Shown here in pieces: positions 1-64,000 of a stretch of DNA of 64,000 nucleotides (the first letter of the stretch is position 1; every line of letters starts with the position of its first letter). A program made the translations under genes and the position numbers. Where the stretch lies: positions 48,481 through 112,480 of the forward strand of contig JAJEKB010020892.1 of the NCBI GenBank assembly GCA_022393335.1, in the 5' to 3' direction. The notes under the pieces are model-generated. The model was not told the origin of the DNA and searched no databases. It saw only the letters and a list, made by a program, of their open reading frames with translations. Source of the DNA: Macrotrachela quadricornifera (taxonomy: Eukaryota; Rotifera; Eurotatoria; Philodinida; Philodinidae).

Positions 1-1451
1 AGATAAACGCTAGTACTTTCACAAAAAATCTGAACAGTATCAACCATGGAAGTTGATAAAGCCCGATTCATTAGTCATCAGTCAATCCACGAAGGAACAT
101 TTCCAAGTATCGGAGCGCTTTTGAATAGGAACTTTATGTATCTTGTAGATCTTAGTAAGCTACACTTACCATGAGAATAGTTCGTGCCCATGACTTGTCT
201 TGAGAAAAATATCGAGGTTTTAGTGAGTTTTCCCTATAGAACCCTGAACCTCGTAGCAAAGCCATAGTTGTGAATTTCGACCTGAAACTTTGTCCACATA
301 AACACCTGGAAAGCACTATGAATATATTGATAATTACTACTTTTTTAATATTTTCTATACAACTAAAAAAGTAAGTCATTATTTCATTACTATTGGTGAC
401 TATAAAGAAAACTTATTTAAAGTATTTGTTGATAGTTTATGATAAGGATTGAGAAATGATTCAGATTGCTATTATACAATAACTAGTGAGATTTTTGGAA
501 AAAGTTATAACCGTACAGGTCATGTTATTAACAGTTCGAACAGAATGTAGTATATTGCTTGAAGAATAAAAAAAAGTGTTGTACTAATGAATATGTCAAA
601 TAAATGTATATGTCCTGTGTTCGCTATATTTTTGTTCCTCTTCTGAAATTGTCTAGAAGCAAAACAAATGATAAATTAACATAGGTAAATCCACTAGGGT
701 AGCAATCATTGTCAATCACAAAGACTAATAATTATTGAAGAAAAAGAAAAAAATTGGCTGGCAATTATTCGAGTTATGAATACTAACAAAATGGTAGTTA
801 CGCACAAAGCAACAAATGATTTACTTCACATTTACATATAATATTTGGTGGCATGCTGACTGTTGAATCAAACAGAAAATGATTCTCCAATGACAGTATT
901 CGTGTAGAGCATAATTGATAACCTCGATCTGTATAATTCTTTCTTTACCTTAAAATGAAAATAGATTACCATATGCTCACTCAACTTCCTTTGCTTCAAT
1001 TGCAAACTGATGACGAATGCAATGTATCTCTCATTGAAGGTGCTTCTCTTGTTGGATGTTATTTTTTCTTTATTACATTATATCACAACAACCTAAAAAG
1101 AATAATACAGTACATAAGCTATATGAATCATGAATCATGCAATAAACATAGTCAATATCAATCCTTCTATCATAAAACACAATATTTAAATAATAAAATC
1201 CATTTCGAGTTTAATTCATCTAGAAATAACTGTTGCTCGGTTAACTAATAAAACATAAAAATCTCTTTTTGAATGCTTAGGATTTCGTCAATTTGCATTA
1301 GCGGTTTAGTAAGATGCAATACCCTTTCATATAACCTACCACACTTATGTGCCGTAAAAGTACAGGACGTGCGTTGTTTCAACCTTGAGCAACATGGGGT
1401 ATAAAAGCACCAACAAACTGAGGAAAGAAAAAAATCACAAGTTTTCTTCCA
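1..1451. other. intergenic, no recognisable gene
   Basis: AT-rich sequence with only short open frames that have no recognisable motif. The longest (955-1248, plus) is low in information and looks fortuitous. I see no RNA gene or clear repeat. Confidence 0.6.
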
Positions 1452-2505
1452 ATGATGTCGTTTCTAAATACTTTACTTGGATTTTTGAAAAAATTGGCCA
1501 TATTTACTTTGATTGTGGCTATTGCTATTCCTTTGCGATATGGTTCAACAGAACCAAAATATCTTTTTCTTCGTGTACTACACTCAATATTTTCATTGAA
1601 ACACACCCTGATACCAAATCGAGCCCGACCAACGCTTAGTGCCAATTATCGAGCTTTTGAACATGATGGCCATTTTTTCAAACAGAAGATCAATGTTGTT
1701 TGATAATAACAAATACATGAGAAAATAGCCTGTGTGCAAATATTTTGAGATTAATTGATGTAAGGCAGTATCTAAGAGATTGTTTTATGCTTCAATAGGC
1801 TATAGTGGATATGTATGTCGTCTGTCTGAATTTTTTAATGTAACTATACTTCATTTGGAATATTGACTTTGTTCTCAACATCCATTACCAGCAGCCGTCG
1901 ATGATACAGTTGCGATATATCGTACTCTGTTTCATCAAAATATCTCGTCAGCTCAACTGATGGTTATGAGTGAGTCGGCTGGCGGTGGTCTTGCTCTGTT
2001 AACTGTTCAAACTCTAATCTCTCATCACTTACCTATTCCACGTGGTGTTATCGTTCTATCGCCGTTCACTGATCTTTCAATGTCTGGTGAGAGTTATATA
2101 CGCAATGATTTTACTGATTTTTCACCTCGATTCGATAAGAATTGGTTTAAAGCACAGTTATTGGGTCCTAATCATGCTCAATTATCTGCTGAAGATCCTC
2201 GATTTAGTCCTTTGTTTGGTTCATTCGAGGGATTTCCACCAATGTATATCAATGTAGGTACGGCAGAAATTATGGAAGATGATTCATGACGAGTATGGCA
2301 AAAAGCTAAAGAAGCAGGTGTTAATGTGACATTTGAAGAAGGTTTACATATGATACATATATATCCTGTGTTTTTTCTTTATTATCCTGAAGCACGAAAT
2401 ACACTTGATAATATTAATAAATGGACTCAAACGATCATATATATATTTTACATATCTTCGACTTTGATTAACAGTAGTATGATGTATTCTCGTCTTTTCT
2501 GTTAA
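1452..2505 (+). pseudogene. broken HSL-type alpha/beta-hydrolase (esterase/deacetylase)
   Basis: The first 84 codons start with an ATG and a hydrophobic N-terminal anchor, as in membrane-anchored arylacetamide-deacetylase-like esterases. From about 1801 a second block in the frame of 1960-2289 carries family landmarks: HPLPAAVDD after the usual DYRLAPE position, the nucleophile elbow MSESAGGG (usual GDSAGG, so the first Gly is replaced), the Asp region EIMEDD and the His region GLHMIH. The oxyanion HGGG block between 1703 and 1800 is missing. Two in-frame TGA stops interrupt the frame, one at the Arg position of DYRLAPE (about 1885) and one at 2287-2289. Both fit CGA-to-TGA transitions. The remaining frame runs to a TAA at 2503-2505. 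Family assignment is from motifs; loss of function is clear. Confidence 0.8.
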
Positions 2506-4329
2506 ATATTGATGACTACTAGTTTTTCTCTTCTGAACTTAAAACAAAAATTTATCGATTATTCGTTAAGAAAATACATGAAGTAATTGCCATGTCGACC
2601 ATATACGGTACAATTTATGCAAGTCTTCGTTCAAAGATAAAAACAAGACATGAGAAAAATGAAGATGTCATATTATATAGTGTATATCCATGGAAAAAAA
2701 TAGTTACAGTCTATATTACAAATGTATCATCACTGTAAAAGTTGATTCTTTTAACACTAATTACATAGTCTGAAAGCTCGTACCTCATCACCAGATTCCT
2801 CCCAACTTTGGCTTGATTTTTATACTGCCACGAAAATTAATTTTTTAAATTTCTTATGACTAGAAAAATACTTTTTAAAAAATAATTGGAGTACAACGAA
2901 AAGTTCATAATCGACCAGTGCAAAACAAAAAGGTAGACACAAAGACAACAGCACTTGCTGCTTTAAGAGTATCAAGAAGGAAAATAAACTTCTCTTCGCT
3001 AATTGTAAATGGCGGAACAACGAATAGATGATTTCCGAGAATACTATCGTAGATGTTCTTCGAGTAAGGAACGATGATAATCGAAAAGTAAAAAACTTCA
3101 TAAGCAAAATTTGAAGTAAATAAATACTTACATCCACAATCTATGTACTCTTAAAAAATTGAATTTAAAATGTGAAGAACGACAACTTTATTTCATAATC
3201 AAACACGAATGCAAACAAAAAAAGAATATAAATCTATCATCGAAAAAGCACGTAGGAACGAAACAATATATGTCTGTTGCTTCCCACGTCTTCTCTCATG
3301 CGTGTATCATATTCCAACACATCCTTTCCTATTGAAAATCAGAGATGAACAACAATAAATGCGAGAGGAGTATGAATGAAATCAGATGAACATGAGAGAG
3401 AAAAGGATGTACCATAACTAATGGTCATGACAATTCGCAATCTATGTACAATAGAGTTTAATCATAGATGGTATTGAACATACCGAGTTATATTATGCCA
3501 CTATGTTGAACAACATGAGTTTTTGAAAAGAATTCTTTCCTGTTTTGGTGGCATTGGGAGAAGTACTGTTTTTGTGTTTTTTTATTTTTCGCTACTTATA
3601 AGTTTAAAACTTCTGTAAAAACATTTGTAGACAAATACTTATCGATGAAAATTCTACAAATGAGTGGAAACTAAAAGCTTAAGTTAAAAATAGATCAATT
3701 CCAAAGAAGAATGAGATGATGAGAAAAAGAAAGAAAAAGAACATCGTTAATTATTAAAAATGCTTTCAATGCAAGAAGAAAACCGATGCAACGAGTTTCA
3801 TCATTTGGAAAATATCAGCATCTAATATAAGTTCTTTTCTGTATGTGAATATTATAAATTGAAGCATTATACTTGTTTTCAAATTTGATATTTTTTCTCA
3901 TATTAGACTAGTTTGTTGTTTTTGAAGATGGAGAAATAGTGCTAATGTGACATTGCCGACGCAAGGAAACAAAGTCATGTAACATATGATTGCAGAAAAA
4001 TGTACAAAATTGTTTCTAGTCCAAGATAAACAAAGTGAGATATAAATGATAGCTTGTAGACGAATATTATTTTGTAGTGTTTTGCAAGAAATGCAGAGAC
4101 ATCATCACTTCACATTCGATTATTATCATTCACCCTTTCACCACGATTCGATTTTTCAAGAAAAATAACTACAATATATCAATTTTCATGGATTCTCATG
4201 TTCGATAAATGTACTTATTGATATTTTCGATGTATGGGAGGTATGCCTATAAATGCATATATAAATACACACATCATTCTAGTTCAGATAATGAAAACCA
4301 ACAACACTCACATTTTTCAAAATTTGCAA
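2506..4329. other. intergenic, no recognisable gene
   Basis: No gene could be supported. A minus-strand stretch around 2840-3125 is open and hydrophobic in two frames but matches no family I recognise, and neither frame has splice signals. Confidence 0.5.
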
Positions 4330-5560
4330 TTTAGATGCTATTTGAAGAAACGGATGCAGAATGATGTGAGCGGCTTGGATGATGAGTTGGATTCAGAAGT
4401 CTGGGGAGAAATAGAATCAGAATCGGATACTGAATTCTCGGAGGATTATGAAATGATGAAAGAAATACTAGCAAATTCGAAAGATAGTACGATAAATCCT
4501 ATTGATTGCTACCGACATATCATCACTAATGAGATTATTAGTTTCATGGTTCGTGAAACCAATTGATATGTAGAATAACATGTACAAAGACAGAAGCTTA
4601 TCAAACGATTGAAAACTCTTCAATAGAAAACAAGCACTAATGAAGAAATGCTTAAATTTTTGGGCATTATTATTGAATTAGAATATTATTGAAACAAAAG
4701 CAAGCTCTTTAGTTCCGAAATCGTTCAAAATAAGATGTCGAGAGATCGATTTGAATTACTTCTAAAATTCCATCATTTTTCGTTAAGTCAATTTATGTTC
4801 CTGGTTGACTTGTGTCTATTGACGAAACAATGGTACCATGAAAAGGAAGACTTTCATTCAAACAGTATATTCCTGGAAAAGCGCAGAAATATGGAGTCAA
4901 GATATATAAGCTGGCAGCTACTAATGGATACACCTGGAATTTTATGGTTTATGCTGGCAAACAGGATCCAACGGCTGGCTTTGGGCATGCTCAAACTATC
5001 GTAATCGATATAATAGATGATCTTTTTGGAATGTCATCGAACTGTAGTACTTGATAACTTCCTTGCAAATATGGCTTTAGCAAAAAGTTTATTATGGAAT
5101 GGTACCTATCTGGCTGGGTCAGGATATGAAGTAGTTCAGAAAAAGCTCAAGCGTGGTGAAGTGTATGGACGCCAGAGTAATAATAGTATAAAACTAGTCA
5201 AGCGGAAAGATGTAAGATATGTTTTGATGATATCCATAAAGTCATCGCATTCAATCACATTAGTGAAGACCGGAAAAACCAATAAATCAAATGAACACAT
5301 CATGAAGTCACAAGTTATCGTCGATTACAATAAAGAAAAACATAAGCCATATGGCAATACTACAGTTTCTTGAAAGTCTTGTGCGATCGTTACTTCTTGA
5401 TGTGCTATACGAGAATCTAAAACCTGGTTCGAGAGACCGTTCAACAAGCCAAACGGAACGCAAGCTTGAAGAAATGGAAGGATCTGCACGTAATGTCGTT
5501 TTAATGAAAAGCACCCCTCGAAATAATAAAACAGATCAACCAGTGGTAAAGATGGAGTAA
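4330..5560 (+). pseudogene. decayed piggyBac-type transposase
   Basis: Scattered frames line up in the order of a piggyBac (DDE_Tnp_1_7) transposase. First comes an acidic N-terminal segment (4360-4470). Then NEEMLKFLGIIIELEYY (about 4639-4690) and MSRDRFELLLKFHHFS (4735-4800), the family's RF..LL.F.HF signature. After a frame change at about 4875 comes KYGVKIYKLAATNGYTWNF with VYAGKQDP. Back in another frame is VVLDNFLANMALAKSLL (5044-5095), the DNF-Y-T-S metal-ligand region in which the usual tyrosine is lost. Last are a VRYVLMIS block and a VIVDYNKEK block (to about 5337). At least three frame changes and several stops make it non-functional. No convincing TTAA-flanked termini were found. 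The tail frame 5351-5560 lacks the Cys-rich C-terminal domain. Confidence 0.8.
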
Positions 5561-7354
5561 CCCTATGTATCTCTTGTTATTTAAAAAAAATTAAATTTTC
5601 ATCATTTTTCTAGTTAAAATATACCGTGAGCCATCGATGGTTTACATCGCTATGAGAGGATTGAATCTTGTTTCCTGTGCTTTTATAACTACCGGTCGAA
5701 GCCAAATTTTGAGAAATGACTCGCAGATATCCATTCGTCAGAATCTTACGGTCTCAACAAAATTTTTTCCCGTTTGAAATGATGCTTTGTTGCAGAGAAT
5801 AAGTGACTGACTTGAATCGTGACTCATGCATTGAGAAGAAGAAGAAGAAAAGAAAGAAGAATTTGTTATGGAAACGAAGCGAGTGAAAAGCAATAATGTA
5901 GCTATCAATTGCACTTTGTGCTGCCAACGACCTTAATAAAGAATAGCTGAAAGTTTTCTTATATGGTAATAGTTAATTCAAATTCACTATCTGTTGCTAA
6001 TCAGCTGAGCCGATTTATCTGAATCCAATTGAAACTTGTTGTGATTTCTCCTATGCGAGTCCAAGTTTAGAAATAGAAGATGTCGTGTAGAGACATATTC
6101 AGATGCTTTTCAGGCTCTACAGTCAGTCACCTTTTCTATTCGAAATCGATTGAAGCGAAGATCTAGTCGTTTATTTTCGTTCGAAGGCGCGTATAATTAA
6201 AGTAATAATAAATAAAGGATCTGAAATTAAACTCGATGCTCCATCGTCAAATGAGTAATATTTCTCTAGATATTTTTCCTTTCTTTTCTTTTTCTTTACT
6301 TATTAATCTATTGAAATACCTTGCAATACAGAATGCTCTGTTGAGTGTTTAAATCTTAATAAAGAGCACAAAATGCGTCGACAATATGAACTTTGCATTT
6401 ATTATTATTTCCAAACACAATATACACACACAATTAAGGTCATTATGAGATAAGATGATTTGGTGAAAAACAAATGTTGAAACTAGCAGACTGAATATAT
6501 CTTTTTATTGAGAGTTAGATCGGTTTATTTTTCAATTCAATTGAATTACCTCCTTGACTAAGATTGAAAGATTAGGCATCACTCTTTTCTTTATTTTCTA
6601 CCAATTCACTGAAAATGCATGAGAAAAAAAAGTATACCATATGAATACCATCGTACATTATCAAATATTCATTTGAAAAGAAAAAAAGTCTAACAAAAAT
6701 TTATTGACGCATTACATCTGCGTCACTCATTCTTGTAATTAAACTTAGAATGAAAGTTTTTCTCATATAGTTGTTTTATTACGCAGAAATTCTTCCACAT
6801 ATTCATATAGAAAGTATTTTATCTGAGAGCTTTTATGTGGCAAATATCTAACAAAATATTTGTACATAATATTTTCCATGTGTTTGATCATAAGAAATGA
6901 TGACAACTTCCATATTTTGTACGAGACTTTTGTGTCGCATGTTCATATAAAAGATTTAGTTCTCTATGAAAATAGTCATTTTGATTTTGAAGTGAACATT
7001 TTTAATTAAAACAATCCATTTGTGCAATGCTCTGTTTGAAATAAAGTAAGAAAAATGATTAAATCATCGAGGTACCGTAAATTATAGCTTTCACTGAAAA
7101 TGAAGCATAGACTCATGAATAACTGTTTCCTCGTTGGAATGTAGAGAGAGAATACATAAAGTGTTTTTAATTTTATTAAAGACTTCTCTGCTTGAAAAAA
7201 GATCGTATATTTTCAGATGTTTTTTTTTTCTGTAATATTCAATTTTATTTCATAAAAAGACAGTTAATAATTCTATTAAATCTAAACCAGATGTCAACAT
7301 TCTTTTTTATAATAATTTTAGTTATAATCCAGATTTGACTTTAATAAATCAGCA
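5561..7354. other. intergenic, upstream region of the glutamate receptor
   Basis: No open frame with recognisable content. A pyrimidine-rich stretch ending in an AG at about 7321 (taataattttag) lies about 34 bases before the receptor ATG. It could be a splice acceptor for a 5' UTR exon or a spliced leader. This is only a sequence-level suggestion. Confidence 0.45.
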
Positions 7355-9937
7355 ATGTTATACATGATCAACTTTCGATGGTTATTTTTGCACTTTTTAT
7401 TGTGGCAACTTCATTTAAAGTGTGCAGAGACAGCTTGGCCATCATCAAACGATTCAACTATACAACTATTAGGCCTTTTCCCAGATGCATCAAACACATC
7501 CACACCAACCACACTTTCTGTTCATTCTCGAGCTATGTTCAAAGCAGCAATACTTCTTTCCCAACAATACAATATCACAATAAATGGAAAATTCATTGGA
7601 TGGAAAATAGTACAAACTGCTGGTAATATAATGGGTGGTCTTAGTAGTGCTTGTCGAGAAATATCTAATTCAAATATTGTTGGTATTGTGGGTCCTGCAT
7701 ACTCAAGAGAAGCAGAGATTATTGCTGAATTTGGTGAAAGTATCAATATTCCTGTGATATCTTATGCTGCCACTAGTCCCGATTTATCGGACCGGAATAC
7801 ATATTCTACTTTTTATCGAACCGTTTCATCCGACAAGGCAGCTGCATTAGCAATGGTAAACCTATTTATTCGATATAATTGGACATCATGTATAGTTATC
7901 TATCAAAATGATGCTTTTGGATCTGGTGGTGCGAAAGTAATTAATGAAGCTTTTGATGATAATGATCTCAAAGTCAGTGAAATGATTATTTTCGATATTG
8001 TTTCATTAAGTGTTCGAGGTGATTTACAGACTACTTTACTTACTAGTACATCACGAGTTGTTATAGTATGGGCTGATGTCGATTATACAAATTTAATAAT
8101 ACAAACTGCACTGAACGCTGATGTGCTTGGTCCACGGTTTTTATGGATATTAAGTAATAGTATTGCATTTTCTTCTTTTAATCTGACATTACAGGAAAAA
8201 TTAATTGGAATATTGACTGTTGAACCCGTAACAGGAAGTGTGGTGAATGCACCTATAAATACGATATTGCGAAATGCAGCCTATAATATCTGGCAACAAT
8301 ATGAATCTGAATCATTGCCTGAAATAACACAGGTAGCTAATTATGCACTTTTTGCATTTGATGCAACGTGGTCATTTATCCAAGCATTACTACAATATTG
8401 TTCCACGATTTCAAATAATTCTTTGTCATGTATCTCAATTACTGATTCTGCATTTTGTTTTAATCGTTATTTAATTAATGGAGATGAATTTATCAATACT
8501 CTAAGTATGACTGCATTTCTCGGTGTATCTGGTCTTGTACAATTTTCTACTAATGTTACAGATCGAAAATATGGTAATTATTATGTGGCAAAAAACGTTC
8601 AATATGTTACTGATGGGATAGAAGCTATTCCAGTATTAGTATGGTCTGATTCTAATAGATGGGAAAAATATACATACTCGAGTGTTATTTTATGGCCTGG
8701 AAATACATTGACCTCTCCGACTGGTTATCCATCAATATCAAATGTTAAGTTAAAAGTTGCTGTTTTTGAAGTACATCCATTTACAATGACACAAGATATT
8801 GTCGATAATTCTGGACAAAGTTATAGAAAATTAATTGGTTTTATTCCAGATCTTATTGATCTTTTAGTCAGTAGGATGAAATTTATTCCACAGATTACAG
8901 TGATATCAGCAAATAATTCTTATAATAGTTTAATTGATGCAGTAGCTAATGGTATATTTGATATAGTTGTAGCAGATGTAACAGTAACATCAGCACGAAG
9001 CGAAAGAGTCAGTTTTACAAGTTCAATATTTGATAATTCATTACGTGTTATTACTCGAAAAAGACTTGCAGAAAATACGGATTTGATGGCATTTTTAAAA
9101 CCGCTATCACTGACACTTTGGGTAGTTCTCTTAGCAGCTGCTATTTGTACCGGTTTTTTAATCTGTTTATTTGAACGACAAGACAATGAAGCGTTACAAG
9201 ATAGATCAATTATTGGTTCAATTGCAATGAGCATTTGGTATTCTTTTGGTAATGTAGTCGGATATGGTGTAGATTTTGACGTAAGAACGGCTGCTGGACG
9301 TTTAGTGACGGTCAGTTTATATATGTTAAGTTTGGTTATAGTAGCAACATATACGGCAAATTTAGCATCTGATTTAACGGCTTTAAAAACAAAAGATATT
9401 ATTTCAGGAGTTGATGATATTAAAAATGGAAAATTATCATATAGTCGTGTTGGTATTGTTGTTAATTCATCAATTGAAGATTATTATTTACGAGAAATAT
9501 CTGAAGGAATTCGAAATTTTCATCAATTAAAAACGGAACAGGATATATATACTAGTTTATTAAATAATATCATTGATGCGGCTATTATGGATGTTGGTGT
9601 TTTAGAATATGCAACGTCGAGTATTTATTGTAATTTAACTTTAGTTGGTACAGGTTTTGATCAAAGTATATTTGGTATTGTTATGCCTAAACAATGGTTA
9701 TACGAAGAAGATTTAAATTTTAATATATTATCATTACGAGAATCAGGTGAACTTGATAATTTAAGAAAAAAATGGTTTCAAGGTAGTGTTTGTTCTAATT
9801 CACCTGATGTATCTACTAGTATAGGTATTGAATCAACAAGTGGTTTATTTATCATATTTACAATTATTTTGATTCTATCATTATTATTATATATATGGGA
9901 AAAACAGCTTTACAGAAATATTATGTTTGTACATTAG
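7355..9937 (+). CDS. ionotropic glutamate receptor with GYG pore motif
   Basis: Single uninterrupted frame of 860 residues. Order: signal peptide (about 1-24); amino-terminal periplasmic-binding-like domain (about 35-400) with the IVGIVGPAYS motif; ligand-binding half S1 (about 463-585) ending in VTVTSARSERV, where R548 is the expected alpha-carboxylate-binding arginine; M1 (about 588-607); re-entrant pore loop (about 625-642); M3 (about 650-670) with TYTANLASDLTA, matching the iGluR SYTANLAAFLT gating motif; S2 (about 676-815) with an acidic residue in IMDVGVLEY; M4 (about 828-847); very short tail. The pore reads NVVGYGVDFD, with G636-Y637-G638 as in potassium channel filters rather than the Q/R/N site of vertebrate AMPA/NMDA receptors. 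Adineta vaga AvGluR1 is a described rotifer receptor with a K+ signature. This one keeps GYG, has V instead of T before it, and V instead of D after it. Likely a plasma-membrane, ligand-gated, possibly K+-permeable channel. Agonist not predictable. Confidence 0.95.
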   Translation: MLYMINFRWLFLHFLLWQLHLKCAETAWPSSNDSTIQLLGLFPDASNTSTPTTLSVHSRAMFKAAILLSQQYNITINGKFIGWKIVQTAGNIMGGLSSACREISNSNIVGIVGPAYSREAEIIAEFGESINIPVISYAATSPDLSDRNTYSTFYRTVSSDKAAALAMVNLFIRYNWTSCIVIYQNDAFGSGGAKVINEAFDDNDLKVSEMIIFDIVSLSVRGDLQTTLLTSTSRVVIVWADVDYTNLIIQTALNADVLGPRFLWILSNSIAFSSFNLTLQEKLIGILTVEPVTGSVVNAPINTILRNAAYNIWQQYESESLPEITQVANYALFAFDATWSFIQALLQYCSTISNNSLSCISITDSAFCFNRYLINGDEFINTLSMTAFLGVSGLVQFSTNVTDRKYGNYYVAKNVQYVTDGIEAIPVLVWSDSNRWEKYTYSSVILWPGNTLTSPTGYPSISNVKLKVAVFEVHPFTMTQDIVDNSGQSYRKLIGFIPDLIDLLVSRMKFIPQITVISANNSYNSLIDAVANGIFDIVVADVTVTSARSERVSFTSSIFDNSLRVITRKRLAENTDLMAFLKPLSLTLWVVLLAAAICTGFLICLFERQDNEALQDRSIIGSIAMSIWYSFGNVVGYGVDFDVRTAAGRLVTVSLYMLSLVIVATYTANLASDLTALKTKDIISGVDDIKNGKLSYSRVGIVVNSSIEDYYLREISEGIRNFHQLKTEQDIYTSLLNNIIDAAIMDVGVLEYATSSIYCNLTLVGTGFDQSIFGIVMPKQWLYEEDLNFNILSLRESGELDNLRKKWFQGSVCSNSPDVSTSIGIESTSGLFIIFTIILILSLLLYIWEKQLYRNIMFVH

Positions 9938-11082
9938 CATTTCGCATCATTGAATATATTTAGATATTTTTTTGTTATTCTTCTTTTTGTCAAAAGGAAC
10001 TGTTCTTTGAACCACTTGTAGTATGGGTGTAAGTGTATGAGTACATTAATCATAATAAATAATAATTATTTTCTGCATAAAGTCAAATGCTAAACATTAA
10101 GTTTAATTATCCACAGATATCAATACAAAATGAATCTAATTAGAATAGTATGAATTCCAAGCTGCTTACAACGCGTTTTGTTCCTTCTTAAGAGACTTGG
10201 CAGATAAATTTGGAATTTGTATATTGATCTTAATTTGTCAGATCAAATCAAACACAATAGTTTAAAGAAAGTCATATAACATTTAACTGACCTATTTTAC
10301 GATATGTTGAGAATTAAAAATAGACTTTGATCAATCATATTTGAACAAAGGTGCTTTCTGCTACTATCTGGATGAAACATGAATATATTTGGATCATAAA
10401 TCAAGCCCACCTCCTCATGGTGTTTTCTCGGTAATGCTTACGAGCCTCTACACGCTTCCCTCGACTTACACAATACACGATAATCATACTTCGCTCACAA
10501 TCGAAAAAATCGTGCAGTTTGTACGGGATATAAATAGTATTTCATTATTATTGAAAATAGATTATTAAGTGATAGGTATCAGTATGATTGATCCATCAGA
10601 AACAAAACTTATGTCTATTTCAGAGATAAGTGGTCGTGCGCATTTTTTTGATTAACTTTTGATAGGAATAAGATAGAGATCTGCAGTTTTCACCGATGGA
10701 AAGAGGAGACGAAGAAGCATCAAACCATATATGGTAAGATTGTTTAATCGCTTTCCTAGAGATTAATTTATCCATTTGGAAAAGTGCATTAGAACCGCCT
10801 GACAAAGATCTATAAAACTATATCAAAATTCTATCCTTAGTCACTAACAGTAAGATATTCAAGCCATCGAAGCACAATTTATCACCTGATGTTTTATAGC
10901 AAAATAATCGAAAAATGAAAGTTTTTGTAATATTTTCATGATAAAAACCGAGAGAACAAAAGCATAAAAAGATTTTTAACTGTAAATATTAGTTGTAGCC
11001 CTAGGAAAAACTAAATTCTTTTTGATTTCATATTCTTTTGACACGACGGAAATATTGTTTAGTAGACGTCCTTCTTTTGTAC
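9938..11082. other. intergenic, no recognisable gene
   Basis: AT-rich spacer after the receptor. No coding signal or clear repeat seen. Confidence 0.5.
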
Positions 11083-11215
11083 AGGGTATTCCATAAGTAA
11101 CACCCCGATAAGAAATTTAAATATCTCCATTAGAAGTCGGCCCAACGAGCTGACATTTTTACCAGTGATAAAGGCTTACTTAAAGTTTTTTTTCCATACA
11201 AGGACCATGCACAAA
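11083..11215 (+). repeat. dispersed repeat, copy 1 (partner at 14147-14280)
   Basis: The stretch from gtacagggtattccataag through the block ttttaccagtgataaaggc is repeated in the same order and orientation at 14147-14280, at roughly 70% identity by eye. It resembles the end of an old DNA transposon but carries no coding capacity here, so the family is not assigned. Confidence 0.55.
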
Positions 11216-11290
11216 TCATTGTTTTATGTATTAAGACTAACATATTTTACAAGACTTCTTTTCCAGATAATAACATGAGAAATCAACGAA

Positions 11291-11330
11291 AGTGAGCTTC
11301 ACAGGTAAACTCCATTTTGAGAGCTCACTT
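11291..11330 (+). repeat. 40-bp palindromic repeat, copy 1
   Basis: Short inverted repeat agtgagct...agctcactt around a conserved centre (ggtaaactcc). Related copies lie at 20109-20148, 21362-21392 and 63135-63176. About 30 bases of similar sequence follow this copy and the one at 20109, so it belongs to a larger dispersed repeat. Confidence 0.65.
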
Positions 11331-11647
11331 TTCCATCTATGATTTACCATGAAATTTCGGTTCATGTTTTTTGATATGTACTAGAAACATTTCGTACATA
11401 GTAACTGTCCTTAGAGGAGTACTTACTACCAGGAAGCATCATTCCGAAAAGAGAAGACACTTGTTCTGTTGTCGGAAAAGTATTCTCGCTTGGTAAGTGT
11501 TATTGTTCTTCTTTAGAAAACAGTTTCTGCACGATGGTTATTTTGCAAGTATTATAATAAGGAGTCTATTTTGATCCTTCACTACTACACTAGGAGGTAC
11601 TGTTAGGACCTCAGCTACTATACTAGGTGGTACCCTGAGGTCCTGAA

Positions 11648-12231
11648 CCACTCTCTTCTCGACAAAAAAAGTTCCTTTCTCTATGACATTTTTGCACCAC
11701 TTAATACATTTTCTTTTAAAAACAAAATATACCAAAAGACGCAGCGTGTAAAGATCTACAATTTACATAGGACAGCTTTTCCGACAATTGCACTTTTTTG
11801 CTTTCAAAATCGGTGAAATTTAGAAAGATTAAATTTTGACTATGTGAAAACGATAGTTTTTCGGTAAAAAATGAATTCGTTTTTTCTTATTTCATCTTCT
11901 TATAATTGTCTTTTTGTAAATTGTTGAGCTTTTCAAGCCGCACCTTTTGGTATATTTTGTTTATTTTTTAATAAAACATATCAGGTGGTAAATAAGAAAA
12001 AACATTCGTCGTGTGCTAAAAAAAGACTTTTTCGCAGCGTTGGAGTTTAGTCGCTCAAAATTTTGTCAATTTCGAAAGCAAAAAGTACAACTGTAATAAA
12101 TGTTGTTCGGTGTCAATTGTAGAGCTTTTCATGCTGCATCTTTTGGTATATTTTCTTTTTAAAACAAAATGTGTGAAGTGGTGCAAAAATGCCATAGAAA
12201 AAGGAACTTTTTTTTGTCCAGGAGAGAGTGG
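11648..12231. mobile_element. foldback element with ~120-bp inverted arms
   Basis: The left arm (11648-11765) is the imperfect reverse complement of the right arm (12108-12231). The outer ends read accactctc...gagagtgg. Both arms contain the block gcatcttttggtatatttt or its complement. A further partial copy of this block sits in the loop at about 11925-11960. No transposase is present, so it is a non-autonomous MITE-like foldback. The same arm-tip block recurs in the foldbacks at 33969-34963 and 53050-53265. Confidence 0.75.
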
Positions 12232-14146
12232 AAATCTATTTTTACATGTCATTGAAAGGTTTTTGAGATATGAGGCAGTCTGCAGAGAAAGTATTCTGGA
12301 TACTTATCACGAGGAACAGGATCAACATTTTCGTGAGATCTCTGAAAATAGTATAGAAGTGATTTAGAATGTTCTTTCGAACTGCAGCTATTATACATTG
12401 GAGCCGTTTTTTATACGCAATCAAGTATTTTTTTGTTGGGATCTCGTAACTTCAACTGAAGGCGTTTTCTAATTGTTTTTCAAGCATCTTTTCGAATTTT
12501 TGTTGAGACTTTTTCCAATTCTGATTCGAATGTGTTCCACAAATTATATCATGGATTCTTCGAGTTGTTTGAACCACATGCTGACTGATATCTGAGAAAA
12601 AATATTTCAATAATTCCTAGTAGCTGGAAGATAGATGACTCCTGCCAATTACAATAAATAAAGAAATGTTTGTTAGTTACAGTTACATTTCTAATGTTAA
12701 ATCAGCCACGAAGATAAAACATAGCTGATTAAAATGTGAGTAGATAGCATTCTGAGTCAATGATCTTCATCTTAATTAGCGAGTTTCTTGATACGTTTTA
12801 TGTTTGGTATTCTTCTTGACAGATGAGAAGAACAATCTATAATCGATATTTGAATAATTTTATCGGCCTACTGTCACATAATCAATAATTTGATGCTAGA
12901 TTGTTGGTTATCGCAACAAAGTGAGCATCGCTCCATAAAATTAGACTTTTGAAAAGGAGCATTGTAAATCTGGATCCTAATGAAAATTCTAGACGAAGTA
13001 GTAGTTTAACTTCATCGTTGTGTTCTTGTACACGTGCATACTCGATTCATAATCTGTCTGTAGTTCAAACTCTTCTGATTTTTTTCAATATCTTTTAACA
13101 TTAAACAGATCATCTCAACTACTTATAGAGAATCTTCTCTTCAATCATAAAAAGCAAGATGTCCGGAAAGCTTTTAACAAACATCAATCTATTCACTTAA
13201 TTAAAGTTGCGTGTTGATTCCCATTATTAAGTACCTAGACATAAGACAAGATTTCATTCCATGAACTTCATAAATTTTCTCTTTTTTTGTCTTGTTGTGC
13301 AAGAGAAATTACTGAAAAGCAAACTATAGGCACTGTTCCAATATTTTTTATCATAAAATATTTAGAATTATAGTGTTTCCCATAAACGTTTCGTGCAATA
13401 CATAAGAAAGTGATAATTTCTGAAGAAGAGTAAAATTTCCCCACTCTCCTAATCTCAGTCTAGTTATCATGTGCTTATGACAAATGAACAATCACTCGTT
13501 TTGTGTAAAGTTTTTCTTATCGAAATTTTATCAGAAATCTGTTGCCTATTAATATTTCGCTTTTTCACAACTACTTCCTTAATGTTTAGCGAGATAAGAA
13601 TTGCACTTTTTCCTTCCAACTAAATTCTACATACATAGCTAAAAATCATGTTGAAATCAATTTTCTTATGTCGAAAAATCGATTAAAATGATGTGACTTC
13701 GATCTTTAATGAATTTAATCGACTTTTAGCGTTGCTACTCATTTTTATCTACGAAAATAAAAAATGTATTCAAAACGAGTCTCAATCCAGAAATCATACT
13801 TTTTTTATTACTATTTCGAACACTTTTCTAGATATGTATTAATGATAATAATTAATTAACCTTTAATAAATGTATGCCACTGTGGGAGATAATAACAATC
13901 AGCAGATGAATATCATATGAAGATGGTGATTGAAAACTTTAAACAGCCTGTTATCATCCATTAAAATGATAAAAATTAACACAATCGATTGGAATCAATA
14001 GAACTTGATTGGAAAACAATACACCTATTCAAAATCTGGTCAGAATCTTATCATTTGAGTTGATTTTCATTTACAATAAATTTGATCTTAACTAGATTTC
14101 TTTTGTCGTTTTTTTACACAAATGTTTATTCTTCTTCAGTTTGATG
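12232..14146. other. intergenic, no recognisable gene
   Basis: No gene supported. The short frame 12110-12367 lies partly inside the foldback arm and is not a gene. Confidence 0.5.
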
Positions 14147-14280
14147 TACAGAATTAACCATAAGCAACATCGCGATAATAAATCCAAATGTTTCCATTCG
14201 ATATTGACCAAACAAGTTGATATTTTTACCGGTGATAGAGGCATGTTTACAGCTTTTTGTATGAGACATATCGAGGCATA
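14147..14280 (+). repeat. dispersed repeat, copy 2 (partner at 11083-11215)
   Basis: Direct, diverged copy of the sequence at 11083-11215. It shares the block tttttaccggtgatagaggc with small differences and has similar spacing on both sides. Confidence 0.55.
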
Positions 14281-14647
14281 TCAATAAATCACTATTCCTA
14301 TCTTGTCAGATCGCTATCAGTCAAAATTTCTATTTCTCATAGGTACAAGAAAATGTATTAGAGAGTATAATCGATCTTTCTCTAAATAAAGGTTTCAAAA
14401 AAATCTTACTTATTTGAATCAATTTTCTTACATAGATAAATATGTATGCTATCTGATAAGTCCCTTACGCAAGGACGAAATCGCGATCATGGTAGTTTAT
14501 ATCATCCTCATCCTCAGTTTTTGATCTTTATCATCTTCAGCTGCTTTTCTATTAATCAAGACATAAATATATTTTTCATTTGTTTTAATCACTTGAACTT
14601 TTATTGAAAGAGATAACTAATTACATAAAACATTAGTAATATTCTGT

Positions 14648-15547
14648 CTATGAATCGTTTTTCTTCTGAAGTATATGGCTTAGATCCATGTCACAGGCAT
14701 AACTTTGTGGTTTCTTATGTCCATCTTGATAGAATTCTCCATTTTCTAACTCATTGGCAGGAGCATTCACTGCATAAAGGATGGAATCTGCACCAAATTC
14801 CGCTGGACGTGCCCCAGGACCATGATTATTCAAATCAGTTGCACAGTACCTTGGACAAACAGATAAGATGAGTACATTTTTTGCACCAGACGATTGGCGT
14901 GCTTCTATTTTTGTAAAAGCAATAAGAGCGGCTTTGGATACACCATATGTTAAAAATGGTGATTTATCATTGTATCCAAGTTCTTCAAGACGTTTTGATT
15001 CAATTGCTGATACAAATTCTTCTACAAGTGCATCAAGTTGTTCAACAGTTAATGAAGATGATTTGTATTTATTTTGAAGATCATTTGACATTTCATGTAA
15101 TGTCCAAGCACCTACTTCACTTGCAACATTTATTATACGTCCATTTTCTTTGATAAGCGGAGATAAATGTTCATTAATTGTTTTAATTCCATAATAATTA
15201 GTGGCAAGAATTTGTCGAGCAGCATCAACAGTCTTTTCTCTTATGGCGATCCCAGCATTGTTAATGAGAATATCTAATTTTCCTCCCCACTTTTGTTTAA
15301 TTTCATCGGTAGCTTGTGCAATACTACTGGATGACGATGTATCCAACTGAAGAAGATGTACATTGGATGGTGAACCTAATTGATTGATGGCATCTTGACC
15401 ACGTTTCACATCACGACTACCAAGTAGAATAACAGTATCGTTAGAAGAGGACGAGTCCTTCAGAAGTTTTTTAACAACTTCGAAGCCAATACCTTTATTG
15501 GCTCCAGTTATGAGAACGACGCGTTGTTGTTTTGTTGATGTCATCAT
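14648..15547 (-). CDS. short-chain dehydrogenase/reductase, carbonyl-reductase-like
   Basis: Intact 299-residue frame starting at an ATG pair. Classical SDR features: TGANKGIG (residues 14-21) for the dinucleotide phosphate, NNAG (96-99), and a catalytic tetrad of N117, S143 in NVAS, Y201 and K205 in YGVSK. The long insert between the Ser and the Tyr (about 150-198) and the GANKGIG form are typical of the monomeric carbonyl reductase (CBR1-like) branch, which reduces ketones and quinones with NADPH in the cytosol. Length fits this branch (about 277-300). No intron, signal peptide or membrane segment is visible. Substrate not predictable. Confidence 0.92.
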   Translation of the reverse strand: MMTSTKQQRVVLITGANKGIGFEVVKKLLKDSSSSNDTVILLGSRDVKRGQDAINQLGSPSNVHLLQLDTSSSSSIAQATDEIKQKWGGKLDILINNAGIAIREKTVDAARQILATNYYGIKTINEHLSPLIKENGRIINVASEVGAWTLHEMSNDLQNKYKSSSLTVEQLDALVEEFVSAIESKRLEELGYNDKSPFLTYGVSKAALIAFTKIEARQSSGAKNVLILSVCPRYCATDLNNHGPGARPAEFGADSILYAVNAPANELENGEFYQDGHKKPQSYACDMDLSHILQKKNDS

Positions 15548-16276
15548 GAATTGAATTTTTCTTTTTGAATAAAAATGATTAATAAGAAAAACCTTAAATA
15601 TAAAATAAAATACTCATTTTCAGCTTCTTTATATACATTCATAGTTGTCATCAAAACAAAGAAAATGCATCATCATCGTTTACCTTGTTTTTTTCTGTTC
15701 TCTTAGTATGTTACAGTATGGTCTACAAGTTCATGCGGATGACTCATACCATCAATTGTAAATGAATTCATAGATACGCTTATGCAAGTTATTTATAATC
15801 GGGTCAATCGAAAAAGTTAATTAAACAGAAAAAATAGAAATATTCAAAAACGCAGTAATATCGGATTTTCATCATGGTTATTTATACTTTTTCCATTTTA
15901 TTAGTGCCATTAACTAGCGTCCTCTTTATCATAGACCTCCAAACTCGAAAACTAAGTCAAAAAAATCCATTTGTTCATCTCAGTATAAATTTAGTGATAA
16001 AATAAATATTAAATGCTGAGTTACTGCAGTGCTCATATTTGTAACGAACGTAAACAGGTGTTTATACAAAGGAAAAAAAAAAGAATTACTATCTCAAAAA
16101 GAAAAATGACATAATGTATACGTTCTGCATAAGGTAAATAGACTCATTCAGATCAATTCAAAAGCAAAAATCAGAGAGAAGTTTTTCGGTTTTCTCAAGC
16201 TCCCGCTAGCTACAGATTTAGGTAGATGATTTTTTAAAAATCCCAAAAATAAGAGAATCGATGCTGTTCTCATCGA
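15548..16276. other. intergenic between the SDR and the LINE
   Basis: AT-rich spacer upstream of the SDR start. No coding signal seen. Confidence 0.5.
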
Positions 16277-16286
16277 TTGATCTCGT
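16277..16286. repeat. target-site duplication of the LINE, left copy
   Basis: TTGATCTCGT here is repeated exactly at 19720-19729, directly flanking the two ends of the RTE-like element. Confidence 0.85.
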
Positions 16287-19200
16287 TTGTTGTTGTTGTT
16301 ATCCATTTAGTCGTTTTCGACTCTTGGAGACCCTATGGATAATGGTTCGCCAGACTTCTCTATCCTTTACTACTTCTTTAAGATCTTGAAGACTTATTCC
16401 AGTATCTTCTTTAACAGTATCTAACCATCTTGTTCTCTGTCTGCCTCTTCTTCTTTTTCCTTCTACTTTGCTCAGCATAAGACTCTTCTCTAATGAGTCT
16501 TCTCTTCTCATGATATGACCAAAATATTTGAGTTTTAGTTTGACTATTGAGGATTCTAATGATTCATCAGGTTTAATCTGATCTAGAACCGATTGATTTG
16601 TTCGTTTTGCAGTCCATGGTATATGAAGTAGTCTCCTCCAGCACCACATTTCAAAAGCGTCAATTTTCTTCCTTTCGGCTTTCCTTATAGTCCATGTTTC
16701 ACATCCATATGTAGCTACTGGAAATACCATAGCTTTTACTATCCGAATTTTGGTTTTTAGTGTTACATCTCTGTCTTTTGTAATTCTATTCAAATCAGTC
16801 ATGGCTTTCCTCCCTAGGAGTAATCTTCTCTTTATCTCATGACTGCAATCTCCTTCTATGTGTATTGTTGATCCAAGGAAATTAAAGTCTTTGACACTTT
16901 CTACATTTTCACCGTCTACTTCTATTTGATCTAATGTCATAGTTGACATGATTTTTGTTTTCTTGATATTGAGCAATAGACCCGCTTCTGCACTCTCTGT
17001 TTTAATTTTCTGTAAAAGGTTTTTTAGATCTTCTTCACTTTCAGCTACCAACGTGGTGTCATCAGCATATCGAAGGTTATTAATGTTCCTTCCTCCTATC
17101 TTGAGACCAACTTGTGTATTATCAAGCCCTGCTTTCCTCATTACATATTCCGCATATAGGTTGAAGAGATATGGTGATAAAATACAACCTTGCCTTACAC
17201 CTTTTCTTATTTTAAACCATTCTGTATCTCCATGTTCTGTTCTAACTGTTGCTTCTTGATTTTCATACAAGCTCTTCATAAGGTATATGAGATGTTTAGG
17301 AATACCCATTTCTTTCAGAATTTCCCATAGCTTATCATGATCGACACAATCAAATGCTTTTGTATAATCGATGAAGCAGAAATAAAATTCCTTTTGATAT
17401 TCTCTTGCTTTCTCCATTATCCATCGAATGTTAGCGATTTGATCTCTTGTGCCTCTTCCTTTCCTGAATCCTGCTTGTACATCTGGCAACTCTCTTTCCA
17501 TATATGGTTGTAATCTCGCTTGTATAATCCTCAGCATTACTTTACTAGCATGAGATATTAAAGCAATCGTGCGATAATTGGAACATTCTTTGATATCTCC
17601 TTTCTTCGGTATTGGTATATAAACTGATCTCTTCCAGTCGACTGGCCATTGTAAAGTCCTCCATACCTGTTAACATAATGCAGTTAGCGTTTTGACTGCA
17701 GTATCTCTCATATTCTTGAGTAACTCAACTGGTATTCCATCTATTCCTGTAGCTTTATTGTTAGCGATCCTTTTTAGGGCCCATTGAACTTCACTTTCTA
17801 ATATATCTGGTTCCTGTTCTAATTCCTTTTCTTCAACAATTCCAATCGTGTTGAGATCTTTTCCATAAAGTGTTTCTGTGTACTCCTTCCATCTTTTCTT
17901 TATCTCTTCTCCCTCCGATAGAATTCTTCCCTCTTGATCCTTTAGTATTCCTGTCTTCGGTGTGAATTTACCTTTTACTTCTCTGATTTTTTTAAATAGA
18001 TCTCTAGTCCTTCCTTTCTGATTATCTTCCTCTATTTTCTGACATTCCTCTTTGAGGTATCTTTCTTTATCTTTTCTTGCTTGTGTTTGAAAGAGAGCAT
18101 TCAATTTTGTGAACGTTTGTTTGTCTCCCATACTCTTTGCTTTCCTTCTATTCTCAGCTATTTGCAGTGTATCTGTAGTCAGCCATTTAGCCTTTTTATT
18201 TCTTTTGCAGGTAGGAATGTTTGCCTTCGCTTCTTCTGATAAGATATTTTTCATTTCCTCCCAGAGTTCTATAGGTTGCCTACCTATTAGCTCTAACGCA
18301 TCAAAACGATTCTTCACCTTAACTGTGTATTCTGAAGGAATGTTGTTAACATCGTATCTTATCGATCTGATGGTTCTAGCCTTCCTCTTTAGTTTGAATC
18401 GGAATGTGGATAATAAAAGCTCATGATCAGTGCCGCAGTCTGCCCCTGGTCTTGTTTTAGCTGATTGGATTGAGCTTCTCCATCTTTGACTGCACATGAT
18501 ATAGTCAATTTGATTTCTGTGTTGACCATTTGGTGATGTCCATGTATAGAGCCGTCTCTTGGGTTGCTCAAACCATGTATTCGCTATGAATAGTGAGTTC
18601 TCTTGACAAAATTCTACTAATCTATCTCCAGCTTCATTCCTAATGCCTAGCCCAAATTTTCCGCAAATATCTGTTTCAGGTTTGTTTCCAACCTTAGCAT
18701 TCCAATCTCCTATGATGAATACTGCATCTTTTTTAGGAATTGTTTCCATCATCTGCTGTAGTTCATCATAGAATCTGTTTGTATCTTCTTCTTCAGCTCC
18801 TGTAGTTGGTGCATATACCTGTATGATGGTGGTGTTTATAGTAGAGCCTTGAATTCTAACTGAGATCATTCTTTCATTCTTTGGGTTGTATCCAAGAACA
18901 GCCTCAGTAACCTTCTTTCCTACAATGATGGCTACCCCATTCTTCCTTTTATCTGGGTTTCCTGAGTAGTATATTTCGTGTTCATCTGATGTGAAATGAC
19001 CCATTCCTGTCCATTTCAGTTCACTGATACCTAGAATATCTATATTTAGCCGTACCATTTCTGATTTAACTATATCAAGCTTTCCTTGATTCATTGTTCT
19101 AACGTTCCATGTTCCTATAGTATGTGTCTCCAAGCAGCTTCGGATTTTCCTTTTGCATCTATACACATCCGCATCTAAACGTCCTTTCGGCTTTAATTTA

Positions 19201-19719
19201 GTTGCATCACTAGGTTTAGTGCTACTCGTACTCTTCCTTAACTCTGCCCCAGTAACTTGTTGGGTACCTTCAGACCTGAGGGTCTCATCTTCCAGTACCA
19301 TGTCGTGTTTAGTCCGTTTATTTCTATTTTCCATTGGGTTTTCTTGGCATAATTCTAGAGTGGTTTGCCATTTCCTTCTCTAACGCAGTCCAACTCCACT
19401 GATAAATCATATGTTGTTGGTATTACCCCTACTGCTACTGCCCTGTAGGTTTGTTTGGATTGAGTTTAGTCTGATGTCTCCGCATTGACCTGTCCATCAT
19501 GGGTGACCCTATTAAGAGTTATAAACTCTTGATGGCATAGCTCTCAGCTTCTTTGACATACGCAAACCCCCCTGCCACGTTAAGGCATCAATCCACTTGA
19601 TCCAGAAGGAGCAATTGCTCAAGTTAATGCGAAGAGTGTTGACCTTGGTCTTATGGCGGAGCATCTCTCACAGCATTAACAGAAACAATTCCTCCTTTTA
19701 GATCACAGGGGAGTATAAC
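16287..19719 (-). mobile_element. full-length RTE/BovB-like non-LTR retrotransposon
   Basis: A 3433-bp element on the minus strand with perfect 10-bp target duplications at both ends. It has a 5' leader (19719-19335), one long coding region (19334-16299, one stop), and an extremely short 3' end made of AAC repeats (16287-16299). A short 3' UTR of A-rich trinucleotide or tetranucleotide repeats and a size near 3.3 kb are hallmarks of the RTE clade. The leader contains gagaaggaaatggcaaacc (about 19366-19384, minus), and the last coding bases read aagagtcgaaaacgact. From memory, both closely resemble ruminant BovB sequence. That resemblance is an inference needing alignment. Confidence 0.9.
16299..19334 (-). 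pseudogene. RTE polyprotein: AP endonuclease and reverse transcriptase, one in-frame stop
   Basis: Two frames, 19334-17670 (554 aa) and the one downstream (with its first ATG at 17537, 412 aa), are in the same register and split by a single TAA at 17667-17669, probably from a CAA codon. Part 1 holds the APE-type endonuclease: TWNVRT (75-80), E105 in LGISE, YAPTTG (174-179), D210 and N212 in GDWNAKVG, D277 in IDYI, and GTDHELL with H304. A basic linker follows, then the first RT blocks (NNKATGIDGIPVELLK). Part 2 continues the RT with QAGFRKGRGT, the FIDYTKAFD block with a catalytic Asp, VRQGCILSPYLFNLY and YADD (157-160), then the RTE C-terminal region with YGCETWT and WCWRRLL. There is no RNase H domain, as expected for RTE. 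The product copies its own RNA into nicked genomic DNA. With one point stop it cannot make full protein unless read through. Confidence 0.92.
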
Positions 19720-19729
19720 TTGATCTCGT
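19720..19729. repeat. target-site duplication of the LINE, right copy
   Basis: TTGATCTCGT, identical to 16277-16286. Confidence 0.85.
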
Positions 19730-20098
19730 ATTTGTTCGCTAATAACACTAGTTGATAGAGCTTTTCGAGAGCTGCAAAATTTATATACTTTTGTCTTCTG
19801 ATCTCACTCAACTTATAACAGTAGTAGTTCGAAAATCGTGTAAATCAACCACGTTATTGAGAAGAATAGTATATTTATGATGATCTATAAACATACACAA
19901 GTCTATCAGCGAATACCCATATATAATGTCAACATGAGTGACGAAATAAAGAAACAGGTAAACATGAACATATCGAACTAGGACAACTATATTTCTCAGA
20001 TTGCATATCTTAAGATCGAGTCATAAGATGTAATACAACATGAAATCGACAATAAAAATGAAGAGAAATGTTCGATCTATATCGGTCACTATTCTATT
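19730..20098. other. intergenic, no recognisable gene
   Basis: AT-rich spacer next to the LINE target site. Nothing recognisable. Confidence 0.45.
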
Positions 20099-21403
20099 AG
20101 GTCAAAAAAGTGAGCTCGACGCGTAAACTCTAAATTTTGAGCTCACTTACGCATCCATATTTAACCATTAATTCGAGGTCTATATTTTACACTAATTAGT
20201 TGAGTACTTATCGTTCTCATTCTCACCTGCGGAAATAACTAGGACAATTTCATTAACTATTAGAGCAATTCGATGGATTTACTTAATTATTAGGAGTAAT
20301 CAGAAGTATCTGATCAAATTTCGGAAATAATTAGTGACTCTTCATCAATTATCGGAAGTAATTGGAGATATACTGTTGATTACTCATGCTAATTTGCTGT
20401 AAATAGCGATATATTCAGCAACTATAGAATTAATTTTAGCATAAAGCTATCATAGGCAAGTTTGGATTGATTTTCGTGGTAAACTGTGGACTGGTGCACA
20501 ATAGACAGTCACGCGACAAAATCGACTCTCGAAATTTAAACACGTATTGTAGCTAACACTGGGGATACTGTGATTCTACATTTGACTGCATTCCGAATAA
20601 TGATTGAAAGCAAGTACCTGTTAAGTTGCAGGCACCATAAAGTGCGTAAAATAGGTAAATACTATTAATAGGACCATATAAGTAAAATGTGCGTTTTACA
20701 CTAATGATTTAGTTATATCCGTTAGTTATTATGTAACTATACGCTGTTATGTATTTACTATATATTGCAGATCGTTAAGACTTTTTGAAGTTCTTTAGGC
20801 TATAATAAGATCAAAAACTTACTATCAGTATTGTGCAAAATAGCCACTGGCCCATAATATAGTTCGTTTGTGAGATTTTGCGGGAGTTTAAATTCAAGTC
20901 TTAATTTATTGCTTGATAGAACGTATCGTAATCTATCTTCAATAGATGCGTAAAGATGTTCCGTTGAACTCTTGTCGAGATATTTGATTTTTCAGGAGAT
21001 CTTGGGACACAATGCCGTGATCCATCTCAGGTTCACCTGAAAACTCAACTTTAGGATTTTGTGGACAGAGAGGTCTAATTAAAATAATCCTTAAATATGA
21101 ACATTCGATATTTTGTGCTATAAGTGATGTGAAAAAGAGTACTTTTTCTTGTACCCGTATCTCGAGATATAAAGAATCCAAAGATCTGAAACTTTCAGAA
21201 TAAACTAGTGTCATTGAGACCTTTCTCTGTGCAAAGTTTCAAGTCGAAACTCGAAAATATTCATAGCTCATTGAACCCTACATAATGCACATAGTCTCGA
21301 TTCAAAGGCGATTTGGCAATTGGAAATTGCTCCTGGCCCCCTTTTCTGTCTACTGTGTGACGTGAGCTGGGCTCGAAATTTCGAGCTCACTCTTTTTGAC
21401 CAA
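20099..21403. mobile_element. possible non-autonomous DNA element bounded by inverted repeats
   Basis: The left end reads ggtcaaaaaagtgagctcg (about 20100-20118). The right end (21384-21403) is its near reverse complement, cgagctcactctttttgacc. Each end also carries its own short palindrome (20109-20148 and 21362-21392). The 1.3-kb interior has no coding frame of note. It could be a non-autonomous element or two independent insertions of the 40-bp palindromic repeat in opposite orientation. No target duplication was identified. Confidence 0.45.
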
Positions 21404-21559
21404 CATGAGATGATTAAAAGAAAGTTTATTATATCAAGCACAATGAATTTTCAGAAGCTTATACATAGTTGTTGAATTTTTGAAATAAACTACACTGTGT
21501 ATATCAGCTACATTCATATTCGGCTATTAGTAAGTAGAAGCAACTGTGTTTTCGAGTAG

Positions 21560-24448
21560 AACAACTTCGTACAACATCAGAATTATAGAAAAACGGATGA
21601 CAACAAACGGCAACGTCCTATTTCTGCGTTCTTTTCTTTGACAAAAAAACCTCGAAGTCGTTCATCGCAATCTGAACCTGAAATCTCGACGACGAACTTA
21701 GCTAGGGGAGATGGCATAGACAACGAAAATTCATCAAGTTCATCAAAAACGTCCATCGATTCAACTAATCTGTCGAAGAATGCTAGTCAAGCACCGAATG
21801 ATATTAATCAAACAGCAACAGACAAGCCATCAAAACCTATTCTATCTTCATTTCCGAAAACGAACAATCGAGCATTTCAATTCACTTGGTATAAGGAATA
21901 TCCTTGGTTAGAGTACTCAGTAGCATCCGACTCATGTTATTGCTTTGTGCGTCGCCACTATTCATCGAACGATAGCGTCACTCGAAAATTCAAGGAGGGC
22001 ACAGTGCGTTAGTTATTTTTCAGTTTGTCTCAAGAATTAATATTAATTCTGTTAAAGTTCGTTCAAACGGCGGGATTCAATAACTGGAAAAAGGCGTTGG
22101 AGAAGGATCGTGGTTTTAATCGTCATGCGAGTAGTAGCTGTCATATCCTAGCAATGAAGAATAAAGTTGAATGTGATGCTCGTAACAGTGATCAGTCAGT
22201 TTTAGCAGTGCAGATAAGAGGTCGAGAAGAGACCATTCGTAAGATTACGTCTGCTCTTCTCCTTTGTGCCAGACAATCAATATCTACACGAGGTCATGAC
22301 GAAAGCGAGACGTAAGCGTCTATTTGGTTTTAGTTTATACATTTAAAGTACGATCAAATCTCCATTACAGATCAAAAAATCAAGGAAACCTTATTGAATT
22401 GTTAAAATGGGCCTCGTCCACTGATGCAGTCGCTAAATTAGTGTTCGATGATGCTTCTGGTCAAGCAACATACCTTTCACCTGAAATCCAGCATGAACTA
22501 TTATGTTTGAAGGCTCAACAAGTGCGCGAGACAATTGTAAAAGCGGTACAAGTCTAGTTTTTTCTTTTCTTTTAAATGATTCGAATGCTTTTTGTTTTAG
22601 TTTGATGGCCGTCTCTTTACATTAATGGCGGATGAAGCTAGAGACGTGAGTGGTTCAGAATAGATGTCAGTTGTTGTTCGTTACGTTATGGACGACATGG
22701 TTGGCGTGAGTGTGATGCACGAGAGATTTCTGGGTTTTATTCGACTTGAAGAATTCGATGTAAAATCACTAGCAGAGAAATTGGCAAATTTTCTCAAAAG
22801 CTTGGGGGTCAATTTAAGTGATTGCATTGCTCAGTGTTATGATGGGTTAGTTAGAACATTCTTACACACCTATATAAACTAATGTTTTTCTATGTTTTAT
22901 AGTGCGAATGTAATGCGTGGACATATTGCTGGTGTTCAGACAATCATGAGAGAAATGTACATGTCGAAAGCAGTATATGTCCACTGCTGGACACACAGGT
23001 TGCATCTGGTTATCGTAGACGTATGCAGGGTGGTACCCTTTGTTGACGATTTCTTCTCACTCGTCTCTAAGCTCTACACCTACTTCACAAAGTCTGGTGT
23101 TACAAACAAGTACTTTCACGATGCTCAAGAACATTTGGATCTAGGTAAGTTTGACGGCATTCTGTTTTCCAGAATGACTTACACTTTGAAAAGCAAATGA
23201 TGTAATTGTCAATCACTCTGTAATTTCAGATACCCTTTTTACCGACCACTACAATAGGTTAGACTTTTAGAGAATCTTGATAATGAAAAATTATATACGT
23301 ATTATTTTCAGATTGCATATTTTGGTATTGTAGGATGAAATTTGTTTTTCTTGAAATCTTCAGTGAAAGGATCAACACTTAAACAATGGACAGAAACTAG
23401 ATGGGACAGCAGATACGAGTCTATTTCTGCAATTATTAACAACTATTCTGCACTTCTTTCTGCGCTCGAAGCACTTGTGGAAGATGGTAGCGATTGGGTC
23501 ATTGATGGACGTGGTTTACTCATTTCAATGAAAAGCTCGATATTTGCTACTACGGATTTTGTACTTTTGAAACTGCTTGGACCGATCAAAATTGTCAGTG
23601 ATCAGTTAAAAGGTAAGCATTAAAAACTTGTGAGAATCAAAACTAACTTTCGTTTTTTTTCTTCTAAAATTTAAAAACATGATGAAAATTTACTATTTCT
23701 TGTTGTTGAAGTTGTCACTATGGACTATGGCAGCGCCGAAATACTTTTATGCGATATTGTCGATCATATTGCGTTGCTGCGCGATGAACAACATTTTAAA
23801 ATGATTTACAAAGACTCTATGGCACTATGTAGTCGAAACAATATAACCGTTGAGAATGATGTCCATGTAAGAGTCGAACGTATTCGAAAGATTCCCACTC
23901 GATTTCGTGATTTCTTCGTTGACTCGACTGTATGCAATCGAAAAAACGACACGAGCGAAGCATCTTATCGAATCAACTTGTATTATCCACTCAACGATGC
24001 TCTTCTACTGGAAATACGAGATCGATTTGCACCTGCTACCTTTACTATATTGAGAAATCTGTCGGTCCCGCATCCTCAAAACAATCATTTCTTGGATGGT
24101 AATAAAATCAAGAATCTCGCTGTGGAATTCAGTTTTGATTCAACGTGTACAGTGAACGAGAACGATGTTCTTTTACATATGTTTACCAGCGATAGGAAAC
24201 CTGAAGATATTATTGATTTATTTCATCAAATTCGTCCATTCAAACATGCATTTCCAAACATGTTCAACCTAGTGACAATTGCAATCACAATGCCTGTCAG
24301 ATCAACTACATGTGAACGTACTTTCTCTCGACTCAAATTGATCAAGATATTTGCTCGTAACAAGATGAGTGATGGCCGTCTCAGTGATATGGCTATCCTC
24401 GCGATTGAGCGAGAAATTATGATCGATCTTGATCGAACAGTAGAATAG
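21560..24448 (+). pseudogene. hAT-type transposase-like gene with introns and one nonsense codon
   Basis: Family order is that of TTF-zinc-finger/DUF4371/hAT dimerisation proteins. KRQRPISAFFS (about 21604-21637) is an N-terminal tail motif, followed by a Ser-rich linker. GFNNWKKALEKDRGFNRH (about 22074-22127) and the DUF4371 core follow, including LMADEARDVSG (about 22621-22654), then QCYDG joined to ANVMRG. VHCWTHRLHLV, WTETRWDSRY and the C-terminal hAT dimerisation block with RSTTCERTFSRLK (24298-24338) complete it. Splice junctions fit five introns: 22312-22370, 22552-22600, 22846-22902, 23145-23363 and 23613-23711. A further intron is likely near 22003-22070. One in-frame TAG at 22661-22663 sits where homologs have Gln. 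No ATG lies between the upstream stop near 21555 and the first motif, so the start is lost or on another exon. It may be a transposase or a domesticated relative, now probably inactive. Confidence 0.82.
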
Positions 24449-24546
24449 TTTTCAAAGAAACATATTAACAGTCGAATTTTATTACTGTGAGAGATTTTTT
24501 TGTTTTTATGGATACAAATACATTTCTAAACTAGAAGCCTATATGA

Positions 24547-24998
24547 TTCATTCAATTTATCAGAACGAGAATNNNNNNNNNNNNNNNNNNNNNNNNNNNN
24601 NNNNNNNNNNNNNNNNNNNNNNNNNNNNNNNNNNNNNNNNNNNNNNNNNNNNNNNNNNNNNNNNNNNNNNNNNNNNNNNNNNNNNNNNNNNNNNNNNNNN
24701 NNNNNNNNNNNNNNNNNNNNNNNNNNNNNNNNNNNNNNNNNNNNNNNNNNNNNNNNNNNNNNNNNNNNNNNNNNNNNNNNNNNNNNNNNNNNNNNNNNNN
24801 NNNNNNNNNNNNNNNNNNNNNNNNNNNNNNNNNNNNNNNNNNNNNNNNNNNNNNNNNNNNNNNNNNNNNNNNNNNNNNNNNNNNNNNNNNNNNNNNNNNN
24901 NNNNNNNNNNNNNNNNNNNNNNNNNNNNNNNNNNNNNNNNNNNNNNNNNNNNNNNNNNNNNNNNNNNNNNNNTTCATTCAATTTATCAGAACGAGAAT
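24547..24998. other. assembly gap of 400 N flanked by an identical 26-bp direct repeat
   Basis: Positions 24573-24972 are N. The 26 bases before the gap (24547-24572) are identical to the 26 bases after it (24973-24998). Frames running through the Ns are meaningless. Confidence 0.95.
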
Positions 24999-25117
24999 GC
25001 CAATAAGATCTTTTCGAATTGGCGGCACAACAGGGATTATTTGCACAATGAATATACTTAGATTCTAGTGTTAAAATCACACGTCATACATTTCATCTGT
25101 TAACGAAAATATTTCTA

Positions 25118-25169
25118 AGGCGCAGTTCCCCCCCCCCTCCTCCTGTAGTTTTTTTCGGACTACGCCACT
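25118..25169. mobile_element. hAT-type terminal sequence
   Basis: On the minus strand this begins ctagtggcgtagtccg, the TAGTGGCGTAG-like start often seen at hAT ends, followed inside by a C-rich run. It could be the 3' end of the hAT element whose gene ends at 24448, with the gap in between. No matching left end was found upstream of 21560. Confidence 0.5.
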
Positions 25170-28100
25170 AGTCACATGCTCTTAATTACCTCTGTATATA
25201 TCAAACTGTGTTGATAAAAGTACTAGATTAATTACAAGATTTATATGATTATTCTTCTTTGGATATTAGAGCTATCTTTACAATTAAACACTGAATATGA
25301 CTCTTCACACATATTAAAAGAACGAAATATGTTTCTGTATCCTACGAACTATGCTCAACAAGATAGTAATAATGAGTTTGTGAAATGATGATTTTGAATT
25401 CATAGTGACTGATATTATGCGTTACGCGTTTTTGCTGATGTATAAAAATCAAATGAATGTCATAGACAATACTTCGTGCAAGAGATGATTATGATGTGAA
25501 GATGATGATGACGTAGATCGAATCTGTGAGGAAGAAATTTTAAAAAAATCAGTTTAATCATTGTAATTAATCAATGAAAAAAGTCTCATTTTATTTCTTT
25601 CACACTTGAGTCCAACAGTAATAAAGAATTTTAAAAGTGAAGAAATTTTTTAAATAAATATAATATAGTTATAAGAAAATCATGCCAACTTTCATAGAGA
25701 ATAAATAAATACGCTTCGATAGAAAAACGAAATTTTTGCAAGAAGAAATATGTACAGTACAAAATAGGAAAGCGTTCGCATGTCTACACAGAATCGATTC
25801 AGTATTAGTTTTCATAAATACACAAAGATAATGTTTTAGCATTTTCATGCAAGACATATGTTTTGTATGATACATGTGAGAGAAGCGTGTGCGAGTATCT
25901 GTATGAGTAGATCTCGCATGTTTCACTAAAACATTTCAAAATTTGTGCTTTCGTCCATGTACTTACAAAATGCAACTTCACATGTGTACTTATGTTTTCT
26001 ATTTACATGCAAAAAGTGAGAAATATTTTATATAACTTGCATGATAATGCATACCCTATGGTGATTCAAAAATATTTTGCATGTCGATGCAGGTTTTAAG
26101 AAATTTTTGCAAATACACGGGTTTATCTGGATCTCACGTTTGACTGGATAAGTGCAGCTACTGCGGTTGTAAAGGAATTATTGAGCAATTTATTAACACT
26201 GAATGTGAGATCGACTAGCTATGTATGGTAAATTGAAGCTACGCTGACAAATGAATAGATGCCTATATGATATATTTATTGAAAGTATGTCAAACTAGAG
26301 TAGAAGTTTGTCGCAAAACTATCATTAATTGAACTTTTACAGAAAACATAAGTCTGTACAATAACTATGTTGTAATTAACTTGATCTGACAACAGATATA
26401 CTATAATACTTTTCTAACTAAAGAAAAAGGTCAGCGATTTTTAGTTTAATATATAGTTCTTTATTGAAACTGTTTTTATGAGAGATCATTGAAGATTACT
26501 GCTTACAGTAAAAGGATATCACACGAACCAGTACATTTGAGAATAACGCACAGAATTATTGATTTGAAAAAAAAATATGTTAAAGGTCTAAAATCTCTTC
26601 CATTTATTATGCTTTATACGAATATGATTTTCATTTTAAAAATTTTAAATCGTTTATATTTCTATTAATGTTCTCTCAAAATCCGTTTGATTTTTATTCT
26701 AATTCTATTCTAACTTGATTGCATTTTTAAATAATATCATATCAATAAGTCAAGGACTCACATTTTTCTTCATATAGACTAGTTTTCTCCGAATTTTTTA
26801 CATTCTCTCAAATCATTTTGCTAAAATAAATTGAAATTTGCTTTCAACACTGATATTGCATTCTAGTCAAAATATAAACGACGATGTCAACAGTGCACCA
26901 TAATATTTTAAAAGTGTGATACATATAAGTGCAGGAATAATTAATCAGTAATATCGCTTTAGATGAGTCAGGTTGATCGATAAGAACATCCTTTAATAGA
27001 ATCTAAGCAGATATATTTTTGTAGAAGTTTTCAGAAAATTACCAAAGATTCTCGTCTAAGAGCTAACTATGATAAGTTGAAAACAACATTATGTCGTATA
27101 TTTTATACTTGACTTTAGGAGTGCAGACAGGCGACATCTGATGACCAATGCGTTACTCAGCTTCACGATTTAATAAAGTTACTTCTGTCCAACGAAACAT
27201 TGGGATCGATTAATGTAGTTTGTATGCTTAGTTACAAGAAATTACATTTCACACTGGAAGAAAATATTATTTAACATAATAAACTGAGAATAATATTTTT
27301 AAGTTTTCATGAACATATTTCTGTCTAGTGATAGTCTCTGACATAGATATAATAAATAACATTTATTCTGTGAAGAAGTTAATTAAATGGATGATTATCA
27401 TATATCTATGAATTACAGATAGGAATATTTCTATAAAACGACAATGGGTAAAGTGTGGACGTTGGCTTTCAATCTTTCATATGATTAAGAAGACTGAAAT
27501 ATAAAATAATTACAATCGAAATTTATGTTCAGTGATAACTATACAAAATTTTCTTTGAAATAAGAGTGAGTGAATCTGTAAGGTAAGAACTACTTGTTAT
27601 AAATTACATTTGAATCATAGATGAAATCGAACAGATGAAAATTGGGGTCTCGAGAGACGTAGATGACTTATTCTAGACTGTTTCTTACAATCAGTTTTAG
27701 CGATTATTGAGAGAAAATTGAAAGAAATTTTTTTTTCACAACTATTATCACTAACATTATTATTGAGCTGCTTTTTTTGTGTTTATATATCCTCTCAGTT
27801 ATAGTTCTCAAAGCAAATTTCATGCAGCAATGAGAAAACACCTAGACCGATTTCAGTTGAGAATGAAACGAGTCGCACCGACGAGCGTTACTTGTTTGTA
27901 ATATACAGAAAGCAAAAATTTTCATTTTATTTTTTTATCATTTTCTCAAGTTTATTGTTATTTTTATGTTAAAAGAAAAGCAGTAGAATATGAAATGATG
28001 TTAAAGAATAGCAGATGAACATCGATAAACTTATAATAATATACACTACTGATGACTTATTTTTATTATTTTAATTTTATTTTCAATTGAATGATTCTTA

Positions 28101-29764
28101 CAAATATATCACTATTGTTTGATATCATATATACTAAAAAGTTGACATCTTTCAAGAAAATAATAACTATTAAATTGTTTTGTTTATTACATTTTATATA
28201 AAAACTATTGTTTATTTAAGAATTGCAGGACATTCTTGAATATAAAAATAAATAATCAGATAATAGTCAGTAATATATTTCAGTCAAACAAATAAACATT
28301 AATATGAGGATTCAATATATCTCTTTGTATAGATTAAACATATATTATCATAGTTTAATATAACAAGCATATTCTAAAATTATAATGTATTATTTAACAA
28401 ATAACTATAACTATTAGAATTCTTGAAAAACATATTATATAAAAGAAGGTAATATGTATTTTTACTTAATCTTATGATACTAGTTTGATACTTGATATTA
28501 ATTATTGTAGAATAAGTATTTCTAAGAAAGTCATAAGAGATATTCAAAAGCTGTAAGAAAATAATAAAACACTTTCATTCTAAACACATCAAAGGCATGA
28601 TATTTGTATTAAACAGATTCATTCTCCTTGGAAAGTAATGACTTTTCCATAAATCAGGTAGAATGTGCATTTTAATTTGGCAAAGTAAAATCTTATTTTA
28701 CATCTAAAACTTTTTATCGTTCTATGAACTGAAAGTATATATGAGTTGCATGACATCTGCTTTCAAAAAGCTATATGCTTAATTTTATTAGCAGAAAAAT
28801 ATGATATTTTTCATCACTGTTAACAAAGTCTTTGAAAGAAACAAGTATAAGATTGAATAAGACATAATAAAAGAAAAAGTATTTCAAGAAATTTGTTTTG
28901 ATGTTTCATAGATATTGAAGTAAGTAAATTGATTGATACATTTTAAAAATACTTCAGTAGAATAAATTAATTATAATTATAATATAAACTTTTATAGTAA
29001 ACATTCATGGAATCTTTTTTAAACTCGTCATCGTTGACAAATTTCCGTATTTTTTTTCAAAATCATTTCTAAAATTACTAAAATCTATCATATTATCATT
29101 CTCAATGTTAGTTCGAGAACGAATACCTATTCAAGATAGTTTTTTTCATAAATTATTGTGAGCTCTATGAATTTTATCAATTTTTTGATATAATCAGCCC
29201 ATTTGATTCGAACTGGATAAAAACCGCCGGTTTCTTTTGAAGTTGGAATATCGTAATACCTTATGTTACAACGGCTGAATATTTTTAAAGTCTGTTAAAA
29301 CTATCAAAATCGCTCTGCCTTGGACGGCATTATGTATTGTCAATATACTTGAGCTAGTTGTATCAGCCACAGAGCCCAAATTGATCCCAACTCCGAGATA
29401 ATTTTCTATGAAAAAAAGCGCTGCAAAAAAATTGATTAGTGAAATATATGAAAAAATGGTTTCTTTCTCAGTAGATATAAATTCCATTTTATAAAACAGT
29501 GGATTTCTGATAGAATGAAGTCTCTATAAGCGTTTACAATGAGAACCGGAAAGTTTAAGAGCTTCTATCGGTACTGTGAATAAATGTGCGACATGGAAAT
29601 AATATAACTTTGTTTCATCATTTTTCAGTTGAAATAAATGCCACTCATCTTTGACCTCAGTTCACTAATGGGTGCATGAATTTTAGGCTATTTCTTACGA
29701 AGAAACACTGTCAATTTATAACTTCCTTATTAACTCATAGTTTGTTCATAGGTAAGGCTTATAG
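25170..29764. other. gene-poor AT-rich spacer
   Basis: 4.6 kb with no recognisable gene, RNA or strong repeat. Open frames such as 29266-29487 (minus) have no family motif and no splice context. Confidence 0.5.
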
Positions 29765-30173
29765 TAGATACAAATCCATATTTAAAAGTTCAAAAATGAC
29801 TTCTCTAAGTACCTTTTAATTATTAATTAATCTTAACTAATGCTAATTAATAATGATGCAGTGGAAAAAGGTATATTTTTACAATAAAAAAAATAAATGA
29901 AAAACATGGTTTTCTGTGTCATTCGATGGAGTTTTTCAAGCTCTATCGACTGACATATTCCTTACTTTCAAAAACTTTTATTTTTCAAGAAGAAAATTCG
30001 ATATTGGGGGCAAGATGTCCTAAAACCGGCTTGTAAGAGGCAGTTTTCACCATTATATCTTTGTTTACCGTCAAAATGAATATGATAGTCGAAATAAGCT
30101 GCAAAAATTGACCCAGATGACATTTTTTTCTGAAAAAAAAATTCTGTCAAAATTACGCCCGTATACCCCTCTC

Positions 30174-30675
30174 CCCAGGTCGAACAATCCGACTATCGAA
30201 TCCCGTCGGATCCTACAGGAAAACCCATACAATCCGATAACTTCCAATAGGAATCCGACGTCGGATATTGTAGGATCCTATGAGGATTCTGTAGGAAAAC
30301 TGCTTGTTACCAACAATCATATATCCAAATGATCCTAAAACAAATAAAAAAAAACTATTTTCATAATAAAATACTCACTAACGTAATTCTATACGAAAAT
30401 CATCCTAAAATAAATAAAAAATGATTTTTTTTTAATTAATTTTATACTTACTTGTCCATGTAGATACAGATATGGACCTAAAATAAAGAGGAAAAAAGAT
30501 TTTTAAAATAGTAAAATACTTATTGGTTCATTTGGATATACAAATGGAACCAAAATGAATAAAAAAATTATTTAATTAAATAAATACTTACTTGCCCAGT
30601 TATATGATAAAATACACCTAAGGACATCAATATTGTCGGATATTGTCGGATCCGATGGGGTGGCTTCGACCTGGG
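30174..30675. mobile_element. TIR element nested in the foldback loop
   Basis: It starts cccaggtcgaac and ends ttcgacctggg, an 11-base near-perfect terminal inverted repeat. Subterminal sequence is rich in cggatcc and tcggat motifs on both sides, followed inside by a tandem array (30331-30611). There is no transposase. The same CCCAGGTCG start is found at 34013. Confidence 0.75.
30331..30611 (+). repeat. tandem array of four ~70-bp AT-rich units
   Basis: Four degenerate units each begin with cctaaaa or ccaaaat followed by aataaaaaa, contain taaaatactta-like sequence in the middle, and end before the next ccta. They form most of the interior of the nested element. Confidence 0.65.
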
Positions 30676-31125
30676 CCCTCAGCTCTTTCAAATATGGTTT
30701 TTCTAGTGACTCGGTGAACATCCGATTTCAGTAGAAATTTTTATTAATCAGAAAAAAATATGATTTCGGGATCAATTTTTGATGCTAATTTCAACTATCA
30801 TATTCATTTTGACGGTAAACAAAGATATAATGGTGAAAACTGCCTATTACAAGGCAGTTTTAGGGCATATTGTTCCCAATATCGAGTTTTCTTCTTCAAA
30901 AATAAAAGTTTTTGAAAGTAAGGAATATGTCAGTCGATAGACCTTGAAAAACTCTATCGAATGACACAAAAATCCATTTTTTTTTCATTTACTTTTTTTT
31001 ATTGTAAAAATTTACTTTTTCGCACTGCACTATTATTAATGAGCATTAATTAAGACTAATTAGTAATTAAAAGGTACTTAGAGAAGTCATTTTTGAACTT
31101 TTTAAATATGAATTTGTATCTACAG

Positions 31126-32323
31126 ATATTTCTCTTTAAAATTACACTAGAATCAAGCAAAAACAATGCACCCATGAAAAACTAGAAAATTTTTTAAAAA
31201 TGCGTCTCAAGCCAAAAATGTTAGTGAATTAATAACTCAATTAATATTTGACTAATTTCTTTCCTATTACACAGCTATACTATTGAAGGTATTCTCTACG
31301 AACTGACAAAGTTTCAGGATATATTGGGTTGGGGACACTTCTCCGCCTTAAGTGAAACCCAGATAAAATTACTTCATTTTAGTTTGAAAATGATTTAGGT
31401 AGCAAAATATGAAAATTTCCTTTTTTTTACCTTTTACATGCCATGATTGTAAGAAAATTTTAATATTTTTCGACAACATGATTCTCCTGCAATGAAACTT
31501 CGTAAAATACGCATGACTATGAAACACATACAACAAAACGTCTCTACTATCAGTTTTCTGTGCTAAAAGTTTCATGAAAACGATGTAAATTATTTTATTC
31601 TTCGTCATTTCTTTGTTTCATGGATGATTTAGATTAGAAGCTGAGCTACAGTTTTATGCAAACGAAAAATCTAGTTTCTTAAATAAGTGTCTTTTATATA
31701 TTTATTCATTTCTTGTGAACGTCATATCTCACAATATGTGTCTTTATAGTGAAACTAAATTAAATTAGTCAACATAGTCGAAAATATACTTATTCCTTTG
31801 ACGATTTTAGAATTTAAATAGATGATTAATAATTATCTGAAATATATTTTTTATCTTCCATTCATCAGAGAGATAGTTTTGAAACAGATATGTGTGTTGT
31901 CTGTACTTGATCACATCAAATTTTAAACTCTGTTGCTAGAAAGTTTTAAGAAAAGACGTTCATGAAACACTAAAAAATTAAGACAAGATATTTAATTCGT
32001 AGCAGACTTACCGTTAGACTTATCAACTTCACGTCTCTCCTCTGATAAACACATGAAATAGACGTTCATAAATGGAGGGGAGAGGCTTATTCTTCGAATT
32101 AAAAGTTTGTGAGTAAACTTATATTGAGATCCGTTTTTTTGACTAATTAAGGCCACTCTCCTCACCTCAAAAAATGGATCTCAGTCCAGGTACGTTCAAA
32201 TGAGCTGAAATTTGCAGCATACATTGAAGCTAAAGTGAGAAGGTTATGCTAAAATGTTCAGCTCGATTTACTGACGTTTGAAAGGGATATGAACCAAACA
32301 AGAGTTAAAAATAGGTCATTTTA
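31126..32323. other. intergenic between foldback elements
   Basis: No recognisable gene. AT-rich, with short non-coding frames only. Confidence 0.45.
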
Positions 32324-32640
32324 CAATCCATTTTTCTGTCTGAGCTCTTGCAGTATATTTACATTCTTTTTTGTTTGAAAGAGCATCCGAAGATGCAATG
32401 CAGTACGGAGTCCTTATATTTTAAACTGTTACTTTTTAAGCAGAGAAAAGAGTTGACAAGTTCAATACCTCAAAAAAGCTCTAAATATGGTGGTCTATTT
32501 ATATAAGTGTTGTATATATAATAAAAAACAAGGTTAATTTAAAAAAATGACTCTGTACTGCATTGCATCTTGATGTGATCTTTCAAAAGGAAAACAAAAT
32601 GTAAATATAATAAATGAGTCTGACAGAGAAAAATGGGTTG
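32324..32640. mobile_element. small foldback repeat, ~88-bp arms
   Basis: The left arm (32326-32413) is the imperfect reverse complement of the right arm (32549-32637). The best-matching part is gatgcaatgcagtac near 32392-32406, with its complement near 32555-32570. The 135-bp loop is non-coding. Confidence 0.7.
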
Positions 32641-32987
32641 CGCGGTCTAGAAAGTCTAGACTAAGAAAAAAACGTAAAACATTTTTCGTTTTCCTAGAAA
32701 TAATCATATCTTTCAAGAAGATGTTAACGAAAATCATATCATATCTTGAAAATCTGAAAACAGGCTATCTTCCTATGCATTTATCTCAATTTCGAAATTG
32801 TTGACGAAAATTGACATTTCTTGAAGGAAGAGGTGGTCTTAATTGAAATATACATATTTTTACACATTTCGTTGATTTATGCTTTTTTTTTAATAGAGTC
32901 AATCTTTATTTTATTTGATAAATAAATAAAAATACAAGCATAATAAATACTGTTTTAAAATTACTTTGATAAAAAATCGAGCAGTCA

Positions 32988-33587
32988 TCCTATTCCGCGA
33001 TGTTGAACATTAACGGATCCAGTTCCGCCTAGGGAACTAATTCCACCAATTCCGGAATTACACAAAGTTTGAGAAGCGATTCCGGAATCGGTACTAGTTC
33101 CATCAACTCCGGAATTGGAAGGAATTCCTAGGAATTCCATCTGATTCCGGATCCGTTCACCATAATAACTTAGAAGCATACGATAAAGACTAATGTATAT
33201 ATGATTCCGGAATCAGACGGAATTCCTAGGAATTCCATGTAATTCCGTCTGATTCCGGATCCGGAATCGCTCGTTTATGTTGAAGATTAACCTACAACCA
33301 CAATAGCAAACATGAGGGTGAAGGCGACAAGCGATTCCGCTGAACGATTCCGGAATCAGAAGGAATTCCTAGGAATTCCATCTGATTCCGGATCCGTTCA
33401 CTATGATAACTTAGAAGCATACGATAAAGACTAATGCATATATGATTCCGGAATCAGACGAAATTCCTAGGAATTCCTTCTGATGGCGGAATTGAATTGT
33501 CTTATGTTAATATCTGTTTCCGGAATCGGATGTAACTAGATCCTAGGCGGAACTGGATCCGCTAATGTTCAACATCACGGAATAGGA
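32988..33587. mobile_element. 600-bp MITE with 46-bp terminal inverted repeats
   Basis: Ends 32988-33033 and 33542-33587 are inverted repeats with 44 of 46 bases matching; outer bases are tcctattccg. The interior is built from repeated palindromes around ggaattcctaggaattcc. A ~115-bp unit containing cttagaagcatacgataaag occurs twice (about 33113-33228 and 33356-33475). No coding capacity. A 12-base direct repeat, aaaaaatcgagc, lies just outside (32971-32982 and 33597-33608) and may be a target duplication if the true borders are slightly further out. Confidence 0.85.
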
Positions 33588-33968
33588 TATATTCTCAAAA
33601 AATCGAGCTAACTCAAAACTTAAGTTTCGGATGAATACAAAATCAACATTTTTGATACCAAATATCTGCAGGATGATTAAGTCGAAAATAGTAGAGATTT
33701 AGTCTAATAAAGACATGTATGTTATGAAACGAGCTATTTTATAGACAAAGAGTGATATTCGTATTAATCACAAGTTACAGTACATATCACGCATAAATGT
33801 ATCAAAAGCAGATACTTGTTGATAACTTCATTTTATTTTTGTAATATGACATTCAATAATTTTTGCCTTGAATGTCAAGTAATGAACAGACTAAAAACTG
33901 ATAAAATTAGTGAAAAAGAGTATTTAATTTAAAATAATAATAATGAAATCCATATAATATTATCCATA

Positions 33969-34963
33969 GGGTACTTCAAAAGTTTTCCCCCCCGCTTCTT
34001 CTAAAAGCCTTACCCAGGTCGTTCAAAGCGGAGCCGTTTACAATGCGTTTCCCGAATGTAAACCGTAACTAAGCGGAATCTTTACGGCGGTAAATGAATC
34101 GTCTCGTTCTATAATCATAGGCACAGTTTTACGGCATTGTAAACGTGATGTATTCTCTTTCTAAACGATTTCTATGCGGCTATGTACAGAATCAGAATAG
34201 ACCATATTACTGCGCCCATTTTGACAGCCACTATACCCTTTGTTTTGATGTCATAAATGGTCGTATCCGGACCGTATCGTTCAACCTGAATAGTTTGGGT
34301 TCAAGTACTCTGTTATAATTCTTAGATATATTTCAGATTATGGACAAAATTTCAGCCCTATAAATCTTATCCTTTTTCTGTTGTTCATCATTCCTTTTAC
34401 GTTACATAACGGTTAATTTATAATAAATGACAGAACTTTGTATTTTGATACCTAAAAACATTGTATTTACAAAAAAAAACAAAATATACCAGAAGATGCA
34501 CCATGAAAAGCTCTATAATCTACGATGTAAAATTTAACTTAACTGTGTCCTTTTTGTTTCAAAATAAACAGTATTCTAATTAACAAACTTTCGACTCTGC
34601 TGCGAAAAGTACTCCAGAGAATTTTCCTTTTTTCTAAAATGAAAAGCACACAATTAAAATAATCTATTCTTTCGAAATTGTAGAGCTTTTCACGCTGCAT
34701 CTTCTGGTATAGTTTATCTTTTAAATAGAGTATATTAAAGGTCAAAATATGAGATGCAAAATTTTACCACCTATTACCATTCATTAGTTAGCAAATCGCA
34801 TGTGCCTACCGTAAAAGAAATGATGGGCAACAGAAAAAGGATAAGATTTATAAGGCTGAAATTTTGCCTATAATCCGAAATATGTTTAAGCATGATAAAA
34901 GAATACTTGAATCCAAACTAAGACTTTTAGAAGAAGTGGGCGAAAAAACTTTTGGACTGCCTC
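33969..34963. mobile_element. ~1-kb foldback element with a second element inserted in one arm
   Basis: The left arm runs 33969-34012 and 34291-34525. The right arm, its reverse complement, runs about 34670-34963. Matching blocks include acagaaaaaggataagattt (34831-34850) with its complement near 34366-34385. The arm tips at the loop carry the gcatcttctggtata block shared with 11648-12231 and 53050-53265. The left arm is interrupted by 34013-34290. Non-coding. Confidence 0.8.
34013..34290. mobile_element. 278-bp TIR element inserted at a TA site
   Basis: It begins cccaggtcgttc and ends gttcaacctgaa, a degenerate inverted repeat around CAGGT. Comparison with the uninterrupted right arm of the surrounding foldback (cttagtttgg on the complementary strand) shows the insertion split a single TA, now present at 34011-34012 and 34291-34292. 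An internal perfect palindrome pair, cgtttacaatgc and gcattgtaaacg, is about 100 bases apart. Confidence 0.7.
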
Positions 34964-35072
34964 ATATGATTCACACATAACTACACTTTATCACATGTAA
35001 TCCTAAAAAATCCTTTATTATTTATTTACATTGAAAACAATGAAATCTTTTACCTTCATAACTTAACAGATT

Positions 35073-36408
35073 ATGAAGTTTACATATGTTTCCAATCTTG
35101 TAGATCAATCAATCATGAACTTTATAGCTACTCTTCGTTATATTAAATCACGTTTGATTGAATTAAATTTTTTCGAAACTTCAGCTACTCGAACTAATCC
35201 TGATCAGTTACGTATAGCCATTATTTCCACTCGATTATATATTATTCTTCTGACGATTATTATATTAATCCTTGTTTTATTTACTGTTTTGGGTCAAGAG
35301 ACACAAATTATTACCATTAAAAATCCATCAGAAGATGTTTTTCAACAACTCTCTTCCCAATATTCAACTACACTTCATTGTCCATGCAGTCAGAACGAAA
35401 TATTATACAAAACCTTTATCAATGCATCATACAAGTTTCATCCAGTATGTTCAAGTGTGTTTATCTCAAATGACTGGATCAATCTTTTATTTCGTTCCGA
35501 TATTGGTTATTTCTATCCATTCGATTTTCGTTCATCTGCTAGTGGTCAATTCCAACTTCTTGCTTCACTTTGTTCATTCGCTGATAGAATTATAAAAGAT
35601 ACAATAGACGATTTTTTTTCAAGTGCTTTATTAAGTCCTGAAACTCTTTTATTAGTATCACTTAAGAGTCAAAGTGAGGCAAAAAGTCAGTTTTTGAAAA
35701 CATCAACAATTTATACGTTTCGTCGTCTTCTTAATCTGATACGTAGTACAACTCTAATCAATGGTTTACAGCCAGCAATGCAAACATCAAAGATCCATTT
35801 AGTACACATATACCCAGATGATTCGATTGACGCATTTTCATATGAAACTATTTGGAATTTTGAAAATAATGATGAATGTTTTTGTGGTATTATTTCATCT
35901 TGTTATGCACCTTCCGCTTTTTTTAATTTATTTACCGAAGAAACAGAAGGATACTTTAATCCGCCAGTTGTTCCTATAGCAACTGTACCTGGATTTGTAG
36001 TTGGATGCTATGCTCTTGAGGCACTTCTTTATTCATCACTTGAATGTTTCTTCGATTCAACTTGTCTCAATACTGTTCTCACATTTTTTCCAAACAATAA
36101 TATTACAAATCTTGATACTATTAATATTAATCAAACTCGATATTCACCTGAAACTACTATTGAAATACTTGTCAACAACATTTTTATTGAATATTGGTTA
36201 ATGGAAAGTTCCTTTTCTAACTATTATTCTCAATGTGCTCCAATACTCTGTACATATAAATTCACACGAAATAATGGTATTCTAAAAATATTAACAACGT
36301 TATTAGGTATATATGGAGGATTGATAGTTGTGCTGCGCTTTTGTATTCCACATATTGTTTATTATTGGCACAATCGTAAGATTATATTTCGAAGAGATGT
36401 CAATACGC
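35073..36408 (+). CDS. three-unit two-TM Cys-rich membrane protein, exon 1 (unit 1)
   Basis: This is the first of three coding exons predicted to form one 1300-residue protein (35073-36408, 36459-37748, 38930-40206; 3903 nt, divisible by 3). Unit 1, residues 1-445: short N-terminal segment, TM1 about 54-74, a ~330-residue ectodomain, TM2 about 405-430, short basic tail. The ectodomain has NPS, CPC, HPVC, SLC, CFC, SSC, VGC, LEC, STC and YYSQCAPILCTY, giving 12 cysteines conserved in all three units. The start ATG follows a candidate acceptor (ttaacag at 35063-35069). If the 50-nt intron 36409-36458 is retained, translation stops at 36441-36443 and gives a 456-aa single-unit form. The intron has GTAAAG at its start, ctaat as a possible branch site and TTTTAG at its end; both junctions are phase 1. 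I do not recognise the family. The topology is that of DEG/ENaC/ASIC or P2X subunits, but I cannot see their signature motifs. Confidence 0.85.
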
Positions 36409-36458
36409 GTAAAGTTTTATCTATTCTATATTCTAATGTATAAGTATTGTTGTTTTAG

Positions 36459-37748
36459 AAATTACTCTGGTACAGCGTCTTGAAAGTGCATATCGATGGA
36501 TAAAAATTCAAATGCTTGAATTAAATCTATTTAGAACAACTGCTACACTTACTGATCTCTATGAATTGAAGAGTGCAAGAATCGCTACTCGTGTTTATTT
36601 GATTGTTTTATTACTTGCCCTTAGTATTATTACTATCTATTTATCATCATCAGTTCGAGTTCATACCAACACTATAGAAAATCCATCTCAAATGATTTTT
36701 GAAAATTTGTACAACAGATATACTACTGCACTTCAGTGTCCATGTGAACACATTGCTAATTCATATGAATTATTCACTTCGTTATCCCCTACATTTCATC
36801 CTATTTGCTCAAGTTTATTTATATCTGATGCATGGATTGTTTCTATATCGAGTTTGAATACAGAAGACACAGTTTATGATCTCATAGATTTTCAAGTAGC
36901 TGGTCCAGTTTTTTTCAACACTCTAGCCGCATTATGTTCGCTTTCGAATACAACAATTAATAATGCTTGGTATAGTTTTAGTCAAACTCCGTTGATTACT
37001 GATTTTACATTAACTAAATCAGAATTTCAGATACGAAGAAACATAGCAATCGAACAATTTCAGAAGAATACAATCAGTGAGTTCAAACGTGTTCTTTCAC
37101 TGGTTGACTTACATACAAGAACAATGTATACTACGGGATATGTCAATGTTGAGCTTTCTACAGATCAGTTAGCGTCTACTACAATACCAATTGATTTTGG
37201 CTGGAAGCCGGCAGAATCAGCTACATGTTCATGTATTCTTAACAAGCAATGTAGTGATCCAATGAGTTTTTTTAATTATACTGATGGTACTGTGTATGCC
37301 CCGTACTATTTGAAGTTTACTCTACCAGATATATTAGTTGGCTGTTTCGTTGTGTCAACTGTTCTTCAATCTTCACTCGTATGCTTCTTTAATCAAACAT
37401 GTTTGGATGCTGTTCAAAATGAGATTAAATCTATACGATCTATTAATATATCTATTCTCGATACAAATAGTACTCGATATTCATCACAAAGTCCTATAGG
37501 AATAATTCTAGATAATCTCATGGTCGAAGTATGGAATGAAACAATTAATTATGATGAATACTATAAACAGTGTGCATCAGAACAATGTACGTATACATAC
37601 ACATCTCATGATAATCTATTTCAAATAATTACCACACTTATGGGTTTATTCGGTGGTCTATCCGTGACACTGAAAATGATTATTCCACTCATTGTTCGAT
37701 GGATACGAGATCGTCGACGCCGACATAGAGAGACAAATATATCAACAG
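36459..37748 (+). CDS. three-unit two-TM Cys-rich membrane protein, exon 2 (unit 2)
   Basis: Unit 2, residues about 446-875 of the joined protein. It is open from the acceptor at 36458, 53 nt ahead of its first ATG (36512). The pre-ATG part is coding by homology: the segment before LELNLF aligns with the one before IELNFF in unit 1. TM1 about 491-511, TM2 about 835-858, with the same 12-cysteine ectodomain (LQCPC, HPIC, ALC, CSC, QC, VGC, LVC, TC, QCASEQCTY). The exon ends at a consensus donor, CAG before GTAAGA (37749), in phase 1. Without splicing the frame runs six more codons to a TGA (37766-37768). The next acceptor in the same phase is at 38929. The conserved TM2 block GLFGGLSVTLK matches GIYGGLIVVLR and GLYGGLTTTLK of the other units. 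Confidence 0.85.
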
Positions 37749-38929
37749 GTAAGATAAATCAAAATTGATGATCATATATAATGTGAAAGTTCAGGGGCGT
37801 ATCGAAGGGGGGTTGCGTGGGGCGTTACGCCCCCCTGCTTTAGAAATTTTTGTTTTTTTTTAGTCAATAAAATGGAAAAAAAGTGTTTTCGGGATGTTTT
37901 GGTGCTCGATTTATACAAACGAAGATGTTACGCCCCCCCCCCCTGATTTTAGAATTTGAAACACCGGTAGGTTTACCCCGCCCCCCTGCCTTGGAGATCT
38001 CGATACGCCCCTGTGTGAAAGTAATAAAAACTATTAGCAAGATTACCATCATTCTAATAGACATAAATTACGATGAAATTTTTATTAGCTATTATACATC
38101 TTTAGGTTTTAACTGACATATAGTTTGTATCTTTCGACATAACCATTAACAAAATGATTACCTAAGAAAAGGAAGTACTCGTGCAATGGAGTAATACTTT
38201 TAATATTGGTTTATCAAATACATTTTGCGAGAATAATGTGTTTTCATTGTATATAATAAACAAGAGAGGAAATAGTTTTTTGTCAATCACTAACGAGTTT
38301 TTGTCATAACATGTGTTTATTAAACAAATGTAATCGTTGATATTTTGCATGATAACTTTTATATCATATATATTGTTTAGTAAGGTTTTCGTATTTTCAT
38401 ATTGAAAAAAACACACTCTTACTTAATAGTGTTGTTCGAAGAAAAATCAGAAACAACAGTCAATTCATATGATAAAGCTCATAGATTGCTTTTTCTACCA
38501 GTAAGAGCGTACAATTTATTTACAGAATATTTAATAAATTCAATATTTATTGAGTAAAATAATCTTTTATTATAGAAAGAGTTAAATTTTACTTTGTATT
38601 ATAAAACATAGAGTAATTCGATACATTTAAGAACTTCATGTTATGTTGCATATCATTCTTTTCATATTCTATGATAGACATGTATTGTAAGACGAATTTG
38701 ATAGTCATTATAAATGTGTCAAGTTGATTTAAATCATGAATAAATCATACAAAGTCATAATTTATAATAATACTGATTTCATCAATTTACAAGTAGTTTC
38801 AATCTTATTAATTATATCAATACTCTATTTCTTATAATATAATTAATCTATATTAGCAAATCAATCTGAAATCATAGTGATTTTTAATAATCAACCAAAT
38901 ATGACCATATACTAATATATTTATTTTAG
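37749..38929 (+). other. intron 2 of the three-unit gene, enlarged
   Basis: 1181 nt from GTAAGA to TTATTTTAG, phase 1 at both sides (the joined codon is GAT). It carries a hAT-type MITE at 37791-38014. The remaining sequence is non-coding and AT-rich. Intron 1 of the same gene is only 50 nt. Confidence 0.75.
37791..38014. mobile_element. hAT-type MITE with 8-bp target duplication
   Basis: Terminal inverted repeats are tcaggggcgtatcga and tcgatacgcccctgt. The flanking octamer gtgaaagt is identical at 37783-37790 and 38015-38022. An 8-bp duplication with CAGGGGCG ends is typical of hAT. The interior has C-rich runs and no transposase. Frames 37864-38064 and 37883-38116 within it are not genes. 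Confidence 0.9.
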
Positions 38930-40206
38930 ATCGGCGATCGCCTACTCGTCAATTAAATGCTGTTTGGCGTATGTTAAAAACCAAATTATTAAAACTTAAT
39001 TTATTCAAAAGTGAACTAACATTGGATGATGATCGACGTCGTCATAGAGAAATTATAACTACACGCATCTATGTATTACTACTCACTATTGCTGTCATCA
39101 TTCTTGTCATTTATACTTGTGTAGACACTCAAATTCACGTAGTTACATTTCTTAATCCATCTGAGAAAAAATTTGATGAGCTTCGACTTCATTCTAAATA
39201 TTCAACAACACTCGATTGTCCTTGTAAGAATATTAGTGTTCCGTATCATTCATTCATTTCAATAGAACCTTATTATCATCAATTATGTTCAAGTGATTTT
39301 GTTGCAATAAATTCTAGTTGGATCTCTTTACTTTATTCATCTACAGCAGGTTTTGAATATTCCTATGATGATTACCGTCTTTTTGTTGTACCACAATTTA
39401 AATTACTTTCTTCATTATGTACACTTGCTAATGAAACTGTTACTGAAGCAATAAATCAATTCTACCCAAATATACTAATTAATGAAAGAGTGCAATCTCG
39501 TGAAGCCATAGAAGTGCAAGCTAACGCTACTCTTAATCAATTTCGTATATCGACTTCTCGAACATTTGTACGAACTCTTGATTTTATTCGATCTATGGCT
39601 CAAGGGAATGGTATTGTCTCTTCTATATTTTCTAATTGGCATTTTCTTTCTTTGGATACAATCGTCGAGATGTCTGCTCTATGGGCTGAACCACGTTCTT
39701 ATGGTACTGATAGTTGTTCTTGTGGCACAAGTGCCATGTGCACTTCTCAAGCATCATTTAATGAATTAATTGTTCCTGGTTTTCGTGTTGGATGTTATCC
39801 TTTAGAAGCTCTTCTTCAATCGACACTTGAATGTCTTTATAATATCTCATGTATCGATCAACTCAAATCTATGTATATCTATTCGAATATTACATTCAAT
39901 CCACTTAATACTTCTCTTTCATTTCTTAATGCTACCGTTCAATCTTTAGTCGAAATACTCTTGGTTGAACGATGGGAAACTAGTGTGATTTACAAACAAT
40001 ATTATACAACATGTGCTCCTCTTTCTTGTACTTATACATATGATGGACAAGTCAGTTTAATATATACAATAACAACTATAATTGGTCTTTATGGTGGACT
40101 GACAACTACATTGAAGCTTATCATCCCTGTTTTAGTAAAAATTGGATATTATATAAAAAGATGTCGTCGACAACAAGTTGAACCGACAGTGATACTTATT
40201 ACATAA
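38930..40206 (+). CDS. three-unit two-TM Cys-rich membrane protein, exon 3 (unit 3)
   Basis: Unit 3, residues about 876-1300. The frame is open from the acceptor at 38929 through DRRSPTRQLNAVWR to the first internal ATG (38971), and this leader aligns with the leaders of units 1 and 2. TM1 about 922-941, TM2 about 1256-1278. The same 12 cysteines are present (LDCPC, HQLC, SLC, CSC, MC, VGC, LEC, SC, TCAPLSCTY). A TAA at 40204-40206 ends the protein. An acceptor-like tatattttag at 40371-40380 opens a 31-codon frame, but no in-phase donor was found, so I take 40206 as the end. If unit 3 were a separate gene it would start at 38971 (411 aa). Confidence 0.85.
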
Positions 40207-40640
40207 AAAAATAGACAGATTATGACACACTATCCATTATACTATATATACTTCTGGAAAGCAAAAGTTAGCAACTGTATTTTGGATATATCGTTACTAT
40301 AACAGTATATTTTTAAAAGACTAATGCCATATTCGGAAAGCGCATGAAATTCTCTATCACTCGTTATATTTATATTTTAGATGTCGCTTTTGAACAATCA
40401 ATATAAATTGAGTATAATGAAGACAAGCTCACGTCTAGATTTCCACAGACATGATTTTATCGCTGTAATTAAATAAAGTCTTTTAGATTTCATTCTTCTT
40501 CGCTTTTCTCTCACAGTGGAACGACGCATCGATTCTTGCTACTATTTGTGCTTGTTTTTCAACGCTTTTTCTTTTTCTTATTATTATATATAAAAATTGG
40601 AGTTTACAATCTGACGAGTTGTTATTTTATAAATGTCGTC
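40207..40640. other. intergenic / 3' flank
   Basis: No supported gene. It contains aaataaag at about 40473 as a possible polyadenylation signal, plus the unused acceptor-like sequence noted for the preceding gene. Confidence 0.4.
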
Positions 40641-40710
40641 GATAAATCGACAAGATAATAATCTTGTCGAAATACAGCTACCAATTTAATCACCTGAGAA
40701 GAGCACCCGT

Positions 40711-42362
40711 GTGTATACCGTGTTAAATAATATGCCTCTAGGATCAAACACTGAAATGTCTCAACAAGAGCAACAAATTGTTCATTATAATGCTCCAATA
40801 AATATTCAACAAGTTATGGACCATCAACAGCAGCACTTGGTTTACGCACATCAGACATTAAATAATCAAAATCAGAATCTATATCAGTATCAAGGAGTTA
40901 ATATATAAAACTTATATAATCAACAACAACTACTATCAACTCCCCTAAGCATTCCTCCTTCTTGTCTCACGCAGCATGCAACAATACATTTCAACATGAC
41001 TCAACAACAAAAAATGATATCCGGGCATAATATATCAGGAAATGGAACCGCGTTCTCATCCTCATAAATGAATAATCCAACGATACTAGTAGTAATTCAG
41101 AATCTAATTTGCAAAAACGACCTCAACACATACAGTCAACACGTGTTTATACTCCGTCTAATAATAACAAAAAACTTTTTGGAGCTAATGCGTGGGAGAT
41201 TGATGACAGAAATCTTGAGCATGGAAATCGAAATATACAAGAAAAAAGAGATCTGTTATCACTTACTAATAATCTGCCTCAACTATCTGTTGCAGCTTGC
41301 CGGTTCGCAACAACTCGTTTTCCGTTTTTACCTTTTTCTGTAGTGTTTGCATAAGAAGTTCGAGACAAAGTAGTTATCGATGAATCGTTAAAACATGCTC
41401 AGAAAATTCATAACTTCGAATGGAAAATCATAGCATACAGAAGGGATCGACCAGAAACCAGTGAATGCCGTATCTTAATTTTTGTTGAAAACAGTGAATT
41501 GTTTGCATTTCTCTACAATTAGAGCAACTGGCCTTCATTGATCGCCAGTTATCAGTTTACAATAAAAAGTCCTTCAATACCACCACAACTAGCGCTAGTC
41601 TTACCAGCGGTTTCTCTGCAAATCAATTGGAATGAATCCGTACATGAAGTCAAAAGCAGGTTTTCAAGAGTGGAAAACATTGATCATCTGAAAAATAAAG
41701 CACATCAACCGGTTCGTGTTGTTAAGTTGGAATTCTTATCCGCTGATGCTCGAAGAGAAATATTGAGTAGTGGTGAAATGGGTATTTTGCATATGAACTA
41801 TAAAGTTGTAGAGTATCTGGTTCAAGCCAACTTGTTAATCTGTTCGAACTGTTGTAGAATCGGTCATTTCAGAAAAAGTTGCCTACAAAAGGAAGGAACC
41901 ACATGCACAACATATAGGAAAATTTATCGTGCCATCAAAGATTATGAGTGTTCAGGAGCTATCAGATGCATTCACTGTGGATGTCAACACATTTCGAATG
42001 ATTGCAGACGTAAAGGCGTGAAAGACTATTGTACAGTGCTTACTCGCAATCTGTTAGCGGTTTTACCAACAAATGATGCCAGTGCAGTATCAGGACGTCC
42101 GATTCCTAGCAACCAGATGCTCATTTCAAGGTCAGATTTCTTACCCTATTCTAAGGTTGTACAGTTGTTGCCGATAAACAGTAACGATATGTTAAGTAAA
42201 AAACTAGATTCGATCTTAGAAAAGGTGAACAATGAATGCGCTAAAACACGGAGATCTATTGAAGGATTAAAAACTGAAATGAATCGTCACCAGGTAGAAA
42301 CAAGACAACATGTTGATGTCTTGGAGAACAAAATGAAGATCTTGAAACAAAAAAGTCGATGA
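40711..42362 (+). pseudogene. gag-like ORF1 of a decayed LINE
   Basis: Broken frames join into a Gag-like protein. A Gln-rich N-terminal part (40711-41040) is followed by a basic segment with RFPFLPFSVVF (about 41319-41351), which runs into a degenerate RNA-binding-like region (to about 41520). The long frame 41538-42362 carries SIPPQLALVLPAVSLQINW, then two CCHC-like knuckles (CSNCCRIGHFRKSC and CIHCGCQHISNDC), and ends in a predicted coiled coil (about 42196-42350). Stops at 40906-40908 and 41352-41354 and one near 41520 break it. It fits the nucleic-acid-binding ORF1 of a jockey/CR1-like non-LTR element. Confidence 0.75.
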
Positions 42363-42512
42363 TAACTTATCGCGAATATATACTATCTTGAAAAATATTT
42401 GTATGACACTGTCGGACCCAAAGGGATCAGAAAGCATGATTTGAAAAAGTTACTGAAAACATCAAATCAAAAAGCTTGACGAATATAGAACGTTCAATAC
42501 GGAAATTTCATA

Positions 42513-45180
42513 ATGAACAGTGTAATAACAGACAAATACTTTTCCGATGAAAGGCTTTCAAATATTCTTTCAGAATGGCATTCCTCAGCATCTCTTGTAG
42601 AGCTGCTATCTCAATGGGACTTAAATAAAAAATCTCTATCCCAATCCCCATTCAATTCTATACATACTCTTTGCTTCAATGTTCGAAGTTTCGATATTCG
42701 ATGGGGGAAGGTTAGCCTTTTGGCCACAACTTATAGCTTCGATATAATGGTACATTGCGAAGTTGGTCATATTAATTCATCTCTCACATATGCTGCATTT
42801 GCTAACTATCGCTATTTCTATCAATCGCGTGAAAATGCACACGATGAGATGCTAGTCTTGGTCCGTACAGGTATCTCGGTATCGAGAATCGTGTGTTCAC
42901 TACCAAACGTATGTGCCATAGATCTACATCTAGAACAACCAATTAGAATCATCGCGATTTATGCTCCTGAAAGTAAATTGTGGAAATGGGATGATGTATC
43001 AAGTTTGACTACATCCAGTTGCATAGTCATGGGTGATTTCAATGTGGATTTGAAAAAGATGAGGATAAAGTGGAACTATTAGTTCGATGGATTGCTTAAA
43101 TCTGATTCCAACTGTGCTAGATACTAATACTTCTTTGAGATCTGATAGAACGATTGATTACACATTATCTGCAGGTGTTGACATTGCAGTTCAAACGTAT
43201 GAAGGAGACACAACAAGTGATCATAAACCACTTATATGTAATCTGTCATGCGATGGAAAAGAAAATCAGTATGGTTGTAAAACAAATTGGTCTATATTTT
43301 CACTAGCACTAGCATACATCTTCGACTTTTAGGAGAAACAGTGGTGTGATGACCTCTATGATGGTACATACACACTGTTTAGCTTCTTTTTTATCACTTT
43401 TAGTTGCTTGCTGCACCACATACTATCCTCTCAATTCTGCTTGAACTTCGAGCACTACTGGCTCAAAGTCGTAGGCTCTCATTCAAGGCTAAAAGAAAGG
43501 GAGACGTATATCTTTGTCAAGAGGCGCATTATTTACGCAACAGAGCACTATATGAATTAAAACGATTCCAGGAAAATCCGTTGAGTAAACAGCGGAAGGA
43601 ACGGCAGTATTCTGGAATAAAACTAAACGACATTTTCGATCTTCCACGTCTACCCTAAGAGGGTTAATATTATCAGATGGGAATGTAACAAGAGATCCGC
43701 AAACAATAGCAAATGTTGCAGCCGATTATTATGCATCTCTATTTAAATCACCGGAAGTGTATCGTCCGCATCCATATGGAGATTATCCAGCAACGTAGGA
43801 AAACAGCATGTCGGACCCCATCCCACCTGTAACATACCCAGAAATCTTCAAAGTATTAACAAAACGGAAGAAGAAGCTATCATGCAATGTGCATGACCTG
43901 TCATCATTTCTTCTAGAACAAATACTCCATAATTACTGGCATTTGCTGGTCAAATTGTATACTACCTGATAATCAATCTGGCTTTAGGTCAGGTTTTCGA
44001 CTTCAGACACGAGTACTGTTATTAATAGAACAGATAGTTTCGTACATGCCCAATTGTTCTCCGGTTGCAACAGTATTCGCAGACTTTAAGTTTGCCTTTG
44101 GCCAGCTATGGTATGAGGGTTGTCTAGGCAAACTGACTCGTATGGGAATTCCAGAGTTATGTGAACTGAATTAGAGCATGGCTGGAAGAACGGCGTGGCA
44201 TGATTGAAATATAGGACAAGAGATCTAAATGGTTTTCTGTACATCGTGGTGATTCACAAGGATCTAGCCTCACGCCGTCGTTATTCATAACTTACTATAG
44301 GGACATGTCAGAATTCTTGGCAAAGGCAATGTCCTTCTCCTTTGCTGGCGATGTGGCTGCAGTGATAGCGGGTAAGATAGGCGAACAATTCACGGTTCAG
44401 TGTATTGACTTAAAACGAAGATTAAAAAAGCTGTTCGAATATCTGAAATTTTATGTAATACTATCAGTTCAACCGATTAACTACTCGAAGACTGTGGCAG
44501 TGTTGAAATCAACTGAGTATCGTCTTTTAAGTATTTAGGTTACTCGTTAACAACTAAACTGGAATGGGACAATGTCATACAAAGATCCTGTATGCAAGTT
44601 CGTCAGCAAATAAGACTTGTTAACTCAATACGTTTTGCAGGTATTACATCACCTTCTCTGGGACGTGCTTTATTTTCTATACTTGTACTACCATTCTTCA
44701 CTTCGCTTTTTGCTCTCTACCCTCTATTTACCAACTGTCAACAATCAAATTTAAATCACTTGTATTATGCATGTCTTAAACGTGTAATGCATCGTAGTCA
44801 CTGGAACGACTTTTTTTTGCATCTGCTTATAATGAACCCTCGTTAGATGATCTATGCTTCCGATACTTGATTAAATATTGCAATAAGCTAAATTCATCTG
44901 GCGACGGGCGTCTCTTAATTGAACAAATGTTATTAAAAAATCACAGGGCTCAATGGAACGAACTTGAGATTAGGATACGACAGATGTGACTTTCACAACG
45001 TTACAATTCTCACCTCGATGTGTTTTCAATGGTCCTGGATTGGATAGCACGATACGGTACAAAGGATTCTGTCATTTCGCTAAATAAGGATGATCTTCGC
45101 TGTTTTGTGAAACATTCAGATACCTTCTAGTATCGCAGATCTTTCAGATCACCATTAAGGGACGTTATATTTCTTACATC
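42513..45180 (+). pseudogene. decayed LINE ORF2: endonuclease and reverse transcriptase
   Basis: Successive frames carry an APE-type endonuclease: CFNVRSFDIRWGK (about 42672-42710), IIAIYAPESK, MGDFNVDLKK (about 43027-43060), then RTIDYTL and TSDHKPL (43147-43235). Next comes a linker and RT fragments: GNVTRDPQTIANVAADYYASLFKSP (from 43680), HRGDSQGSSLTPSLFITYY (about 44245-44300) and FAGD (about 44341), where RTs have FADD, so the first catalytic Asp of the pair is lost. The terminal part continues to about 45180 with many stops. The element is clearly dead and much older than the RTE copy at 16287-19719. The clade (jockey/CR1-like) is a tentative call. Confidence 0.78.
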
Positions 45181-46699
45181 GCTCTTGAACAATTGTTCTT
45201 GCAAGATTTAGGTTGCAGCTTGTAATGGTTCTCTTTTCTGCTATTTTTTGTTTTAACTTTTCTCTTTTTTTTATTGCTTACGAATATCTCGAAGGTACAT
45301 TGTCCCTTTAGGCTCATAAGGGTCACAGGGTATATGATTGCAAATAAAAGAAAGATGTCCTTTTGGAGTAAAAAATAAGTACTTCACTTCATCACTTTGG
45401 TTATTACCCATGTTAGGTCATTATAGCTGGTGATCATCAAATTTAACTGGAATGCATTCTAACAAGTAAGGTTATGGATTCCTAGACCGAAGTGAGTATA
45501 TTTGGCGAGCTTTAACTTCATTTCTTGCGCTTTCAAGTAAATAATGGTGTTATTTTACGTGTTACTCAAAAGAATCATGATAAAAACTGATAGAGCCAGA
45601 TCATGCCAATACTTTTTTGTTCAATAACATTTGATTTACGAGTTTAAACATTTATTATTAATATGTATTTGGTATTACTAGTTCCTATAAAAACTACTAT
45701 ATGATAATTAATGATTCGAATGTCATAACAAAATTAAGATAGATTATTGTTTTTGGTGTGATTAACAATAAATATCGATTAAAAGACTCGTTTCTCTTCT
45801 TTGCATAAGTTTCCATAAGGACTTTGATCTAATATTGTGATGTCAGATCTAAGTCTAATGGCCACTAATAATATCACATGGAGTCTGTTTATCCTTTAAA
45901 ACTTCTCCAATTTTATGAGGAGTCAAAAAAAATAATGAAATTCAAACAATAACTACGAAGTCAATTCAATAACTTTTGTTTATTTTAAAAGGATACCTTA
46001 AGAATGAGTTAAAAAAATAAAACTTTCCATGTAATATCACAACAACTATATCAAATATATGGCATAGAGAGAGATGGATGAGATGTTGTTTTTCACGAAT
46101 AGATACAGCGCAATTCAGAGAACTTTTGGATCATTCTATACATCAAACTGAGGTTTGAAAAAACTTTAAAACTTTTATCATTGAAATTGATACAGTTATA
46201 TAATTGAAAAAGCTTGTCAGTGTGGCCCTTTTAAGGCTAAAATGTGGAATTCATATATTCGTATGAGTTAGGAGTGGTGCCTTTATAAGTTTTTACAATG
46301 TCCTATTCTATCTTGACAGATATATGTTTGCAGCAAAGCTTTAGAGTGAAAGAGAACGATGATAAATTACGGGAATCATTTATTATGTCACGTCTGCTGC
46401 AATCGGGAGGTGTTTTCATGGAAGTATCTGTAATTGGCACTTGTCTCTAAGGGGAAGGAATGCCTGTAAAGGGAGTGAGTAAAACCTCGACTTAAAAGTT
46501 ACACTCACTATTTTTTTTCGCAAAAATATGTGAGTTTCACAAAATCATTGATAGTAACATTTCGATTATTGTCGTTATTTAAAAAGATATTTTAGATTTG
46601 ATTGAAAATTTTTATTGGAATAAATGTGTGAAAAGCTTTTCTGATTAGTTACGGTGATTATAAAATGTTCAGCTTCTATAAGATGAATAACAATTAGGT
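45181..46699. other. LINE 3' flank and intergenic
   Basis: Likely the LINE 3' end (to about 45355, with aaataaaagaaag), then AT-rich sequence without recognisable genes. Confidence 0.4.
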
Positions 46700-46815
46700 T
46701 TATTTTCGTCGTTTTCCACCAATAAAAGGAAAACCACGATGTTCTTTGCTAGGTGTTTGATTTGTATTTTGTGTATTTGATGATGCAGATCCCACAAGAT
46801 CCGAGACACTTTCAT
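46700..46815 (-). CDS. alternative last exon of the dynamin-like gene
   Basis: The minus-strand acceptor ttatttattTAG precedes 46815. The frame then encodes about 38 residues, including ESVSDLVGSASSNTQ and ending in a basic GGKRRK before the TAA at 46700-46702. It fits in phase 1 to a candidate donor GTATGA inside exon 3 (exon 3 would end at 48213), giving a 1004-residue form, or directly to exon 2. No independent start is present, so I treat it as a 3' exon. RNA evidence is needed to prefer it over the stop in exon 3. Confidence 0.55.
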
Positions 46816-48171
46816 CTAAATAAATAACCATTCATTTATTCAATTGATCATTAATATAATATTTCTCAAATATTAAAAAGAAATGTCACCAAAGGAGTAG
46901 AACAAAAGTGATTCAATGGAAATATCAAGAAACTCTCGCTAGATAGTTTGAGGAAATTTTTAATTCAAGATTATCAATCAATAGAAGTTACTATAAAGAT
47001 ATACTTTTTAAAAAGCAATTAGATATTCTGAAAGCCCATAAAGTTTTCTATTAATCTGTATAAATACGCTTTAGTTTCGACTTATTCATTAGCAAAATAA
47101 ATTGAGGAGAGCAGATTCATCTTATGAGCTTTTTCTTACTATAGAATTATCGTTTGAGAAAAGTTATTGGTTATTCTTCAAGAAATTGAAATTCTCTATA
47201 ATCTAATGTATTAATGTGCAGTATCTTGAATTTAAGCAGCGAAAAAAATACAGATTTTTGGTATTTGTTGATTAAAAGTAGGTTGATTGTACTGAAATTT
47301 TATTTCAGTATATGAATGCACAAAAAAAAGAGATAAATATACAGAGAGACAGAGAAATCAAGTCTATAGGAATCTGGACATGAGGATGTCTTCGTTATAT
47401 TCAAAATTTTTTTGGTAATAAGTACGTATAAATTAAAACTTAATTATATCGAATGTTAGAAAACTTCACGAGCTTTCAGAATATCTAATTAATTTCTAAA
47501 AAATAAATTTGAAATACAAGTAATGTCGATCTGCACCTTATCATTCCTCATTGAACGAGTAATTAACTCTATATAACAAATTAACCGAATATTACTTGAT
47601 AAACATAAATGAAAATATTATAAGTATTCGATAAATCTCTCGTAACTGTAACTTTTATTTTTCTTCGTATCATTCTTGTGTTCTGCCATTTATCGGTATG
47701 GTTATTAAAACCTCTACTCCAGTTGCCGAACATTGACTCAAAAAGAATCTGCTCATTACTCACAACTTTGCTTTCGTTATTAGATGTGATCACAACTATG
47801 ATAAATGGATAGACACAATCGAAGATAGTATCGAACGAATTTATGATTAGATTTCAGCAAAAATATTTCACAATAGAATCCTACACAAACAGTTATACTT
47901 GTCTCAGTTTGTGTCTGTAGTAACAATACCGACATTCATTACTATCGAGTTAATGACAATTGTATCAATATTAAAATGCTGTTTTATTAATCTAATTTCT
48001 TTGGACTAGTTTGAAGGAAGTAAAAAGATTCTGTTTAAAAACTTATTCTCTATTCACTAATGATTTTCTATTAAAAATATTTCTTTTGCAATAATCTAAG
48101 ATAAATAAACTATTTTTTATTTTCTTTGTCTGTTTATTATTATATTCCTGTACTTAAATGCACCTTTCTAA
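46816..48171. other. intron or 3' flank of the dynamin-like gene
   Basis: Non-coding and AT-rich. If the last exon at 46700-46815 is used, this is most of a 1.4-kb intron; otherwise it is downstream sequence. Confidence 0.45.
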
Positions 48172-48374
48172 TTATCTTTTTGCTAGTTGATTATGGTTTT
48201 GTTTAATCATACTATCTGTATCATCATTTGTTGAATTTCCATCTTGAAGAATAGGTTTGGGTATTGCTCGTGGAAGTGTTGATGTAGCTTGGGAATTATT
48301 CTGTGTGACATCGTTCGATGATACATATATATAATTATTGTTGCTGATTGTGTCATATGGATGATTACTGTCCG
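48172..48374 (-). CDS. dynamin-like GTPase, exon 3
   Basis: Starts after a pyrimidine-rich acceptor (ttttttttaatag). The frame continues exon 2 in phase 1 across a 61-nt intron (48375-48435). It encodes a polar, Asn/Ser/Thr-rich tail including NNNYIYVSSNDV and TLPRAIPKPI and stops at a TAA (48172-48174). This completes a 979-residue protein. The tail is probably disordered. Confidence 0.7.
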
Positions 48375-48435
48375 CTATTAAAAAAAACCAGGGAAAATTA
48401 TATTAAAAAATGTTAATTTAATAGTATATAAATAC

Positions 48436-50173
48436 TTGTTGAAGGTGTTGAAATTTGTTGATAATTCATTGTATTTGGATCAACACGTAGATGATCATGT
48501 GCATGTGAATAAGTTTTATCTTGATCAATTGAATCTCCTTTAAGAAAACCAACAGTAAGATCTTCTCTATCGTCTCTAACATAAATTTCATTTAGAAAAT
48601 GAGTTGCTGTTAAATCCGAAGTTGTCATAAGTTCATGTACTTCATCATTCATATTTTCATGATCATTTTCATTTGATTCAGCAGCTGAACGAGTATAAGA
48701 ATTTTGAGATTGATATCGTCGTCGATGACGTGTTTCGAGTGCTTCTTGTTTTTTACGTAAATATTCTCCATGTTTTAAACTTTCCTTATTTATATGTTCT
48801 GTTTTTAATGTATGTTGAGTATTTTTTAATTTTTGTTCTCCATTCATATCATTAATAGCTGCATTAATAACAGTTAAAGCATCGGTTAAAGCTTCAATTT
48901 TTTCTATTGATTTGTAACATGCATCATTTATTTCATCCAAACGCATATTAGACATATCACTAATTTGTCGTTCATTCATACGACTTATAAGTAAGGATAA
49001 AGAATATTTATTTGGTTTATCTTTTAATTCTTTTATATCAACTCTATCAAAATTGTGAATTTTCATAACAACATTTGTATTAAAACTTGATCGTATATCT
49101 TCTAATAATCGTCCACAACTAGCTGTATAAAGTTCTTCAATAGCACGACGTGCATTTAAATGATGACTTCCAGAATGTGGATCTCGTTTACTTGTTAAAA
49201 ATGATTCTGAACCATAAATTTGTTCAAGAAGTTTTTCTGGTGGAATTGATTTAAAAACATCTAAAAGTGTTGCTGATGTATATGCTCCATTAGCTGAATT
49301 TTTAACAAATATTCCGTCAATATATTGATTAAATTTTGAATGTTGAATCTCTTTTGGAATTGAAAAAGCTAATTTTAACATACGTGCAGTTATATCATAA
49401 TGTGAATATGCACTAATAGAATTTCTTGCATCACGAATAAAACGTATTGCATCATGAATCATTGAACGTATAAGAATATGATATTCATGATCTACAAGAT
49501 TAAGAAAACGATTATGATCACGTAAAAGTGGATATTTTTCATCACTAAGAAGATATCGTTTAACATTTATTTTAAACATATCTAATAGATATGAATACAT
49601 TTGAGTAAGCCAACAAATTCCAATAAGAAATGTTTCACGTAAAAGTGTACGAAGGATATCTCGAACAGCTTTTTCCATATCATCATAATCAGTTGAATTA
49701 TGTGTTAAATGTGCTGCAACTGTTTCAATCCAATCTCGTGTTGGTTCACGTGGTTTAAAATATAAAATCATATATGAAAACATATTATGAAGTCGTGTAA
49801 AATGACGAGAACCAACAAGACGTAAATCAAGTGTTTCATGTTCTTCAGGAAATCGTTGTTTTAAATCATTTGCTGATAGATAAGCACGCCATGTAACTGG
49901 TTTTTTTCGTTTCCATTGAGAATAATCTTGTTCTATATCACTATAAGTTTGACCACATCGATCAAGTGGAAAAATAAAATCAATTTCAGATTTATAACCA
50001 ACATATTGACGAAGAGTAGAACGAAAATCATTTATATATTCAAGATATGTCTCTTGTAATGATTTAGGATCAAGTAATTTGTATCGTTCTTGATCTTCAT
50101 TATATTTTCGTCGTGCTTCATCAAGTTGATCATAAATTATTGTTTGCAATTTTGGTAGAGCACCACGAAATGA
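48436..50173 (-). CDS. dynamin-like GTPase, exon 2 (stalk/effector region)
   Basis: Follows the acceptor gatttttag at 50174 in phase 0 with exon 1 and ends at a phase-1 donor (GTATTT, from 48435). It encodes about 579 residues, mostly helical and charged, corresponding to the middle and GED (stalk) part of a large dynamin-family GTPase. The last ~150 residues are rich in Arg, Gln and acidic residues (for example KKQEALETRHRRR) and probably disordered. No PH domain or membrane span is visible. An ATG-less open frame at its beginning (SFRGALPKLQ) confirms it is an internal exon rather than a gene start. Confidence 0.8.
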
Positions 50174-50848
50174 CTAAAATCAATTAAATTAGAATATATC
50201 AAATTATCATTGTCTGTGCTAATCTTAACTATCTAATTCATTTATTTGTCAAAGTCAATTAGTTAACTATATCAATACCTTTTCCCTTTGTCCGAGAAAA
50301 TTATATTCATATACGACCCATCGACGAAAAAGATCTCAAAAAGCTTGTGATTCTTTTCATCTTAAGTTTTACTCTCCATCCTAAAATATGTACATGTGTA
50401 GAACTCGAATACCTGAGTATTCAACTATTGATAGTTTTGAGGAAACAGTAGGCAAAACTACGCAGTATCAGAACAGACTGTCCAATACCGCCGGGCCAGA
50501 TGAGGCTGAGGGTGGAAGGCTTTGATAGATGGTCTGTCAAACTCCACAGCATTGAGTCAGAGTAAGGGCTCAAGAGACACGGAACCAACTTGAATGCAAA
50601 AGAGCTAAGAGGACAGCCCTCTGACACGCTGGGTAACCCGACATGGCCTGATAATGAGGTGCCCAGAAGTTTTCTGAGAGCGGAGAGCCAAATTTTACGG
50701 AGCTATGTGACTATGAGAATGTAACCTTTTTAGGAGGTGGACAAAATCTTCCAGTACTGGAATATTAAAATTTTCAGTGATTGAATAATTGAAAACTCGA
50801 ATACGAATTAACGAATTCTACACTACTGGTTCGTCTATGATAATTTAC
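50174..50848 (-). other. intron 1 of the dynamin-like gene, with a GC-richer inserted segment
   Basis: 675 nt between donor GTAAAT (50848) and the acceptor at 50174. The part at about 50400-50730 is clearly richer in G and C than its surroundings and lacks any clear reading frame. It resembles an inserted SINE-like or structural RNA-like sequence, but I do not recognise it. Confidence 0.65.
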
Positions 50849-51847
50849 CTTAAGCCAGAGTGCTTGAATTTGATTTCGCACAACATCAATACCAATAAAT
50901 GCACGATAATTAGCATCGAAACGCTGATAATTATCCGGTGGTTGACCACTCTTTTGATTCATAGTTTCAATCCATTTATCGACTTCTTTTTGCTCAAGAT
51001 GTGGTAATTCTCGTAGATATTCAACATTTTCATCAAAAGATCGTTCTGTTAATGAATATCCACCAAAAATCATATTGGTAAAATAGGATGGACCAAAATC
51101 TTTTAATTGCTTCTCAAGATTTTTATTGACTGCTGTTCCATTTGTAAAATTTATCATGAATGAATCAAATTTAGTGTGTACAGTAATCATATTTTCACGG
51201 TAATTATGTCGTGGTGGGAGTGTTGGATCTATACCCTTTGGTTTTGTACATAAATCATGAACAACACGTGCTCCATGGCTATTATCTGTAACTTGTGTTG
51301 TTTCTTTTACTAAAACGATTGAAAAACGAGGATTTCGTACGAATGATTCTGCAATTTTTTCAACAGCTTGTCGATTTTCAGCAACTTTATCACCACCAAC
51401 TAGACCCGGTATATCAATTATTTCAAAATCTGTATATTCAGCACTTTCAATTTCAATCCATTCTGGTTCTTGAGAAAAACCTCCTGTTGCAGCATTTTCT
51501 TCTTGAATACGTTTCATTAATTGTTGCAAATAATTTGCTAATTGATGAGCAGTAATACCAGCTGGTCGAATAATACGTAGTTCACCAATGGGTAAATTCG
51601 GATTATAAACAAGTCGATATGCAACTGGACAACGTGTAGCAACTTCAGCTTGTGAAAATGAACATGGAAATCGAAGAAAATTTTGAACTAACATTGATTT
51701 TCCTGTTGATGTTTCACCAACAATAACTAATTGAGGTACTTCAAGTTCATCTTCAACATTATATTTTTTAGCTATTGTACGAAGTTGTGTATATGCTTCG
51801 AATGCAGCTCGATCGATAACAGGTTCATCAGATATTGTTCGTGCCAT
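50849..51847 (-). CDS. dynamin-superfamily GTPase, exon 1 (GTPase domain)
   Basis: Starts at ATG 51847 and encodes 333 residues, ending in ALWLK at a consensus donor. G motifs: P-loop GETSTGKS (44-51), switch Thr T71 in VATRCP, DIPG (145-148, usual DLPG) and TKFD (225-228, usual TKLD). The FRNP-like FVRNPRFSIVLV and the region after G4 fit dynamin GTPases. The usual dynamin motif GRDFLPRG after the P-loop is replaced by FLRFPCSFSQ, so this is a divergent branch. With exons 2 and 3 it makes 979 residues. Expected role: GTP-driven membrane remodelling by self-assembly; organelle unknown. The gene shares no promoter region with the genes on either side. Confidence 0.88.
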
Positions 51848-53049
51848 TGTTAAATTAAATTAACGAGAAATTTTTTTCTTATACTTTTACACTTTTATGT
51901 GCTATAGCCTTGAAACACTGCAAGTAAATGCGTCGGTATTATATAGTGGCAACGTCGTTGATGATTCTAAGGTAACGCGTTTTTATTTTTTGTCAGGAAC
52001 GCAAAAGAAAAAAGAAATATAATGCTATCAACATTTGCACAATGTCATAAACCGATGTGTGTCAATAGAATGGAAAAAACCCGATGATGAAGTTTTTTTT
52101 TTGCAGACAGGACATTACCATTTAACAATATTGAGTCAATGTTACGGGAGGAATCGATTTATAATGATAACGTATGATTTTTTTGACGACGTGATTATTA
52201 TTCTAACATATTTTGTCATACATTCATATGTTTATCAGAAAAAAAAACTTTTCATTGGAAAGATACCTGAGTTCGCGTATTCAATGTTATAAGCAATTAG
52301 TGATTCATTTTTCTCGATAGAACTATTCGACAGTTGTACTACTAAGGCATATTATTGTGTGACTAGAGACAATTAGAAATATAGATGCTGCCATTTACTA
52401 ATTTCTGGTCGTAAAAGAACAAAAATTTTTGAATTTGTTTAGGTTTATATAGACAATAACCTCGACAATCGGCAAATTGTTCCCTTCACAGCAGAAATAC
52501 ATTTTAATTTTTTCCATCTTATCATGCTAAATCGCTGCATTGGATTCATGATATTCATTAAATCATGCGATCTCCAAAAATAAGTCTCCGTAAAACTAAT
52601 TGGTTTAAATAGGAATTGAATCTTATTCCCTTCTTATTTCTGAAAAACGATTATCCTAACTTTCTATCTTATAAACAGTAAACGAACAGAGCCAACTATT
52701 AATTATAATGTGAAGACAGATGTAGTGAATAATGTCTTTGTTTATCATCCAATCAAAAATTAACAACAAACCAAATATATGTATGTGTATTTATTTTCTG
52801 TTTTCATTCTTTCATTCTATGTCAGCTTAAAAGAAAAACAATTTCACGTTGAAAGAAAAATGGTTTCATTTTGAATTTCGATAGACGTGCAATTTCAACT
52901 AATAGATTGTATATATCATTTTCTTGTCTTGTTCTTTCGTTTCATGTTTCTACATTTTTCCATTTCTGCTGAAAATAGAACAATTTCCTGATTGATTGGT
53001 CCAATAGTCCACTGCTGAACATAATATCATAATAATAAATATTTTTAAA
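51848..53049. other. intergenic, 5' flank of the dynamin-like gene
   Basis: No recognisable gene. The frame 52035-52292 (plus) has no motif and is probably fortuitous. Confidence 0.45.
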
Positions 53050-53265
53050 AAATGTATTACAAAAACAACATGAGAAGCTCTACAATGTATAGAGAATAAT
53101 TTATTTTATATATGAAATAAAAAATTATGATTTCGAAGCGATAGAAATTGTTTACAAAATATTTTGCTTCTTTCAAAAATAAGAAGTACACAAATCTTAT
53201 CTAAGTCGTAGAACTTTTCATGCGGCATCTTTTAGAATATTTTGTTTTTCAAAACAACGTATTAA
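53050..53265. mobile_element. small foldback repeat sharing arm-tip motif with other foldbacks
   Basis: The left arm (53050-53090, with gaagctctacaatg) and right arm (53203-53265, with gtagaacttttcatgcggca) are inverted and match the arm-tip block of the elements at 11648-12231 and 33969-34963. The left arm looks partly deleted. Non-coding. Confidence 0.55.
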
Positions 53266-54165
53266 ATTATTGAAAAGCAACAAAATAAAGTGTAGCCATT
53301 TTATCTACCTCACTTATACTTATCTTTTATTATTATTACTATTATGTGAAGAGTGATCAAATAGCATAAAAGAAATCGAGCATTGCTTTCTTTATTACTT
53401 TAAAAAAAAATATTTTCAACCTTTTTTTTCTATGAATAACACATGATGATATTACTACTTTTGTTATCTCCAAGATAGAATAAAAATTAAACAAATTCAA
53501 TCTTGAATTTAACTAATGGTTCAAATAATCTTTTAATATTAAATGGCGAAAAATATAAGACATTAATTTATTCATTTGTTCACGTTCTATTAATTATTCT
53601 TATATCTTCTTTTATTAAAGGAATTATTTGATCAAGCAATTTCTTTTAATTCGAAATAAAACTATTGAATATAAATATTGACAAACACTATAATAATAAA
53701 GGATTGATAAAAACACCACGTTAAGTTTCTCAAGGTCGTTAATATGAATAACTTACACTAATACGAGGCTTAATTGGGAGAGAACAATATTTGGATAACA
53801 ATAAGAAGCAAGATAAGAATAAAAAATATCATAGTAATCGAACAGCATAACTTTCAAGGTTAAGAAAATGTTCCTTTCAATATGTTATTTATAGGTACAT
53901 CCGTAAAATAAATCTATGAATGAATAATAAATACATACACAGAAGAAATAGTTTCAAATAAAACGCATCCTTTCACAAACATTGTAATCGAAATTATTTC
54001 ATACTAAACTGTTTTCTTTTCAGATTTCATTTATAATAGAGACATCTGTTTAATAATCAGAAAAGTAACTAATTTAAATTGTTTCTGTTATTTAATTATT
54101 ATACATTAAGACCTCATATTTTCTCTATGAAGATAGTTCTAAAGGCGAAATACAAATCATACAGA
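53266..54165. other. intergenic, no recognisable gene
   Basis: AT-rich spacer, nothing supported. Confidence 0.45.
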
Positions 54166-54699
54166 GTGTTATAAAACCTTTACATCCTTCTAGTCCGATC
54201 TTAAGACTATTTGATTCTTCTTAACAATTTTATACCAAATGAAAGCTTGTGAAAAACTGAACTTCGAGATGTGATTCGAGAGATTATTGTCTATGAAGTT
54301 ATTGAAATGTCTTGTACTATAAGCTAACGTAGACTTTTATTTCAAGATTTTCTCAGGTTTTTAATAGTAAAATTTGATTTTCATGTCAAATAGCATATAT
54401 TTTATGAGAAGATATTTTTGGTCAAAATTCATTTATACCTACCCTTCAGCTATCTTTTACTCAATTTTGACTTAAAGTTGATCACTCGACGAATTTTACT
54501 ATTAAAAACTTGAGAAGATCTTGAAATAAAAGTCTACTTTAGCTTATAGTACAGGGCATTTCAATAACTTCATAGACAATAATCTCTCGAATCACATCTC
54601 GAAGTTCAGTTTTTCGCAAACTTTTATTTGATATAGAATACTTAGTGAAATCATTTAACCTTAAGATCGAAACAGAGGAATGTAAAGGTTTTGTAACAC
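54166..54699. mobile_element. foldback element with ~210-bp arms
   Basis: The left arm (54166-54376) starts gtgttataaaacctttacat. The right arm (54491-54699) ends with the near reverse complement atgtaaaggttttgtaacac. The arms match through the central tttttaatagtaaaatt. The 114-bp loop is non-coding. This is a non-autonomous palindromic element; no target duplication was identified. Confidence 0.8.
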
Positions 54700-56233
54700 C
54701 ATGTATTTTCTAGAGAGGTAATAAAATCTAGAACGAGAAGGCAATATCTAAAACAGTAGCGCAATTATTTTATATACAAGTAAACATTCCCTAAAACTAA
54801 CTATAAATAGATATCTAGGAAATATTTAGAAGTCTCTTGTTAAACTTAGATGGTTAAGAACAAATAAGTACATGTTCATTAAAATATTGTGACAATGTTT
54901 TCTATTATTTAAACATTTCTACATTTGATATGGTTACTTCCATTTTTCTCTATGCTTCCAGAATCGCAACAATAAATCTTACAGCAAATATTTTGCATAA
55001 GTTTCTGACTGATATATCACTATCTATTTGTTCCAGCTGGTAGCTTAATGTTAAGAAAAGATTAAGAAGCATACACACAACGAATTTTGGATTGTTCACA
55101 CTTCTATCATGATAATTTATTTTGGAATAAGTTTCATAAGAGGAAAAATGATGGTCTTGAAGAGTTTTTTTCGTAGCAATCGAATTGAATTATTGATACC
55201 AAGAGGAAAGAAACTGATTTCCATTGATTTTTAGTCTAGAAACCAGTTTGTTCTCCCGTGATAGATACACAATCATGAAATATTTCTCTTGATTTAGTTT
55301 ACATTTATTGAAATAGATTAAATACACGTGGAGATAAGAACACAAAAAAAAATGGCTTCATTTCTTCTTTCTGTCTTTATAAAGATTGTTTTTTTGTTTC
55401 TCTATTCTACACTTGCTTGCTTCTATTTACATTTTTTACATTTTTTTTTGTCATAATATTTCCTATAGCTGATTTAATATTTAGTATACACAAGTAAAAG
55501 TAAAATATGTAAAATTTTTTGCACAGAAATTGTAGCTTATATTTTGTTAGATGTCTAACTCTAGATCGTTGAGATGAGATGAATGTAGACGTATATCGCT
55601 CTGGTTTATTCATGAAAAGTCGCATGCTATATATAGGCAAGAAGATCACACGTCTATAGGAATTGTCCATCCGATGAGGGTGAAAAGAACCCATTGAATA
55701 CAATACATATGAGAAGATGGCATATATAAGACGAAAGGAAAGGAAAAATACAGATGACAGAATACATTTGCCGTAATGAGAAAAGGAAGATCGCCACATA
55801 TAGTAGAACACGCAAAACGTCCTAGATGATAACAAACATGGTATAGATGATGAATGAGTAACATTTCCTAACAATTTATGTAAAGAAATACCCTTAAATA
55901 ATTATCTTCCAATGTAAAAACACGAAATAAGAACGATATCGTATGAATTAAAGACGTAAGAGAATAAAAGAAGATCATAAGAATAATCTTTCTTTCATTG
56001 ACAACTATCGAAATCTTATTATAACAATAATTGGTAATTTCATTATATGATGAAAGTTGTGTTTATATATCGCTGTCAATAATACTTTCAGCAGAAAATG
56101 TCATAACATGTTTTTGTAATTTCACCATAGCATGATGAAATCTGTAACATATTGTGAAATGATGAGTTTACTTGTGTTATAAAAGAAATAAAATAAAACA
56201 TCAAAAAGTAAGCACAATCTTTATCTCATACAA
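54700..56233. other. intergenic, upstream of the glycosyltransferase
   Basis: No recognisable gene. Minus-strand frames 55407-55874 are hydrophobic but motif-free. Confidence 0.45.
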
Positions 56234-57235
56234 ATGTCGAATTCTATATCTACATATTCAATTCTACCAGATTTATTGACAATAATTGTAACAACTTCAC
56301 CTGTTCCATCTTCACCATCATCCGATTTAATTAAAAATACTCTTGCTTCATTACCAGATATATTATTAGAAGTTCCTATCATCATTACTTTTGATAATTT
56401 TACTGTTGGTTTAGACGAACATGGTAAATTAAAAAAAGGATGTGTCTCTCAAGATCTAGCTAATCGATATCCTGCTTACATTGAAAATGTATGTAAATTA
56501 TTCGGTGATGTTTCTTATTCAGTTGATAATTCTGAATGCTCAATTTTATCTAGTTTAAATCGTAATGTAACCTTTCTCATACTAAAAAATCGAAATGGAT
56601 TTGCTTTTAGTGTTAAAATTGCATTAGATTATGTAAAGACACCATATGTTATGATTCTTCAACATGATTGGCTTTTTACATCTCATCCACCAATATCTCA
56701 TCTATTATCAATTTTACAAACAGAAAATGAAGTTCAATATATTGGTTTTATTTCACGCATGTCATTAAATTATGAAATAAGTAAAGGTCATTCACATCAT
56801 TATTATCGTTATATAATTTCTCAATCTCGAAATTTTCGATTAAATCGACTATTAAACAATGATTTATTAGCTTGTTTACATTGGTATGATAGACCTCATC
56901 TATGTTCTGTTGAAACATATCGACAAATATTCGATATGGAAATTATTAAACGAGGAGATTTTATTGAAGATACATTTGGTACTGAATATATACGATCTAT
57001 CAAGAATGCACAAACTAAAGAAGATGCGTTTGAACAATGGAAAAAGTGGGGTGCATGGTTATATTATCCTCATGATGGAAAATTAGCTACTGTTCGTCAT
57101 CAACATGGAAGAGTAAATTTATTGGGTGAAAGACAACAAGAAAAAATTAATCATTTAATTAAATTAAATATAGAGAAACGGACTGATTCATCTGGTGAAG
57201 AGAATGATCTTATTTACGAATTCAATTTCGATTAA
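56234..57235 (+). CDS. putative GT-A-type glycosyltransferase
   Basis: Intact 333-residue frame with no intron. The N-terminal part (LLTIIVTTSPVPSSPSSDLI) reads like the first strand and nucleotide-binding loop of a GT-A fold, followed by IIITFDNF. Further in, KIALDYVKTPYVMILQHDWLF (about 128-148) is the typical helix and strand leading to a DXD-like metal/nucleotide site, here Q143-H144-D145-W146. GDFIEDTFGTEY (241-252) has an acidic pair (E245, D246) where a catalytic base or acceptor-site residue is expected. No signal peptide or TM anchor is visible, so the location is unclear. I do not recognise a named family, and donor and acceptor are unknown. The length suits a single catalytic domain. 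Confidence 0.65.
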   Translation: MSNSISTYSILPDLLTIIVTTSPVPSSPSSDLIKNTLASLPDILLEVPIIITFDNFTVGLDEHGKLKKGCVSQDLANRYPAYIENVCKLFGDVSYSVDNSECSILSSLNRNVTFLILKNRNGFAFSVKIALDYVKTPYVMILQHDWLFTSHPPISHLLSILQTENEVQYIGFISRMSLNYEISKGHSHHYYRYIISQSRNFRLNRLLNNDLLACLHWYDRPHLCSVETYRQIFDMEIIKRGDFIEDTFGTEYIRSIKNAQTKEDAFEQWKKWGAWLYYPHDGKLATVRHQHGRVNLLGERQQEKINHLIKLNIEKRTDSSGEENDLIYEFNFD

Positions 57236-58616
57236 AATCATATTACTGTGTTTTTCAATTAAAATAATATTGAAATTTCAATATAGTAAAACAAATATCT
57301 TTTGAATTCGAAAATTAAATATCAATAATTGATTGTGATTATGAGAAAATAAAAATTGTTCGTTTCAATATGAATAGTTATTTCTATTTTATATTCAGTA
57401 GATCCATAGAAAATACTTTTCATTTGTGTGCGGAATGCAAAGAATGAACGTGTCCTTAGTGAAACAAATGAAGCATTTAGATACGATTTATTTTTAAAAT
57501 ATATGTTAATACAAATGAATTAAATTTGATCTTACGCGATGATGATTGCATTTAAATTTCTGTACTCGTACTATCTTTTCTAGGTGTTGAAATCACTTTA
57601 TCTCTTTATATTGATGATATTTGGCTCTCTTCATCTATTCACAAGTGAATAAAATGTTTCTCAAAGTCTGTGTGGTAGTAATTGAAATACCAGTCTTTCG
57701 TATTCCTTCTCCATTGACTACGGAAGATACCGACGGAAAAATTTTTCGATGAAAACCGCGATTTATTACGGTGTAGGAAACCGTTCATCTTAGCGGTTTA
57801 ATAGTACCACAAAAGTCACACCTTTTATTAGGTTTTTTCACACTGCCCGAAACCGCGATTAGTAACGATTTCAAAGAAAAATAATTCATCATCTTGATGG
57901 TATATTATTTCTCACATCTAAGACTTGTATTAATATTACATCTGACTTTTTACTACCTCGTGAGTATTATTATAAATAGTCGTATTCAAATTTTATGTAA
58001 CTTGAAAATATTTTTTCCATAGTTCAATCTGCAGAATTAATTTTTTTTTGTTTGAATTTATTTGAGGTTATCATGTAAAGCGAACAAAAATAGTATAGAC
58101 ATAGAGTCTATTATGGTTTGATAAAAAAATCTTATATTTTTATTTGTTGAAATGATTTTCTTATAATTTGTTTCATTTCCTAGCAAGAAGAAAATTAAAT
58201 TTAATTCTAATACAAATTTTCTGTATCGAAATTGTTGTCATATATTATCATAAAAAAAAATCTAGCCAGATATCAAGATTACATTATTCAGAATAATAAT
58301 ATCTTTTGAAAAAATGTGAAAATCACCGTTTATAATGAGAAGTTTGCAAAATATAAAACTGAAAGATGGCGCTTCTCGAATACCGCAACTAATTTACATC
58401 TCATTGAGCTTTCATACCGCCATTTTCAACATTCATCATATTGCGGTATTTGTTTAAGAATTTTTTTCTAGCACGAATTCTCATTCATAGAACATAACAA
58501 CTTTTTATTTCAAAATGATTATGCTAAAGAATAATATTGTAGATAAATATGAAAAAAATTTGTTTAAACGAGCAAAATATTTTTAAAGTTCGAATAAATT
58601 TTATTTTATTATGATC
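57236..58616. other. intergenic with small CG-containing repeats
   Basis: No gene. Two direct copies of a short motif (aaaccgcgattta-like, about 57752 and 57848) and the sequence around 58320-58450 (accgc and ggcgc motifs) stand out from the AT-rich background and may be remnants of another MITE. Confidence 0.4.
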
Positions 58617-61600
58617 TTCTTATATTTCTAAGAGGCCGTATACTAAATCTTTTCTGTATAATTGTTCGAAAACTTTCTTTATATTTTGGTGATGGTACTA
58701 TATAAATAAATATTATAGCAGTTAATGGTAAAAATGATATAAAATATCCAATTAAATATACATATCTTTGTCATTGATGTTGAATACAAGTTAACACAAA
58801 TGTTAATATATAACTTGGAATTTTTATAAATCATTATTATTATTGTACTAATTGTTCTTTAACAATATTAAAAATAGTAATATGAGATTTTTTTACAATT
58901 GTTTTTAATTGAAATTTTGTTTTATAGAATAAAAAAGAAATAATTGATATTAAATTTAGAATCAATATTATAATAAGATGAAATATATTAATAAATTTTT
59001 CATAAATATTCTATGATATTGAATTAAAATTTAAAATACACCATGGATGATCTTTTTTATCACCATTTATATTTGATTCATCAATTAATGTTAAATAAAA
59101 TGGACGATACAATGTTGTTAATAAATTAAATAATAAAATACAAATAATTATCCAATAAGATATTTTTAAAGCAATTATTTTTGTAAAATGAATATCTTTA
59201 ATAATTGTATATGCTCGTTCAATTGATATACAAACAATTAACCAATCAAATAATGATGAAATTAAACATTTTAAATACTCAAGAAATATACAAATTAATT
59301 TAATAAATAAAATATGTATTATAATCATATATAAAAATCTTAGAAATACTAAAACAATACCACATTGAGTTATTATATTAAAAATAAAACTAAATATAAA
59401 AATTATAATAAGAATAATAAATGATTGTTTAGAAAATGATATATTTTCTCTTTTTATTTCAATACCAATTAACATATCTAACGTTATAAAATAATTCTCA
59501 GTTGAAAATTGACATATCGAACTATATGAACATTGTGAACATATACATATAAAACTCCATTTTTCTTCTTCAAGATGGATCTCGTTTTAAACATAAACCA
59601 TTATTTAAACAATTATTACATCTACTATAATCATGATTAAAAAAAAAACAATGACTAAAATATTCTTTCGTACAAAAAACATCGTAAATTTCGATTATTA
59701 TAACATGGTAAATGATAGAATTTAAAACGTTTTAAATATGAATATTTATATAAAATTGTTTCATTAAATAATTCATTTATGTTTTTACATAAATTTGAAT
59801 TTATAACAGTTGTATTCAAAGAATCAATTGAGTTTGATTGTATTGCAAATATATAATAAAAATTTCTCAATATATTATAAAACATTTCCATATAAAAATT
59901 GTTTTTGTTGAAGAATATTATACATAACTATAATAGCACGTATTTCATTTGAAAAAGTATACATTTATTTTAATTTTTTTATCATTTAAAATAATACATT
60001 GAGAATAAGATGCACATGATGTTTTATTACATAAATTTAATGATGATTTTAAATGACATTTATCACCAAACCAACCTTGTTTACACCAACAATATTCTAT
60101 ATGTTTTCAATTTACATAATACATACATTTTCCATATGAACCACATCGTTTTTCACAATTTATTACTTTGAATAATTCATTTTCAAGTGTTAATATAGTA
60201 ATTAATCTATTAACTGGTAAAAATGGATATGCTATAGGAAATAACCAACTTGATATATATTGAATATTTATTTCTTTATTTATATATGAATCAATACGAA
60301 TAAATTTTGATTTTAATCGTTCATATAATGATGTGTTTTGTATCCTTTCATATATTAAATGAATATATCTATCGTATGAATCCATTTTATGATTATAAAT
60401 AACTAGCGGTAGTACCCGGCGTTGCTCGGGAAATCTCCATACTGGAAACTTACCATGTCAGAAAACGACAGAAGATGTATAGAAGGCTTGATTAAGACCT
60501 TTTCATCTATTATTACTACATATCCCGCCGTGCATACATTATATTCATTTTTAAATCGGATAATTCAGCAAATAGTGTGGGGGTGTAACAGTCTTCCTCT
60601 TAACTCATGCGTATTTCCATACTTTATACCAGTACCCAGTGCAAAAAAACTGGCATTAACAGGTGGATATTCTAACAATGGCAGCATATGTCCCGAAGTT
60701 TTTGAAAAACTGGGGGAAAAGTGTAATGTAACATAACCTGTTGTGAAATTGCAGCCCAATCCTCTCGCCAGTCATCCTGATCCCTTTTTACCTTCCTCGA
60801 GACCTAAGAGTATTTCATGAAAAGTTTGACACCCTCAACTCGTGCGATGTCCAAATGCATAAAAAACAGATAGGCAAACAAACTTTCTCCTTTATATATT
60901 TTGATTAGAAACATCCGCTTCTCAAATTTAAACCAAAGAATCCTCGATAAAAAACGATTAATCTTAGAATCATAACAGATTCGCGAAATTTCTGGAAAAT
61001 TAACGCAAAGTTCATTGCGATAAAACTTCAGTGAAATTTCACCCAGACGTCTTCTCCCTACTCCTATTAATAGTAATAGCACTCTTTTAAGCTGCCTCTG
61101 AACTCAGAGAAGCACCATGGAAAATTTGGTAATGTTAGCTAATACAGCACTATTTGGGTGAGATTTCACCCACACCCTCGATGGGTGACCCCACCATGAC
61201 CTTTCTCTACGTCTGGGGAGGCACCATAGAAAGTTTGGTGACGCTATCTTTTACCGGGATAGAGTTATAAGCGGACAGACAAACAGACAACCTTTCTTCT
61301 TTATAAATATAGATTTCATTATATGATATAATAATATTATTTTCATTTAATAAATAAATAACTAAACGAAATACTGTTAATGGATAAAAATAATATAGAT
61401 TTTGAATTTTTAAAATAATAATTATATGTTCAGATTGATATTGACAATTCTCACCATAATATGATGGTGAACAAAGACAATAAGATTTATTAATTGATAA
61501 TGATTCAATTGGATAACCATGATTACATAACCACATCTTTATATTATTAGTATTAATTTGTGATAATATTCTTTTTTCAGGTAATATCAATCTATTAGAA

Positions 61601-61895
61601 TCTAAGTTTTCAAATGAAATTGATTTAATTGTTTGACTGCTTTTTGGATATAATGCAAATGGAGGATTGAAAATTCCTTTTACCTTTTGTTTTAATAAGT
61701 CAAGATTACAAAACCAAAGATTTTCTTTTAATTGACATTCATTAGATGGTACCCTCGAAGAACATCTCAGAATATTCATCTGAACCATCTGAACCATCTG
61801 AACAATCATATTGATAATTATTTACAGTTGATAATCGAATACATTCAGTTTTATTTCTTAAACATTAAAATTGATCATTAGCACAATATTTCCTT
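58617..61895 (-). pseudogene. broken LDLa/EGF-domain seven-transmembrane receptor
   Basis: Reading along the minus strand: an LDL-receptor class A repeat (about 61890-61770) ending in DCSDGSDGSDE, with a 9-bp internal duplication and an in-frame stop; an EGF-like segment with YCLCSPSYYGENC (about 61500-61430); a 900-bp insertion (61301-60402); more Cys-rich EGF-like sequence with CEKRCGSYGKC and CWCKQGWFGDKC (about 60170-60060); then a 7TM region. The 7TM part has a TM3 end SIERAYTI (the E/DRY position, about 59230-59205), a TM5 block in FHLIIILILNLIS (about 58985-58940), and TM7 with YLIGYFISFLPL followed by PSPKYKESF (about 58770-58680). This domain order is typical of a large rotifer receptor family. 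Many stops and frameshifts make it a pseudogene. Confidence 0.75.
60402..61301 (+). mobile_element. 900-bp insertion of unassigned class inside the receptor pseudogene
   Basis: Begins actagcggtagtacccggcg with a small CCCG...CGGG hairpin. It ends after a gacagacaaacagacaacc-type tail, and a related tail copy (caaacaaactttctcctttat) occurs internally near 60876-60896. Candidate target duplications ttataaata lie at 60393-60401 and 61302-61310, but the tail itself is AT-rich, so they may be chance. It is more GC-rich than the host gene. The open frame 60422-60736 has no recognisable motif. Such start and tail sequences occur in many invertebrate repeats, but I cannot name the family. Confidence 0.6.
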
Positions 61896-62168
61896 AAAAA
61901 GTGAATTTTTCGTGCCACTTTGGAACCAATTGAAACAAGCGTCAAATAATCGATTGAAGGTCATCCTTTTCAATCGCTATTAATAATTTTTTGAAATCTC
62001 TGTCTGACTGGGAACCTTTCAAGACCATGAATCACGAAAAAAAAAACATTTATTTTATATTAAGATTAGAAGAAATAAAATACTGAAAACTGTCATATAG
62101 ATATAAGCTCATAATTCATAGCATGGATTTATATGTTCTGATAGGCTACGAGTCATAACATCCAGAAT
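61896..62168. other. spacer between receptor pseudogene and secreted protein gene
   Basis: Short non-coding stretch. It includes the 3' flank of the minus-strand gene at 62169-62840. Confidence 0.4.
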
Positions 62169-62840
62169 CTAGTTAGTATCCACTGTGATTGTTATATTTA
62201 ATTGGACGCCATCGTAGGCATAGTTTTTGTTTTCTCCATACCCAATTTCGAATTGTACATAGTCGCCCTGGTTCAAGTAGAGTTTATCGAACATCAATCG
62301 ACCGATATTTCGTTTGAGCCACAGTGAACGTAAATCGATATTGTTGATGGAGAGATGAATATCCGTCGTGGGTCCGGGAATTTTTGGCCCAGCTGTGGTG
62401 AAGAAAACAGCATTAATATTGTACGTGTCTGCAAACGGAACAGTGAAACGAATGCATGCTCGAGTATTGTTTGAACCTGGATGAAAGAGGATTTGTCCTG
62501 GAGCCAGGTTATACTCATCCAATCCATATTGGGCGAACTTGTCCTTGTTTGTATTGTACATAATCGCACCTAAATTTAGGTTTCGGTCTGAAAGAGCATG
62601 AGCATAAGCAGCGACACCAGCCATTCTAGGTTCCCATGTGAAGGATGAGGTGCTACTATAGACGCTTGGTATGTATTCCTTGTATAATTGGAATGAAAGA
62701 TGGTCGTCAGGCTGTACAAAGCCATACGACCACGGCCCATTGGGATTCTGACCATTGAACGAGTCGTTGGGGCGGTAGGTGATCCTGTTCGCATCAACCA
62801 AATAGATTACCATCAGGAAGTAAATGACGTTTCGATGCAT
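62169..62840 (-). CDS. secreted beta-sandwich-like protein, bacterial-style motifs
   Basis: Intact 223-residue frame with a signal peptide (about 1-17, MHRNVIYFLMVIYLVDA). The mature part starts with NDSFNGQNPNGPWSYGF, a motif I associate with bacterial (for example planctomycete-type) secreted proteins. It continues with FHPGSNNTRACIRFTVPFADTY, DIHLSINN and YVQFEIGYGENKNYAYDGVQL. This is the pattern of a jelly-roll domain in which HPG, RFT.P and G.Y mark strands. No catalytic residues are evident. It has more G and C and different codon choice from neighbouring genes and no intron, consistent with horizontal acquisition from bacteria, a process well documented in bdelloids. Donor and role unknown; carbohydrate binding is possible. 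Confidence 0.85.
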   Translation of the reverse strand: MHRNVIYFLMVIYLVDANRITYRPNDSFNGQNPNGPWSYGFVQPDDHLSFQLYKEYIPSVYSSTSSFTWEPRMAGVAAYAHALSDRNLNLGAIMYNTNKDKFAQYGLDEYNLAPGQILFHPGSNNTRACIRFTVPFADTYNINAVFFTTAGPKIPGPTTDIHLSINNIDLRSLWLKRNIGRLMFDKLYLNQGDYVQFEIGYGENKNYAYDGVQLNITITVDTN

Positions 62841-63134
62841 TTTGGTTGTAGAAATTTTTTTTGCTTTGCAAGTTGTTGGTCTTGAGATTACTTATATACA
62901 GATCGACACTTCCTTTTTCTTTTGATGTTTATTATTGAAAGAAGTGAATGACGTTGTTAGTACGATAAGAGCATAAGTCATACAGCAAATATTTTAAGTG
63001 TTCTTCATCAACTCCGAAATTGTGACTTGTCATATCATTCGCTTATCATTTCTTCGGGGAATGCTGACAAAAAAGACTTCCTTTGCGAAACAAATGTAAA
63101 ATACGGCTAAATCACAAATAAAATCGATCAAGCA
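62841..63134. promoter_or_regulatory. 5' flank of the secreted-protein gene
   Basis: Immediately upstream of the minus-strand start. On that strand, acttatatacagatcgacac-like sequence contains a tatata element about 50 bases before the ATG (near 62893). Nothing more specific is visible. Confidence 0.3.
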
Positions 63135-63176
63135 AAGTGAACTTCGCGCGTAAACTCCAAATTTAGAGCTCACTTT
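63135..63176 (+). repeat. 40-bp palindromic repeat, copy 4
   Basis: aagtgaact and agctcactt arms around gcgcgtaaactcc, matching the copies at 11291-11330 and 20109-20148 almost base for base in the centre. Confidence 0.65.
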
Positions 63177-63541
63177 ACCCATAAACTTTTAGTCCACGTT
63201 TTACCAAAACACTACTGTTCATGGTTTATAAAATATCAGGTAATATTTTCCAATACGGCACCGGACACACCATACCTGTAACTTTTTAAGCTCTATCTGA
63301 ATGTCATATCTGTAACTTATTGGATCCCACCTGGATATTATGCCTCTACACTGTAAAAAAAGAGTATTTTACTGAAACTTAAAAGTTCAGCATTTATGTG
63401 AGGATGATATAAAATGGATTTAGTAGAACTTTCTACAATCGTTTTAATTGTGCAGAAGCGGTTCTATTCCATAGAATTAATTAGAATAGATCTACATGAC
63501 ATGCTCGATTTAGGACGTCTGAGTAAACCGAAAGAATCATC

Positions 63542-63612
63542 AAAGCAGGATGAGAATCGGACCCACATCTTCCAATAACCGATTGGATATTCTACCGTTA
63601 AACTACCCGATT
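63542..63612 (-). tRNA. degenerate tRNA-like sequence (Gly-type body)
   Basis: A cloverleaf can be drawn on the minus strand: acceptor AATCGGG/CCTGCTT (one mismatch, one wobble), D region GTTTAACGGTAGAAT, anticodon stem TCCAA/TTGGA, variable AGAT, and T arm GTGGG-TCCGATT-CTCAT. The D arm and the AAGATGTGGG segment resemble animal tRNA-Gly. The anticodon loop reads TCGGTTA, lacking the invariant T33, and the T loop has C at position 55. These point to a pseudogene or tRNA-derived repeat rather than a working tRNA. Confidence 0.5.
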
Positions 63613-64000
63613 CTCATATCAGCTACACAGCAGGGACAGATCTAAATCTGAAATATTCTAAGGGCGGAAATCTGGATACTAGTGATCAATCGAATCCCTT
63701 TATAATGTCTGCTGTTGGAGGACATTTTTTTACTTAAAAGAAAAATATATAATTTTTAGTTTCAAATAAATAACTTACCAGTAATGTCATGTGATCTAGA
63801 CATGAACTTAAACATAAAAAGAAAATATCAATATTTTAATTTCAAATATATTATTTATCATTCACATGCTCTCAATATGAAACTAAATAAAGAAAAGATG
63901 CATATGTTGCAGGCGAAATTAAAAGTTAGGCGAATTTAAAATTTTCCTAGGAGAAAATGAAATTTTAATTTCACCTAGGAGAATTTAAAATTCCAATTGT
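63613..64000. other. intergenic, start of a possible palindromic repeat at the window edge
   Basis: From about 63910 the motifs cctaggagaa and gaatttaaaatt recur on both sides of a small symmetric centre (tgaaattttaatttca). This looks like part of another palindromic element cut by the window end. Confidence 0.4.

What the first reader, a model, noticed from the sequence alone, without database searches (positions are those of the whole stretch)
35073..40206. One gene for three tandem two-TM units: a possible natural concatenated trimer
Seen in sequence: three homologous frames, each with TM1, a ~330-residue ectodomain with 12 conserved cysteines, and TM2. Exon 1 can splice to exon 2 through a 50-nt intron (36409-36458) and exon 2 to exon 3 through 37749-38929. 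All junctions are phase 1 and restore codons (CAA and GAT), and the total is 3903 nt. Established knowledge: DEG/ENaC/ASIC and P2X channels are trimers of two-TM, Cys-rich subunits. Inference: this gene may encode a covalently linked pseudo-trimer, or be a rotifer-specific receptor or adhesion family. I see no known channel signature.
Basis: partly seen in the sequence, partly recalled or inferred. Interest (0 to 1): 0.88.

Follow-up and report, generated by a model that had tools for sequence, protein, structure and literature searches.

The report
Natural three-in-one rotifer membrane protein
A bdelloid rotifer gene joins three copies of one undescribed two-membrane-pass, cysteine-rich unit into a single chain; long relatives nearly always keep three units and one is predicted to fold as a single packed body, so it looks like a naturally pre-linked trimer with no recognised relative among known channels.

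Summary
Exons 35073-36408, 36459-37748 and 38930-40206 give one open chain (start probably 35115) of three homologous units, each TM1, a 12-Cys ectodomain of 313-322 residues, TM2. Annotated bdelloid proteins match it end to end at 59-61%. Four genomic copies keep exon lengths while intron 2 varies from 948 to 2540 nt. Of 108 relatives of 1000 aa or more, 104 show three units and none four intact ones; all 13 longer loci examined in the window's genome show three. In some, two units share one uninterrupted frame. AlphaFold2 of a whole relative gave pLDDT 86, pTM 0.77, which fits units packed together. Sequence tests show no kinship to DEG/ENaC or P2X; fold searches found nothing above noise. 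Unit trees reject one simple triplication, so triplication recurred or units were exchanged, yet the count stays three. Best reading: a covalently linked pseudo-trimeric surface receptor, possibly a channel. Expression and function are untested.

The parts
35115..36408 (+). Exon 1, unit 1 (frame open from 35073; probable start ATG 35115)
35232..35300 (+). TM1 of unit 1
   Evidence: hydropathy, borders set by hand
36267..36344 (+). TM2 of unit 1 (small-x2-G-G-L motif, then basic residue and Pro)
36409..36458 (+). Intron 1, 50 nt, GTAAAG...TTTTAG, phase 1, stop in frame; same length in 4 of 4 copies
36459..37748 (+). Exon 2, unit 2
36590..36658 (+). TM1 of unit 2
37613..37693 (+). TM2 of unit 2
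37749..38929 (+). Intron 2, 1181 nt here (948, 1177 and 2540 nt in the other three copies), phase 1
37792..38013 (.). 222-nt stretch in intron 2 bounded by 14-nt perfect inverted repeats CAGGGGCGTATCGA; intron alignments show it in the window and L032 copies and missing in L031 and L033
38930..40206 (+). Exon 3, unit 3 with stop codon
39058..39123 (+). TM1 of unit 3
40063..40140 (+). TM2 of unit 3

Best explanation
The gene makes one six-pass surface protein in which three copies of an undescribed two-TM, 12-Cys unit are covalently linked through short cytoplasmic segments. SHOWN by sequence: one open chain under the splice model, three homologous units, topology signals, a near-fixed count of three in long relatives. 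PREDICTED: the units pack on each other as a pseudo-trimer (about 0.75). INFERRED: it is a cell-surface receptor, and three TM2 helices with a conserved small-x2-G-G-L...K/R...P motif meet on the pseudo-threefold axis. Linking fixes stoichiometry and order and lets the three positions specialise, as Nav/Cav channels do for four repeats. A ligand- or contact-gated pore along TM2 is my preferred mechanism (about 0.4). A ring of three basic residues low in TM2 would favour anions if those helices line a pore.
For: Splice model. Annotated relatives P0121-P0126 of 1288-1307 aa at 59-61% over 98-99% (P0122 and P0124 are marked partial). Exon lengths and GT-AG sites kept in 4 of 4 copies while intron 2 varies from 948 to 2540 nt. 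Two units in one uninterrupted 779-812-aa frame at 4 of the 6 loci. Three units in 104 of 108 relatives of 1000 aa or more; one search admitted lengths up to about 3100 aa. No Met anywhere between TM2 of the unit before and TM1 in 13 of 40 second and 15 of 40 third units. Topology: K/R 11-31 per 100 in cytoplasmic segments against 4.7-5.8 in ectodomains, and 17 of 18 N-glycosylation sequons in ectodomains. Relative P0154 shows, by eye, a further hydrophobic stretch after unit 3 and then FG-GAP repeats. Whole chain pTM 0.77, pLDDT 86.1; single unit pLDDT 88.6. TM2 conservation over 114 rows: position 386 small in 98%, G389 90%, G390 91%, K/R396 77%.
Against: No RNA or protein data. The whole-chain model is of P0162, a relative whose third ectodomain misses about 40 residues; I saw neither coordinates nor PAE, so threefold symmetry was not seen. 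No fold match above noise. No known channel signature. 17 of 23 relatives of 700-1000 aa hold two complete units and 84 of 98 under 480 aa hold one; I read most as exons called as genes, but proved this for none. 27 of 40 second and 25 of 40 third units, the window's among them, do have a Met before TM1. Three of the 30 short own-genome loci show one unit only, within 1.5 kb or less on each side (L006, L025, L026). dN/dS of 0.57-0.85 shows only weak constraint among the close copies.
Confidence: 0.6

Rival explanations
1. A fused pseudo-trimer that is not a pore: a cell-surface recognition or adhesion receptor with a pseudo-threefold ectodomain.
For: FG-GAP repeats, typical of integrin-type propellers (recalled), follow the third unit in many relatives. 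Many copies and high dN/dS. PMC3846280 (passages read) lists FG-GAP proteins among expanded A. vaga families.
Against: The six TM helices and the conserved small-x2-G-G-L...K/R...P TM2 motif are more than simple anchoring needs (inference).
Confidence: 0.3
2. Beads on a string: three independent two-TM modules merely linked, with no mutual packing.
For: A unit folds confidently alone; gaps between unit matches are short, median 21 and 19 residues.
Against: pTM 0.77 over 1173 residues is hard to reach if three equal domains are placed freely (inference, no control run). The count is three in 104 of 108, whereas loose arrays usually vary in number (general knowledge).
Confidence: 0.07
3. Three neighbouring genes or separately made subunits, not one chain.
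For: The window's units 2 and 3 each have an in-frame Met before TM1. Single-unit and two-unit models exist in databases.
Against: 50-nt intron 1 conserved in four copies, two-unit uninterrupted frames, no Met before TM1 in 13 of 40 second and 15 of 40 third units, annotated 1300-aa relatives.
Confidence: 0.02
4. A very divergent DEG/ENaC or P2X channel.
Against: No ASC or P2X entry among the 25 families shown of 30 that matched any of 69 members at E<=1. hhalign against this genome's own ASC proteins gives 0.5% probability, control 100%. Real ASC and P2X genes lie elsewhere in the genome. No ASIC or P2X among the 6 Foldseek hits of the single unit.
Confidence: 0.04

Closest known systems
DEG/ENaC/ASIC channels (Pfam PF00858 ASC)
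   Same: Two TMs per unit, large Cys-rich ectodomain, three units; a Gly-rich stretch in TM2.
   Different: No sequence, profile or significant fold match. The HG motif before TM1 and FPAVTxC after it are present in this genome's ASC proteins but absent from the family consensus. DEG/ENaC subunits are separate chains (recalled).
P2X receptors (PF00864)
   Same: Two TMs, Cys-rich ectodomain, trimer (recalled).
   Different: No Pfam match seen. Real P2X genes sit elsewhere in the genome.
Nav/Cav, two-pore and K2P channels (recalled)
   Same: Pseudo-oligomers made by internal repetition of a TM unit in one chain.
   Different: Four or two repeats of an unrelated unit; here three repeats of a two-TM, 12-Cys unit. 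Ion conduction not shown.
Unannotated bdelloid proteins such as P0121-P0126 (Adineta steineri, A. vaga) and P0154 (three units plus FG-GAP)
   Same: Direct relatives; P0121-P0126 are 59-61% identical over 98-99%.
   Different: P0154 (29% identical) carries a further hydrophobic stretch (by eye) and FG-GAP repeats. None of these carries a functional name.

Membership tests
DEG/ENaC (ASC) | Match to the curated ASC profile | tested here: not met
   No ASC in the unit-3 table or among the 25 families shown (of 30) for 69 members at E<=1, in the three window units at E<=10, or in 7 three-unit relatives. The genome's 109 ASC matches share no place with the family's 98, compared by eye.
DEG/ENaC (ASC) | HG motif before TM1 and FPAVTxC after TM1 (motif roles recalled) | tested here: not met
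   Present in own-genome ASC proteins; absent from the family consensus.
DEG/ENaC (ASC) | Profile-profile similarity | tested here: not met
   hhalign probability 0.5%, E 0.11 over 11 columns; 0.3% with 120 units; control unit 1 against unit 3 100%, E 3e-110. The ASC side held only 3 near-identical rows, so the test is weak.
DEG/ENaC (ASC) | ASIC-type ectodomain fold | tested here: inconclusive
   No ASIC among Foldseek hits of the single unit; noise-level 9e4a_A with the whole chain.
P2X | Match to the curated P2X profile | tested here: not met
   Not among the families shown for 69 members or the window units; the genome's 53 P2X matches lie elsewhere (by eye).
P2X | Dolphin fold with ATP site | tested here: inconclusive
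   No P2X chain among the listed fold hits.
Pseudo-oligomeric TM proteins (Nav, TPC, K2P type) | Homologous TM units repeated in one chain | tested here: met
Pseudo-oligomeric TM proteins (Nav, TPC, K2P type) | Units pack around a common axis | tested here: inconclusive
   Whole-chain pTM 0.77, no coordinates or PAE.
Pseudo-oligomeric TM proteins (Nav, TPC, K2P type) | Conducts ions | not testable with these tools
   Needs electrophysiology.

The most novel reading that the evidence does not exclude
A bdelloid-specific superfamily of natural, covalently linked trimeric ligand-gated channels built on a membrane-protein fold not seen before, in which the three-unit chain was assembled or re-made more than once and each time stopped at exactly three. 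That would be evolution's own concatemer experiment showing that the working unit is a trimer.
Probability: 0.27. Interest if true: 0.93.

Novelty: new variant of a known kind. Interest (0 to 1): 0.74.

Why it matters
Fused two- and fourfold channels are textbook cases (recalled). I know of no natural threefold fusion of two-TM, Cys-rich subunits, and three word searches listed none. The near-fixed number three across divergent genes, including genes whose three units resemble each other more than they resemble units of the compared genes, makes a testable evolutionary argument for obligate trimers. The family is large (at least 98 unit matches in one genome), fast-evolving, and without a Pfam family in the scans made, so it may be a major surface-receptor class of an animal group best known for asexuality and desiccation survival.
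Full report
OBSERVATION. Joining 35073-36408, 36459-37748 and 38930-40206 gives 3903 nt and one chain ending at the 40206 stop. The introns are GT-AG, and the split codons are CAA and GAT. The three units align along their length at 30-31% identity; unit-1 and unit-3 profiles match at E 3e-110. Each has a TM1, an ectodomain of 313-322 residues with 12 Cys, and a TM2. Over 120 units from 40 three-unit chains, 12 Cys columns are 90-100% conserved. A six-frame scan of the 64-kb window finds these three units only.

ONE GENE. The window's genome (450 Mb in 5695 contigs) holds three close copies at 91.9-94.8% amino-acid identity per unit and one at 70-73%, with the three units in the same order. 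In the window and its three close copies all exons have the same lengths, intron 1 is 50 nt each time and holds an in-frame stop, and intron 2 is 948, 1177, 1181 or 2540 nt with GT-AG sites kept. The length changes of intron 2 include a 222-nt stretch with 14-nt inverted repeats at its ends, present in two of the four. Annotated bdelloid proteins P0121-P0126 match the chain at 59-61% over 98-99%. Counting the whole linker from TM2 of one unit to TM1 of the next, 13 of 40 second units and 15 of 40 third units have no Met at all; the others, the window's included, do. These are gene models that are already fused. At 4 of the 6 own-genome loci fetched, two neighbouring units share one uninterrupted frame of 779-812 aa, so linkage there needs no splice inference. 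The first ATG (35073) is not kept in L031; 35115 is the likelier start.

HOW MANY UNITS. Three protein searches gave 245 proteins. A unit was counted as complete if its match spans over 70% of the profile after merging pieces. Of the 108 proteins with 1000 aa or more, 104 have three units (87 with all three complete, 17 with two), 3 have two, and 1 has four pieces, three of them complete by that rule, though the first is mostly gap. The search with P0154 admitted proteins up to about 3100 aa, enough for seven units. Both long queries were three-unit chains, and one search scored only the candidates sharing most words, so the sample is not random. Of 23 proteins of 700-1000 aa, 17 have two complete units; of 98 under 480 aa, 84 have one. 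Many of these are predictions from metagenomes and fit the two-unit and one-unit exons seen in the genome, but I did not prove this for each. In the window's genome, 13 loci with long enough flanks were examined: the window, L031, L032, L033, L034 with L037, L035, L036 (chosen as best hits), and L038-L043. All 13 show three unit matches in a row on one strand. In L036 the third unit is split over two frames. In L040 the first lies 4.6 kb from the second and is cut by the end of the region, so L040 is less certain. The 30 shorter loci (up to 1.5 kb of flank) overlap these in part and cannot be counted; they show one to three units each, and L006, L025 and L026 show only one.

TOPOLOGY AND EXTRA DOMAINS. 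K+R per 100 residues is 11-31 in the four cytoplasmic segments and 4.7-5.8 in the ectodomains; 17 of 18 N-glycosylation sequons lie in ectodomains. Relatives of about 1780 aa, such as P0154, have after unit 3 a further hydrophobic stretch (seen by eye) and then FG-GAP repeats, which fits ectodomains outside.

STRUCTURE. One window unit with 68 further rows folds at pLDDT 88.6, pTM 0.74 (best of five models). The whole three-unit chain of P0162 (1173 aa, 73-row alignment) folds at pLDDT 86.1 and pTM 0.77 (best of five; the others had pLDDT 80.6-83.6). A pTM this high over three equal domains implies that their relative placement is predicted with confidence; this is my inference, since no PAE or coordinates were available and no control chain was run. 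P0162 misses about 40 residues of its third ectodomain, and close relatives of the window chain such as P0121 are about 29% identical to it. Foldseek and VIA-align found nothing above noise for unit or chain. The tools warn that this does not show a new fold.

NOT A KNOWN TRIMERIC CHANNEL BY SEQUENCE. No ASC or P2X match among the families shown for 69 members or for the window units. The genome has ordinary DEG/ENaC (109 matches) and P2X (53 matches) genes at other places. Profile-profile comparison with three of this genome's own ASC proteins gave 0.5% probability against 100% for the control.

EVOLUTION. In most sub-families the units group by position. On 14 chains that I chose after seeing the first tree, forcing all first, all second or all third units into one clade is rejected (AU p 4.7e-5, 2.8e-50, 1.4e-73); the choice included P0156, already known to be odd. 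In P0156, L041 and L043 the three units of one gene form a clade (support 97/94, 98/94, 100/100). In L043 they are 59-65% identical to each other but 43-48% to the same positions of L041. Either triplication happened repeatedly or units were exchanged inside genes; both end at three. The close copies show dN/dS of 0.57-0.85 over the whole chain, by region TM 0.49, ectodomain 0.70, cytoplasmic 0.88, i.e. recent duplicates under weak constraint or diversification. All named relatives in the listed rows are Adineta, Rotaria or Didymodactylos, which are bdelloids; that the window is from a bdelloid is inferred from them. Lists were capped and the method finds only relatives sharing short words, so absence elsewhere is not proven.

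MECHANISM. TM2 carries T382 (84%), a small residue at 386 (98%), G389 (90%), G390 (91%), L391 (87%), K/R396 (77%) and P400 (63%) over 114 rows (numbering of unit 3). Such a small-x2-G-G pattern suits close helix packing (general knowledge). If the three TM2 helices meet on the axis, the basic residues would ring the inner half of the membrane. I therefore prefer a pseudo-trimeric receptor with a possible TM2-lined pore, with a non-conducting recognition receptor as the main rival.

CONTEXT. PMC3846280 (passages read) names FG-GAP proteins among expanded A. vaga families. No paper in the listings of my eight searches describes this family.

Noticed in passing
window 37792-38013: 222-nt stretch with perfect 14-nt terminal inverted repeats (CAGGGGCGTATCGA), in two of the four close gene copies: a MITE-like, possibly hAT-type element (type recalled) that moved recently.
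   Followed up: partly
window 7328-9937 (+): 869-aa open frame with ANF_receptor and Lig_chan domains: an ionotropic glutamate receptor.
   Followed up: no
window 16299-19379 (-): Two abutting frames with reverse transcriptase and endonuclease domains: a LINE-type element.
   Followed up: no
window 14648-15613 (-): 321-aa frame with a short-chain dehydrogenase match.
   Followed up: no
window 50774-51859 (-): 361-aa frame with a Dynamin_N match.
   Followed up: no
window 41523-42362 (+): 279-aa frame just downstream with CCHC-like knuckles (seen in the letters), no Pfam match: looks like a retroelement ORF1.
   Followed up: no
L043 (own genome C4649): Gene whose three units are 59-65% identical to each other, much closer than in the window gene: recent triplication or unit exchange.
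   Followed up: partly
P0178, P0160: Three-unit models with an ADP-ribosyltransferase head or an alpha-galactosidase tail: real fusions or chimeric gene models.
   Followed up: no
window genome: At least 109 DEG/ENaC matches and 53 P2X matches, counted by exon, in one bdelloid genome.
   Followed up: no
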